Shown one piece after another: positions 1 to 41,976 of a DNA stretch of 41,976 bases. Below the pieces are notes generated by a model. It was not told where the DNA came from. It was given only the letters and a program-made list of their open reading frames with translations, and did not search any database. Position 1 is the stretch's first letter. Each line of letters starts with the position of its first letter. Source of the DNA: a virus; IMG/VR virus record IMGVR_UViG_3300015206_000036, positions 1-41,976 of that record; one strand, written 5' to 3'. Position numbers and translations under genes: made by a program.

Positions 1-16
1 CCGATCGAGGTGTCGC
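1..16. repeat. Terminal direct repeat, left copy (circular join)
   Basis: The 16 bases here are identical to 41961-41976. Overlapping the two ends restores a single open frame on the minus strand without any frame change, so this is best read as the overlap of a circular or circularly permuted assembly rather than a biological repeat. Confidence 0.9.
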
Positions 17-392
17 CGTACATGCGAAAGTCGAAAGGGTGATTGAAAAGCTGCGTGATGTCGCTGCAGATCACGACATCGAGATCGATCGAGACGAAGC
101 GCGGGCCGAACATCGATTCAGCTTCGGGGCCGAAGATTTTCAGACGTCGATAGCAGCTCGGATAGTTCGAGCCGTGCGGGCTTGGCACATTGCCGAAGTC
201 TGTCCACAGCTTGATGATGCGAATGCGCGGATCGATCCCGACCGGATCATCGGTCACGCAAACAAGCTCGAAGTCGGCGTGGTAGTGACGCTCGATCATG
301 TTGCGCAGCACGTTGACAGTGTTGGCGTCGAACTTCGATCGATAGTGAATGGGTCCGCGCCACTTCCAACAGATGAAAGTCAGAGGCTGCAT
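1..392 (-). CDS. Putative glycosyltransferase, N-terminal part (continues across the circular join at 41960)
   Basis: This is the first 130 residues of a protein that runs off the left edge and continues at 41960-41636, giving 238 residues in all. It starts at ATG 392 (MQPLTFICWKWRGP) and overlaps the end of the upstream glycosyltransferase gene by 13 bases. Around residues 95-115 the motif FVSIDLDVVICSDITQLF is seen. The DLD is a DxD-type metal and nucleotide-sugar site, set at the end of a hydrophobic strand as in GT-A glycosyltransferases. The protein is likely cytoplasmic and transfers a sugar from a nucleotide donor; the acceptor is unknown. It is the last gene of a sugar/methyl cassette and is followed at once by the head-tail connector gene. 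The family assignment rests on the DxD context only. Confidence 0.8.
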   Translation of the reverse strand, partial: MQPLTFICWKWRGPIHYRSKFDANTVNVLRNMIERHYHADFELVCVTDDPVGIDPRIRIIKLWTDFGNVPSPHGSNYPSCYRRLKIFGPEAESMFGPRFVSIDLDVVICSDITQLFNHPFDFRMYGDTSI

Positions 393-1111
393 TTCAGCAC
401 CGCCTCATACGGAAACTGATAGCGCAAGGGCCTCCATCCTAGCGGCCTGTTCTTGCGCAGCATTTCGAGCTTTTTGTCTTCCGGTGCTTTGCGCTCATAC
501 GTCGTCGTCGATGCGTCAGCGACGATCTCTCGACCGACTCGAATGAGCGGCGATGTGATGAAGCCGACGTTGCGCGCATAGCGCTTCACGCTGTCGCGAA
601 AGTCCGCGTCCGTGCCGTAATAGCCCGCAAGTCGCTCATCGTAGCCGCCGATGCGATCGAGAAACATCGATCGATGCATCAGCCACGAATTGGGGTGCGG
701 CTTGTAGGGCGTCGCGTTCGCTTCGAGATCATGTGCTGTAGTAGCACTCATGCGCTCGAATCGATAGACGTCGCTGTGCCGAATGAAGGGGATCGTGTCG
801 AGCACCGCTTCGAGCGTCGAGCGAGGAATGAAGTGATCGATGTCGGTCAAGAGAAACCAGTCCGCGCGCGCGTGTCGGGCGCACAAATTGCGCGCAGCGT
901 CTTGATTCCAGCGCACATCGACGCTGATTCGATAGATCTGCAGATTCAGCGCTTTCGGCGTGAGCCTTGCGGGCCAGCGCGGCGAGCCGTCATCGCAGAC
1001 GACAAGCTCGATCGACTGCTTCAGCTCGTCAGGTAGGGCTTCTAGCGCGGCTATGTGACGATCGAGAATCGTCGGGTTTTCGTAGTACGCCATCAAGATG
1101 CTCAAGCGCAT
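380..1111 (-). CDS. Family 2-like glycosyltransferase
   Basis: A 243-residue protein with the layout of a GT2 (GT-A fold) glycosyltransferase. The N-terminal strand is MRLSILMAYYENP. The nucleotide-binding region contains LVVCDDGSP (about residues 36-44), and the metal-binding DxD lies in WFLLTDIDHFIP (about 85-96). Downstream is a typical acceptor-side segment with GGYDERLAGYYGTDADFRDS, which resembles the GxDEDF-type region of GT2 enzymes. No membrane segment is evident, so it is probably cytosolic. It starts at ATG 1111, overlaps the upstream gene by 10 bases and the downstream glycosyltransferase by 13 bases, so it is co-translated within the cassette. Donor and acceptor cannot be told from sequence. 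Confidence 0.85.
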   Translation of the reverse strand: MRLSILMAYYENPTILDRHIAALEALPDELKQSIELVVCDDGSPRWPARLTPKALNLQIYRISVDVRWNQDAARNLCARHARADWFLLTDIDHFIPRSTLEAVLDTIPFIRHSDVYRFERMSATTAHDLEANATPYKPHPNSWLMHRSMFLDRIGGYDERLAGYYGTDADFRDSVKRYARNVGFITSPLIRVGREIVADASTTTYERKAPEDKKLEMLRKNRPLGWRPLRYQFPYEAVLKCSL

Positions 1112-1707
1112 ACAGCCCCCAAGCTCGACGGCTCGACGCGCTTGAAGCCTCGAATCGTCGAGTCACGCGAAACGACGAACGTCGCGATCTGCGCCTTGCT
1201 CAGCTGCTCGATCGCCGTCTTGATCTGCGTCGACCACTCGAAAAGCTTGGCCGGTCCACTGCCGCCGCCGCTCTTCCACGGATAGTCGGGGTGCCAATGT
1301 CGCTCGCCGCGCGGCCCGAGCTGCATGTCGAAGCCGACGAGATACAGCTCGCTCGGTCTCAGGTGATAGGCCAAGTTCAGAGCGCAGAAGCCTGAATGCG
1401 TGCCGTTGAGCACGCGCGGATCCTCGCTCAACGTCGTCGACGTGTGATCGTTCTCGTACTGCATGACGTGATCGCAGTCGGTCGCTCGAACGTTCTTCAG
1501 CGTGCCGGTGCGAAGCCAGATCGGCTTAGTCGTTTTCTCGATCACGATGCCCCAGCGATTCTCGCTCCAGAGCCGATCCATCGAGACGCCGATGTCCCAC
1601 TTCGGGGCGTACAGCATCGAATCATTCACCGCGATCACCGTGCCAGGTAATCTGCGCAGATCGACTCTCGACGCCGAGAAGCCCCCGGCGAGTATCGTCG
1701 CGATCAT
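1102..1707 (-). CDS. DUF115-like putative sugar-transfer protein (copy 2)
   Basis: A 201-residue protein. I start it at ATG 1707, which overlaps the stop of the preceding methyltransferase gene as ATGA; residues further upstream in this frame are only a shadow of that gene. It opens with a Rossmann-like strand (MIATILAGGFSASRVDLRRL). The second half has a signature also present in the protein at 3768-4328: an SGFCALNLAYHL helix, then LVGFDMQ, then RHWHPDYP. Phage proteins with a GFDMQ...HWxxxHP signature belong to a DUF115/MptE-like group, some of whose cellular members glycosylate flagellin. The exact reaction is unknown. It lies inside the sugar/methyl cassette and overlaps the next glycosyltransferase by 10 bases. 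Confidence 0.7.
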   Translation of the reverse strand: MIATILAGGFSASRVDLRRLPGTVIAVNDSMLYAPKWDIGVSMDRLWSENRWGIVIEKTTKPIWLRTGTLKNVRATDCDHVMQYENDHTSTTLSEDPRVLNGTHSGFCALNLAYHLRPSELYLVGFDMQLGPRGERHWHPDYPWKSGGGSGPAKLFEWSTQIKTAIEQLSKAQIATFVVSRDSTIRGFKRVEPSSLGAVCA

Positions 1708-2330
1708 TTGAGCCACATCGCGGTCGTGATCGCTTTCGGCCCCGACTGAATCATCTGAAAGTCGAAGTAACGCGCGAGCTGCGCGCGCCAGTCGTCTTTG
1801 CCGCGGCGAAGATCGACGATCAGCACCGTGTGACCCAGCTCGCTCGCATCGACCGCGAGCTGAATGTGCTCGTTCGGCTCGACGTGAAAGCACCACGATT
1901 TGAGACTGATCACAAGATCGTATTTCATCGACACGCAGCGCTTCGGGTCGTTCGCATCGATGTGACTGATGTGATGCAGCGGCACTTCGTTTGCCTTCAG
2001 AAAGTCACGAGCGACGCTCATATTGTTGAACGTCTTGCGATGCAGCTCGACCTCGCTCGAATCTGCTACGCCATCGACGAGCGTGATTCGACAGTCCCCG
2101 CCGTAGTGCGAATTCAGCAGCGCGTCGATGCCGCCCAAGCCGCTGCCGATGTCTAAGATCGCGTCGCACGTCTTTGGCAGAAATGGTCGCATCATCTCGA
2201 ACTCGGCGAAAATCGTGTCGACGTAAAGCGATTCCCAACGCGAGCGATCGGCTTGCATGTCGCTGAGCGCACCGCGCTGATTGAGCAAATACGGAAACGC
2301 CTGATCCGGTATACGCAGTCCTGAAATCAT
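1704..2330 (-). CDS. SAM-dependent methyltransferase
   Basis: A 208-residue class I methyltransferase. The SAM-binding motif I is clear: AILDIGSGLGGIDALL near residues 57-72, followed by an acidic strand end (ITLVDGVAD). The sequence KYDLVISLKSWCFH corresponds to motif IV. The start is ATG 2330, which overlaps the stop of the upstream fusion gene as ATGA. It ends in an ATGA overlap with the DUF115-like gene. In context it probably methylates a sugar or an end group of the glycan made by the neighbouring transferases, but the substrate is inference; a small-molecule or protein substrate is also possible. Confidence 0.85.
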   Translation of the reverse strand: MISGLRIPDQAFPYLLNQRGALSDMQADRSRWESLYVDTIFAEFEMMRPFLPKTCDAILDIGSGLGGIDALLNSHYGGDCRITLVDGVADSSEVELHRKTFNNMSVARDFLKANEVPLHHISHIDANDPKRCVSMKYDLVISLKSWCFHVEPNEHIQLAVDASELGHTVLIVDLRRGKDDWRAQLARYFDFQMIQSGPKAITTAMWLK

Positions 2331-3538
2331 GGCTTGCCAACCTCCGCTCGATATTCTTTTGACGTCTCGAACTCTTCGATGATGATGAAGCCCTGATCTT
2401 TGAGCTTGTCGCGCCACCACTGCGCTGACTCGACGATCAGATGCGCGTTGCGCCCATCAGGCAGCTTCGCGTTCGCCAGCTTGAGCGAGATCACGAAGTA
2501 GGCTCGACGAGCGCTCAAGCTGTAGATGTGATCGATGACGGCGTCGATCTTCTCGGGCTCTACATGCTCAAGCACGTCGGTGCAAACGACTAGATCGCAG
2601 GGCTTCTGCATCGAGCGACGCTCCGGTATGCCGGGGTCATAGCCGCTCACCCTGCGAGGCTTCAGCGCTTCAGCGAGCTTCATCTCGCCGCAGCCGTAAT
2701 CGAGAATCGTGAGCGCGTTCATGTTCGCAGCGATGCCTTCGACGACTTTCGCGTGCTTCGCGCCGTCCGCGCCCCAGCTCTGCGACTTGTGCAGCTGTTC
2801 GAGCTGCGAGCGATACTTCGACGACGCGACATCGTTCTCGCTGTAGCGATACGCCCCGGCGTGACGCATGAACATGCCCATGTGACCGACATCGAGCGCG
2901 TGCGCGCCGCGTCGATGCAAGCGATACGCCAGACAAGTCGCTGCGGTGCCGAGACACATCAACACGCGACAATCGCCCTCGAATGTTTGAATCGCTTTGA
3001 CGGCGTGCTTCTCGATCTCATCGATCTGCGCATACGCGTGCTGACGAGGCCCGATGATCGTCGTGATGCGCCTGGCGCTGCTCAGCATTTCTGCCGTGAG
3101 CGACTTCTGCTCTGGCTTCGACGGATCGTCGCGCTCGTGACCGACGATCAGCACGATGTTCTGATCTTTCCACAGCTGCTCGACCTTGTGCCAATAGGTC
3201 GGCGTGTCGATCCACGGCGCCGAGTCGGGTCGCGTGATAAAGCTCGACGCGTAAACCGTTTGCGGCAGCAGCATCGCGAGGTAGGGATTCTCTGCGTACT
3301 TGAGCCACGACTCTTTGCGCGGCGATTTGAACACGTTCGGAATGCCAACCAAGAAGTCTTGGCTTGGGCTAAGCAGAACGTTCTGCAGCTCAGCTGAGAT
3401 GCCCTTCTCTGCGCGCTGCGATGTGCACGCGCTGCCCGCTGCGCAGCGCCACTCGCCATCGCCGTAGCGTGAGATCGATGCGCCCTCGAGCATCAGCTCG
3501 ATCGTGCGCTCTTCGCTCAAGATTTCGGGGTATTTCAT
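2327..3538 (-). CDS. Bifunctional GT-D fold glycosyltransferase / SAM methyltransferase fusion
   Basis: A 403-residue two-domain protein. The N-terminal half (about residues 1-235) opens with a helix and then SISRYGDGEWRCA. The RYGDGEW motif with its D-G-E (DxE) metal site marks the GT-D glycosyltransferase fold (DUF1792, PF08759). Further on are QNIVLIVG and RVLMCLGTAATCLAYRL, where the second nucleotide-binding strand is expected. The C-terminal half (about 265-403) is a methyltransferase: TILDYGCGEMKLAEAL (motif I), GYDPGI, and CDLVVCTDVLEHVEP (motif IV). One chain could therefore add a sugar and then methylate it. It starts at ATG 3538 in an ATGA overlap with the 78-residue gene and ends in an ATGA overlap with the next methyltransferase. 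Confidence 0.85.
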   Translation of the reverse strand: MKYPEILSEERTIELMLEGASISRYGDGEWRCAAGSACTSQRAEKGISAELQNVLLSPSQDFLVGIPNVFKSPRKESWLKYAENPYLAMLLPQTVYASSFITRPDSAPWIDTPTYWHKVEQLWKDQNIVLIVGHERDDPSKPEQKSLTAEMLSSARRITTIIGPRQHAYAQIDEIEKHAVKAIQTFEGDCRVLMCLGTAATCLAYRLHRRGAHALDVGHMGMFMRHAGAYRYSENDVASSKYRSQLEQLHKSQSWGADGAKHAKVVEGIAANMNALTILDYGCGEMKLAEALKPRRVSGYDPGIPERRSMQKPCDLVVCTDVLEHVEPEKIDAVIDHIYSLSARRAYFVISLKLANAKLPDGRNAHLIVESAQWWRDKLKDQGFIIIEEFETSKEYRAEVGKP

Positions 3539-3771
3539 GAGCGCAGCTGCGGAAGGAACGCGCTCGGAAGCTGCGGCTGCAACGGCTCGCAGAATGTGTG
3601 CTGCTGAAAATAAATGCGCTTCGTTCGAATGACCTCCATCAGATCTTCTTCGCTCAGCTCCCAGCAGCTCGTGACGACGCCGTCGCTCGACAGATGACTC
3701 GGCAGCGGCAAATACTCGGGCTGATCTTTCGCGAAGGTCACATTCGAGCCTTCGAACTGTACGGGTTTCAT
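3535..3771 (-). CDS. Small conserved phage protein in the glycosyltransferase cassette
   Basis: A 78-residue protein beginning MKPVQFEGSNVTFAKDQPEY, with a central VVTSCWELSEEDLMEVIRTK and a conserved-looking tail rich in Pro, Leu and Gln. From memory, similar small proteins occur near head genes of other phages, with no known function. There is no membrane segment and no catalytic motif. ATGA overlaps on both sides tie it to the DUF115-like gene before it and the GT-D/methyltransferase fusion after it, so it is probably made in step with them; a small accessory subunit is possible. Confidence 0.7.
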   Translation of the reverse strand: MKPVQFEGSNVTFAKDQPEYLPLPSHLSSDGVVTSCWELSEEDLMEVIRTKRIYFQQHTFCEPLQPQLPSAFLPQLRS

Positions 3772-4328
3772 AGCTCTACCTCGATGGTTGATTTTCTAAA
3801 ACACTGCAGCGCTGTGTGACGCGAGCAGTTCACGATCTCAAGACCGACGCGCTGCGCATCGCTCGCGAGCTTTGACATCTCGCGCACCCACGTATCGAAG
3901 CGCCCGCCGTTGCCGAGTTTAGCGGGGTGATTTCCGTGCCAGTGAATTTTTCCATTGGTGCGCTGAAAATCGAAGCCGAGCAGCAAGATGCGTTTCGCGC
4001 CCCACATATGAGCGAGACCGATCGCTTGATAGCCTGAGTTGAGCCCCGAATTGATGTGCGCGGTGCTCATCGAGAGACCTGGGGCGGGATTGCCGAACAC
4101 ATAGTCGATCTTGAATTGCGTCGCGATCGGGCGGCTCATCGTCCACATCTCTGAGCCGTGAAAAGCTTTCGCGCATTCGGGGAAGTAGTGAAGCCACCAA
4201 CTGGCGTCGCACGCGTAGAGCACATCGGCCCACGGCGCGATGCGAAAGCTCGTGTTAATTGCGATCGTCTTGCACTTGCCCCTGACGTGATCGACGTCAG
4301 CTTTCGTGAGCGACGGACCGGCTGCGAT
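3768..4328 (-). CDS. DUF115-like putative sugar-transfer protein (copy 1), probable non-AUG start
   Basis: A protein of about 186 residues. The conserved glycine-rich opening (AAGPSLTKADVDHVRG) is typical of the DUF115/MptE-like fold, but there is no ATG, GTG or TTG in frame before it; the first canonical codon is GTG 4223, inside the domain (VLYACDASWW). The ATC at 4328 overlaps the stop of the previous gene as TAATC, in the way TAATG junctions work, so I take it as the likely start. The alternative is a -1 frameshift on an A7 run at 4430-4436 that would fuse it to the upstream protein. The C-terminal half has NSGYQAIGLAHMWGAKRILL, then GFDFQ, then IHWHGNHPAKL, matching the protein at 1102-1707. 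It is probably the first enzyme of the cassette. Confidence 0.75.
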   Translation of the reverse strand: MAAGPSLTKADVDHVRGKCKTIAINTSFRIAPWADVLYACDASWWLHYFPECAKAFHGSEMWTMSRPIATQFKIDYVFGNPAPGLSMSTAHINSGLNSGYQAIGLAHMWGAKRILLLGFDFQRTNGKIHWHGNHPAKLGNGGRFDTWVREMSKLASDAQRVGLEIVNCSRHTALQCFRKSTIEVEL

Positions 4329-4612
4329 TATTGCGACAGTCTCGCCTGACCATCGCCCTGCGGTTCGCCCGACCCGTTCGGCAGCTCTTGCGACAGAGGG
4401 CGCGGGCTTCGTTCTGTCGTCTGATCTTTTTTTAAGGGGGCGCGCTCGATGACTTGTCGATGCGAGGGCTGCATGTCGGGCTTGATCTCTTGCAGCTTCT
4501 TGACGGTGCGATTGACTTCAGCGAAGTACTGCGGCTCGACCGTCACTCGCTCACCGGCTCGAAGAAAGCCGTACTTGCTCTGAAACGTCACGAGCGCTCT
4601 GCAGATCAGCAT
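4328..4612 (-). CDS. Small protein following the major capsid gene
   Basis: A 94-residue protein. ATG 4612 is chosen over TTG 4630 because a GGGAGG Shine-Dalgarno lies 9-10 bases before it. The first 50 residues (MLICRALVTFQSKYGFLRAG) look folded and conserved, while the last 45 are charged and low in complexity (Pro, Gln, Gly, Ser), so probably disordered. Small proteins at this place after HK97-type capsid genes are common and mostly uncharacterised. It sits just after a terminator that follows the capsid gene. An A7 run in its coding sequence (4430-4436) is a possible -1 slippage site into the DUF115-like frame. Confidence 0.75.
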   Translation of the reverse strand: MLICRALVTFQSKYGFLRAGERVTVEPQYFAEVNRTVKKLQEIKPDMQPSHRQVIERAPLKKDQTTERSPRPLSQELPNGSGEPQGDGQARLSQ

Positions 4613-4630
4613 GATTCTAAAACCTCCCAA

Positions 4631-4673
4631 TAAAAAGCCCCGGCGCGAAACCCGTGAGAAACGCGCCGAGGCT
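4631..4673 (-). terminator. Rho-independent terminator after the major capsid gene
   Basis: Inverted arms 4636-4647 and 4662-4673 pair over 12 positions with one C/A mismatch (AGCCCCGGCGCG against CGCGCCGAGGCT), with a 14-base loop. On the minus strand the stem is followed by a T-run (4636-4632). It lies 33 bases past the capsid stop and just before the next gene's ribosome site. It would lower transcription of the sugar cassette and tail genes relative to capsid. Confidence 0.85.
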
Positions 4674-4706
4674 CATCCAACGAACTACTTGATCAGACTA
4701 ACCCGA

Positions 4707-6077
4707 TCAACCAGTTTCGCCAGCCTTGAATGCGCCGTAAATCAAGGCAGCGGGCCGTGACACTGCGAGCGCGAGACGCTCTTCAGTCAGGATAGTCACC
4801 AAGTTGCGCACAAAATTATCTTGATCTTCAGTCGACAGCAAGATCGACGAGTCTTCGCGATCGAAGATCATCGCAGCGAGCTTGAACGCGCCGACCAAGA
4901 AGTCGCCGCGCTGCATGCTGAAGCACTCCGCGACCGGCAAGCCCCACAGCATGGCCGGGGCCAGCAAGGTGGGCTGACCAATCATGTACCGACCATAGCT
5001 GTCTTTCGTCAGCTGAATGTCGGCCCAATCGCTCGGAGACATCGCAATGCCGGTCGCCGGGTAGTACGCGAGGGTGACCTGCAGCATCGCTCGACGAATC
5101 GTGTCGATCTTCGAGTCGGTGCTCAGATAGCCCTGATTGTACGCAGTCGATTGCGGCACAACGCCGTGCAGATGATGCGCAGCGCCGTCGCCGTATAGCA
5201 GCTGCTGCTCTTCAGCGAGCTTCAGACCGAACGCCAAGCGATTGTCGATCAGCGACTGCAGCATCGGGAAGTCGCCGAGGATTTGCTTCGACGCTTTCAT
5301 CCAATGCGCGATCGTCGCGACAGCGATGTTCTGCTGAACATAGCTCAGATCAGACTGCGGCTTCAGTGAGCCGTCAGAGCCCTGATAGCCAGCGTTGTCC
5401 GTGAACAAATTTTCCTGCACCCAAATGATCGACGACGAAGTCGTGCGTCCCTGCGCGAGCAGATCGCGAAACGTGATCGGCTGAAAGTTCGGCACAATCG
5501 CCTGCGGCAAGTACTCGGGGAACGCACCAGCGCCGCCCACGTTGGCGATCGAAGTGATGTTCTTCACTTCGCGAGTCAGCGATCGCTTCGTCGACCATGC
5601 CTGACTGTTCATCCGACCGCTCTTCTGACCGACCGCTGCGAATGCTTTCGCTTCGTCGCTCTCGATGAAAAGCTCGCCGATCGACTTGTGCTGAGTCGGG
5701 TTCGCTCGGCCGCTTTTCTTCAGCTCCGCGAGCTGCTGCTGCAGATCGAGAATGTTCTCGCTGCTCTTGCGCTCGCGCTCGGTCTGCTCAGCGACGAGCT
5801 TCGCGCCATCCGCGTTCAGTTTCGCGACTGCTTCTTTCGCGCCCTCGCTGACGCGCTTGTTCGCTTCCAGCTCGTCTTGAACGGTCTTGATGACCTCTTT
5901 GACTTTGCCGAAATGTTTTTCCAGCTCAGCGCTGACAGCAGCCTTGAGCTTGACGTTGTCCGCCTCGTCGCACAGCGCGACAGGCCCGTTGGTGAAATAA
6001 CCCTCATTCTCGATCACGGCGGAAGTCGCCATGTCGATCACGCCGCGCGTGATGATGAATCGTTGCATACGGTTCAT
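4707..6077 (-). CDS. Major capsid protein, HK97 family
   Basis: A 456-residue HK97-fold major capsid protein. Residues about 40-125 form a charged coiled-coil delta domain (repeated Glu/Lys/Ala/Gln), normally removed by the prohead protease or acting as scaffold. The mature shell domain follows, with GGAGAFPEYLPQAIVPNFQP, the TSSSIIWVQEN region, and YGDGAAHHLHGVVPQ of the A-domain. The late part has WGLPVAECFSMQRGDFLVGA, RNLVTILTEERLALAVSRP and the closing ALIYG segment. The start at ATG 6077 has AGGAG 9 bases upstream. It sits directly after the protease gene, in the standard portal-protease-capsid order, and is followed by a terminator. Confidence 0.95.
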   Translation of the reverse strand: MNRMQRFIITRGVIDMATSAVIENEGYFTNGPVALCDEADNVKLKAAVSAELEKHFGKVKEVIKTVQDELEANKRVSEGAKEAVAKLNADGAKLVAEQTERERKSSENILDLQQQLAELKKSGRANPTQHKSIGELFIESDEAKAFAAVGQKSGRMNSQAWSTKRSLTREVKNITSIANVGGAGAFPEYLPQAIVPNFQPITFRDLLAQGRTTSSSIIWVQENLFTDNAGYQGSDGSLKPQSDLSYVQQNIAVATIAHWMKASKQILGDFPMLQSLIDNRLAFGLKLAEEQQLLYGDGAAHHLHGVVPQSTAYNQGYLSTDSKIDTIRRAMLQVTLAYYPATGIAMSPSDWADIQLTKDSYGRYMIGQPTLLAPAMLWGLPVAECFSMQRGDFLVGAFKLAAMIFDREDSSILLSTEDQDNFVRNLVTILTEERLALAVSRPAALIYGAFKAGETG

Positions 6078-6089
6078 TGCAAATTGCTC

Positions 6090-6794
6090 CTAGAGTTGAA
6101 GTTCGAAACCAGAGATCGCAGCACAAACATCCTCGACTGACGGCAGCGTCTCGCCGCCCTCCTTCGTTGCTCCGCTTCCAGACTCACTCCGTAGCAGATT
6201 CGCATAACCACCCATTGCAATCTGAGTCGTCAGGCGTTTCGAGAAGCCGAGCTCCCGCAGGGCTTTCTCAAATTCTCGCAGCGTCGGCATGTTGCCTGAT
6301 CGCAGCATTTCCTTCACTTCGCTCACCATCGCCTGATCGTTGGCGGGGAACGTGACGATCGAGTTTTCCCACAGATCGATGCCTGTGAGCTTCATGATCG
6401 AATTCTCAGCGTCGTAGTCGCAGCCGTCAGGGAACAAATCGTAGCCGATCGACATGCCGCGAATGACGCCAGCCTTGACGAGCGCATACGCTTCTTTCGC
6501 TTGCTGCACATCGTCGATCAGCAGCTGACCCTCGACCATCAAGCCGTCGCCGTCTTCGCTCATCGACGTGTGCGGGCCGATCGGCTTGTCGCTTTGATGC
6601 TGCCACAGCAGCGGCGGCAGTGTGCCTTTCGCTTTCCACTGCGCGAGGGTCTTGCCGAACGCCCCAGGCATCACGACATCGCGATACGAGTCGACATTGC
6701 CGAACACGCTGGCGTGACCTGAGAAGCTGCCGTCCTTCTCGATCGCTGAAGTCTTGAACGCGCAGACGCGCTTGAGCAGTTTGTTTTTTGACAT
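6090..6794 (-). CDS. Prohead protease, HK97 (S78/U35) family
   Basis: A 234-residue prohead maturation protease. The SGHASVFGNVDSYRDVVMPG opening is typical of the family. The catalytic histidine is expected in PLLWQHQ (about residue 80) and the serine in IRGMSIGYDLFP (about 130). It cleaves the capsid delta domain during shell maturation. The start is ATG 6794, which overlaps the portal stop by one base (TGATG); a TTG one codon earlier is less likely. About 70 C-terminal residues after the protease core may act as a scaffold tail. The capsid gene follows 12 bases later. Confidence 0.93.
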   Translation of the reverse strand: MSKNKLLKRVCAFKTSAIEKDGSFSGHASVFGNVDSYRDVVMPGAFGKTLAQWKAKGTLPPLLWQHQSDKPIGPHTSMSEDGDGLMVEGQLLIDDVQQAKEAYALVKAGVIRGMSIGYDLFPDGCDYDAENSIMKLTGIDLWENSIVTFPANDQAMVSEVKEMLRSGNMPTLREFEKALRELGFSKRLTTQIAMGGYANLLRSESGSGATKEGGETLPSVEDVCAAISGFELQL

Positions 6795-8158
6795 CAATGC
6801 ACCTGTGCTGGTGGGGGTGGAGCGCCAGGCGGTAGCGGTGTACCCCCAGGCGGTGCGACGTGAGTCGGCGGCGTTGGCGCGCCGCCCATTTCGCCGAGTT
6901 TCGAGATCGGCACGAGATTGCTTTGCACGGTCAGATCATCCCCGCCCTCGAGCGGCTCGCGATCTTCCTGCGCCCTGATCTCGTTGCGCGTCATGATGCC
7001 GTTCTGCGCGTACTGCGAATAAAGCGCAGCGCGAGCAGTCGAATCGGCGCCGAGCAGATCGTCGGTGTCGACGGTCAAGTACATTGTCGCTTGATCGCCT
7101 GGGTTCAGCAGCGATCGACCGCACGCGGCTTCGATGCGACGAATGTACGGTCGCAACGTCAGCGACTGAAAGCCGAGCAGCAGCTGCTCGATGCCAGTGC
7201 CCCAGCTCGTCACGCCTGCAGCTGCGTGACCGATCAACACCGGAGGCACGCCGTACCACCGGCAGATGTCTTCGACGCTGAACTGACGACTGCTCAGCAG
7301 CGCAACGTCTTGCGGCGTCATGTTCAGCTGCTCGAACTTCATTCCGGCTTCGAGCACCATGAACGACGACGCGTCGGGGCCTCCGGTTTTGAACGAATCG
7401 AGCGACGTCTTGATCATGTCGCGCTGCTCTTTCTTGAGCACTTTGTCGTACATCAGAAAGCCTGACGAGCGCATGCCGTTTCGATAGGTGTCGCTGCTCG
7501 CTTGCTCAGATGCTTGACTCAAGCCCAGCGAGTTGCGCGCGTACTCGATGCGAGACAGACCGATCATGCCGTCGAGCGATCGATCTTTTATGTGAAAAAT
7601 ATCCGCCGCGGCGAAGTCTTGCGAAGGGTCATTCATCAGACCGGTCGGGATGTAGCGATAGCGCAGCGTGCCATCGGTCGGTGCTCGATACGGCACCATG
7701 AATTGCGGCAGCAACGGCAGCAACGCAACGCAGTCGCCCTGCTTGTTGCGCACGATCTCGCTGTACGCATTGCCCCACAGCAGCTCGCTCGCGATCATGA
7801 ACTGCCAGTAGTCGACTGACGTCATGATCGAGTTCGGCTTTCGATTCAGCACCGCGAACGTCGGGTGATCGTAGGCCGGTTTGCCCCATCGATTGTTGCC
7901 CGAGCGAACGTTCAAGATGAACGGCAGCGTCGAGATCGTGTCAGCGATGAGCCACACGCAGCTCCAGCACGCTGAGATTTGCAGCGCGAGCTGCGGCGTG
8001 ATGATGCCGCCTGTCTGGCTGCTCGCTGCGTTAATCGGCGGTGCGGCATAGCCGCCGATCTGCACCGGGTAGAAGCCGTTGCGCGAGACGCCTGAGTTGG
8101 AAAAAAGAGCGGTGAAGAACTCGAACGCTTTGCCGAAGCGGGGAAATCGCGCGGCCAT
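6794..8158 (-). CDS. Portal protein, HK97 family
   Basis: A 454-residue portal protein (Phage_portal, PF04860), the dodecameric ring through which DNA enters and leaves the head. Family features are ISACWSCVWLIADTISTLPF near residues 65-85, the LLWGNAYSEIVRN segment, and the VEDICRWYGVPPVLIGHAAA and WGTGIEQLLLGF stretch with LRPYIRRIE. The C-terminus is Pro/Gly-rich and probably disordered. ATG 8158 overlaps the terminase stop by one base (TAATG), and the stop overlaps the protease start by one base. Confidence 0.95.
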   Translation of the reverse strand: MAARFPRFGKAFEFFTALFSNSGVSRNGFYPVQIGGYAAPPINAASSQTGGIITPQLALQISACWSCVWLIADTISTLPFILNVRSGNNRWGKPAYDHPTFAVLNRKPNSIMTSVDYWQFMIASELLWGNAYSEIVRNKQGDCVALLPLLPQFMVPYRAPTDGTLRYRYIPTGLMNDPSQDFAAADIFHIKDRSLDGMIGLSRIEYARNSLGLSQASEQASSDTYRNGMRSSGFLMYDKVLKKEQRDMIKTSLDSFKTGGPDASSFMVLEAGMKFEQLNMTPQDVALLSSRQFSVEDICRWYGVPPVLIGHAAAGVTSWGTGIEQLLLGFQSLTLRPYIRRIEAACGRSLLNPGDQATMYLTVDTDDLLGADSTARAALYSQYAQNGIMTRNEIRAQEDREPLEGGDDLTVQSNLVPISKLGEMGGAPTPPTHVAPPGGTPLPPGAPPPPAQVH

Positions 8159-9927
8159 TACGAACTCACCATCTGCGCGAACGGGTCTTCTTCGGGCACA
8201 TCTTGCGCAGCGCAGCCGAACGCCATGAACAACGCGACCATGCCGTCGATCTTATCCGGCGATCGAAGCTTATTCGGCTTCACGTTCATGTTCGTGTCGT
8301 AGGTGGGCACAACGTTCGCGGCGTGCCAAGTCAGAACGGGGTTGCCTCCGTGAAGAAGATTGCCGTCGAGATAGACGCTCTCGCACAGCTTCATGGCTGG
8401 GTTGAATGACTTTGCTCCTTGACGAAACTGAATCAAGCCGTGCGGATCTTCCGGCGTTGCGACGTCGACGCCCTCTGCGATCAGCTCGTTGATGAACTGC
8501 GTCGCGTTCCACGGATCGTAGGCGATCATCTTCGGATTGAATCGACGAATGTCTTCTAGCACTTGCTGCTTGATCAGCTGATAGTCGTTCGAAGCTCCGT
8601 CGCATTCAGTGACCCATCCCGCTTCCACCCACCCAGCGTAGTTGACCGATCTGCGCTCAGTTCGATGAGCCACCGCTTCATGGGGGACCCAAAAACGGCC
8701 CCAAGTGTAGTAGAGATCGTTGACTTTCCACAACAATCGCCACGCCGCCATGTCCGTTGTGCTCGCGCCGTCGAACGCTGCCCAGCACTCAGCACCGACC
8801 ATTTGTTCGACTTCGAACGCTCCGGAGCACTTACGCCATCGCGTGAGATTTGTCCACGATGTAGCGCTCGAAGCGCGTCGATTGAGCCGTTTGATGCGAA
8901 ATTCTGAGAGCGAACCCGGCTTGTTCTTCGCTTCGATCGCGAGCTTGCGCATCTCTTTCAAGATCAGCGGATTGACGTCAAACAGCGGGTTTGCCTTGCG
9001 CCAAGCGATCTCGTCGAAGTCTTCGTCGCCGTCGTCGACCGCCCAGATCAGCGCGAGATAGTGATCCGCTTCGACGACGCCGTTCAGAATGTTCTCAGCG
9101 AATGCGCGCTCCTCGGCCCACGGCCCCGGATTCTCGAAGCCCTCTGTAGTCGTGTACAGCCACAGCGGCGAGATGCGACCGCCAGCAGCCTGACGCAGCA
9201 CGTTCACGAGATCGTGCGTCTTGTGCGCGTGAATCTCATCGAGCGACACGTGACTCGGGTTCAGGCCGTCTTGCGTCGATGCTTTCGAGTTGATCGGCTT
9301 GAAGACTGAGCCGGTGTCGTAGCGCACGATCGAGCGCGAGAAGCACTCCATGTCGAACTCTTCGCGCAAGCCATCCGTGCCCTCGATCATGCGCTTCGCG
9401 ATGTTGAACACGATCGACGCCTGCGAGCCGGTCGTCGCCGCGCTCAGCAACTGCGCGCCCTGCTCTTCTTCGAAGCATTCGCAGTACGCCATGATCGCCG
9501 CGGCGAGCGTCGACTTCGCATTCTTGCGTGCTGTCGCGAGCAGCGCAGTCGTGAAGCGACGCGTGCCGTTTTCAGGGTCTCGAAAGCCGAACAGGTTCAC
9601 GAGAAAGAACACGTGCGCGGGGTGCAGCACGATCGTCGGTGTGTCCCACTTGCCTTCGACGTGAGGCAGCATCTCGATGAACGTGCAGACTCGATTCGCT
9701 TGACCGGGGCTGAAGACGAACTTCGCTTTCTTTTTGCGCGCTGCGACCTTCAGATCTTTGATGAAGCGCTTCGCTGCGCAGCGCACCCAATGACCGTACT
9801 CGCGCTTGTTCTGAATCGCCTCTTCGGCGTAAGCGATCGCGATCGAGACGAAGTCGATCTCAGAGGTCGAGCGTCCGAAGCTTGCCGAGAATGCTGTTCG
9901 GTTTTTTCTTGCCTTTAATTTTGACAC
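8158..9927 (-). CDS. terL: Terminase large subunit
   Basis: A 589-residue DNA-packaging motor of the Terminase_1 type that pairs with P27 small subunits. The ATPase domain has a Walker A-like ATARKNAKSTLAA (about residues 130-142) and a Walker B at PSHVSLDEIHAH (about 228-239). The C-terminal nuclease domain starts at AFDGASTTDMAAW, with its first acidic residue there and later acidic residues in IAYDPWNA and SPDKIDG. The start is GTG 9927, overlapping the small subunit gene by 68 bases; no better in-frame start is seen before the conserved region. It translocates DNA at the portal and cuts the concatemer. Confidence 0.95.
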   Translation of the reverse strand: MSKLKARKNRTAFSASFGRSTSEIDFVSIAIAYAEEAIQNKREYGHWVRCAAKRFIKDLKVAARKKKAKFVFSPGQANRVCTFIEMLPHVEGKWDTPTIVLHPAHVFFLVNLFGFRDPENGTRRFTTALLATARKNAKSTLAAAIMAYCECFEEEQGAQLLSAATTGSQASIVFNIAKRMIEGTDGLREEFDMECFSRSIVRYDTGSVFKPINSKASTQDGLNPSHVSLDEIHAHKTHDLVNVLRQAAGGRISPLWLYTTTEGFENPGPWAEERAFAENILNGVVEADHYLALIWAVDDGDEDFDEIAWRKANPLFDVNPLILKEMRKLAIEAKNKPGSLSEFRIKRLNRRASSATSWTNLTRWRKCSGAFEVEQMVGAECWAAFDGASTTDMAAWRLLWKVNDLYYTWGRFWVPHEAVAHRTERRSVNYAGWVEAGWVTECDGASNDYQLIKQQVLEDIRRFNPKMIAYDPWNATQFINELIAEGVDVATPEDPHGLIQFRQGAKSFNPAMKLCESVYLDGNLLHGGNPVLTWHAANVVPTYDTNMNVKPNKLRSPDKIDGMVALFMAFGCAAQDVPEEDPFAQMVSS

Positions 9928-10327
9928 GTGTGCGGCTCGACGGTGTGAGGCCCAGCTCTGCAGCTGAGCGGGTGAGTCGCTCGAACGCGTTGCGTTTGAT
10001 CGAGACGAAAGGGTTTTGCTGAAAGCCCGCTTGACCGGGGATTCTGATCACCGGCCCCGCTTCGTTGACTTTGATCGTCGCCTCTTCGAAGTCAGCGCAC
10101 GCGATGCAGTAGCCCATGAAGATGCCGTTATCGGTCGCTTTGATCATGCCCTCGGGGGCATCGCCGATCGTTTTGCGCCAGTAGTACTGAGCGCGAGCTG
10201 ACAGAAACTCGGGCGGCTCTTTCGAGACATCGCCGTCCGGTTCAGGCTCGTCATGATTGATCGGGCGGTGACCGGGGTTGCCCTCGATCACGCGAAGATG
10301 GGTCGGCTTAGGTTTTCTTCCGCGCAT
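9860..10327 (-). CDS. terS: Terminase small subunit, P27 family
   Basis: A 155-residue P27-type small terminase (PF05119). The hallmark opening MRGRKPKPTHLRVIEGNPGH is present, followed by the proline-rich PINHDEPEPDG and helical YYWRKTIGDAPEG regions. The C-terminal part has FVSIKRNAFERLTRSAAELG, then a basic tail (KIKGKKK). It recognises the packaging site and hands DNA to the large subunit. It starts at ATG 10327, 36 bases after the TAGT-like gene. Confidence 0.95.
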   Translation of the reverse strand: MRGRKPKPTHLRVIEGNPGHRPINHDEPEPDGDVSKEPPEFLSARAQYYWRKTIGDAPEGMIKATDNGIFMGYCIACADFEEATIKVNEAGPVIRIPGQAGFQQNPFVSIKRNAFERLTRSAAELGLTPSSRTRVKIKGKKKPNSILGKLRTLDL

Positions 10328-10363
10328 TGATGCGAGTGAAAATGCCTCGGCGCGGCGCTTCCG

Positions 10364-11221
10364 TCAAGTTATCGACATGCCGTAGTCGTCGAATCCTTCC
10401 GGAAGTGTGAGCCCTTCGACGCGCAGCAGCTTGTTCGAGCGGAACGGGCGATAGTCGACGTGATGATGCGGACGGCCGAATTTGTGCACCAGCTCGCTGA
10501 CATCGGGGTGCAGCCTAACTTGCATCAAGCTCTTCGCGAGCGTGCCGTCTTTCGCGTAAAAGTCCTCGGTGTTTCCGCCCTTCAGCGTCTGCGTCTCGAC
10601 CTTGCCCTGCAGAAACGCGTTGAACTGCACCGTGCACCATCCCGCTTTGAGCATCTGCAGCGAGAGATCGGTGTCTTCGTTGTAGCGACCGCGCCAGCGA
10701 AAGGGCACGTCGTTGCGAATCAGATTGCAGCTGTAGATGCGCGTGTTCGGCACGAACGGCGGCAGCGACTGCTTGCGCTTCGCGAAGAAGGTGTAGTTCG
10801 GCCCCGCCATCGAGACATTTTTGTAGCGCAGGCAGAAATCTTCCATCGCTTTGAAGATCGTGCCAGTGCTCACGCGAATTTTCAGATTGCGATTTAGCCT
10901 GAAGAAGCCCTTGATGTTGTCGTCCATGACCCAGTGCCATGCGAATCCAGCGCGCAACGCGTGATCCGAAGCAAAATTGCGCGCAGGTCCAGGCCCTTTG
11001 CTCTTCGAGTCGCCTAGATCGTCGCATGTCGAGTACTCCTGCTGAAAGAGTTTGTCGAGAACGAGCAGCCTCGATGTATCGATCACGCTCGCATAATCAT
11101 CGTACTGCTGCGCCTCGACGATCACGAAGTACTCGACGTCCATCGCTTCGAGCGTCTTCACGGTCAAGCGCGAATCGTGCCGACCCTTCGAGGGGATGTA
11201 GATCGGGAAACGCGGATTCAT
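10364..11221 (-). CDS. TAGT/GREB1-like glycosyltransferase (candidate DNA-base glycosyltransferase)
   Basis: A 285-residue protein that I recognise as resembling the TET-associated glycosyltransferase (TAGT) group. It opens PIYIPSKGRHDSRLTVK, continues YFVIVEAQQYDDYA (strand and donor site region), has GPGPARNFASDHAL, and then WHWVMDDNIKGFFRLNRN, where the DD acts as the metal-binding acidic pair. Later YNEDTDLSLQML resembles the acceptor-side acidic motif of GT-A enzymes. In other phages such enzymes are predicted or shown to add sugar to oxidised or hydroxymethylated pyrimidines. No TET or hydroxymethylase gene is visible here, so the acceptor is open. It lies just upstream of terS, with ATGA coupling to the small gene before it. 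Confidence 0.75.
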   Translation of the reverse strand: MNPRFPIYIPSKGRHDSRLTVKTLEAMDVEYFVIVEAQQYDDYASVIDTSRLLVLDKLFQQEYSTCDDLGDSKSKGPGPARNFASDHALRAGFAWHWVMDDNIKGFFRLNRNLKIRVSTGTIFKAMEDFCLRYKNVSMAGPNYTFFAKRKQSLPPFVPNTRIYSCNLIRNDVPFRWRGRYNEDTDLSLQMLKAGWCTVQFNAFLQGKVETQTLKGGNTEDFYAKDGTLAKSLMQVRLHPDVSELVHKFGRPHHHVDYRPFRSNKLLRVEGLTLPEGFDDYGMSIT

Positions 11222-11349
11222 CGAGCTGCTGCTCCGTAGAGAAACGCTGCTTCCATGTCAGCCTGCATGCGTGTGTCCTCTACCGCACATTCGAGCACGT
11301 CTCGATTTTGACCTGTGATCGGCGGCTGCCATCTGCCGTAGGTACTCAT
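11218..11349 (-). CDS. Small protein, MSTY-start type, copy A
   Basis: A 43-residue protein starting MSTYGRWQPPITG with no recognised domain. Its ribosome site (GGAGAGGTGAAGCT before ATG 11349) and first four codons lie in the 138-base direct repeat, so they are identical to those of the gene at 12005-12187, after which the two proteins diverge completely. It ends in an ATGA overlap with the TAGT-like gene, so its main role may be to bring ribosomes to that gene. Confidence 0.6.
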   Translation of the reverse strand: MSTYGRWQPPITGQNRDVLECAVEDTRMQADMEAAFLYGAAAR

Positions 11350-11474
11350 AGCTTCACCTCTCCGCTGCGTGCGAATGCCGCTTTCATCTGCCCGATTGAC
11401 AGTCCTTTTTCGCCAAGTTCGTCCAATTCTGCCGCGCAGAGTTCCCGCCAATAAGCTTGCAGTCGGTTGCGCAG
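11337..11474 (-). repeat. 138-base direct repeat, copy 1
   Basis: Identical over 138 bases to 12175-12312, 838 bases apart. The repeat contains the end of a coding frame (the last 30-odd codons of the gene at 12184-12471), a ribosome site and an MSTY start. In this copy the upstream frame is cut off from its own gene and is joined to the end of the gene at 11384-11722 in another frame. Confidence 0.95.
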
Positions 11475-11722
11475 GGAACAGCATTTTGCTTCGCCTCTCC
11501 GCCGGCATCAGAGGTGTAGGGATGCGGCCTAATTTGAATCGCGATGCCCATTCCAGGACGATACATATCAACCTCAGCGGCGTCCGCTATGAACGTCGCC
11601 ACGGGAGGATCGCCTATGCGCGGGCTAGGCATCCTTGATGCCTCTATCTGCACCTCGATCAGAACTTTATTGCCGCCGTAGAAGCCTAGTGACTTCACGT
11701 GACCGAATACCTCAATTGTCAT
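11384..11722 (-). CDS. Hypothetical protein with C-terminus built from repeat DNA
   Basis: A 112-residue protein starting at ATG 11722 after GGAGAGGCGAAGCC. Residues 1-85 look like a small beta-rich domain (MTIEVFGHVKSLGFYGGNKV, then VLIEVQIEA and GMGIAIQIRPHP). The last 27 or so residues are read from the 138-base repeat in a frame that is not the repeat's own coding frame, so they are probably an accidental tail acquired when the duplication occurred. It starts in an ATGA overlap with the gene before it. Function unknown. Confidence 0.6.
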   Translation of the reverse strand: MTIEVFGHVKSLGFYGGNKVLIEVQIEASRMPSPRIGDPPVATFIADAAEVDMYRPGMGIAIQIRPHPYTSDAGGEAKQNAVPCATDCKLIGGNSARQNWTNLAKKDCQSGR

Positions 11723-12012
11723 GGCTTCGCCTCTCCATCGGCTACGGGCGCATGGGTGTGCGGCGTATCGACGCCACAAATTGGGCACTTGGACGAACAG
11801 CGCAGGCCGACAAGGTATTCTCGATACGCCTGCACCGTGTAATCGCTGATGCGCTTGACGCCAGCCGATTGAACCAGGTCACGAATCAGAGCTTCGTCAC
11901 GCTGCGCCTCGGTCTTGAAGCCGCGCTCACCGTATGTGCGGACACCATTGTTTCGCCGGGCATAGTCGAACATCTCATCGAGCGCAGATTGAAGGTGCGT
12001 AACCTCATCCAT
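11719..12012 (-). CDS. Hypothetical protein with C-terminal CxxC/His motif
   Basis: A 97-residue protein starting at ATG 12012 with AGGAGAG six bases upstream. The N-terminal half is helical (MDEVTHLQSALDEMFDYARR). The C-terminus carries CPICGVDTPHTH, a likely zinc site together with the nearby Cys at LRCSSK. Its last codons (DGEAKP) are encoded by the recurring GGAGAGGCGAAGC junction that also serves as ribosome site for the next gene (ATGA overlap). Function unknown. Confidence 0.65.
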   Translation of the reverse strand: MDEVTHLQSALDEMFDYARRNNGVRTYGERGFKTEAQRDEALIRDLVQSAGVKRISDYTVQAYREYLVGLRCSSKCPICGVDTPHTHAPVADGEAKP

Positions 12013-12187
12013 GCGACTCTCCTGCGGCATCAGTTTCGTAGCCAACCCCGCCTTCGTTGCGAACAAGAGCCATCGCTAACTTTTCACTGATGGTTTCACT
12101 TCCGCATGGCTCGCCATCCTCAAGCCACGTCACCACGTAGACAGCATCGACGAGTCTGACGGTCAGATTTGATACGTAGGTACTCAT
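12005..12187 (-). CDS. Small protein, MSTY-start type, copy B
   Basis: A 60-residue protein starting MSTYVSNLTVRLVDAVYVVT at ATG 12187, with the same ribosome site and first four codons as the gene at 11218-11349 because both lie in the 138-base repeat. It looks like a small all-beta protein with alternating hydrophobic residues and an acidic turn. It begins in an ATGA overlap with the 95-residue gene and overlaps the next gene by 8 bases. Function unknown. Confidence 0.6.
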   Translation of the reverse strand: MSTYVSNLTVRLVDAVYVVTWLEDGEPCGSETISEKLAMALVRNEGGVGYETDAAGESHG

Positions 12188-12312
12188 AGCTTCACCTCTC
12201 CGCTGCGTGCGAATGCCGCTTTCATCTGCCCGATTGACAGTCCTTTTTCGCCAAGTTCGTCCAATTCTGCCGCGCAGAGTTCCCGCCAATAAGCTTGCAG
12301 TCGGTTGCGCAG
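12175..12312 (-). repeat. 138-base direct repeat, copy 2
   Basis: Identical to 11337-11474. Here the repeat is in its natural context: it covers the end of the gene at 12184-12471 and the start of the gene at 12005-12187, so this copy looks like the parent. Confidence 0.95.
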
Positions 12313-12471
12313 CGCATCTGCTGCATCTGCTTCCGCTAAAGCCTGCCCTACCGCTTCAATTGGAAACTCGCTGGTTTTCTGGGCGCACACCGCCGCGCGG
12401 TCTCGGCACCACTGCGCGTAGCCGTATAGAGCACGGTTTGCGATTGAGCGCTCCTTCTTATCAAGCTCCAT
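12184..12471 (-). CDS. Hypothetical helical protein
   Basis: A 95-residue protein. I prefer ATG 12471 because GGAG of the preceding codons lies six bases before it; ATG 12483 is an alternative. It is rich in Ala, Glu, Leu and Arg and probably all-helical (RDRAAVCAQKTSEFPIEAVG, then ADALRNRLQAYWRELCAAEL). The segment FPIEAVGQALAEAD is repeated exactly in the 57-residue protein at 12672-12845, marking the two as partial duplicates. Its last 30-odd codons lie in the 138-base repeat. It ends ...GEVKL in an ATGA overlap with the next gene. Function unknown. Confidence 0.65.
   Translation of the reverse strand: MELDKKERSIANRALYGYAQWCRDRAAVCAQKTSEFPIEAVGQALAEADAADALRNRLQAYWRELCAAELDELGEKGLSIGQMKAAFARSGEVKL
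12324..12367 (-). repeat. 44-base direct repeat, copy 1
   Basis: Identical to 12698-12741. It encodes the FPIEAVGQALAEAD segment in both genes, in the same frame. Confidence 0.9.
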
Positions 12472-12667
12472 CTGCTTCTCCATCGGACTGTGATTCTGGC
12501 TCGTGCTTTGCCGGTACAACGCCAGCGCCCAGACAGTAAACGCATGGCCGATGCGCCCAGGGGGCTTCTTGTCTGCCGAACCATCCGCGACCAAGGCAGT
12601 TGCCGCAGATATCCATTTCTAGACCACCATCGGGGCCTTGGTATTGTTCGCTAACTGGACCGGGCAT
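12461..12667 (-). CDS. Small zinc-finger protein with two CxxCxGxG motifs (DnaJ-like)
   Basis: A 68-residue protein starting at ATG 12667 with GGAGAAGTG about nine bases upstream. It has CGNCLGRGWF (about residues 21-30) and, 21 residues on, CVYCLGAGVV. These two CxxCxGxG repeats are the unit of the DnaJ central zinc finger and of many small phage proteins, and probably hold one zinc ion. It has no J domain, so it is not a complete co-chaperone. The C-terminus is acidic. It overlaps the next gene by 11 bases. Confidence 0.7.
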   Translation of the reverse strand: MPGPVSEQYQGPDGGLEMDICGNCLGRGWFGRQEAPWAHRPCVYCLGAGVVPAKHEPESQSDGEADGA

Positions 12668-12671
12668 TACT

Positions 12672-12845
12672 TCACTTCTCCGCTGTTCGTGAAGTGCCAT
12701 CTGCTTCCGCTAAAGCCTGCCCTACCGCTTCAATTGGAAACCCGTGATCATTGCGAAAAAGTCTCACTGCAAAGAACAACGCAGACAGCGCTGCGATCTT
12801 CATCTCGCGCTCTTTCGCCTCTTCGCTCTTCGGCCCCTTGCTCAT
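12672..12845 (-). CDS. Small protein sharing a duplicated segment with the 95-residue neighbour
   Basis: A 57-residue protein from ATG 12845, in an ATGA overlap with the ParB-domain gene. It opens with a charged helix (MSKGPKSEEAKEREMKIAAL), then a hydrophobic stretch (SALFFAVRLF), then FPIEAVGQALAEAD, which is encoded by the 44-base repeat, and a short tail ending TAEK. It appears to be a shortened relative of the protein at 12184-12471. The last codons form part of the ribosome site of the next gene. Function unknown. Confidence 0.6.
   Translation of the reverse strand: MSKGPKSEEAKEREMKIAALSALFFAVRLFRNDHGFPIEAVGQALAEADGTSRTAEK
12698..12741 (-). repeat. 44-base direct repeat, copy 2
   Basis: Identical to 12324-12367. 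It is followed, about 45 bases further along the minus strand, by a degenerate version of the recurring junction (GGAGAAGTGAAGTAATG). Confidence 0.9.
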
Positions 12846-13486
12846 GCGTTTGCCTCCTTCACATCAGTGACTCGCTTGTGCGCGACTTTCTCGATCTCAG
12901 CCTGCGGATACCAGATGTAGCGCGTCTCTTCGGTGATCTTCTGTCGCACGATTTTCGCAAAGCGATTCACTGCGTCTTGATCTTTGAAATGCACCTTGAT
13001 CGTGCGATACGCCATCTTGTCTTGCTGATCGAACTCAGGCATGCCGCGCCACTCAGCGTTCGCATCGTTCGAGCCGAGCAGCAAATTCGAAAGCTCTGAT
13101 TCGCTGAAGCCCAGCACGTTCAAATTTGCCTCGGCGTTTTTTAGTTCGCTGATTTCGAGTCGCAGCATCTCGAAGTCCCAGCCTGAATTCAGCGCGAGCT
13201 TGTTGTCAGCGATGATCAGCGCGCGACGCTGCAGATCGGTGAGATTGTCGACGACGATGCACGGCACCAGCTCGTCGTTCATCTGCTTCGCTGCGAGCAG
13301 ACGACCGTGACCGGCGATGAGCTGATTGTGCTCATCGATCAGCAGCGGATTCGTCCACCCGAATTCTTTGATGCTCGCAACCAGCTGCGCGACCTGCTCA
13401 GCGCTGTGCGTTCGCGCGTTTTGCGCATACGGCAGCAGCGCGTCGACGCTTCGCATGACGACCTTTCGAACGACGGCAGCGCTCAC
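12842..13486 (-). CDS. ParB/Srx-domain protein
   Basis: A 214-residue protein with a ParB N-terminal (ParB/Srx) domain. Key features are VDALLPYAQNARTH (about residues 14-27), QVAQLVASIKEFGWTNPLL, then LIAGHGRLLAAKQM, the GHGR box of the nucleotide-binding pocket (GHxR in cellular ParB), and ALIIADNKLAL. There is no obvious parS-binding HTH like that of plasmid ParB. Phage proteins of this type are often next to methyltransferases, terminases or DNA-modification genes. The start GTG 13486 gives full coverage of the domain and overlaps an upstream frame as GTGA; ATG 13456 with AGG upstream is an alternative. It could regulate or modify phage DNA, but this is inference. Confidence 0.85.
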   Translation of the reverse strand: MSAAVVRKVVMRSVDALLPYAQNARTHSAEQVAQLVASIKEFGWTNPLLIDEHNQLIAGHGRLLAAKQMNDELVPCIVVDNLTDLQRRALIIADNKLALNSGWDFEMLRLEISELKNAEANLNVLGFSESELSNLLLGSNDANAEWRGMPEFDQQDKMAYRTIKVHFKDQDAVNRFAKIVRQKITEETRYIWYPQAEIEKVAHKRVTDVKEANA

Positions 13487-13707
13487 GCGGCACCCAGGTG
13501 CGCCCGAATTACGCGAGGTGGGTCTCGGTTAATTACGCGCGCCGCAAAAAAAGCCGAAAGACGCGATCTTCGGCCGATTCGATGTCCACTTTGACCCCCC
13601 CCTAGCCTGCGCTCTGCCTGCCTAGGTGCGTTCGATCTTTTTTTCTTTCTCTTCGGAGCAATCGGGATGCTCTGTCGTCGTGTTGGCTTGCGCTCGTCGT
13701 GCTTCAT
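13483..13707 (-). CDS. Doubtful basic protein spanning a terminator
   Basis: A 74-residue open frame, strongly basic (KPTRRQSIPIAPKRKKKRSN). In favour: it starts in an ATGA overlap with the HNH gene and ends in a GTGA overlap with the ParB gene. Against: it contains a strong rho-independent terminator and a run of eight G, and its amino-acid makeup looks like translated non-coding DNA. I consider the stretch more likely to be an intergenic region with a terminator and perhaps a packaging signal. Confidence 0.3.
   Translation of the reverse strand: MKHDERKPTRRQSIPIAPKRKKKRSNAPRQAERRLGGGQSGHRIGRRSRLSAFFAARVINRDPPRVIRAHLGAA
13546..13574 (-). terminator. Rho-independent terminator between HNH and ParB genes
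   Basis: On the minus strand GCCGAAGA pairs with TCTTTCGGC (one bulged T) across a five-base loop, and is followed by seven T (13552-13546). It should end transcripts coming from the replication and HNH genes before the ParB gene. Confidence 0.85.
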
Positions 13708-14045
13708 CGTTTCATTCTCGCTTGCTTGCGTTGACGATTGAGTTTGATGCAGGTGTGTCTGTCGTGACAACGCTTGCACAGTGATTCGAGATTGCTCTCA
13801 TCAAGTCGCAGATCAGGTCGATCTCTGATGTCTTCGATGTGATTGACCACGCTCGCGGGCACGAGACGATGCTGCTGCTCGCAGTGCTTGCACAGTGGGT
13901 GCTTCGCTAACTGAATCAGTCGAAGTCGCTTCCATGCTGCATCGTAGCCACGACCGTGCGCGGATGTGTCACGCGTTTCAAGCACAGACATCGACGACGA
14001 TCTGCGCTGCTTCATCGGTTGCAACGTCATCGGTCTAATGGGCAT
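13704..14045 (-). CDS. HNH endonuclease
   Basis: A protein of up to 113 residues. The HNH core is complete: a zinc knuckle HPLCKHCEQQHRL, then VVNHIEDIRDRPDLRLDESN, and NLESLCKRCHDRHT with the second CxxC. Preceding it is the GRGYDAAWKRLRLIQLAKHP lead seen in phage HNH proteins near terminases. In HK97-like phages such enzymes assist the terminase in cutting at cos; here it is separated from terS by about 3.4 kb. ATG 14045 is the first start; ATG 13991 (MSVLETRD) is possible. A terminator follows the gene. Confidence 0.88.
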   Translation of the reverse strand: MPIRPMTLQPMKQRRSSSMSVLETRDTSAHGRGYDAAWKRLRLIQLAKHPLCKHCEQQHRLVPASVVNHIEDIRDRPDLRLDESNLESLCKRCHDRHTCIKLNRQRKQARMKR

Positions 14046-14133
14046 GCGTGTACACGTTAGCGACGACGATTATCAGCAACACGACGATCATCGTGTAGAT
14101 CAACCATGCAGGGGTTTCATCGTCGTCGTTCAC
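14035..14133 (-). CDS. Tiny single-pass membrane protein
   Basis: A 32-residue protein from GTG 14133, overlapping the previous stop as GTGA. An acidic N-terminus (MNDDDETPAW) is followed by one hydrophobic helix of about 18 residues (LIYTMIVVLLIIVVANVY) and a short His tail. It would sit in the inner membrane with the N-terminus probably outside. Function unknown. It overlaps the HNH start by 11 bases. Confidence 0.55.
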   Translation of the reverse strand: MNDDDETPAWLIYTMIVVLLIIVVANVYTHAH

Positions 14134-14297
14134 GGCGGTGTCGGAACGATGTTGCCAGGCGTGCCAATCGGCGGGTACAGATCGTGTATCGCTGCAGGGT
14201 CACACGGTTGATTAGGCCACTGCGTTTTGTCGGTGGGCTTCGATGTGTCTTCAGGCAGATCGTCAGTGACGACGCCAGGTGATATTTGTCTGCTCAT
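14130..14297 (-). CDS. Small proline-rich hypothetical protein
   Basis: A 55-residue protein from ATG 14297, with an excellent ribosome site (GGAGGT, seven bases upstream) and an ATGA overlap with the nuclease gene. It is rich in Pro, Asp and Thr (SKPTDKTQWPNQPCDPAA) and ends PTPP, so it is probably unfolded or a peptide ligand. Function unknown. Confidence 0.65.
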   Translation of the reverse strand: MSRQISPGVVTDDLPEDTSKPTDKTQWPNQPCDPAAIHDLYPPIGTPGNIVPTPP

Positions 14298-14788
14298 GAT
14301 GCTGACCTCCAGCCATTGCGACTCAAGATTCGAATGACCATTTTGATAGCGAATTCCGATGACACTTGCGACTGCTCGAATCGCACGACGTTCCAACCTA
14401 GCAGCGTTGCGGTCGCGTATTTAATGTTGTCCTCTTTGAAACCCTGGACCGTTGCGTGACGACCACCCATTTGCCAGCTGCCGTCTTGCGCTCGACGCAT
14501 GACGATGCCTTCGATCTCGATGGCTAGTCGATACACACGACCGCTCGGCTTCGTGATCACAGTCGCGACGTCGAATCGCCACATCCGCTTGATCTCTTTC
14601 GCGAATGGAAATTCGCGCGCCATCTTCGGCAAGCCGCGCTGACGCCACTGCTCGCAGAACAAATCGCACGCCTCTGAGCGCTTGGATTTTTTCTTGTCGA
14701 GATCAGAGTCGAGCTTGCGCAGAGAAACGACCTTAGCGCGAACGGTCGCGCCAAGGTCGGCATCGTCGATGACTTTCTCGCGGCTCAT
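14294..14788 (-). CDS. Putative PD-(D/E)XK-type endonuclease
   Basis: A 164-residue protein started at ATG 14788 (ATGA overlap with the gene before). A basic helical N-terminus leads to FCEQWRQRGLPKM, then RMWRFDVATVI, RLAIEIEGIVM and GRHATVQGFKEDNIKYATAT, and LLGWNVVRFEQSQV. The FD strand, the E-x-E strand and the following Lys/Tyr helix match the restriction-endonuclease-like fold of small phage resolvases or endonucleases. It probably acts on recombination or replication intermediates. The family match is by pattern, so moderately sure. Confidence 0.65.
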   Translation of the reverse strand: MSREKVIDDADLGATVRAKVVSLRKLDSDLDKKKSKRSEACDLFCEQWRQRGLPKMAREFPFAKEIKRMWRFDVATVITKPSGRVYRLAIEIEGIVMRRAQDGSWQMGGRHATVQGFKEDNIKYATATLLGWNVVRFEQSQVSSEFAIKMVIRILSRNGWRSAS

Positions 14789-15198
14789 CCGAGCGGTTTT
14801 CCGAGCTTGTGATAATTCGCGCCTGCAACGAATGCTCGATACAGACCGACTCCGATCTGCTCGTTGTTCCACGCTTCTCGCAAGTCCGGCTTCACTTCGT
14901 CAGCGAATTTCTCGGCGTGTGACGCGATGTCGCTGTCGTCGATCGCTGGGCGAAGTTCAGGCAGATCGAGCGCTGCGACTTGCTCGCGATACGGTCTCGC
15001 GTCGCTCGCAACGTTGATCAAGCAGTCGATCAGCTGCAGCGCTCGCATCGCTTCGATCGACGCTGAAGCCAAATCGCCGACTTCAGGCAATTCCGTCAAC
15101 ACGTTGCCGAGCACGATAGCGGCCATCTGCACTCGAAACGTTTGCGCCTGCGCGTGTCGACGCTGAGCTTCGTTGAATTTTGCGTCCGCGCTTGTCAT
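14785..15198 (-). CDS. Hypothetical helical protein of the replication region
   Basis: A 137-residue protein from ATG 15198, overlapping the previous stop by one base (TGATG). It is mostly helical and acidic (VRVQMAAIVLG-like and LPEVGDLASASIEAMRAL segments, and a C-terminal AWNNEQIGVGLYRAFVAG). No catalytic motif is recognised. It is tightly linked to the nuclease gene that follows it. Confidence 0.7.
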   Translation of the reverse strand: MTSADAKFNEAQRRHAQAQTFRVQMAAIVLGNVLTELPEVGDLASASIEAMRALQLIDCLINVASDARPYREQVAALDLPELRPAIDDSDIASHAEKFADEVKPDLREAWNNEQIGVGLYRAFVAGANYHKLGKPLG

Positions 15199-15875
15199 CA
15201 CGATTTCGCTTTACGCGCTGCCACTGCAGGTTTAGATCGCGACGCACGAACGCGCTTGGGCTTGCCGCCAGCTTGTTCGGGATCGTCAGCGCCGTTTTCT
15301 GCCGCTTGCTGCTCTTGATCGTCTTTTGCGATCGCATCTTCAAGGCGCGCATCGCTCGCTGCTTCGTTTTTGCCATCGCCGTCTCCCATCGGCAGTTCCA
15401 TCTGATCCTCTTTCGTGATCGAGAGCTTTCCGAGCTTCATGTCGAACTTCTGGGACGTACCGGCATAGTCAAACAGCTTTTTTCCGCCGCCGTTGATCTC
15501 GGTCTGCACCGTGAACTTGAACAACGTGATGCCGCCGATCTGCGGGTCGATCGACATCTTGCAGATCGTCGTCGTCTCGAATTCGATCTCTTCGTCGTTC
15601 ACGCCGCACACGAACGAGACCGGCACTTTCTCGAATTTTCCGAGCAGCGGAATAGGGCCGATCTTGCCTCCGAGCAGCGGCTCGAAATGCCCCTGCGACG
15701 GCTCGTTGAACAACGCTTGGACGATCAGCTCTTCGCGAGTGAGCTTTTTCAGCTGCTCGCGCTTGACGAGCGTCGAGCATTTGATGTCCATGAACGTGTG
15801 ATTCTCATCGCCGTGCTTTTCAGTGCGCACATTGACGGAACCTTTGATCTGCACTTCACCTTTGAGATTCAGCAT
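15198..15875 (-). CDS. Conserved-type phage protein with charged C-terminal tail
   Basis: A 225-residue protein from ATG 15875 with GGAG at good spacing. The first 155 residues are beta-rich (MLNLKGEVQIKGSVNVRTEK, then FMDIKCSTLVKREQLKKLT, and ICKMSIDPQIGGITLFKFTV). The last 70 are disordered: first acidic (DGDGKNEAASDARLEDAIAK), then basic (KPKRVRASRSKP, AARKAKS). An acidic tail after a beta-rich core is reminiscent of single-strand DNA-binding proteins, and the position in the replication cluster would fit, but I see no OB-fold signature. Confidence 0.75.
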   Translation of the reverse strand: MLNLKGEVQIKGSVNVRTEKHGDENHTFMDIKCSTLVKREQLKKLTREELIVQALFNEPSQGHFEPLLGGKIGPIPLLGKFEKVPVSFVCGVNDEEIEFETTTICKMSIDPQIGGITLFKFTVQTEINGGGKKLFDYAGTSQKFDMKLGKLSITKEDQMELPMGDGDGKNEAASDARLEDAIAKDDQEQQAAENGADDPEQAGGKPKRVRASRSKPAVAARKAKS

Positions 15876-16025
15876 CGAGAGTTACTCCACGGGTTACGGG
15901 TTTAGAAAATTGACCACCTTCAGGCTCATACCGACAAATCCGTAGCGAGCGCTCGCTTCGAGAGATGTCAGATCTGCGACCAATAGTCCTGCACACGGTG
16001 GTCAGATGTGCTGTCGCTTTCAAAT
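15876..16025. promoter_or_regulatory. Intergenic region with palindrome and inverted repeat
   Basis: One of the few gaps in the minus-strand operons. It holds a perfect 14-base palindrome (AGCGAGCGCTCGCT, 15944-15957), flanked by inverted TGACCACC (15911-15918) and GGTGGTCA (15997-16004). I see no convincing -35/-10 pair. It may be an operator or RNA-processing structure. Confidence 0.35.
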
Positions 16026-16298
16026 CTACTTTCCGACGATCGTTTTGACTTTCACTTGCGGCGCAGCTTTCTGCGCAACCGTGCGACGCGCTTTGATCGC
16101 AGCTTTGCGATTTCGCTTCTGCTGCGGCGTCTCGCCGGTATCAGGCTTCGCGAGCTTGATGTCGTCGTTGTAAGGGCCTTTCTTCGCGGGCTCTGTCGCG
16201 GGGTTCAATGCTGCTGCTTTCGCAGGCTTGGGTCCGTCGATCATGGGAATTGACCTCTGTGAGTTGAGATACCAATCGGGCAATAACTGCGCGCTCAT
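16026..16298 (-). CDS. Small basic Lys/Ala-rich protein
   Basis: Up to 90 residues. ATG 16298 overlaps the previous stop as ATGA, but ATG 16244 (MIDGPKPAKAAALNPATEP) has a better ribosome site (AGAGGT) and begins the low-complexity Lys/Ala/Pro part. The C-terminus is a basic helix (QQKRNRKAAIKARRTVAQKA). It may bind DNA or RNA non-specifically. Function unknown. Confidence 0.6.
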   Translation of the reverse strand: MSAQLLPDWYLNSQRSIPMIDGPKPAKAAALNPATEPAKKGPYNDDIKLAKPDTGETPQQKRNRKAAIKARRTVAQKAAPQVKVKTIVGK

Positions 16299-16570
16299 TC
16301 TGCGTCGTCGTCCTCATCGAGGTCAAAGCTAGCGAATTTGCTGTCGTCTTCGCGAGGCACCGCTCGTCGCTCGATCGATTCGCCGAATGCGACGAAGAAC
16401 GCGGCTGCGTAGGTCATGTCGTCAGTCAGCTGCATCGACTGCTTGCGCGCTTTGCAGATCGCGATTCGACACGCTTCACGCTTCGCCGTGATGCCGATCA
16501 CTTTGCCGATCTGAATGCCGTGCACGCTGAACTCGCGCTCGAATGCGAGAATGATCTCGTCGCGATTCAT
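16295..16570 (-). CDS. Small hypothetical protein of the replication cluster
   Basis: A 91-residue protein from ATG 16570, with ATGA overlaps at both ends. It appears helical (MNRDEIILAFEREFSVHGIQ), with a Cys-containing helix ACRIAICKARKQ and an acidic tail (ASFDLDEDDDAE). It follows the DnaB-like gene and may be a small accessory factor; no family is recognised. Confidence 0.65.
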   Translation of the reverse strand: MNRDEIILAFEREFSVHGIQIGKVIGITAKREACRIAICKARKQSMQLTDDMTYAAAFFVAFGESIERRAVPREDDSKFASFDLDEDDDAE

Positions 16571-17532
16571 CGCGGGCTTCTCACGAAGCCATCGTCGTCG
16601 CTGAAGTGCAGGTCGCCATACGCACCGCTCGGAAGGTATCGCGTGATCAGATCGTCATGAACCTGCGACTTGAATTGGCGCAAGCGACGGTTGAAATACC
16701 CTTCGACGCTTCCGCACCATCCAGTGTGATGACGCTGCTTTTTGATCTCTATCAGCATCGGCGAGAATTCCCCGACCACGTCAGCTTCCGCGCCTTTCTT
16801 CACGAACAAAATATTATCCGCAAGTCGCGTCAAGCTCGCAGCCCCCGCAATGTCGTCCATCGACGTCTGCTGATCGTTTCGCGACTGCTTGCGCGGATGC
16901 GCGATCAGGTGCAGATGAATCTTCGACAGCGTGCACGTGGTCGATATTGCGTTCGAAAACAATCGCTGGCCCTCGAAATCTTGAGATGACACGTCGAGAC
17001 GTTCGAGCGAATCGATGATCGCGTGCGATACACCGCGCTTCGCGAGAACTCGAATCACCGCCAGCAGCTTTGCATGATCGGCAATGCCGCGAGGATACGC
17101 CCACAGCCGCAATCGATCACTCCACGCATCGATGCACCACTGCAAACCGTCTTCGCTGGGGTCGATCGTTCCGAGCGCGACAACGGCTAAGCGCATGAAG
17201 ACATCGAACGGCTCGTCTTCGAGAGAAGCGATAAAAACACGTCGGCCGCTCAGCATCAGGTGACAGGCGAGCTGGCTGATCAGCGTCGTCTTGCCGTTTC
17301 CTGGCTGGCCGCTCCAGATCGAGTAGCCGCGCGGAAAGAATCTCAAGCTGTGACCGTCAACGTCGAACGGCGCAGTTACAAAATCGCGACGGCGTTCGTG
17401 ATAGCGACCGAGCAGCTCGCCGACGTTGAGCGACTGAAGATCGACGACTTGCTCGTCGGCTTCGATCTGATTTTCGAGAAACTCCGGGGCATCAGGCTCG
17501 ACGAGAATCCCTTTCATCGTGCGTGGCTTCAT
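16567..17532 (-). CDS. DnaB-like replicative helicase (RecA-fold ATPase)
   Basis: A 321-residue single-domain helicase of the DnaB/gp4 type. Walker A is WSGQPGNGKTTLISQLA (about residues 73-89). FIASLEDEPFDVFMRL follows, with the catalytic Glu after the second strand. Walker B is HAIIDSLERLD, then LHLIAHPRKQ (H3/H4-like) and IAGAASLTRLADNILFVKK, the conserved DnaB-type loop. An N-terminal DnaB domain and a primase domain are absent, so it is short for the family and probably needs host DnaG. It follows the initiator-like gene in a lambda O/P-type arrangement. Confidence 0.85.
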   Translation of the reverse strand: MKPRTMKGILVEPDAPEFLENQIEADEQVVDLQSLNVGELLGRYHERRRDFVTAPFDVDGHSLRFFPRGYSIWSGQPGNGKTTLISQLACHLMLSGRRVFIASLEDEPFDVFMRLAVVALGTIDPSEDGLQWCIDAWSDRLRLWAYPRGIADHAKLLAVIRVLAKRGVSHAIIDSLERLDVSSQDFEGQRLFSNAISTTCTLSKIHLHLIAHPRKQSRNDQQTSMDDIAGAASLTRLADNILFVKKGAEADVVGEFSPMLIEIKKQRHHTGWCGSVEGYFNRRLRQFKSQVHDDLITRYLPSGAYGDLHFSDDDGFVRSPR

Positions 17533-17879
17533 GCGTCAGCACCGAGCCATTCGATCGCACGTCGATGCGATTCGCAATCCATCGGCGCGATCGTCAGCAT
17601 CGAGCCGCACGTGCACCAGGCGCGAAAGCACGAGCACTTGACCGACTTCGCTTTGAGCAGCTTCCACACTGCTGAAGCGATCTCGCAGCGATCGAACCAC
17701 ACGATCACGTCGAGTCCCTCGAGCAGCTCGACCGGCATCGGCGTTCCGGCTTCGTGAATGATCGTCATGCAGGTATCCGGCAGTCGCCGCGGCAAATATT
17801 TCTTACTCGTGATGATGATCGGCAATGCTGGCTTGTTGCCTGTCGATCGAAGTTCTCGCAATTGATTCCAGTCGCTCAC
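17529..17879 (-). CDS. Hypothetical protein between initiator and helicase genes
   Basis: A 116-residue protein from ATG 17879, with ATGA overlaps on both sides. It has short Rossmann-like strands (LPIIITSKKYLP, LDVIVWFDRCEIASAVWKLL) and a Cys cluster (KCSCFRAWCTCGS) that could bind a metal. The pattern of a strand followed by D and R recalls toprim- or CBASS-like small Rossmann proteins, but I cannot assign it. Its place suggests a role in replication. Confidence 0.65.
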   Translation of the reverse strand: MSDWNQLRELRSTGNKPALPIIITSKKYLPRRLPDTCMTIIHEAGTPMPVELLEGLDVIVWFDRCEIASAVWKLLKAKSVKCSCFRAWCTCGSMLTIAPMDCESHRRAIEWLGADA

Positions 17880-18580
17880 GAGTACTTCACCTGTCGTTTC
17901 GGTTCAGTCAGCAGTGCGAGACCGGCATCGATGTGCTTCGCGTCGCGCAGAAATAATTCGATATCGTCATAGACGGTGTGCTTTTCGTTCGCCCCTGCAT
18001 GGAACTCTGAGCGCTTGTAGCCGTTGATCGAATCGATAAGCGTTTGCTGATCGTAGGTTTTGAGTGCTCGCTTGATTGCACCGTGACGCTTCGGGTCCAT
18101 TTTCGATCTCGACTTGCCGAACGTCTTTTGCCAGTGCTCGAAAATCACCTTCACAGTGTCAGTCGGACTCGCTTCGAGTTCGACAGCCTTCCGCTCGGAA
18201 TCTGCTCTGCTCTGCTCTGCTCTGCTCTGCTCTGAGGTGCAAGTTGATAGCAACGCGCTAGCAATACCGGCCCCGTTTACGCTAAGTCCTTGAATCTTGA
18301 TGAATTCTAGCTCGACCAATTTCTCTAAAGACTTGGCTATCGACGATTCGCTCATTTGCAGATACGCCATCTTCGAGATGAGCGAGGGGTTGGCTGGTAT
18401 AGCGTTCTGATAGCGAGCTGCTATCAACATCAGGCACATCATCATGAGCCTCGAACCGTCATCGCCCATGATCCACGGAACCGAAGTAAGCGTGTCGCGA
18501 TAGACCTTGATCCAAGTAGGGTCGCGCTTCTTGTAGTGCTGGTGCTCGTCCCATTTGAGGATGCTGATCGTTGCTGCCAC
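17876..18580 (-). CDS. Putative replication initiator, winged-helix type
   Basis: A 234-residue protein laid out like phage replication proteins of the lambda O/DnaD kind. The N-terminal part (about residues 10-100) has WIKVYRDTLTSVPWI, then LISKMAYLQMSESSIAKSLE and LVELEFIKIQG, reading as a winged helix. A linker follows that contains the repeated SEQSRAEQSRAD, encoded by a pentanucleotide tandem repeat (18201-18234). The C-terminal half (about 145-234) has VIFEHWQKTFGKSRSKMDPK and a helical domain with Lys/Arg, as in helicase-loading domains. It is followed by the DnaB-like gene. The origin may lie within it, as in lambdoid phages. Confidence 0.75.
   Translation of the reverse strand: MAATISILKWDEHQHYKKRDPTWIKVYRDTLTSVPWIMGDDGSRLMMMCLMLIAARYQNAIPANPSLISKMAYLQMSESSIAKSLEKLVELEFIKIQGLSVNGAGIASALLSTCTSEQSRAEQSRADSERKAVELEASPTDTVKVIFEHWQKTFGKSRSKMDPKRHGAIKRALKTYDQQTLIDSINGYKRSEFHAGANEKHTVYDDIELFLRDAKHIDAGLALLTEPKRQVKYS
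18201..18234. repeat. Pentanucleotide tandem repeat inside the initiator gene
   Basis: Six perfect TCTGC units plus a partial TCTG (plus-strand reading). Because the unit is five bases, gain or loss of one unit shifts the reading frame of the replication gene. It encodes the Gln/Ser/Arg/Ala/Glu linker of the protein. Confidence 0.95.
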
Positions 18581-18582
18581 GG

Positions 18583-18918
18583 TCAGACAGGCGACGCGTT
18601 AAATCTGTCGTGAACCGTTTTAGCGACGCCCGCCAGCAGCTCAGCAGAGCGCTGAAGTCGCTTCGATCGATCGAGCAATTGACCGGCGCTGATTCCGTAG
18701 CCTTCTTCGAGATATGGTTTCTGCCAGTCTTCGACCGGCAATGAGTGGCGCGAGATCTTTCCGTTGCTCAAGATCTCTACCCAATGGGCTTGATCAGCCG
18801 GAAACGCTTTTTTGCGCTGCCATCTTTTGATCGCTTCGCGCGAGACGTTCATCATGATCGAGAACGGCCCTTCTCCGCCAAAGTAGTCGACAACCGAAGT
18901 AACGGTTTGTTTTTTCAT
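18583..18918 (-). CDS. Cro/YdaS-like HTH repressor
   Basis: A 111-residue regulator. The N-terminal 65 residues form a Cro-type helix-turn-helix (TSVVDYFGGEGPFSIMMNVS, then REAIKRWQRKKAFPADQAHW and VEILSNGKISRHSL), as in the P22 Cro/YdaS group. The second half is helical (GQLLDRSKRLQRSAELLAG) and may mediate dimer contacts. I take ATG 18918; TTG 18945 in frame is less likely. It faces the plus-strand early block and has a 23-base dyad in the shared promoter region, which it probably binds, repressing the plus-strand promoter and its own. Confidence 0.8.
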   Translation of the reverse strand: MKKQTVTSVVDYFGGEGPFSIMMNVSREAIKRWQRKKAFPADQAHWVEILSNGKISRHSLPVEDWQKPYLEEGYGISAGQLLDRSKRLQRSAELLAGVAKTVHDRFNASPV

Positions 18919-18932
18919 CAGAATGTCAGTTC

Positions 18933-18955
18933 CGCTTGTAACCAAGAAACAAGCG
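18933..18955. promoter_or_regulatory. Operator-like inverted repeat
   Basis: CGCTTGT (18933-18939) and ACAAGCG (18949-18955) form a perfect 7-base dyad with a 9-base spacer. It covers the -35 box of the plus-strand promoter and lies just downstream of the minus-strand -10. This is the expected place for Cro-like repressor binding. Confidence 0.7.
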
Positions 18956-18964
18956 CACTATATT
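18936..18964 (+). promoter_or_regulatory. Early promoter for the plus-strand block
   Basis: TTGTAA (18936-18941), a 17-base spacer and TATATT (18959-18964) give a good sigma70-type promoter, about 33 bases before the first plus-strand start codon. Confidence 0.75.
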
Positions 18965-18984
18965 CGCCCCGCGACATAATTCAA
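18957..18984 (-). promoter_or_regulatory. Promoter for the Cro-like gene and replication operon
   Basis: On the minus strand TTGAAT (18984-18979), a 16-base spacer and TATAGT (18962-18957) form a sigma70-type promoter. Its -10 box overlaps the -10 of the opposing promoter, so the two directions should exclude one another. Confidence 0.7.
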
Positions 18985-18996
18985 GAAGGATCGCTC

Positions 18997-19152
18997 ATGA
19001 AATTACTCCCAGAAGCTATTGCTTTTTCTGCATTGCTTGTATTTGTAGCGCTTTTGGTGCGAATGAATATTCGCAAGCGCAATCGCGAGAGACGCGTTCG
19101 GCGCTTCTCGAACTGGATGGATTCGATGCAGCCGAAGAGTCGCAAGTCGTGA
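18997..19152 (+). CDS. Small membrane protein, first early gene
   Basis: A 51-residue protein from ATG 18997 with AAGGA at good spacing. An N-terminal hydrophobic helix (AIAFSALLVFVALLVRM, about residues 6-22) is followed by a strongly basic tail (RKRNRERRVRRFSNW), so the tail should face the cytoplasm. As the first gene transcribed early, it may act on the host membrane or exclude other phages, but this is inference. GTGA overlap with the next gene. Confidence 0.65.
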   Translation: MKLLPEAIAFSALLVFVALLVRMNIRKRNRERRVRRFSNWMDSMQPKSRKS

Positions 19153-19340
19153 GCAGCGTGAAGATGCTCGTCGCGAGCGAGCACGCGATCGAAGTCGCGC
19201 AGCAGCTGCATCGTGTTGCTCGCGCGATCGAGCGAGACCCGCAAGCGCTGACTCAGTTCGTGGTGAATAGCAGCGTCATCATCGATGCGCACTCGGTCAG
19301 AATTCAGCTCACGGTTCACGCGACCGTTCCCGTTCAATGA
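19149..19340 (+). CDS. Small early hypothetical protein
   Basis: A 63-residue protein from GTG 19149, overlapping the previous stop. It is a helix (SEHAIEVAQQLHRVARAIER) followed by short strands (SVIIDAHSVRIQLTVHA). It ends in an ATGA overlap with the next gene. No family is recognised. Confidence 0.6.
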   Translation: MSSVKMLVASEHAIEVAQQLHRVARAIERDPQALTQFVVNSSVIIDAHSVRIQLTVHATVPVQ

Positions 19341-19555
19341 ACGAGGTCATCATTCGCTACAGCGTGTCTGATGCGCTCGGCATGATGGCTGCTGTCGACA
19401 GCGCTGAAGTCGCTCTGATGCTTCGCGCTGAGCAGAAAGTCATCAGCGACAGCGAACGCGATCACGCGCTAATCATGTTTCGAAAGCTTCGATCGGACCT
19501 GCTGCGATCGCGAGCTGATGTCCTTCAGCAGATTTTAGACAAGAGGAAAACCTGA
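19337..19555 (+). CDS. Small early hypothetical protein
   Basis: A 72-residue, mostly helical protein from ATG 19337 (MNEVIIRYSVSDALGMMAAV, then LRAEQKVISDSERDHALIM). The C-terminal half is charged and may form a coiled coil. It stands directly before the recombination gene and is coupled to the previous gene by ATGA. Confidence 0.6.
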   Translation: MNEVIIRYSVSDALGMMAAVDSAEVALMLRAEQKVISDSERDHALIMFRKLRSDLLRSRADVLQQILDKRKT

Positions 19556-19557
19556 CA

Positions 19558-20439
19558 ATGGCAGTATCTAAATCAACCGCTGTGGCGACGAGCGCGCCTG
19601 CAGCTGCGACTCTCGCCGATGTTCCGCAGCAGAAGCTGATGCTCAAACTCGCGACGAAGTACGGCGTCGATGAGACGAAAATGCTTTCGACGTTGAAAGC
19701 GACCGCGTTCAAACAGCGCGGCAAAAAAAACCCCGACACGCAAAAGTACGACGCGCCGATCGACATCTCGAACGAGCAGATGATGATGCTCGCAGTCGTC
19801 GCCGATCAGTACGGTCTGAATCCTTTCACGCGCGAGATTTATGCGTTCCCGAGCGAGAACGGCATCGTCGCTGTCGTGAGCGTCGATGGCTGGATTCGCA
19901 TCATCAACGAGCGACCGGAGCTTTTGTCGATCGAGTTTGAGATCGCGCCACCCGGAACCGAAGATCCGTGGATCACGTGCACGATCACGCGTCGCGATCG
20001 CACGAAGCCGCTCGCGGTGACCGAGTATCTGTCTGAGTGCTCGCGCAACACCGACCCCTGGAAAGAAATGCCGCGGCGAATGCTGCGTCACAAAGCGCTG
20101 ATTCAGTGCGCGCGCGTCGCGTTCGGATTTGCTGGCGTGTATGACCCCGATGAAGCGGATCGCATCGTTGCGACCGTGGAGCGTCGCGAGGCGCAGCTGA
20201 CGAGCGGCAAGTCGAACATCGAAGAGCCGAAGCGCTTGAGCGAGAAAGCTGCGGCAGCGATCAGCATGGACATGATGACGACGCTCAAGGATAAGCTCAA
20301 AGAAGAGGGCGTCGCAGAGTCGCTGCTCTGCGCTCGCTACTCGATCGGCTCGCTGTCTGAGCTGCCCGAGGCGTTCTACCGCGAAGCGATCGCGACCATC
20401 GACGAGCTGAGCAAGGATGCTGGAAATGGCTCAGGTTGA
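19558..20439 (+). CDS. bet: RecT/Bet family single-strand annealing protein
   Basis: A 293-residue member of the lambda Bet/RecT superfamily (PF03837). Family features are EQMMMLAVVADQYGLNPFTR (about residues 80-99), then EIYAFPSENGIVAVVSVDGW and IRIINERPE. Later come the TEYLSECSRNTDPWKEMPRR and MLRHKALIQCARVAFGFAG segments. It anneals complementary single strands exposed by the exonuclease encoded next, for recombination and concatemer formation. The Ala/Thr-rich first 30 residues and the acidic C-terminus are variable. It overlaps the exonuclease gene by 14 bases. Confidence 0.93.
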   Translation: MAVSKSTAVATSAPAAATLADVPQQKLMLKLATKYGVDETKMLSTLKATAFKQRGKKNPDTQKYDAPIDISNEQMMMLAVVADQYGLNPFTREIYAFPSENGIVAVVSVDGWIRIINERPELLSIEFEIAPPGTEDPWITCTITRRDRTKPLAVTEYLSECSRNTDPWKEMPRRMLRHKALIQCARVAFGFAGVYDPDEADRIVATVERREAQLTSGKSNIEEPKRLSEKAAAAISMDMMTTLKDKLKEEGVAESLLCARYSIGSLSELPEAFYREAIATIDELSKDAGNGSG

Positions 20440-21040
20440 TTTCGACGTAGAGCATCACATCTATCGGCTGCGCACGAACGGCGTGCGCATTCGATCTGTG
20501 ACTGACGCGCTGAGCGTGGTCACGAACTTCGATCACGTCCCTCCCGATGTTCTTGAGACGGCGCGTCGCTTCGGATCGCAAGTCCATAAGACGGTTCACT
20601 ATTTTCTGATGAGCGATCTCGATGAGCGATCGCTGCACCCGCTGCTGAAAGCTCGACTCGATCAGTTCAAGCAGTTTCTCGTCGACTCAAAATTCGAAGT
20701 GCTGCACACCGAGCGGATCGTGATCGACCCCGCGCATCGCTACTGCGGCACGCTCGATCTGACCGGATTGATGCCGCGTCGAAAAAGCAAAGTCTCGGCG
20801 CTGATCGATCTGAAGAGCGGCGCAGTGCCGAAGACGGTCGGTCTGCAGACAGCAGGCTATCAGTACGCATGTGAAGAGCGGCCGCGCAAGCGTTTCGCTT
20901 TGCAATTGAAGGAGGACAGCTATCGATTGATAGCGCTCGAAGATGAGCGCGACTACAGCTGGTTCATCAGCTGCTTGAATGTTTACAAACTCTCACTGAA
21001 GGACAATCCCTACTCGGAGATGGTGGATGCAGCGAGATAA
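20426..21040 (+). CDS. RecB-like (PD-(D/E)XK) exonuclease
   Basis: A 204-residue nuclease, partner of the annealing protein. I use ATG 20426, which has AAGGA eight bases upstream; ATG 20417 is also possible. The nuclease core is RYCGTLDLTGLM (motif II Asp), then SALIDLKSGAVPKTVGLQTA (motif III DLK, with the Gln-containing motif IV: LQTAGYQYA). An upstream ETARRFGSQVHKTVHYFL corresponds to motif I with its His. It would digest one strand from double-strand ends to give substrate for Bet. Confidence 0.85.
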   Translation: MAQVDFDVEHHIYRLRTNGVRIRSVTDALSVVTNFDHVPPDVLETARRFGSQVHKTVHYFLMSDLDERSLHPLLKARLDQFKQFLVDSKFEVLHTERIVIDPAHRYCGTLDLTGLMPRRKSKVSALIDLKSGAVPKTVGLQTAGYQYACEERPRKRFALQLKEDSYRLIALEDERDYSWFISCLNVYKLSLKDNPYSEMVDAAR

Positions 21041-21338
21041 AGTTCGGTTTTTGGCGCTCGTCAAAAAGAGCGAAGGATGTTGGCTTTGGATCGGAGCGCA
21101 ACGCAAGGGCTACGGGAATTTCTGGTTTAGAGGCGGACCTGTCAGCGCTCATCGAGTCGCGTGGATTTTAACGCGCGGCGAGATTCCTGACGGCGAAGGC
21201 GCTCACGGCACTTGCGTTCTGCATCGATGCGACACGCCGCTATGTGTTCGACCCAGTCATCTGCGTCTCGGCACGCAGTTTCAAAATATGCGCGACATGG
21301 CCGAGAAAGGTCGCAAGAAAAGGAAACCCGTTGTATGA
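21027..21338 (+). CDS. HNH endonuclease (HNH_3 type)
   Basis: A 103-residue protein from ATG 21027. It has the usual order of free-standing phage HNH enzymes: GCWLWIGAQRKGYGNFWF, then AHRVAWILTRGEIPDG, then CVLHRCDTPLCVRPSHLRLG and NMRDMAEKGRKK. The HRCD and P-x-H pairs form the metal site. Such genes are often selfish homing endonucleases, and here it sits between recombination genes, overlapping the exonuclease gene by 14 bases. It ends in an ATGA overlap with the next gene, so it is well fitted into the operon rather than a recent insert. Confidence 0.9.
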   Translation: MQRDKVRFLALVKKSEGCWLWIGAQRKGYGNFWFRGGPVSAHRVAWILTRGEIPDGEGAHGTCVLHRCDTPLCVRPSHLRLGTQFQNMRDMAEKGRKKRKPVV

Positions 21339-22066
21339 ATGATAAAACTGAATCGCTCGTCGATGACGAGCAAGCGCTGCCCGAGATGCTGCCGATACCG
21401 AAGCTCGATCGAAAGCTGCTGCAGAACGCAGTCACGGCGCGCGCCGAAGCGTTGCTGATCAAAGTCGAGACGCCAGAGCAGTCGATCGAAGCGCAGCGCG
21501 TGCGCGGCGAGCTGCAGACATCGATCAAAGCGCTCGCCGATCAGCGCATGAGCGTGACGCGCCCGCTAGATGCGGTCAAAGCGATCATCGTGAGCTGGTT
21601 CGCTGCGCCGATTCTAGCGCGTGAGCAAGCGCGTGATCATCTCGATCGCGAGATCGTGCTCTTCAACGAAAAGATGGAAGATCAGGCGCGCGAAGCACAG
21701 CGCAAGCTCGATGAGGCTGCTGAAAAAGAGCGCGTTCGTTTAGCGAAGCTCGGCGACAAAGCTGAAGCGCGCGGCGATACGTCGAAAGCTGAAGTGTTTC
21801 GCGATCGCAGCGATGCAGTCGTCGCTCCGGTCGTTGCAGCTGCGCTACCGAAAGCGAGCGGCTCAGCGCTCGTCAAGCGTTGGACGTATGAGATCGTCGA
21901 CGCGTCGAAAGTCAACCCGCTCTACGTGCAGCCTGATCTCGCGAAGATCGGCAAGCAGGTTCGAGCGCTCGGCAAAGAGTCTCAGAAACTGCTCGGCGAT
22001 GGCGTGCGCGTGTATCAAGAAACTGGCGTCTCATCTCGATCGACTTCAACGAAGGGGGCATGGTAA
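21335..22066 (+). CDS. Conserved recombination-cluster protein with central coiled coil
   Basis: A 243-residue protein from ATG 21335. The first 85 residues contain two helices around [21 protein letters not shown] long charged coiled coil follows (about residues 100-165; [20 protein letters not shown]). The C-terminal domain has [20 protein letters not shown] and [15 protein letters not shown], a pattern familiar from phage proteins encoded next to RecT. Function unknown; a structural or DNA-organising role in recombination is plausible. Its stop overlaps the CsrA start (TAATG). Confidence 0.8.
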
Positions 22067-22296
22067 TGGCACTCATACTCACAAGACGAGTCGGCGAGAT
22101 GATCAAGATCGGCGACGAGATCGAAGTCGTCGTTATGGCGGTCAACGGCAATCAGGTGCGCGTCGGAATCAAAGCGCCGAAGCACATCGCGGTGCATCGC
22201 GAAGAGATTGCGGAGCGCATACGCAAAGAGAAAGACGTCAAGCCCTTCAATCCTCTGACCGAGCAAGAGCGTCTGCATACGTGGTGCTTGTCGTGA
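22066..22296 (+). CDS. csrA: CsrA/RsmA-family RNA-binding regulator
   Basis: A 76-residue homologue of the host translational regulator CsrA. The start is ATG 22066, with AAGGGGG seven bases upstream; ATG 22060 is too close to that site. The whole fold is present: [20 protein letters not shown], then [19 protein letters not shown] and [15 protein letters not shown]. The RNA-contacting residues (N-terminal LILTRR and the VHREEI region with its Arg) are kept. The C-terminal 20 residues ([14 protein letters not shown]) extend beyond the usual length. It would bind GGA-containing hairpins near ribosome sites and could reprogram host carbon storage, motility or biofilm, or time phage translation. 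Confidence 0.93.
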
Positions 22297-22532
22297 TCGC
22301 TCGCGACGCAAAGCCTGGGGACTGGGTTGTCTACGTCCCAAACCACGCCGAAGATGACGTGCTGCATAAAGACTGCGAGCGCGGCACCGTCACGTCGATC
22401 AATACGAGAACCGAAACCGTGTTCGTTCGCTACGGCAATGATGTCGGCGCGAAACGCACTAACTCGGAGAATCTCGTCACGGCGCGCACCTACTTCGAAG
22501 CGCTGCTCTGTCGCAAAGAGGTGCAATCATGA
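22293..22532 (+). CDS. Small conserved phage protein
   Basis: A 79-residue protein from GTG 22293, GTGA overlap with csrA. It looks like a small beta barrel: [20 protein letters not shown], then [20 protein letters not shown] and a C-terminal helix. I recall this KPGDWVVY...H.DCE.G.V.S pattern from other phages without a known role. The fold may be SH3-like. Confidence 0.7.
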
Positions 22533-22885
22533 GCAGCGATCAATACACCGAAGCTCGGCATCGAGCGATTCTCGCAGCTCAAGGCGTGCCGCTGATGAAG
22601 TACGCGATCAGAATCATCGGCGTGGCAAACATGGAGCATCAGCCGCATCCGCTGTCCGGGGCGTTCATTCAGTCATACGACGTGACGACGCTGAACGAGC
22701 AGGGCGCTTACAGCGGCGGCGATCTCGAAGTCTGCGACACGATCACGAAAGCGAAGCACTTCGCTGATCAGTTCGAAGCGATGAATTTCTGGCGCACCGA
22801 ATCGCCCTACGGAAATCGCGCTGACGGCAAACCTGATCGACCACTCACTGCGTTCACCGTCGAGATCGTGCCGGTGCACTCGTGA
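22529..22885 (+). CDS. Hypothetical early protein
   Basis: A 118-residue protein from ATG 22529, overlapping its neighbours by four bases on each side. The N-terminal helix is followed by MKYAIRIIGVANMEHQPHPL and AFIQSYDVTTLNEQGAYSGG. The later part has ITKAKHFADQFEAMNFWRTE and a final strand FTVEIVPVHS. It looks like a single alpha/beta domain; no family is recognised. Confidence 0.65.
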   Translation: MSSDQYTEARHRAILAAQGVPLMKYAIRIIGVANMEHQPHPLSGAFIQSYDVTTLNEQGAYSGGDLEVCDTITKAKHFADQFEAMNFWRTESPYGNRADGKPDRPLTAFTVEIVPVHS

Positions 22886-23265
22886 GCCGTCACTGTACGT
22901 CGATCAGCGTGACCATGGAGGACGGCTCTGTGGTCACGCTCCGCGCTCAGCTGACGAGCAAAGACGCGAAGCTCAGCGAGCGCGATGTCACAGCGCTGCG
23001 CGAAGCGATTCATCAGATCAGCGCGCGACGCATGGACCCGCAGCGAGCTGATCGACGTCGTCGCGTGCATTCTGAGCGGTGGGAAGAGCCTGATCAGCTC
23101 TGCGAATGCGGGCATCCGGCGCGCGAGCACACTCGCGATCGATTTCACGGCTGCACTCACGACGACGACTGTGCGTGTCCTACGTTCGAGTCTGCAAAGG
23201 ATTGTGACTCTCAATCGATCACCAGCTCTGAGGCTGATGCCAGTGGAGATGCAAATGGCGGTTAG
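22882..23265 (+). CDS. Small protein with zinc-binding Cys/His cluster
   Basis: A 127-residue protein from GTG 22882. The first 55 residues are a beta strand pair plus helix (SISVTMEDGSVVTLRAQLTS). The middle is basic. A zinc cluster follows: LCECGHPAREHTRDRFHGCT, then DDDCACPTFE (CxCGH-x4-H...C...CxC), a pattern common in small phage and actinobacterial proteins. The tail is acidic and Ser-rich. Function unknown. Confidence 0.65.
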   Translation: MSRHCTSISVTMEDGSVVTLRAQLTSKDAKLSERDVTALREAIHQISARRMDPQRADRRRRVHSERWEEPDQLCECGHPAREHTRDRFHGCTHDDDCACPTFESAKDCDSQSITSSEADASGDANGG

Positions 23266-23494
23266 AGAGTACAGCGCCCAGGAAATTCATGGCTTCATGT
23301 TTGCGGACATAAAGCACAAGCGGTTCGTTGACGCTGCCGACTACTATCGCCTGTTCGACGCACTGACGAAAATCAGCGAAGGCAACAATATGAAATTGGG
23401 TGGTCGCGTCAAATGGACGCTTGCCGACGTTATCTTGGAACACTACAAAATTGCGGGCGATGCGCATAAGTATTTGAATCGCGAAGACATCTAG
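23255..23494 (+). CDS. Small hypothetical protein
   Basis: A 79-residue protein. ATG 23255 is preferred because GTGGAG lies six bases before it; ATG 23249 is also in frame. It is helical (FVDAADYYRLFDALTKISEG) with a C-terminal WTLADVILEHYKIAGDAHKY. It overlaps the end of the previous gene by 11 bases. No family is recognised. Confidence 0.6.
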   Translation: MAVREYSAQEIHGFMFADIKHKRFVDAADYYRLFDALTKISEGNNMKLGGRVKWTLADVILEHYKIAGDAHKYLNREDI

Positions 23495-23497
23495 AAC

Positions 23498-23674
23498 ATG
23501 AGCGTCTGCTCTAGCTGCGGGGCCACCATCACGTGGCTCATGACGAAGCATCTGAAATCGATTCCTGTCGACGGACAGCTATCGACTACAGAGCGCTTCG
23601 ATCCGAAGAAACACGTCTCTCACTTCGCGACGTGTCCGAACGCTGATCAGCATCGCAAGGGGAAAAAACAATGA
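23498..23674 (+). CDS. Small zinc-ribbon-like protein
   Basis: A 58-residue protein from ATG 23498. It begins MSVCSSCGATITWLMTKHLK with a CxxC knuckle, continues IPVDGQLSTTERFDP, and ends HVSHFATCPNADQHRKGKK. The CSSCGAxI...PVD...SHFATCPNADQHR pattern is one I know from many phages of Gram-negative and Gram-positive hosts; it is probably a one-zinc fold of unknown function. Confidence 0.75.
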   Translation: MSVCSSCGATITWLMTKHLKSIPVDGQLSTTERFDPKKHVSHFATCPNADQHRKGKKQ

Positions 23675-23703
23675 AGCGGGTATTTTTGGTAAAGCTCCGG
23701 TGA
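23671..23703 (+). CDS. Ten-codon leader-like reading frame
   Basis: ATG 23671 to TGA 23703 encodes MKRVFLVKLR. It overlaps the previous stop as ATGA and the next start as GTGA, so it links two genes that would otherwise be 25 bases apart. A purine-rich AAGGGGAAAA lies just upstream. It may serve to carry ribosomes to the GTG start of the next gene. Confidence 0.3.
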   Translation: MKRVFLVKLR

Positions 23704-23915
23704 GCGTGCGACGCCCGACGCTTGAGATCGTGTATCAGTGTCTAGACTGCCGCATGCGCTACGTGAGCGAGACCCACCCGACAACGCGTCGCTGCATCTG
23801 CGGCGGTGCGTTGCTTTTCAGACGCGATCTGTCGATCGACATGCTGCTGCGAAGCGCCGAGCCGCTCGTCGTTCTGGAAGATCGTCTGCGTCAGCTGCAG
23901 CAAATCGAGACTTAA
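23700..23915 (+). CDS. Small zinc-ribbon protein
   Basis: A 71-residue protein from GTG 23700. It contains YQCLDCRMRYVS (CxxC), then RRCICGGALLF (CxCGG), a typical four-Cys zinc ribbon in the first 45 residues, followed by a helix (RSAEPLVVLEDRLRQLQQ). It may bind nucleic acid. No family is assigned. Confidence 0.65.
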   Translation: MSVRRPTLEIVYQCLDCRMRYVSETHPTTRRCICGGALLFRRDLSIDMLLRSAEPLVVLEDRLRQLQQIET

Positions 23916-24063
23916 ACCAGACGCTGGGTTGCAGGAATTTGACAGATTTCAGGGCTAATTGTGAACCCAGTGCTCAAATAGGCTACATGCAGACTTCGCA
24001 TGCACATGCGACCACTGCATACTCACGTCTCGATTGATTCACAACGAAACGGAGCTGCTGCAA
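23916..24063 (+). promoter_or_regulatory. Gap in the early operon with inverted repeat
   Basis: No gene is visible. It holds an isolated TTGACA (23939-23944), flanked by a 7-base inverted repeat (CTGGGTT 23924-23930 and AACCCAG 23964-23970). I see no good -10 at 16-18 bases, so a promoter is uncertain; a repressor- or activator-dependent one is possible. Confidence 0.25.
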
Positions 24064-24315
24064 ATGACTTACAAAATCGAAGTTCTCAAAACCCTAGTGC
24101 TGCTGATCGCGAGCGGCATGTCGCTGGACGACGCGACTGTCGAGATTCGCAAGTGCTTTTTCTTGGGCTCGAACGACATCGAGCAAGTGCTGACCGCTTA
24201 TCACGCGTCGATCCTCGCCGGTCTGAAGCGCGATCGCGCAGCGATCGAAGATCTCAAGCGTCGCGCTGAGCAGTCGAAAGATCTTCCCCTGTTTCTTCGT
24301 CCGCAAGCGGAGTAA
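24064..24315 (+). CDS. Small hypothetical helical protein
   Basis: An 83-residue protein from ATG 24064, CGGAG upstream. It is helical: LKTLVLLIASGMSLDDATVE, then NDIEQVLTAYHASILAGL and a charged helix DRAAIEDLKRRAEQSK. The arrangement of three helices could be a small DNA-binding or adaptor fold, but no family is recognised. It opens the second half of the early block after a gap. Confidence 0.6.
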   Translation: MTYKIEVLKTLVLLIASGMSLDDATVEIRKCFFLGSNDIEQVLTAYHASILAGLKRDRAAIEDLKRRAEQSKDLPLFLRPQAE

Positions 24316-24321
24316 TCGAAC

Positions 24322-24690
24322 ATGAGCATCACTCAACAAACTCTCACTCTCACGATCGCGCACATGCGCTTCGTCGCTCGTCAGCTTCACTTCGACATCA
24401 AAGAGCTGCGCGCGCTTCAGGCGCGCGGCGAGAAAGCGCTCGCGGCGTACAGCCCCGGTGGTAGCTTTCGCGCTCGCTGCTCAAGCGTCGCCGAAGCGAA
24501 TCGAATCGTGCTGCGTACATCCGGCCAGAACACGCGTCGGGCCTACCGGCTTCAGCTGGCGGAAGAGTCGCTCGCGTACTTTCTCGATCAGCTGAACGCG
24601 AAGCCGTGCACGTGCGACACGAGCTACAGCGAGCAGCTCGGCCAGACGAAACCGCATCTGTCGTCCTGCTTCGCGAGGCCGTTCGAATGA
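24322..24690 (+). CDS. Hypothetical early protein
   Basis: A 122-residue protein from ATG 24322. It is mostly helical and basic (IAHMRFVARQLHFDIKELRA, LQLAEESLAYFLDQLNA). The C-terminus has CTCDTSYSEQLGQTKPHLSS followed by Cys, a possible zinc site. ATGA overlap with the next gene. Function unknown. Confidence 0.6.
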   Translation: MSITQQTLTLTIAHMRFVARQLHFDIKELRALQARGEKALAAYSPGGSFRARCSSVAEANRIVLRTSGQNTRRAYRLQLAEESLAYFLDQLNAKPCTCDTSYSEQLGQTKPHLSSCFARPFE

Positions 24691-24905
24691 AGACACTCAA
24701 AATCACCGTTCAATTCGACAACGTCGATCAGGCTGCTTACGCGCACATGCTGATCAGCCGCCTTGGGTGGTCCGAGTGCTTCGAGCAGACTGAGCCGCAT
24801 CTGCCGACCGAGCAGCGCAAAGATCGCGCCTACGCGATGATCGCTGCGCTGTCGAAGATCGAGAGCGCGCTCGGTGACGCTGACGTACCGCGCCGCATCT
24901 ACTGA
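24687..24905 (+). CDS. Small hypothetical protein
   Basis: A 72-residue protein from ATG 24687. It starts with a strand (KTLKITVQFDNVDQAAYAHM), then a helix and an acidic loop. The pattern of strand, helix, strand, helix suggests a small alpha/beta fold. It is the last gene before a 75-base gap holding a short GC hairpin (TGCGCG/CGCGCA) and then the DUF932 gene. Confidence 0.6.
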   Translation: MKTLKITVQFDNVDQAAYAHMLISRLGWSECFEQTEPHLPTEQRKDRAYAMIAALSKIESALGDADVPRRIY

Positions 24906-24980
24906 GATTTCAGCCTGGTGCGCGTCGCAGCGCGCAAATTGGGTGCAATCTCGCATCATCAAACCCGTAAGAGACAACAC

Positions 24981-26072
24981 ATGAAAACCGGAAAAACACT
25001 GAACGAACTCGCTGCTGAAATCACTCGCCGCGCCGAAGCGAAGAAAGACTTCATCGCCCCTGTCGGCAAGCTCGCGATGGCAGTCGTGAACGACGCGCCG
25101 TCGCTGATCGTAGGCGATAACGATGCCTTCGCGATCAACGCGAACGCGCATGGTCAGATCGCTGAATACGCGGGCATCCCCTCGAAGTACTACAAGCGCA
25201 TGCAGAGCGAAGACCCGCAGCTGCTCGCGACGAACGTCAATCGCTGGCTGCACGACATCGCGTCGAAAGACGACAAGCGCATGGTGCGCACCCTCGACGG
25301 CCAGGTCCGCGCGCTCGTCAGCGATCGCTATCGCAAGATCGAGAACGAAGACATCGCCGAGACCGTGCTGCCGGTGCTGATGGATCGCGACATGATCATC
25401 ATGAGCGCTGACATCACCGAGACGCGCATGTACCTGAAAGCGGTCGATCGCTCGATCGAGAAGAACATCCCGAAGGGCTTCTCGATGGGTGATGGCTCGC
25501 ATCAGATCTTCGACTGCTTGTCCCCCGCGATCATCGTCGGCAATAGCGAGACCGGCAACGGTTCGTACTTCGTCGAGACCGGCGTCTTCACGCGCGCTTG
25601 CACGAATCTCGCGCTCTTCGGCGCGAACATGCGCCGCAGTCACTTGGGCGTGCGAGCCGAGCACAGCGATGAGGTGTATGCGCTGCTGACGAATCAGACG
25701 CTGAAAGTGAGCGACGCTGCGCTGATGGGCCAGTTGCGCGACATCATCGCCGGAACCCTGACCGTCGATCGCTTCGACAGGACCGTCGAGCAGCTGCAGC
25801 GCGCGGCTGACGACAAGCTCGATGCTGACGTCGTGAAGATCGTCGAGCAAGTCGGTCGCAAGTTCAGCGTGACCGAGGGCGAGCAGAAGGGCATTCTGCA
25901 GCGCTTGATCGAAGGGGCTGATCTCTCGCGCTACGGTCTGCACAGCGCGATCACTCGATTCTCAGCCGACGTCGATAACTACGATCGAGCGACTGAGCTT
26001 GAGCGCATGGGCGGGGACGTCGTGCAGCTGCCGCAAGGCGAGTGGAAGCAGCTTCTGAAGCTCGCGGCGTAG
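24981..26072 (+). CDS. DUF932 phage/plasmid-like protein
   Basis: A 363-residue protein of the DUF932 family (PF06067). Recognisable parts are the N-terminal GDNDAFAINANAHGQIAEYA, then GIPSKYYKRM. The core has VRTLDGQVRALVSDRYRKIE and ENEDIAETVLPVLMDRDMII, and later IFDCLSPAIIVGNSETGNGS and VETGVFTRACTNLALFGANM. The family is found on phages and plasmids, and its function is not established. The start is ATG 24981 with a weak AAGAGA site. It is the largest gene of the early block and is followed by a GC hairpin, so it may be independently tuned. Confidence 0.92.
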   Translation: MKTGKTLNELAAEITRRAEAKKDFIAPVGKLAMAVVNDAPSLIVGDNDAFAINANAHGQIAEYAGIPSKYYKRMQSEDPQLLATNVNRWLHDIASKDDKRMVRTLDGQVRALVSDRYRKIENEDIAETVLPVLMDRDMIIMSADITETRMYLKAVDRSIEKNIPKGFSMGDGSHQIFDCLSPAIIVGNSETGNGSYFVETGVFTRACTNLALFGANMRRSHLGVRAEHSDEVYALLTNQTLKVSDAALMGQLRDIIAGTLTVDRFDRTVEQLQRAADDKLDADVVKIVEQVGRKFSVTEGEQKGILQRLIEGADLSRYGLHSAITRFSADVDNYDRATELERMGGDVVQLPQGEWKQLLKLAA

Positions 26073-26082
26073 TAACCACACA

Positions 26083-26108
26083 CGGCGGCGCCGATCTTGG
26101 CGCTGCCG
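26083..26108 (+). terminator. GC-rich hairpin after the DUF932 gene
   Basis: CGGCGGCGCC (26083-26092) and GGCGCTGCCG (26099-26108) pair over ten positions with one G-T, around a six-base loop. The following TCTTCTCC is only partly T-rich, so it may be a leaky terminator or an mRNA end-protecting hairpin. Confidence 0.55.
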
Positions 26109-26127
26109 TCTTCTCCGGGAGGAATTC

Positions 26128-26319
26128 ATGCCGAAAAAACTACTGTCGATGCTCGCGATTCGCACCAAGCTCAATCTGACGCAGGTCGAAGCGGCGCGCT
26201 TGCTGCAGACGAGTCTTCGAACCTACATCGCGTGGGAGCGCGGCGAGACCGCCGTGCACCCGATCATCCATCGCTGGTTCTTCGAGTGCACGATCGACGC
26301 CGAGAAGGTGCAGTCATGA
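26128..26319 (+). CDS. XRE-type HTH regulator
   Basis: A 63-residue protein made of little more than a Cro/CI-type helix-turn-helix. LLSMLAIRTKLNLTQVEAAR, then LLQTSLRTYIAWERGETAVH matches the Q-x-E-A-A...T-Y-x-x-W-E-R-G pattern of the family. The start ATG 26128 has a near-perfect GGGAGGAATTC site, stronger than that of its neighbours. It may be a late or middle-time repressor acting on a different operator from the Cro-like protein. Confidence 0.85.
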   Translation: MPKKLLSMLAIRTKLNLTQVEAARLLQTSLRTYIAWERGETAVHPIIHRWFFECTIDAEKVQS

Positions 26320-26408
26320 CGCGCGACAAGCTTGAGCTGCTCGCGATCGCGGCCGCGTGCATCGTCGCAGTGTGGGACCTGCTCATCGTCGTGAGGCAGC
26401 TGTCATGA
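26316..26408 (+). CDS. Tiny membrane peptide
   Basis: A 30-residue protein from ATG 26316, with ATGA overlaps on both sides. A short charged start (MTRDKLEL) is followed by a hydrophobic helix (LAIAAACIVAVWDLLIVV) and RQLS. Single-pass peptide, function unknown. Confidence 0.55.
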   Translation: MTRDKLELLAIAAACIVAVWDLLIVVRQLS

Positions 26409-26614
26409 GCCGTCGCATGGTGCGCGAGCCGACCACGCGTCAGGGCATCTGCTGCGGGGCGAAGTGTCTCGATGAGTTTCCGCTAAGCCCGCCTCAGCAG
26501 CTCTACAAGGTCTTCGACATCTTTCGCTGGCGCTGCTCTCGCTGCTATGAGGCCGAAGTCGGCCATCGGCACTGGGAAGATCGCGAGGTTCGCGTCGTCA
26601 AGGGCTCGTCATGA
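26405..26614 (+). CDS. Small Cys-rich (zinc-binding) protein
   Basis: A 69-residue protein from ATG 26405. Two Cys pairs, ICCGAKCLDEF and RWRCSRCYEAEVGHRH, separated by about 28 residues could hold one zinc, with His residues near the second. It is basic at both ends. It is coupled to both neighbours by ATGA. Function unknown. Confidence 0.6.
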   Translation: MSRRMVREPTTRQGICCGAKCLDEFPLSPPQQLYKVFDIFRWRCSRCYEAEVGHRHWEDREVRVVKGSS

Positions 26615-26916
26615 AGCGCGTCGTCAACGTGCTCGGAAAGCTCGTCACTATGGAGCGCGGCCCAGCAAAAAAGCGCGTGAAACGTGTTACACGTGCCGCA
26701 AAACGGCAAGCTGCTGATCCTGAAAGGTATTTTCTCGTTATGAAGGTCGAGAAGTGCATTCGAGAGACTCGGCTAGCGAAGAAAGCGCTCGTTTTGGCGG
26801 TCAGACGCGAGCGCGAAGCTCGCGAAGCGCTGCGCGGCTTAGCCGCTGTGCGGGCCTCAAGCGATCAGGGGGCTACCAGTACAGACCCAGCCGAAAATGA
26901 CAATCGCCGCTCCTAG
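26611..26916 (+). CDS. Basic coiled-coil protein, last early gene
   Basis: A 101-residue protein from ATG 26611. The first half is very basic (GPAKKRVKRVTRAAKRQA), the middle is a charged helix (RLAKKALVLAVRREREAREA), and the last 25 residues are Ser/Asp/Asn-rich. It probably binds nucleic acid through its basic part. It ends 34 bases before the terminator. Confidence 0.6.
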   Translation: MKRVVNVLGKLVTMERGPAKKRVKRVTRAAKRQAADPERYFLVMKVEKCIRETRLAKKALVLAVRREREAREALRGLAAVRASSDQGATSTDPAENDNRRS

Positions 26917-26948
26917 CGCTTCCTAGGCGGTTTCTCGATGTCAGCAGC

Positions 26949-27476
26949 TTAGGGGCTCTTCGGGGCCCCTTTTTTTGCCTGCTCGTCCCACGCAGCGCGC
27001 AGCGCGACGATCTCGTCTTGATTCTCTAGGCAGGCGGCAAAGCTTTCGGCGTGCTCGCTCTCAAGCTGTCGAGTAGCGGCGTCGACTTGGGCGCTGCAAA
27101 CTTGTCCGGCAGCGGCTGCCACGTTGGGCAGGGGCTTGGCACGTAGCGCACTGTCTGCGACGCGCAGCCGGTCAGCAAGGCTGAGAGCGCCAGCGTGCTC
27201 AGCAGCAAGCTTTGCGTCATAGCTTTGCACGACGTCAGCGAGCTGCTTCGCGTGATCTTGATTGATGGCATCGACATTGATCGTCGCCTCCTGTTTCGTT
27301 TCGGTGGTTTTCTCGATGCACTGCTGTGCGCCGATGTTCTGCTCTTTGTTGTTGTGACCGACCCACCACGCGATCGACATGCCGACTGCGACGACGCCGA
27401 TCGCGATCTCGGCGTAGAGTCGATACGGCGAGACGACGGCTGACGCTGCGGTTTCTATCGTGCTCAGTTCGCTCAC
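26949..27476 (-). CDS. Rz: Inner-membrane spanin (Rz-like)
   Basis: A 175-residue i-spanin. It has an N-terminal transmembrane helix (LYAEIAIGVVAVGMSIAWWV, about residues 20-39), a periplasmic helical stretch rich in Gln, Ala, Asp and Lys (about 45-165), and Cys residues that may form dimers. It would join the outer-membrane lipoprotein encoded in another frame inside it and fuse the two membranes at the last step of lysis. It starts at ATG 27476 in an ATGA overlap with the preceding membrane protein. Its final codons form the early terminator hairpin. Confidence 0.88.
   Translation of the reverse strand: MSELSTIETAASAVVSPYRLYAEIAIGVVAVGMSIAWWVGHNNKEQNIGAQQCIEKTTETKQEATINVDAINQDHAKQLADVVQSYDAKLAAEHAGALSLADRLRVADSALRAKPLPNVAAAAGQVCSAQVDAATRQLESEHAESFAACLENQDEIVALRAAWDEQAKKGAPKSP
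26951..26976 (+). terminator. Rho-independent terminator of the early block
   Basis: AGGGGC (26951-26956) and GCCCCT (26965-26970) form the stem around an 8-base TCTTCGGG loop, and are followed by T 26970-26976. It ends the plus-strand block where it meets the lysis operon, and its bases double as the last codons of the spanin gene on the other strand. Confidence 0.9.
27026..27220 (-). CDS. Rz1: Outer-membrane spanin lipoprotein (Rz1-like), nested in Rz
   Basis: A 64-residue lipoprotein encoded entirely within the Rz gene in a different frame. The signal peptide MTQSLLLSTLALSALLTGC carries a lipobox (ALLTGC), with cleavage before the Cys at residue 19. The mature part is Pro/Ser-rich (YVPSPCPTWQPLPDKF, then KALPPA), as in o-spanins. 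Start ATG 27220. Confidence 0.85.
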   Translation of the reverse strand: MTQSLLLSTLALSALLTGCASQTVRYVPSPCPTWQPLPDKFAAPKSTPLLDSLRASTPKALPPA

Positions 27477-27808
27477 GGCTTGTTTGCCTCCTTCTCGCGC
27501 TCGGACTCACGCTTGATCTCGTCGCTGATGTCTCGATGCATCACGAACTTCACCCAGCCCTCGATTTTCTGCATCGTGCTTCGCTGCTCGAGGGCGTCTC
27601 TTCGATCATCTTGCAAATTGTCATCGATGCGATCGATGCGATCGTGCGCGCTGATCGCTTCTCCGTGTGCTGCTTGAGCGCGCTCCATCGCGGCGCGCGC
27701 TGACTCGTAACGTTGATACTTGCGAATTCTCATCAGAAGAAAAAACGATGCGATCCCGATGATCGCGACAATCGTCAAGCCAACCAAAATCCATTCCTGT
27801 GTCGTCAC
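27473..27808 (-). CDS. Single-pass membrane protein of the lysis cassette
   Basis: A 111-residue protein from GTG 27808, AGGA six bases upstream. The N-terminal hydrophobic helix (WILVGLTIVAIIGIASFFLL, about residues 6-25) is followed by RIRKYQRYESA and a long charged helix (RIDRIDDNLQDDRRDALEQR). The layout is that of a membrane-anchored coiled coil with the body in the cytoplasm. It may be an antiholin-like or pinholin regulator, or a membrane adaptor; no family is recognised. Confidence 0.65.
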   Translation of the reverse strand: MTTQEWILVGLTIVAIIGIASFFLLMRIRKYQRYESARAAMERAQAAHGEAISAHDRIDRIDDNLQDDRRDALEQRSTMQKIEGWVKFVMHRDISDEIKRESEREKEANKP

Positions 27809-27819
27809 TTTGAGTCCTT

Positions 27820-28221
27820 CTACCTTAGTTCCTTGACAAGAGCGACCAGGAAGCCTGCTGCCGCGACGAATAATACCAGCCAATTGCGCGTTGATTCCCA
27901 GCGCTTCACGCGCGCGGCCTCGATGTCGACTCCCATCTGCTTCAAGCTGCCCTTCGATGCTTTGCGATTGACCGACTGAACGACGAGCGCGAGCGTCTTG
28001 CGCAGCTTCTGACACTCGTTCGCGAGCTGCTCGTTGATCTCCATCTGATCGCGTCGAAATTGAAGTTCAGTGCCCCCCGTTCGCTTGTAGGCCAGCATGC
28101 CGTTACGCGTCGATTCTAGGTCAGCGCTGATCGTCTCGTCGAAGTCTTGCAGCGCCTCGTCAAAATCTTCGGGGTTTTCCTGTAAGACTGGCTCGACGCG
28201 CGGAAAGCGCAGATGCGTCAC
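27820..28221 (-). CDS. Tail-anchored membrane protein of the lysis cassette
   Basis: A 133-residue protein from ATG 28221, in an ATGA overlap with the holin-like gene. The N-terminal 110 residues are helical and charged (NPEDFDEALQDFDETISADL, then INEQLANECQKLRKTLALVV). A C-terminal membrane helix (NWLVLFVAAAGFLVALV) ends the protein. Like its neighbour it is a one-pass protein of the lysis region, with the opposite anchor position, so the two could work as a pair. Confidence 0.65.
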   Translation of the reverse strand: MTHLRFPRVEPVLQENPEDFDEALQDFDETISADLESTRNGMLAYKRTGGTELQFRRDQMEINEQLANECQKLRKTLALVVQSVNRKASKGSLKQMGVDIEAARVKRWESTRNWLVLFVAAAGFLVALVKELR

Positions 28222-28538
28222 GACGTACTCACGGCCACGCTGGCACTAACATTTGATGGCTCGTCTTCGCCGCGGCGTTTACCGACGTCCCAATCGCGAC
28301 CGCCATCGGTGTACACCTTGAAGATAAAACCGCCAGCGCCAACGAGGGTCGGGAACATCACCGAGACGAATGCTGTGACTTGCGTCGTTCGCTCGGCGGC
28401 TGGCAGATGCGCGTACCAGACGATGATGTACACACTCGCCCAGATCAACAAAGCAAGAAACGCAAACAGAGCAATGCGGGGCACGACGCGCCACGAGTCG
28501 AATACCTCAGCGCCGTCGATCCATTGAGACTTCGTCAT
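28218..28538 (-). CDS. Putative holin with two membrane helices
   Basis: A 106-residue protein. After SQWIDGAEVFDSWRVVPR come two hydrophobic helices, IALFAFLALLIWASVYIIVW (about residues 22-41) and TQVTAFVSVMFPTLVGAGGF (about 53-72), then a basic/acidic tail. Two helices between the muralytic enzyme gene and the spanins make it the best holin candidate: it would open the inner membrane to release the enzyme. The family is inferred from topology and place. ATGA overlaps on both sides. Confidence 0.7.
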   Translation of the reverse strand: MTKSQWIDGAEVFDSWRVVPRIALFAFLALLIWASVYIIVWYAHLPAAERTTQVTAFVSVMFPTLVGAGGFIFKVYTDGGRDWDVGKRRGEDEPSNVSASVAVSTS

Positions 28539-29017
28539 GCAAGCAGCTGCCCGCCAGCGACTTCGAACTCATCGATCAGCTCTTCGAGTCGACGCTGCGG
28601 CTGACCGCTATCGCCACCAGGCAAGCTCGCCCACGTCGAGCAGAGCAGCGTGCATGCGCGGCTGATGTCGCCGTCGTTGACGAAGCTGAGCGCGCCGTGA
28701 CTCTTGATGATCGCGAGACAGGCGTCGTCCTGCGCTTGCGCGTTGAACGAATTCAGCGAGAGCTTGTGCTTCCAGACCGCCCACGTCGAATGCGTCATCT
28801 GATACGCACCCGCTGCAGTCGACAGCTGACCGGCATATTTGCCGACCGTGATGATCTCGCCCTTCCATTCTCCGGTGAACCAGGGGTGGTCGGACAGATC
28901 GACGATCGTGTGCGTGTAGCCGTAGACGACTCGATAGGGATCGGCCGCGATCGCGCTGCCCTCGCTCTTTCGCAGCGTCGCGAGAAACGCGTTCTGATTG
29001 AGAACGGGGTCAGACAT
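28535..29017 (-). CDS. Muralytic enzyme, lambda R-like lytic transglycosylase
   Basis: A 160-residue endolysin. The pattern FLATLRKSEGSAIAADPYRV (with the catalytic Glu in SEG), then VVYGYTHTIVDLSDHPWFTG, then LSTAAGAYQMTHSTWAVWKH matches the lambda R/GH104 group, where STAAGxYQ is highly conserved. There is no signal peptide, so export depends on a holin. It cuts the MurNAc-GlcNAc bond. Start ATG 29017 overlaps the preceding small gene by eight bases. Confidence 0.9.
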   Translation of the reverse strand: MSDPVLNQNAFLATLRKSEGSAIAADPYRVVYGYTHTIVDLSDHPWFTGEWKGEIITVGKYAGQLSTAAGAYQMTHSTWAVWKHKLSLNSFNAQAQDDACLAIIKSHGALSFVNDGDISRACTLLCSTWASLPGGDSGQPQRRLEELIDEFEVAGGQLLA

Positions 29018-29177
29018 GCTTCGCGATGACGACGATCAAGATCAGCGCGAGCACGCCGCCAGCGATCAAAATCTGTTTGCGATAGCGAGACCAGATCGAG
29101 GTGACTTCAGTCTTCGCGGCGCCGACGATGCGGGTCTCGTCTGCTTTGACGTCTTTCTTGAGTTCGGAAATATCCAT
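29010..29177 (-). CDS. Small membrane protein before the endolysin gene
   Basis: A 55-residue protein from ATG 29177 with GGAG seven bases upstream. A charged N-terminal helix (MDISELKKDVKADETRIVGA) leads to one membrane helix (ILIAGGVLALILIVVIA) and a short KHV tail. It is the first gene after the tail fiber and may be part of the holin system or a small lysis regulator. Confidence 0.65.
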   Translation of the reverse strand: MDISELKKDVKADETRIVGAAKTEVTSIWSRYRKQILIAGGVLALILIVVIAKHV

Positions 29178-29217
29178 TGAGCGCTCCGGTGGGTTTTGAA
29201 GGAGCGCTGATGGTGCG

Positions 29218-29246
29218 CGGCGTCGCTCAAAAGCGCAGCGACGCCG
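29218..29246 (-). terminator. Perfect 10-base hairpin between fiber and lysis genes
   Basis: CGGCGTCGCT (29218-29227) and AGCGACGCCG (29237-29246) are perfectly inverted around a 9-base loop. There is no T-run on the minus strand after it, so a rho-dependent stop or a pause/processing site is as likely as a true terminator. Confidence 0.45.
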
Positions 29247-29283
29247 GTCACGGATGATGATCAGTTAATGCGTGCGCTGCGTC

Positions 29284-30609
29284 TCAGCCGACATACCACG
29301 CCGAGTGACCGCCGTCGTAATAGACGGGGATCCGCACCGAACCGCCGCCGGTGAGCGCAGAGCCGAATGTCGGGGATGAGGCGTCCGTCACGACAGCGCG
29401 CTGACCATCGTATGGAACGCCAGGCAGGGCGGACGTGAGACACGCGAGCGGGTTGGTGCGCAGCGTCGCAAGCCCCGGCGTTCCGCCACCCGCAGTGAAC
29501 GGCGCGGTCGGCGGCGTGAAGTTCGATGTGTACGCAGCTGTCGCTCGATGAATGCGCACTTCGTCGATGAAGCCGCTCAGCTCTTGACCTGGGAACCCCC
29601 CGCCGATCTGAATCTCGCTGATCGCGCTGAAGCTCGTCGTGTCGGCGACCGGTGATCCGCCCACGCCATCGAGATACATCGTCACATTGCCCGAATGACG
29701 AACGCAGGCGATGTGATGCCACGTGTTGACGACGATCGTGCCGCTCGACGCTGCGCCGCTGAATGCTGAGCCGTTGCTCTTGAAGTGATCGCCGACGTTG
29801 GTGTAGCAGATCGCGTAATTGCCGGATAAGTACGTGCCGATCGTAAAGCACAGATTGAACATGTGACCGCCATCGACGTAGACCCACATCTCGATCGTGA
29901 AGTCGCCGCTTCCGAGATCGAGCGCGCCACCCAGCGTGACAGGCGCGGTCAGATATGCGCCGCCAGTGCCAGCCAGCGCGCCACTGCCGAACATCACATT
30001 GCTCGTCTCGATCGCCGCGCCGTTGACCGGCGTGATCGTCACGCCGTTGACCGAGCTATCGGTGAAGGTCGTGCTGCCCGAGCTTCCATCCATGTGCAAG
30101 AGCAGGGACGAGCCCGGCGACGGCACGACTTGACCGTCGATCACTTCGATGATGTCGACCGAGCCGACTGAACTCACGCCGTCTGTGAGCGTCAGCGAGC
30201 CACCGCCGCCACCACCACCGCCCGAGATCGTGACGACAGCGGTCGAATCGGTCTCTGCGCTCACGACAGCGCCGCTGATCACGAGCGTCAGCACATCCGT
30301 GACCGTCGTCGTGCCGTCAGTGACTTCGAGTGAACTTCCGCCTCCGCCGCTTCCACCACCGCCACCAGTGAACGTGAGCAATGCAACGCCATCGGTTTGC
30401 GGCTCTACCGTCGCTCCCAAGATGTGCAGCTCGCGAACGAAAAACGCGTCGCCGGCGGGGCTGTCGCCGATCTGCTTGACCGTGATAGAGCCCTGAGCCG
30501 TCAGCGCCTCGTCGATCGAATCCATGTTCGTGTTGAACTTGATCTCAGGCTGACTCTGCGAAGGGTCGAGATACAGAAGCCCGAAATTTCTCGTTCCAGA
30601 TGTGCTCAT
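29284..30609 (-). CDS. Tail fiber/tip protein with lectin-like (LamG) domain
   Basis: A 441-residue fiber. Residues 1-80 attach to the tail (NFGLLYLDPSQSQPEIKFNT; typical fiber opening). They are followed by two Gly-rich linkers (about 82-92 and 131-138) around a short TDGTTTVTD repeat block. A concanavalin A-like/LamG domain spans about residues 165-375: SSLLLHMDGSSGSTTFTDSS, GDFTIEMWVYVDGGHM, WHHIACVRHSGNVTMYLDGV and GFIDEVRIHRATAAY. The last 60 residues (YDGQRAVVTDASSPTFGSAL and closing HSAWYVG) form a cap. It probably binds host surface sugar. ATGA overlap with the tip gene. Confidence 0.88.
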   Translation of the reverse strand: MSTSGTRNFGLLYLDPSQSQPEIKFNTNMDSIDEALTAQGSITVKQIGDSPAGDAFFVRELHILGATVEPQTDGVALLTFTGGGGGSGGGGSSLEVTDGTTTVTDVLTLVISGAVVSAETDSTAVVTISGGGGGGGGSLTLTDGVSSVGSVDIIEVIDGQVVPSPGSSLLLHMDGSSGSTTFTDSSVNGVTITPVNGAAIETSNVMFGSGALAGTGGAYLTAPVTLGGALDLGSGDFTIEMWVYVDGGHMFNLCFTIGTYLSGNYAICYTNVGDHFKSNGSAFSGAASSGTIVVNTWHHIACVRHSGNVTMYLDGVGGSPVADTTSFSAISEIQIGGGFPGQELSGFIDEVRIHRATAAYTSNFTPPTAPFTAGGGTPGLATLRTNPLACLTSALPGVPYDGQRAVVTDASSPTFGSALTGGGSVRIPVYYDGGHSAWYVG

Positions 30610-33600
30610 GTAGAAACCTCAAGCGTAGTGATCAAGGGCGTGCCGCGCCCGATTGTAGGCGACATCTGATAGATCGCAACGCGAAACGACATCAGCGCGC
30701 CGCTGCCGAAATCCGCGACTTGATCTGCGTGCGTGTAGTACACGTTGATCATCGTCGTCGTCAAAGTTCGCAGCACGCCATGCGGTGATGCCGTGTCGAT
30801 GATGTCGATCTGAAAAGTCAGCGGAGGGTCTGACAGCGGAATGTCGACGCCGCTCATCAGCGTGCGACCAAAGCGATCGCGACGCACCCAGCTGATCAAA
30901 ATATCGCCGTCTGTCAAGCGCTCAGCGATCGCATCGACGGGGCTGAATGGCAGCAGTGCGACTGCGTGACCGATGAAGGTTTGATCGACGCCTGTCAAGT
31001 ATTCATTGCCGATCGAGACCGCTTTGTAAATGCGCGAAGCGCCGATCTCTGCAGTGTTCAACGGGATGCGATTCAGATCGCCTCCCGAGACGAGCACGAA
31101 CGTGTCTCCGGCTTCGCTCGTGCCCAGAACATGCTCGGTTCCGCGACGCCCGCGCAGTAGTCGAGTGAGCTTCCAACGCAGCGGAGAGATCAGCTCTGCG
31201 TTGCAGAACTGAATAATCTCCCATCGACCGTCCATGCCCATTGCGGCCGCATTCGCCCCGGCCATCACTGCATCGTCGCTGCGACTCTCGAACGTGAACG
31301 CTGCGCTGTCGGTCTCGACGATGATTTCAGTCTCGTCGTCGAAATCAAAATACTGACTCGCAGCGACCGGCGCGTAGAGCTTGCCGAGCGCAGCTTCGAC
31401 GGTCAGCGCAAATTGCGCCGTGAATGTCGCACCGCCATCGATCGACTTGTAGATGCTGCAGCCGGTCCATGTGTTGCCAGCTCCGGTCACGTCGCGCTGC
31501 GCAGCGATGTAGAAACCGGGGTCAGCGTCGCTGTCTTGTAGCGCCGGTATGTCGAGCAGCTCGAAGCGCGTCGGGTATATTACAGGAATGATCGGCGGCT
31601 TGAACGGATTTGGCGGCGCGATCGCGTTCGAGATGTAGCTCGCTGATGCATCATCGACCGCTGTGAAGGTGCGCAGCACGCCGTTCGCGTTCGTCTCTTT
31701 CGTGAGCAGCACGCGCTTGTAGAAATTCTCGACCGGTATCGCGATCGCATCTCCGCACTCAAGCGCCGACCACGATTGATCGACCGCGATCGTGTAATTG
31801 TTTCGCTGTGCCCATTGAGTCGCCCAGAGAATGTTTGCTGCGTTCAGCGCCTGCGTATCGTGCAGGGCATACGGCAGCGACACATCGGTGTCATCGACCG
31901 CGAGCGTCGTCAGTCGAAACTGCGAATCCTGCTCGCTGTCTTGATAGTCGCGTTGCGTCGCGATGTAGTGCACGCGCACCTGTCGCGGCAGTTCGGTGTC
32001 CATAGTGCGCGATATTTGAACGCTGGCCGGTGGCGCTGCGCCTCCCTGCGATACATCGTATGCGCCGATGTCGTCAGTCGTGAGCGTCGCAGCGATCGCT
32101 TTGCCACGCGATTGAAAGCGCAGCAGCTCGCCGCTCTCGACGGCGTCGTAATACGCGATCGATCGAAGCGGTTGAATGATCGACGCGCCGCTGCAGAGCG
32201 TGCTGATCTGATAACCATCGACGAAAATCTCTTCCATGTCCGTGACGTCGATCGACATCAGCCCCGCGCGCTGACAGATCTTTGAAATGATCTCAGCGAC
32301 CGAGACCTGCGAGCCGGTGCCTTCGCACGTCGTCACATCGATCGTGTAAGCGAAGCTCTGCGGCGTCGGGTAGTTGCGACTCGGATCGCCACTGCCAGGG
32401 GTTTCGTATGTCAGACCTGGGGCCATTTTCCCAGCAGCGACAGCGGCTTCATACGCCGCAGTCCAAAACGCTTCCGTGTTCGCGGGGTCGGTGCTGATCA
32501 AGCACGGATTCAACGGATAGCGAACGATCGTTCCGCCGTGAGTGCCGCCGCTGATCGCCGTGCTCTGCATCACGATGAAGGTGTGCGTCGTGTCGAGAGT
32601 CCACCCGCTGGTCTGAATGTATTGACCGGTCTCGCTGATGCAGTAGCCCTCAATCGGCGCGGGCGGCAGTAGATAGCAAGGATTTGGCGGCGCGCTCGGG
32701 AAGCGATTCACGACGATGCCGTCGTCGCCGATGCTAGTGACATCAACGCGATCGCCGTCAGGTGTCTGCACCCACACGCCGTGCAGCGTGAAGCCGTCGG
32801 GGCCTTGCGCGCCGATCCAATAGCCATCGGGGTTCGCGAGAATCCACGCGTTCTCATCTGCGAGGCGAAGAATTCCGAAGTTGGTCGTGATCGGCTTGAT
32901 CCGGTTGTAATACATGATCACTTGCTGAAGATCTTGATACGCCGGAAAAGCGGTGCCGTTCCAAAAGCTGGGGTCAACGTAGGGCGAGAACGGGCCCGAT
33001 CCTCCACTAGGAGACCATCCGAACAATTGATCGTAGCCAGCTGCGTGACCGGGAGGTGTCGGGTTGTAAGTCGGCCCATCAGCGAGCGCAGCTTCGAGAC
33101 TCGTTCGAAAGGGGCCTGTTCCGCCACCCTCAAGACCAACATACGCGTAGTCCATCGTGTTCAGCGGATTGCGCGGATCGAAGACGCCAGGGCCTGGCGA
33201 ATTCCAAGGGTAGATCACTTCGTTCTGAACGAGCGGCTCAGTCGTGCACTCGCCGACGCCAGCAGTGGCGCACTCGAATTGAAAGTTCGGATGTCGCAAG
33301 CCTTGAGCGACAGTCAGCAATCGATTCGGGTAGACCACATACGCGAGACCGCGATAGCCGCCTACGTTGCCAACGCCCTCGATCGATTCGAGCGTCGGAT
33401 CAGGCAGCTGCGTCTCGTTGCCGATGTAGAGCGTGAACGTCAGTCGATAGTTCGAGCTGACGATCTGTCGATTCGCGAACTCGTCATCCGTCTCAGCGAT
33501 CTGACCGGTCTGCGTATTCGCCTGCAGCTGCGGTCTGATGTCGTACACGAGCGCGCCGTTTTCCCAGATGCGCAAGATGTTGCCGATCGCGTCATCGAGA

Positions 33601-33944
33601 TCGATCACGCTCTCGCAAAGCCCTACCGCGATCGTCTGATTGTAGTTGTAGAGCTTTTGCTCGGGGCCGCTCTTGCCGCCCTGCTCTGTCGTCGACTGAA
33701 TGATCGGCCCTGCGTAAATGAACGTTCCGCTGACGCTCGCTGTGCCGAAGATGATCGGCACTGGTTCGCCGAGCGTTGCTGTCGTCGTGCGATTGTCAGT
33801 GATCTGCGGGCCATCAGGCAGCTGGGTCGGAAAGAGCGCAGCGCCCGCGAGCGAGCCGAGCGCCAGGCCCAGCTCGGGGTTGCCGAAGTACGCGCCGACG
33901 ACGGTGCCGACAATCGTGAGTACTGCTTGACCGACGTTACTGAT
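30606..33944 (-). CDS. Tail tip/hub protein (GTA-like host-interaction protein), probable ATC start
   Basis: A protein of about 1112 residues that closes the tail and contacts the host. The N-terminus, if read from ATC 33944, has SNVGQAVLTIVGTVVGAYFG, a Gly-rich stretch and FPTQLPDGPQITDNRTTTAT, then VPIIFGTASVSGTFIYAG; this is the usual start of such proteins. No ATG, GTG or TTG lies before GTG 33761, which would cut off 61 residues. GGTGAT just upstream of the ATC is a good ribosome site. The middle contains insertion-like loops rich in Gly/Pro, then a phage hub core with MSIDVTDMEEIFVDGYQIS and LPRQVRVHYIATQRDYQDSE. It follows NlpC/P60 as in gene transfer agents. Confidence 0.88.
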   Translation of the reverse strand: MSNVGQAVLTIVGTVVGAYFGNPELGLALGSLAGAALFPTQLPDGPQITDNRTTTATLGEPVPIIFGTASVSGTFIYAGPIIQSTTEQGGKSGPEQKLYNYNQTIAVGLCESVIDLDDAIGNILRIWENGALVYDIRPQLQANTQTGQIAETDDEFANRQIVSSNYRLTFTLYIGNETQLPDPTLESIEGVGNVGGYRGLAYVVYPNRLLTVAQGLRHPNFQFECATAGVGECTTEPLVQNEVIYPWNSPGPGVFDPRNPLNTMDYAYVGLEGGGTGPFRTSLEAALADGPTYNPTPPGHAAGYDQLFGWSPSGGSGPFSPYVDPSFWNGTAFPAYQDLQQVIMYYNRIKPITTNFGILRLADENAWILANPDGYWIGAQGPDGFTLHGVWVQTPDGDRVDVTSIGDDGIVVNRFPSAPPNPCYLLPPAPIEGYCISETGQYIQTSGWTLDTTHTFIVMQSTAISGGTHGGTIVRYPLNPCLISTDPANTEAFWTAAYEAAVAAGKMAPGLTYETPGSGDPSRNYPTPQSFAYTIDVTTCEGTGSQVSVAEIISKICQRAGLMSIDVTDMEEIFVDGYQISTLCSGASIIQPLRSIAYYDAVESGELLRFQSRGKAIAATLTTDDIGAYDVSQGGAAPPASVQISRTMDTELPRQVRVHYIATQRDYQDSEQDSQFRLTTLAVDDTDVSLPYALHDTQALNAANILWATQWAQRNNYTIAVDQSWSALECGDAIAIPVENFYKRVLLTKETNANGVLRTFTAVDDASASYISNAIAPPNPFKPPIIPVIYPTRFELLDIPALQDSDADPGFYIAAQRDVTGAGNTWTGCSIYKSIDGGATFTAQFALTVEAALGKLYAPVAASQYFDFDDETEIIVETDSAAFTFESRSDDAVMAGANAAAMGMDGRWEIIQFCNAELISPLRWKLTRLLRGRRGTEHVLGTSEAGDTFVLVSGGDLNRIPLNTAEIGASRIYKAVSIGNEYLTGVDQTFIGHAVALLPFSPVDAIAERLTDGDILISWVRRDRFGRTLMSGVDIPLSDPPLTFQIDIIDTASPHGVLRTLTTTMINVYYTHADQVADFGSGALMSFRVAIYQMSPTIGRGTPLITTLEVST

Positions 33945-34359
33945 ACATCACCCCAGGCAGCGCCCAGATCGATCGCGTTCGAGCGACCCACGGTGCTTGA
34001 TACTGACACTCGACGACTTTGCCGCGAGCCGTCATGCCGTCACAGTGAATAATCGTCGAGCCGGTGAAGATGCCCGCATGGCTCGGAAATTTTTGCAGCG
34101 GCCATTGAAACGTGAGCAGCGCTGCACTCTCGATCTTGATCTCGCGCGTCAGCTCTTGCAGACCCTTCATCAGAATCGGCGTCGGCGTTCGCGAGTACGC
34201 GCGCGGCAGATAGTCGATGAACGTCGTCGAGCCCAGCTCTTCGAGACACGCCGCGATGAAGCCCAAGCAATCGGCGCCGTATCGCGATCGACCTTGATGC
34301 AAGAAAGGCACGCCGACCCAGCTGCGCGCGTTCTCGATCAGATCATCCGCGCTGATCAT
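33937..34359 (-). CDS. NlpC/P60 tail peptidase
   Basis: A 140-residue cysteine peptidase. The catalytic Cys is in GADCLGFIAACLEEL (about residue 31), the His in KFPSHAGIFTG (about 93), and a third polar residue in STIIHCDG. These are the Cys-His-His/polar set of NlpC/P60 enzymes, which cut peptidoglycan stem peptides. In the GTA-like tail order it stands between DUF2163 and the tip protein and helps the tail pass the cell wall. ATG 34359, ATGA overlap. Confidence 0.92.
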   Translation of the reverse strand: MISADDLIENARSWVGVPFLHQGRSRYGADCLGFIAACLEELGSTTFIDYLPRAYSRTPTPILMKGLQELTREIKIESAALLTFQWPLQKFPSHAGIFTGSTIIHCDGMTARGKVVECQYQAPWVARTRSIWALPGVMYQ

Positions 34360-35303
34360 TGCAACGCCGTGGGCGCGGTCGGCCCTGCTGTGATCGCCAT
34401 GATGCCGGGTATGAAGCGACCGAACGATCGATTGTTGTTCACGTTGTTATAAATATCGCGACACGTCTCGAAGGTGCGATCGCAGCCTGCGAAGAGCGAG
34501 AATTCATCGTTAAGATCGATCGGATTCGGAAACGGCTCCCACATCTGCACCACGCCGTCATTCAAGAAGGGGTCGACTTTCACTTCGCGAAAGAAGCCTG
34601 CATTCGCGCCGCTCGTGAACGTGAGCACGCCACCCACGAACTGCGCAGAGAAGTCCGGCGCAGACGCGAAGCCGACCGGAAACTGCGTCGGCTCGATCGC
34701 AGAGCCGGTCGTGACGTGACCTGTGATCGTGTAGAACGCAGCGCTCAGCTTGCAGCGATGATCGCAGAACTTCACGACGTTGCACTGAGGCGAGAACGTG
34801 CGAATGATCGTCTGCGCGAGCGGCTGAGTGAGGCCGCGCAATTCAGTCGTGTACTTGCCGTCGCTGTCGCGCTTGATCTCGCCGAGCGTTCCGACCTTCG
34901 CGATGAAGTAGCCGTGCGATGGCGCTTGCCAATTGCAGATCAAGATCGTGACCGGCGCGAGATCGAGCAGACCGCTCTCGATCGACGCTGCGTTCACATC
35001 GATCACGGTCGCCGCGATCGGCGAATCATTCGTATTGTCAGGAAATGCCCCGACCACTTCGGTGTTGTCGACTGACAGATCGCTCGCGCTCACGACGTCT
35101 TGAATCGTGATGTTCGCGATCGCTTTGTAGGTGCCAGCGTACTTGTCGACCGGCGAGCTGCCGGTCGTGGGGATCGTGATGTCGAGATCGTGCTCGGTGC
35201 CGCGAATCATGACGCCGTTCGCTTGCTCGATCGTCCAACAAAAAGCGAGCGTGGTGCAGTCAGCTTTCAGATCTGCAAGCAGCGCGTCAGGGATCGACTT
35301 CAT
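34356..35303 (-). CDS. DUF2163 minor tail protein (TIGR02218-like)
   Basis: A 315-residue minor tail protein. The start is ATG 35303, in an ATGA overlap with the DUF2460 gene; the longer open frame before it is a shadow of that gene. Features are LKADCTTLAFCWTIEQANGV and the duplicated beta domain with VTILICNWQAPSHGYFIAKV. The C-terminal signature is LFAGCDRTFETCRDIYNNVN, followed by RSFGRFIPG, which marks the family well. It corresponds to gp13 of gene transfer agents and sits in the tail tip baseplate. Confidence 0.92.
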   Translation of the reverse strand: MKSIPDALLADLKADCTTLAFCWTIEQANGVMIRGTEHDLDITIPTTGSSPVDKYAGTYKAIANITIQDVVSASDLSVDNTEVVGAFPDNTNDSPIAATVIDVNAASIESGLLDLAPVTILICNWQAPSHGYFIAKVGTLGEIKRDSDGKYTTELRGLTQPLAQTIIRTFSPQCNVVKFCDHRCKLSAAFYTITGHVTTGSAIEPTQFPVGFASAPDFSAQFVGGVLTFTSGANAGFFREVKVDPFLNDGVVQMWEPFPNPIDLNDEFSLFAGCDRTFETCRDIYNNVNNNRSFGRFIPGIMAITAGPTAPTALQ

Positions 35304-35941
35304 GCGAGCGGCTGTCGCAGCTCGGTCAGCTGAATCGTCGCGTTCTGAATTTTGTAGTCGCTGATCGCGGGGTTGAACTGACCGTCGAAGCGCACCCACA
35401 CATAAAACTCGCCGCCCCAAAAAGACGGCACGCCGCTGAAGCCTCCGTTCGGTACGAGCACGCCGGTCGACTCGTCGAGCGTGTAAGTCGATTCGTCCTG
35501 CAGCTCGCCGCTGCCGTTCGCGATCTCGATGGTGTCGCCCTTCGGTCGCTGAATCTCGCGCTCTTGCGTGATGCTGCCGATGACGTACTGCTTGACGAGC
35601 TGATAGCGAGGCGGCGAATCGGTGGTCGGCACGATCGGCATGTCGAGATAGCTCGGGTTGACGCTCAAGCGCGATGACTTGAAGTCGATCTGATCTTCGA
35701 AGCGAAACGCTGTCGACATGCCGCCCATCGCGTGCCAGAAATACAGCACGTCCTCGATGTCTGACTGCGAGCGATTGCCGAGCGGCACAGCGGTGTACTT
35801 CGACAAGGGCCTGGACCACACGCGCTGACGACGCTCGAAGCCGCCCTCGCGTGCTGTGATCTTCACCAGATAGTTTGGCTCTGCGGTGAAGCCGAACGTC
35901 GAACACGTTGGGAATATCGGCGATGTGTCTTCAGTGATCAT
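35300..35941 (-). CDS. DUF2460 distal tail protein (TIGR02217-like)
   Basis: A 213-residue protein from ATG 35941, in an ATGA overlap with the tape measure gene. It contains GFERRQRVWSRPLSKYTAVP, then DIEDVLYFWHAMGGMSTAFR with the FRFEDQIDF segment, and later RPKGDTIEIANG and the TGVLVPNGG segment. This matches the DUF2460 family, the gp12 (distal tail) ring protein of gene transfer agent tails. Confidence 0.9.
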   Translation of the reverse strand: MITEDTSPIFPTCSTFGFTAEPNYLVKITAREGGFERRQRVWSRPLSKYTAVPLGNRSQSDIEDVLYFWHAMGGMSTAFRFEDQIDFKSSRLSVNPSYLDMPIVPTTDSPPRYQLVKQYVIGSITQEREIQRPKGDTIEIANGSGELQDESTYTLDESTGVLVPNGGFSGVPSFWGGEFYVWVRFDGQFNPAISDYKIQNATIQLTELRQPLA

Positions 35942-38445
35942 CGATTCCTTCTCGACGCGATCTGCAGCGAGCGCGAGACTTGAGTCGCTGCCTGTGATTG
36001 CGTTTGCCGCGAGATCGTACCGCCTTGCGGCGGAAGCGTGAAGTGATTCACCACCGTCTGCCCTCCCATCGAGCCGCTCGGCTTGATCGAGAGACCGGTC
36101 GAGCCGCCGTATGCTGGCTCTGGCCCATTTTCTCCCACTACGCCCCACTGACCCGCCGGAATGTTGCCGCCGCCAGCAAAAAAACCACTGAAGAGCGACG
36201 CGATACCACCGAGACCGCTCGACCCGTTGTTGCCCTGAAAGATGTTCGCGATGCCACCCGCAGCGCCACCCGCTGGGCCACCCGCGCCGAAGAGCTTCTG
36301 CGCATAGTCCTTCGCGATCATCTGCTCGAACATCTGCCCGATGTCTTTCATGAAGTTCTTCAGCGCGTCGCGAAACGACTCCGCGCCGCTGATGAGCTTC
36401 GAGAAATTATCTGCGAACGCGGATTCGAGATTGTTGCGCACCTGCGAGATCAGCGGGTCAACCCCTTGCGCTTTCAACGCGATCAGCTTCGTCTGAAATT
36501 CCTGCGCCGAATTGCCGAGCGCCTGAATGCCGGGGTTCTGCGCCGCGAGCTGCGCGACGCCTGTGTTCACTTGCGTCAAGCTCGCGATCTGCTGCTGCTG
36601 CAGAGCGTTCAGCTGCACCGCGTACTGATTGTCGGTGATCGACTGCTGCGCTTTGAGCAGATTGAGCTTCGCGACCTCTTGCGAATACTGCTGCTCGATC
36701 TGCGTCGCTTTAGCCATTTCCTGGTCATACGCTTTCATCGCCAGCTCAGCTTTCTCGGTCTCGTCGACCGCTTGCAGCCCTGCAGTGTTGCCGGTCTGCT
36801 TAAGATCGGTGCGCAAGCCCTTGTTCTGCTGATCGAATTGCGCCTTCGCAGCGTCGACGAGATTGCCCTTCATCTCGGCGAGCTTGATGTTGAGCTTGTC
36901 GATCTCGATCTGATCTTGAATGACGAGCTTGCGATCGAACGCGGCTTCGAGAGCCGGTCGCAAATCTTTGCCGGACTTCGCGAGTCGATCGAGCGATGCA
37001 CCCAGCTCGCCGGTATTGAGCTTGTAGTTGAACGCTTCGCGCGAACTCTTGTTCAGCTCGTCGCCTTGCTCGATCAATTGAGCGATCAGCTTGTCGCCGC
37101 CCGCTTCGTCTTTTTTGATCTGCAGCGCGCGCGCGTATGCGATCGCAGAGGCGGCGGCTTTCTTGCCTTCATCATCCGCGATCTTCAGCGCATCGCCGAG
37201 CGGGCCGATCGACAGCTTGAAGCGAGCGGCCGCTTCAGCGCCGAGACCGAACGCTTGCGCCTGCTCTCGCAGCCCTTGCGCGTATTTCTCGATCTCTTTG
37301 TCAGCTTCCGCTGTCTTCACGCCAGCCGCGAGATTCGGCGTCGCCGTCTTGCCTCCAGTCGCCGCTTCCGCTGAGCCGTCCGCTGCCTTCTTCGCCGCGG
37401 CGATTTCTTTGTTAGCGGTGTCGTCCCACAAAGCGTTCTGCAGATTCGCGTACTTCGTCTGAATCGCCAGATAGTCTTTGTGCTGCTCTTCGAGAATCGA
37501 CGACGCTTCGCTGAACTTGCCTGACGCTGCCGCACCGAGCGCTGCCGCTGCGCCGCCTATCGCGCTGCCCAGCGTTTCAAACTCGCGCGCGACTTCGAGC
37601 ACGATCGAGCCGATCGAGCGCAGCACGAAGCCGATTCCCTGCGCGATCACGGCGTAGCCCTGCGCTTTGCCGCCGCCCGCTGTCCACGCGTCCGCGAGCT
37701 GATTCAAGGTCGGCAGCAGCTCAGCAGAGATCGCATTGCCCAAGCCCTGCACGGCTTCGGCTTTCAGCAGATTCAGCTTCTGCTCGAACTCTTCAGCAGC
37801 GCGTGCAGCGTCGCCGCCCAAGATCGCGCCAGCGTCTTTCGCTGACTGCGTGAGCTTGTCCATTCCGTCAGCGCCTTCGTTCAAGAAGGGGATCAACGCC
37901 TGGCCCTGCCGACCGAGCAGCGCGATCGCGATCGCGACCTTGTTGGGGCCATCTTCGAGACCGGCAAACTTGCCTGCGACTTGCTCGAGGGTGACCGAGG
38001 GGTCTTGATTCTTGATGTCGGCGAGATTCAAGCCGAGCAGCTTGAAAGCGACGGCAGCTTTCGAGGCCGGATCGCCCGACGCGTCGCTGATCGCCTGCTC
38101 GAATTTCTTCATCGCTACGCCGGTCTGATCGGCGCCGAGTCCGGCCTGAGCGAAGGCAAGATTCAACGTCGACACGCGCTCGACGCTGATCCCAAATTCT
38201 TTCGAGAGTTTTTCGACCGATGCCTGCGCTTCAATCGCAGCTGCTGAAAACTCGACGATCGCATCGATCGTGAATGCAGCTGCGAGATCGCCCGCTAGAT
38301 CGCTGAGCCCTTCCTTGATTTGCCCGAAGATCGAATTCGATTCTTCGGAGTGCTGCTTGAGCTTCGCCGTCGCTTGATCGAGTGCTTTGATGTAGGCAGA
38401 GTTGTCTGCCTGCATCCTAACGACGAGACTGGCTAGGTCCGTGAT
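35938..38445 (-). CDS. Tail tape measure protein, probable ATC start
   Basis: A protein of about 835 residues that sets tail length and is ejected with DNA. It is mostly helical (coiled-coil Ala/Gln/Lys/Glu-rich; for example about residues 485-640), with hydrophobic segments near residues 260-305 (IGSIVLEVAREFETLGSAIG). The C-terminus is Gly/Ser/Gln-rich. The usual N-terminus TDLASLVVRMQADNSAYIKA begins at ATC 38445, seven bases after GGGAG; no ATG, GTG or TTG is in frame there, and ATG 38415 lacks a ribosome site at proper spacing. At 835 residues it would give a tail of roughly 120 nm by the usual rule of 1.5 Angstrom per residue. Confidence 0.9.
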   Translation of the reverse strand: MTDLASLVVRMQADNSAYIKALDQATAKLKQHSEESNSIFGQIKEGLSDLAGDLAAAFTIDAIVEFSAAAIEAQASVEKLSKEFGISVERVSTLNLAFAQAGLGADQTGVAMKKFEQAISDASGDPASKAAVAFKLLGLNLADIKNQDPSVTLEQVAGKFAGLEDGPNKVAIAIALLGRQGQALIPFLNEGADGMDKLTQSAKDAGAILGGDAARAAEEFEQKLNLLKAEAVQGLGNAISAELLPTLNQLADAWTAGGGKAQGYAVIAQGIGFVLRSIGSIVLEVAREFETLGSAIGGAAAALGAAASGKFSEASSILEEQHKDYLAIQTKYANLQNALWDDTANKEIAAAKKAADGSAEAATGGKTATPNLAAGVKTAEADKEIEKYAQGLREQAQAFGLGAEAAARFKLSIGPLGDALKIADDEGKKAAASAIAYARALQIKKDEAGGDKLIAQLIEQGDELNKSSREAFNYKLNTGELGASLDRLAKSGKDLRPALEAAFDRKLVIQDQIEIDKLNIKLAEMKGNLVDAAKAQFDQQNKGLRTDLKQTGNTAGLQAVDETEKAELAMKAYDQEMAKATQIEQQYSQEVAKLNLLKAQQSITDNQYAVQLNALQQQQIASLTQVNTGVAQLAAQNPGIQALGNSAQEFQTKLIALKAQGVDPLISQVRNNLESAFADNFSKLISGAESFRDALKNFMKDIGQMFEQMIAKDYAQKLFGAGGPAGGAAGGIANIFQGNNGSSGLGGIASLFSGFFAGGGNIPAGQWGVVGENGPEPAYGGSTGLSIKPSGSMGGQTVVNHFTLPPQGGTISRQTQSQAATQVSRSLQIASRRNR

Positions 38446-38479
38446 GACGGCTCTCCCGCGATCAAAGCACGAGCAACGA

Positions 38480-38620
38480 TCAGCATCTCTGCTGCTCTGG
38501 TGTTGACCTTTCGCGCTTGCGCATCTTCGCAGCAGCTCGAACGCGCTCAGCGTACTCAGGATCGCGCGCCATCTTCGCTCGATGCCAAGCGGCGTTGTAC
38601 TTGCTTCGATACGGCGTCAT
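38480..38620 (-). CDS. Small basic protein between chaperone and tape measure genes
   Basis: A 46-residue protein from ATG 38620, in an ATGA overlap with the chaperone gene. It is helical and basic (YNAAWHRAKMARDPEYAERV, then RAAAKMRKRERSTPEQQ). The position is that of small tail genes of unknown role. A further 17-codon frame (38433-38486) overlaps its end and covers the probable tape measure start. Confidence 0.55.
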   Translation of the reverse strand: MTPYRSKYNAAWHRAKMARDPEYAERVRAAAKMRKRERSTPEQQRC

Positions 38621-39000
38621 CGCTTCACCCGCTTCTGTTTCTTAACTTCCGGCGTCTGCTTTTTCTTTCGCGCCGCAATGCGTGCGAGAGATTCGAACTT
38701 CAATCGAGTCGCGATCTTCTCTGACTCGACGCGAGCTTCGCGTTCCCTGCCAGTCTCGAACATGAACTTTCGATAGTCAGGGACTTCAGCCTTCTCGCCC
38801 ATGTGAGAGCGCAGCTGATGCACGATGATCCAAGCCGCGTGACGATTGTCGCTGTACGATCCCCACGGCTCTTCCCTCCAGTAGCGATGCCAGCGCTCGA
38901 TCTCGCGCGCGGGCAGCTCATCGAACTGATCGAGCGTCAGCCCCAGCAGTGAGCACAGTCGATGCTCAAACAGCTGCTGGGGCGTTAGGCTGTTTTTCAT
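38617..39000 (-). CDS. Tail assembly chaperone 2 (DUF4035/GpT-like)
   Basis: A 127-residue protein. LCSLLGLTLDQFDELPAREI, then ERWHRYWREEPWGSYSDNRH and AAWIIVHQLRSHM fits the second tail assembly chaperone, where the Leu-Pro-Ala...W-x-x-Y/W...EPWG motif is typical. The tail is strongly basic. In many phages this part is reached by frameshift from the first chaperone; here it has its own ATG 39000 with AAGGA upstream and overlaps the first gene by 35 bases. Confidence 0.8.
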   Translation of the reverse strand: MKNSLTPQQLFEHRLCSLLGLTLDQFDELPAREIERWHRYWREEPWGSYSDNRHAAWIIVHQLRSHMGEKAEVPDYRKFMFETGREREARVESEKIATRLKFESLARIAARKKKQTPEVKKQKRVKR

Positions 39001-39253
39001 CTTCGTCCTTGCTCAGTCGAAATGCTTCTGAGCTGATCTTCGAGATCACCGCTTGCGGCATTTCTGACGCCGCATTCTCGCTCTCGATCTTCGGGCTTAA
39101 GCAGCACTTGAACGCAACCCACGCTTCGAGACGCTGCTTCTGCTTGTCATCGAAGATCAGCTCGCGCGCACCCTTCATCACCGCAGCACTCATCTCTTGC
39201 ACGACATACGACTCACCACGGATTTGAATCGTATTTGTGCGCAGAGCGTTCAC
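38966..39253 (-). CDS. Tail assembly chaperone 1
   Basis: A 95-residue protein from GTG 39253, in a GTGA overlap with the tail tube gene. It has a beta start (NTIQIRGESYVVQEMSAAVM), then helices with KQKQRLEAWVAFKCCLSPKI and an acidic/Gln-rich end. By position and size it is the first chaperone that binds the tape measure during tail assembly. No slippery sequence toward the second chaperone frame stands out, and that gene has its own start. Confidence 0.75.
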   Translation of the reverse strand: MNALRTNTIQIRGESYVVQEMSAAVMKGARELIFDDKQKQRLEAWVAFKCCLSPKIESENAASEMPQAVISKISSEAFRLSKDEDEKQPNAPAAV

Positions 39254-39693
39254 CCGGCCTTCCGCGTGATGCCGCCAGTGATCTTGCCGGTGAACTTGAT
39301 CCCGTTCTGCTTCGACACGCTGGGGGTGATTTCCCACGACAGCATCGCGAGCGCGAACGAAAACAGCAGCTCAGCCGGGGATGAATCGCCGAACTGCAGC
39401 TGAAAGTTTCGCGTCACTTTGTTCTCGACGTCATCGATCAGGCCGTCTTGCAGAGACAGATCGGTCGTGACGCTCAAGTTCGCGCCGAAGTTCACTTCGC
39501 TGCCGTCGCTCAAGCCGGGGATGTACTCCATGTTGCCGTTGCTGCAGAACGTGGTCACATCGACGAGAGCGTTCTTCTGACCGAAGCCTGAGATCGTGTC
39601 GACCTCGCAATAGCGCTCGAACGTCTCGGGAGACGCGCCGTTGCCGACCATGATGTAGGCTTTGCCAACGAAAGCCGGATTCAGAGTTTCCAT
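39250..39693 (-). CDS. Major tail tube protein
   Basis: A 147-residue tail tube subunit from ATG 39693 with an excellent GGAGG site. Beta-rich sequence: PAFVGKAYIMVGNGASPETF, then SGFGQKNALVDVTTFCSNGN and MEYIPGLSDGSEVNFGANLS. The final half has FQLQFGDSSPAELLFSFALA and VSKQNGIKFTGKITGGI. The DVTTF...G.....GL.DG.E pattern is common to phage tube proteins of this class. It forms hexamer rings around the tape measure. Confidence 0.9.
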   Translation of the reverse strand: METLNPAFVGKAYIMVGNGASPETFERYCEVDTISGFGQKNALVDVTTFCSNGNMEYIPGLSDGSEVNFGANLSVTTDLSLQDGLIDDVENKVTRNFQLQFGDSSPAELLFSFALAMLSWEITPSVSKQNGIKFTGKITGGITRKAG

Positions 39694-39694
39694 T

Positions 39695-40090
39695 TCAATC
39701 CTCCACGTACCAAAAGTTATAGAGCTGCACCATTCGAATAGTACCGGGATCGCTATCGTTCACGGCGAATTCGTTTTCCATCGTCACTTGATCGACGACT
39801 ACATCGCCCATCATCCCAACAAAATCGATCAGCGCATCGCGCACTGATTTCGCGAGCGCGACGCACGTCATGCCGTCGATCGCGTAGCAGTCGATCTGCA
39901 TGTCGGCTTGCCGCAGAGGGTTGGTGCCGCAAAACAGCTGCTGATTGCGAGTCGCAGAGCGCGTGACGAGCAGCTCGGGCAGCGGTCTGATGCCCTGCGG
40001 TCTGATGATGCCGTAGATTTGCTCACCGACTTGATTCGTGACGTCGCCAATCGTCATCAGATAACTGCGAATTCCCTCTTCGAGCGTCAC
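39695..40090 (-). CDS. Tail terminator protein (DUF3168-like)
   Basis: A 131-residue protein from GTG 40090, in a GTGA overlap with the gp10-like gene. It has LEEGIRSYLMTIGDVTNQVG, then IYGIIRPQGIRPLPELLVTR and MQIDCYAIDGMTCVALAKSV, as in DUF3168/gpU-type proteins that cap the tube at the head end. The tail tube gene follows one base later. Confidence 0.85.
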   Translation of the reverse strand: MTLEEGIRSYLMTIGDVTNQVGEQIYGIIRPQGIRPLPELLVTRSATRNQQLFCGTNPLRQADMQIDCYAIDGMTCVALAKSVRDALIDFVGMMGDVVVDQVTMENEFAVNDSDPGTIRMVQLYNFWYVED

Positions 40091-40536
40091 TGATCTTGCT
40101 CCTGCTGCAGCTTCACGGCGCGATCGACCGATGCGCTCAGCGACGCGCGAAGCTTTTCCTCGCATTGATCGCGAGTCTCTGAAAGCGCGCGACGCAGCCA
40201 TGGCTGAGCTTGCTGATAGCGAGTGCCGATATCGACGAAGTTCACCGCGTAGAACGCCTCTTTCGTCACCCCGAGCACTGCGCTCGCGATGTTCTTATCG
40301 CCGTTGAGCGTCGTCGCGCGCCTCACTTGAGTCTCAGCAAAGCCTGGGGCGACGAGCAGACCGCGATACGTTCGATGCGCCTCAGTGCCGCGCGGGATCA
40401 ATTGCACTGCTCGCTCGAATGCGGGTTTGATGCCGTTTCGAACCGCTGAGCGCAGCGCTTTGCCGTCACCCAACTTGCCGAGCGATTGCAGCTGCGCGGT
40501 CAGTTCAGCAACGCCTTCGAGCGTGTAGCGACTCAC
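40087..40536 (-). CDS. HK97 gp10-like head-tail joining protein
   Basis: A 149-residue protein from GTG 40536 (GTGA overlap). It contains VAELTAQLQSLGKLGDGKAL, then RNGIKPAFERAVQLIPRGTE and VNFVDIGTRYQQAQPWLRRA. The helix-R-x-A...P.G.....G...V and late QAQPWLRRAL pattern is that of HK97 gp10/PF04883, a tail completion protein at the head-tail interface. Confidence 0.9.
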   Translation of the reverse strand: MSRYTLEGVAELTAQLQSLGKLGDGKALRSAVRNGIKPAFERAVQLIPRGTEAHRTYRGLLVAPGFAETQVRRATTLNGDKNIASAVLGVTKEAFYAVNFVDIGTRYQQAQPWLRRALSETRDQCEEKLRASLSASVDRAVKLQQEQDQ

Positions 40537-40931
40537 GGCGTCGCGCCGATGCGATAGCCTGCCGCGTCTCGCTTCATGCACGCGAGCTGCAGCGTGTCTC
40601 GCAACGTCGTGTCTCGCACCACGCCCTGCACATCGTAGTAATCGCTCGTCGGCGGGGAAGTCGTGTAATCGATGATGTGCTTGATGCGCATCTTCGACGT
40701 GATGCCGGGTCGCCATCGCATCGTGATGTACGTCAGCACGCTCGACTGAATCTCTTTTGCGGTCTGATTTTCAGTCACGCGCCAATCGGCGAACTCGAAG
40801 CGCACATTGCTCGCGAAGAGAACGTAGTTCGTGGTCGGCGTTCCGACCCCATCGGTGCTGTCGACGAGCACTTCGATGTCTGCGACTTGCCGAAGCGCGC
40901 CCGCTGAGAGCGGCTTGAGCCTATTCGCCAC
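40533..40931 (-). CDS. Head closure protein (SPP1 gp16/head-tail adaptor-like)
   Basis: A 132-residue protein from GTG 40931. It is a small beta barrel: EVLVDSTDGVGTPTTNYVLF, then FADWRVTENQTAKEIQSSVL and TYITMRWRPGITSKMRIKHI, with DYYDVQGVVRDTTLRDTLQL. The MR(W/Y)RPGI...M.I.H....Y.V.GV....R.....L.C pattern is the family mark (PF05521). It plugs the portal after packaging. It overlaps the previous small gene by 11 bases. Confidence 0.9.
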   Translation of the reverse strand: MANRLKPLSAGALRQVADIEVLVDSTDGVGTPTTNYVLFASNVRFEFADWRVTENQTAKEIQSSVLTYITMRWRPGITSKMRIKHIIDYTTSPPTSDYYDVQGVVRDTTLRDTLQLACMKRDAAGYRIGATP

Positions 40932-41136
40932 TAGCTGCTCCGACCTGGCGCAGAGCTGAAGAAGGTTCTTCAGATGCGCCAGGCCCACCCGAAGGTGGTA
41001 GCTGCTTCGCGACGTTGTATGCAGTACGTTGCTTTCGCGCTTCGAGCGCGTTGTTCAGAATCTCAAGTCGCCTCGCTAAAGACGGCGCGACTCGTGCAAT
41101 TTGCTGTCGCTTCTTCGCGCAGTAGCTGCAGCTCAT
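40921..41136 (-). CDS. Small structural-cluster protein with CxxC
   Basis: A 71-residue protein from ATG 41136, ATGA overlap with the connector gene. It begins MSCSYCAKKRQQIARVAPSL with one CxxC pair, then a basic helix, and ends in a Gly/Pro/Ser-rich tail. A longer frame upstream is a shadow of the connector. Function unknown; the position between connector and closure genes suggests a head role or a small DNA-binding protein. Confidence 0.65.
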   Translation of the reverse strand: MSCSYCAKKRQQIARVAPSLARRLEILNNALEARKQRTAYNVAKQLPPSGGPGASEEPSSALRQVGAASGE

Positions 41137-41639
41137 ACGCCGAGCGCGATTCGATACGGCTGCAGCAACGCGTCGCGCGCCTGCGTCAGCATCTGATAGT
41201 TCGCGACGTTGCGATCGAACATGATTTCGACCTGCAGCAAGATCGCTTGTCGAACATCGCGCCGCAGCGGCTTGCTCTGATCCTGCATCGCGGGGTTTGC
41301 TGCGAGAAACGCGGCCCAATACGCCTGCGTCTGATCGCCGCCCCATTGATCGACGCCGATCGTCCAGTCGAATGTCGAGCCCCACTGCGATGAAGTCGTC
41401 GCGATGAAGTCGAAGTCGATCGACGCCGGTGAGTCTTTCGGATCGGGCAGCGGAACCGCCGATGAGTCAGTCGGCGAATTCAGCTCAAGCAGCTCGCCGA
41501 GAGATCGCTGCGTGTAGTTCTCGGCGTAATCGACAGCGCCGTCGATGCAGTCTTGAACGCGCACGTCATGAACGGTCAAGCCCTGATCGATCGACAGGTG
41601 CTCTTTCGCTTGCGTGAGAGTGACAAAACCTTGGCTCAT
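41133..41639 (-). CDS. Head-tail connector protein (gp6-like)
   Basis: A 168-residue connector from ATG 41639, in an ATGA overlap with the glycosyltransferase gene. It begins MSQGFVTLTQAKEHLSIDQG, then VQDCIDGAVDYAENYTQRSL, which is the usual helix pattern of gp6-type connector proteins (PF05135). It ends with PLRRDVRQAILLQVEIMFDR. It forms the ring below the portal. The direct link to the sugar cassette is unusual. Confidence 0.9.
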   Translation of the reverse strand: MSQGFVTLTQAKEHLSIDQGLTVHDVRVQDCIDGAVDYAENYTQRSLGELLELNSPTDSSAVPLPDPKDSPASIDFDFIATTSSQWGSTFDWTIGVDQWGGDQTQAYWAAFLAANPAMQDQSKPLRRDVRQAILLQVEIMFDRNVANYQMLTQARDALLQPYRIALGV

Positions 41640-41976
41640 CGGTAGTGCTCCGCGATCCAGCTGTGCTTCGCGCGCATCGCTGGGGTCCAGGGGTCGTGCG
41701 CGCCGTGAAGAATGACCATTTTCGCGTCGCTCGGCAAGTGCCCACCCCTCGGCTGTATCTCATTTCTGTAACTATAAACGCCGTCTTTGCGCGTGAACTT
41801 CTGCTCTTTGGGGCCGAGCACGACTGCGATCCAGCCTTGATCGCTGCCGATGTAGCCCTTCTGCTTCGACATGATGCCAGCCGTTTGCGGGTTGAATCTC
41901 GCGTAGACCTGCGGTCGCGCGTTCGCTTTCAGCTGAATGATCGAGCCGTTGTACGGGGTGCCGATCGAGGTGTCGC
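41636..41976 (-). CDS. Putative glycosyltransferase, C-terminal part (continues from 392 across the circular join)
   Basis: This is the remainder of the protein that starts at 392; bases 41961-41976 repeat 1-16, so unique coding ends at 41960. It carries TPYNGSIIQLKANARPQVYA, then GYIGSDQGWIAVVLGPKEQ and MVILHGAHDPWTPAMRAKHS. The SDQGWIA segment is the acceptor-side Asp-Gln motif of GT-A sugar transferases, and the following HG-x-HDPW fits their final metal-binding His. The start ATG 41872 inside this part should not be used, since the real start is at 392. Confidence 0.8.
   Translation of the reverse strand, partial: DTSIGTPYNGSIIQLKANARPQVYARFNPQTAGIMSKQKGYIGSDQGWIAVVLGPKEQKFTRKDGVYSYRNEIQPRGGHLPSDAKMVILHGAHDPWTPAMRAKHSWIAEHYR
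41961..41976. repeat. Terminal direct repeat, right copy (circular join)
   Basis: Identical to 1-16. Joining 41960 to base 1 (or 41976 to 17) keeps the glycosyltransferase frame open. Confidence 0.9.

Follow-up and report, generated by a model that had tools for sequence, protein, structure and literature searches.

We analysed a viral contig of 41,976 nucleotides (IMG/VR record IMGVR_UViG_3300015206_000036, here called the window), in which seven overlapping genes, G1 to G7, all on the minus strand, lie between the gene of an HK97-type major capsid protein and that of the Ad1 head-tail connector (Table 1). In order, they encode a DUF115/sialyltransferase-like protein, a small ORF, a GT-D domain joined to a methyltransferase, a methyltransferase, a second DUF115/sialyltransferase-like protein, a GT2 and a GT-A enzyme. 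A first-pass annotation had listed the same seven genes, and Pfam and PHROG matches bore out their order and families. It had also stated that phages of this type otherwise go straight on from capsid to connector, which agrees with the cassette-free relative mEp235, where the order is capsid, small protein, Ad1. What it had missed is an eighth gene, sp, directly behind the capsid gene, and the frameshift described below.

Table 1. Features between the capsid and connector genes, in window coordinates.
Feature	Position	Strand	Evidence or remark
HK97-type major capsid protein	4707..6077	-	PF05065, phrog_10
Hairpin resembling an intrinsic terminator, capsid gene-sp interval	4635..4653	-	Similar hairpin in 20/49 relatives
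sp, small protein (94 aa) encoded directly after the capsid gene; supplies the zero frame	4328..4612	-	ATG at 4612, GGGAGG upstream
Slippery heptamer A_AAA_AAA, candidate -1 frameshift site	4427..4433	-	Reads TTA AAA AAA GAT in sp frame
G1, DUF115/MptE-like, sialyltransferase-like predicted glycosyltransferase, -1 frame of sp	~3768..4427	-	PF01973, phrog_4603, fold
G2, small protein, ATGA-coupled	3535..3771	-	
G3, GT-D glycosyltransferase (PF08759) fused to Methyltransf_23	2327..3538	-	Pfam
G4, predicted SAM methyltransferase	1704..2330	-	Weak Pfam match only; conserved within cassette
G5, second DUF115-like predicted glycosyltransferase, own ATG	1102..1706	-	phrog_4603 1.8e-20, phrog_2111
G6, GT2 glycosyltransferase	380..1111	-	PF10111, PF00535
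G7, 5' part, phrog_1962 glycosyltransferase	1..392	-	phrog_1962
G7, 3' part	41636..41960	-	Joins 392-1 after collapsing 16-bp repeat; 238 aa total
Ad1 head-tail connector, ATGA-coupled to G7	41133..41639	-	phrog_40; starts at 41639

Within the cassette, start codons share bases with the stop codons before them, in most cases as ATGA, which makes translational coupling plausible. The genes had been described as seven co-translated ones; the overlaps fit this description, but G1 is not an ordinary co-translated gene, since it has no ATG, GTG or TTG ahead of its GPSL motif and the first such codon falls downstream of it. Regarding the contig ends, they have an exact 16-bp repeat in common, and collapsing one copy yields a single G7 frame, which aligns along its full length to relatives with 50-65% identity. 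The shared repeat and the restored frame support the circular join, and G7 does cross it, as had been proposed for the GT-A enzyme. The GC content of the cassette is 58.6%, compared with 58.2% in the remainder, and therefore it is not a recent foreign insert. The order G3-G4-G5-G6-G7 is kept in about 25 other phage contigs, the outcome of a gene-order search suggested with the first reading. The N-terminal half of G3 also matches TIGR03728 (SP_1767 family), with a score under the cut-off of that model. G2, which had been taken for a small partner of its neighbours, is present as an ORF, but relatives carry it at other places, so it is not tied to the cassette. In agreement with the earlier note, a scan of the larger ORFs turned up no gene for nucleotide-sugar synthesis.

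The frame of G1 extends upstream, in the -1 register relative to sp, through the in-register heptamer A_AAA_AAA, and the predicted sp-G1 fusion would comprise 62+219 = 281 aa, with ...APLKK|RSDDR... at the junction. The AF2 model of sp has a folded N-terminal domain of about 42 aa and a disordered tail, and sp matches PHROG 2616 in 16 of 26 relatives. Its best fold match is B. subtilis YqbF, with probability 0.98 but an E value of 0.21, which makes it a lead only, and a PDB sequence search with the sp profile gave no matches. Two candidate starts for G1, ATA at 4331 and GTG at 4223, were rejected, since a start at either would truncate the nucleotide-site strand or delete it. An assembly error behind the split frame was ruled out, since the split recurs, with different heptamers, in prophages, in finished phage genomes and in contigs of independent origin.

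Among the relatives in which both parts were detectable, G1 lies in the -1 frame of sp in 57 of 58; L012/L146 has the +1 register. When sequences were clustered at 70% identity and heptamers with Y = A or T were sought in all three registers, they were found in register in 36 of 53 clusters, with 3 and 5 in the other two registers; without A-runs, the values were 32 versus 2 and 1. Considering the loci with no nearby start, 48 of 75 contained an in-register X_XXY_YYZ, compared with 5.3 ± 2.3 after zero-frame codon shuffling. In 59 of these 75 loci there is no standard start anywhere in the open G1 frame, and 29 of the 59 also have no near-cognate start before the conserved W. G1 copies located away from the capsid gene possess their own starts, and the heptamer appears in 1 of 27 own-start copies, as chance predicts. 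The heptamers vary among relatives (GGGAAAA, CCCTTTG, AAAAAAA, CCCAAAG and others) and encode different residues, and because they differ in sequence it is slipperiness, not residues, that is kept. The canonical heptamer is absent from 17 of 53 clusters. In several clusters of this kind C_CCT_TCN stands at the same place, a pattern noticed post hoc.

Individual loci point in the same direction. C_CCT_TTG is exactly where the -1 frame becomes open in Tetraselmis virus S20, the copies adjacent to the capsid gene in L161 and L176, which lie outside the count, also fit, and in L154 sp and G1 form one continuous ORF behind the capsid gene, a natural in-frame fusion. Downstream RNA structure was slightly stronger than in a control region (mean z of -0.76 vs -0.35, n=54), with no clear signal. 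The linker between heptamer and motif showed low conservation in both frames (0.28 vs 0.31), and only the last 15 codons before the motif favour the -1 frame (0.54 vs 0.36). The sequence, then, supports the order of the genes, the lack of a start codon for G1, the slippery sites and the conservation of the -1 register, and it is highly probable that G1 is expressed from sp via a -1 programmed ribosomal frameshift.

The match of G1 to PF01973 (E 1.3e-7, 32.0 bits) is slightly under the Pfam cut-off of 34.6, and 50 of 57 members of the G1 family match PF01973 at E<=0.01. Its AF2 model (pLDDT 93.8) is alpha/beta, and the best PDB fold matches, ST8SiaIII (probability 0.98) and TPK (0.97), are weak, with E >= 3e-3; the fold thus weakly resembles CMP-sugar sialyltransferases and the TPK/MptE group. 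The GPSL motif is common to G1 and to DUF115/MptE-like proteins and sialyltransferases. Putative nucleotide-site and HWH..H residues are conserved in 57 diverse family members. A PDB sequence search with the G1 profile returned weak, RelA-type chance matches only.

Cultured phages with the same layout include D3, the P. putida phage Psp6 and S20, in which it is annotated as separate genes or not at all. In Pseudomonas phage D3 (orf6.5/orf7; also phi1 and vB_Pae_U7), capsid gene, small protein, G1 homologue and Ad1 come in the same order as in the window. The homologue (41% identity) occupies the -1 frame, and an in-register C_CCA_AAG is present; annotation of these phages shows two genes or none. 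Unlike the window, D3 has no G3-G7, carries a different protein and a methyltransferase further on, and has a possible GTG start in the G1 frame 22 codons before the motif. Coliphage P1 has a module, pmgO-pmgP-ppp-pmgQ (hdmB-hdmC-ppp-hdmD in P7), in which pmgO belongs to the G1 family, pmgP resembles G5 and pmgQ resembles G7, so that the order of G1, G5 and G7 (phrog_4603, 2111 and 1962) is matched with other genes interposed. Unlike G1, pmgO starts at an ATG of its own and is located elsewhere than directly after the capsid gene, with no sp. In its text, the paper on the virion proteome of P1 does not mention the G1 homologue by name (PMC9024508); this and the dispensability of that homologue (PMC10695390) count against the explanation favoured below.

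Frameshifts that extend virion proteins by Ig-like domains exposed on the surface are known from A2, A118/A500 and T3/T7 (PMC5009743). The proposed sp-G1 would likewise give a minority of the copies of a head protein an additional C-terminal domain, but the domain is glycosyltransferase-like, with a PF01973 match and an alpha/beta model and no Ig-like fold found in it, and the carrier is a post-capsid small protein, a putative virion component. As for virion glycosylation, one report on mycobacteriophage Maravista includes the proposal that phage-encoded glycosyltransferases act on capsid proteins (PMC11256854). The enzymes of the mycobacteriophages are other than those of the window. To our knowledge, no frameshift coupling is known there, and we found no report of a glycosyltransferase frameshift fusion of this type in the open-licence literature.

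On balance we favour, with modest confidence, a late glycan-building cassette on the head operon, whose first enzyme would be a -1 frameshift extension of sp docking at the head. Most ribosomes would produce sp alone, while a minority would slip at A_AAA_AAA (4433-4427) and make a low level of the fusion with its sialyltransferase-like DUF115 domain. The sp domain would then dock the predicted enzyme on the head as it grows, or on some other partner in assembly, and G1, followed by the coupled G3-G7, would build and methylate a short glycan on a virion protein, with the host as the source of sugar donors. That the shift occurs at this site, and how often, is our inference, as are docking by sp, a catalytically active G1 and a virion acceptor. 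A late, virion-linked glycan and methyl pathway had already been suggested; it fits the conserved position and order, the homology to the P1 trio and the frameshift link to a post-capsid protein, and the record of PAJU2 ORF010 (below) also speaks for it. We consider a virion-directed role somewhat better than an even bet. The general form of the idea, in which a widespread -1 frameshift attaches a glycosyltransferase, as a minority extension, to a small capsid-associated protein at assembling heads and virions are glycosylated in place, is a little more tentative.

One could argue that the fusion is real and that its G1 domain is displayed on the head as an appendage, binding or decorating glycans, instead of an assembly-time enzyme. 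The Ig-like extensions offer a precedent, GenBank lists ORF010 of PAJU2, a homologue of the G1 domain, as 'structural protein', and the minimal phages D3, L121, L143, L147, L149 and L151 hold only sp/G1 between capsid and connector. The conserved nucleotide-site and HWH..H residues suggest catalysis instead, and own-start relatives (P1, PAJU2 and Eowyn) adjoin methyltransferases or glycosyltransferases. We regard this reading as unlikely. A somewhat smaller chance is given to a cassette that masks receptors by altering a glycan on the host surface, either in lysogens or late in infection, the link to sp setting the expression level only. The dispensability of P1 pmgO, pmgP and pmgQ for plaque formation (PMC10695390) is in line with it, as is the lack of nucleotide-sugar synthesis genes, by which host donors would be used. 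Yet it is difficult to see why a soluble enzyme that modifies the host should, in dozens of lineages, be fused to a post-capsid protein. The location between capsid and connector is also conserved, and none of the families found was recognised as a membrane or O-antigen conversion gene.

It appears improbable that G1 is translated independently, whether from a non-standard start codon or through reinitiation close to the end of sp, with no programmed frameshift at all. The ATA codon at 4331 overlaps the sp stop codon, D3 has its GTG, and the clusters devoid of a canonical heptamer would be accommodated; but initiation at ATA would remove most of the first strand and the conserved GRWxGETV stretch, the loci devoid even of near-cognate starts and the single ORF of L154 argue against it, and the register bias of the heptamers would be left unexplained. 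Finally, modification of phage DNA with sugar-decorated hypermodified bases is very improbable: a TET-associated glycosyltransferase, TAGT (PF20691), is encoded at 10364-11221, beside the terminase, but far from the cassette, a Tet_JBP gene was not found in the contig, and the P1 and D3 homologues lie among morphogenesis genes with no recognised DNA-modification module adjoining.

Phage glycosyltransferases and phage head proteins extended by frameshifting were each known already, and we found no report of the two combined in the open-licence literature. Dozens of phage lineages have the layout, and so do the cultured Pseudomonas phages D3 and Psp6 and prophages of cultured Proteobacteria, in which annotation has split it into separate hypothetical genes or missed it. 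If the fusion is made, it would explain both the low dose of a virion-directed enzyme and its placement at the target, and a single heptamer would offer a direct handle on whether heads carry glycans and on what these glycans do.

Upstream of G1, the DUF115-like first gene of the cassette, lies a small post-capsid gene, sp, which the first-pass annotation had overlooked, together with the G1 frame running upstream inside it. The nucleotide-binding-type motif of G1, TVAIIAAGPSL, is located before the first ATG, GTG or TTG in its frame, and this open frame extends into sp, in the -1 frame, as far as TTA AAA AAA GAT. A slip at the A_AAA_AAA heptamer would yield a 281-aa fusion of 62 residues from sp and 219 from G1. 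Between the capsid gene and sp stands a hairpin resembling an intrinsic terminator, which would reduce expression of all the downstream genes; a similar one occurs in 20 of 49 relatives, and one is annotated in mEp235.

Features of the window discussed in the text
Feature	Position	Strand	Remarks
Terminator-like hairpin	4653-4635	-	between capsid gene and sp
sp	4612-4328	-	between capsid gene and cassette; good ribosome-binding site
Slippery heptamer A_AAA_AAA	4433-4427	-	in register with sp frame
G2 (small ORF)	3771-3535	-	
G7 (phrog_1962 glycosyltransferase)	392-1, 41960-41636	-	split by terminal repeat
Terminal repeat	1-16, 41961-41976		exact, 16 bp
TET-associated glycosyltransferase	10364-11221	-	PF20691, 3e-44
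Weak DUF932 match	24918-26072	+	phrog_1362

Relatives were gathered by capsid protein and by G1 alignment, from viral contigs and bacterial genomes, plus annotated phages. As the loci are kin and the raw 75 loci without a nearby G1 start include a few contigs counted twice, the following counts are not independent events: using an sp profile, sp was present in 58 loci without a nearby start, with G1 in the -1 frame in 57 of them (the exception, L146, is on the same contig as L012), and an in-register slippery heptamer was found in 48 of the 75, against 5.3 ± 2.3 after shuffling of zero-frame codons (maximum of 14 over 200 shuffles). Among G1 loci with their own start it was present in 1 of 27, the chance expectation. 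After clustering at 70% identity (n = 53), which lessens relatedness without removing it, the three registers gave 36, 3 and 5, or 32, 2 and 1 with A-runs excluded. The heptamers were GGGAAAA, CCCTTTG, AAAAAAA, GGGAAAC, CCCAAAA, CCCTTTA, CCCAAAG, CCCTTTC and TTTTTTG, and therefore encode different residues at the same place. No standard start exists anywhere in the G1 open frame of 59 of the 75 loci, 29 of which also lack a near-cognate start before the conserved tryptophan. RNA structure was sought downstream of the heptamer and was not evident. The sequence comparisons strongly support a -1 frameshift making sp-G1. Six loci without a canonical heptamer (L171, L175, L177, L183, L188 and L190) carry C_CCT_TCN at the same place, where perhaps only the P-site tRNA slips.

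In Tetraselmis virus S20 the heptamer C_CCT_TTG is itself the opening point of the -1 frame, and the capsid-adjacent G1 copies of L161 and L176, outside the count, have an in-register C_CCT_TTG and no start. Directly behind the capsid gene of L154, a single uninterrupted ORF (3821-4612, with an internal ATG) spans sp and G1 and reads as a natural in-frame fusion. The two-frame layout of the window recurs in the cultured phage D3 (L083, 2322-3040) as orf6.5/orf7, with C_CCA_AAG; these are annotated separately, the orf7 start being placed after its conserved motif, and are probably one frameshift pair, although an upstream GTG is a possible start for the G1 homologue. The G1 stretch of phi1 carries no annotation. 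Copies distant from the capsid gene usually have their own start, as in P1, PAJU2 and Eowyn. Second or tandem G1-family copies occur in L161, L175, L176, L153, L156 and L169. In mEp235, a small sp-related protein (PHROG 2616, DUF7210) lies directly between capsid and Ad1, the head-tail connector, with no enzyme.

The seven genes previously described between the HK97-type capsid gene and Ad1 are present, with the families and order proposed, and the last, G7, does cross the join. The 41,976-base virus record carries the 16-bp repeat CCGATCGAGGTGTCGC at both ends; collapsing one copy restores a 238-aa G7, to which relatives align over nearly full length, and leaves a genome of 41,960 bp that is either circular or joined at its termini. 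Starts overlap preceding stops, mostly as ATGA, so co-translation is plausible, though not in the ordinary sense for G1, whose motif lies before its first start codon. Cassette base composition is that of the remaining genome. The search for the same gene order in other phages returned about 25 unique contigs where G3-G4-G5-G6-G7 lie in this order between G1 and Ad1; other lineages have G1 alone or different gene sets. G2 is not a fixed partner, since its homologues sit elsewhere in relatives (L003, 7-138; L005, 2632-2853; L048, 319-480). Elsewhere in the window, a TET-associated glycosyltransferase, of a DNA-base glycosyltransferase family, lies beside the terminase small subunit, and no Tet_JBP gene was found in the contig; a RecT-like annealing protein and an exonuclease lie upstream of the weak DUF932 match.

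PF01973 (DUF115/MptE-like) matched 50 of 57 G1 members. Structure prediction gave a high-confidence model of G1 (pLDDT 93.8). Among solved structures the closest folds, with weak E-values, belong to CMP-sugar sialyltransferases and to thiamine pyrophosphokinase. Conservation in G1 extends, among other residues, to GPS, N43, D53, D59, H147-W-H149 and H152. The sp model has a folded domain of about 42 residues and a disordered tail, in which the heptamer falls. The nearest fold to that of sp is YqbF of the B. subtilis skin prophage, where it is encoded behind a capsid gene.

The GT-D half of G3, a GT-D/methyltransferase fusion, resembles the SP_1767 family (TIGR03728), scoring below the family cut-off. 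Such enzymes lengthen the glycans of serine-rich proteins in streptococci, and the resemblance would fit protein glycosylation. Phage glycosyltransferases proposed to act on capsid proteins are known (PMC11256854). The main rivals are that G1 is a displayed binding domain, or that the cassette modifies a host surface glycan. Phage head proteins extended by frameshifting are on record, mainly with Ig-like domains (PMC5009743), and ORF010 of PAJU2, a G1 homologue, is labeled a structural protein in its GenBank record. The P1 counterparts of G1, G5 and G7, respectively pmgO, pmgP and pmgQ, are dispensable by knock-downs and deletions (PMC10695390), and the article describing the P1 virion proteome (PMC9024508) does not name them in its text. 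We found no report, in the open-licence literature excluding preprints, of a frameshift fusing a glycosyltransferase to a post-capsid protein. Our preferred reading is that a minority of ribosomes slip to make sp-G1. For the docking by sp, the activity of G1 and the glycan acceptor, we infer that the sp part would carry the enzyme to the head and that the cassette would build, from host sugar donors, a methylated glycan carried by a virion protein.
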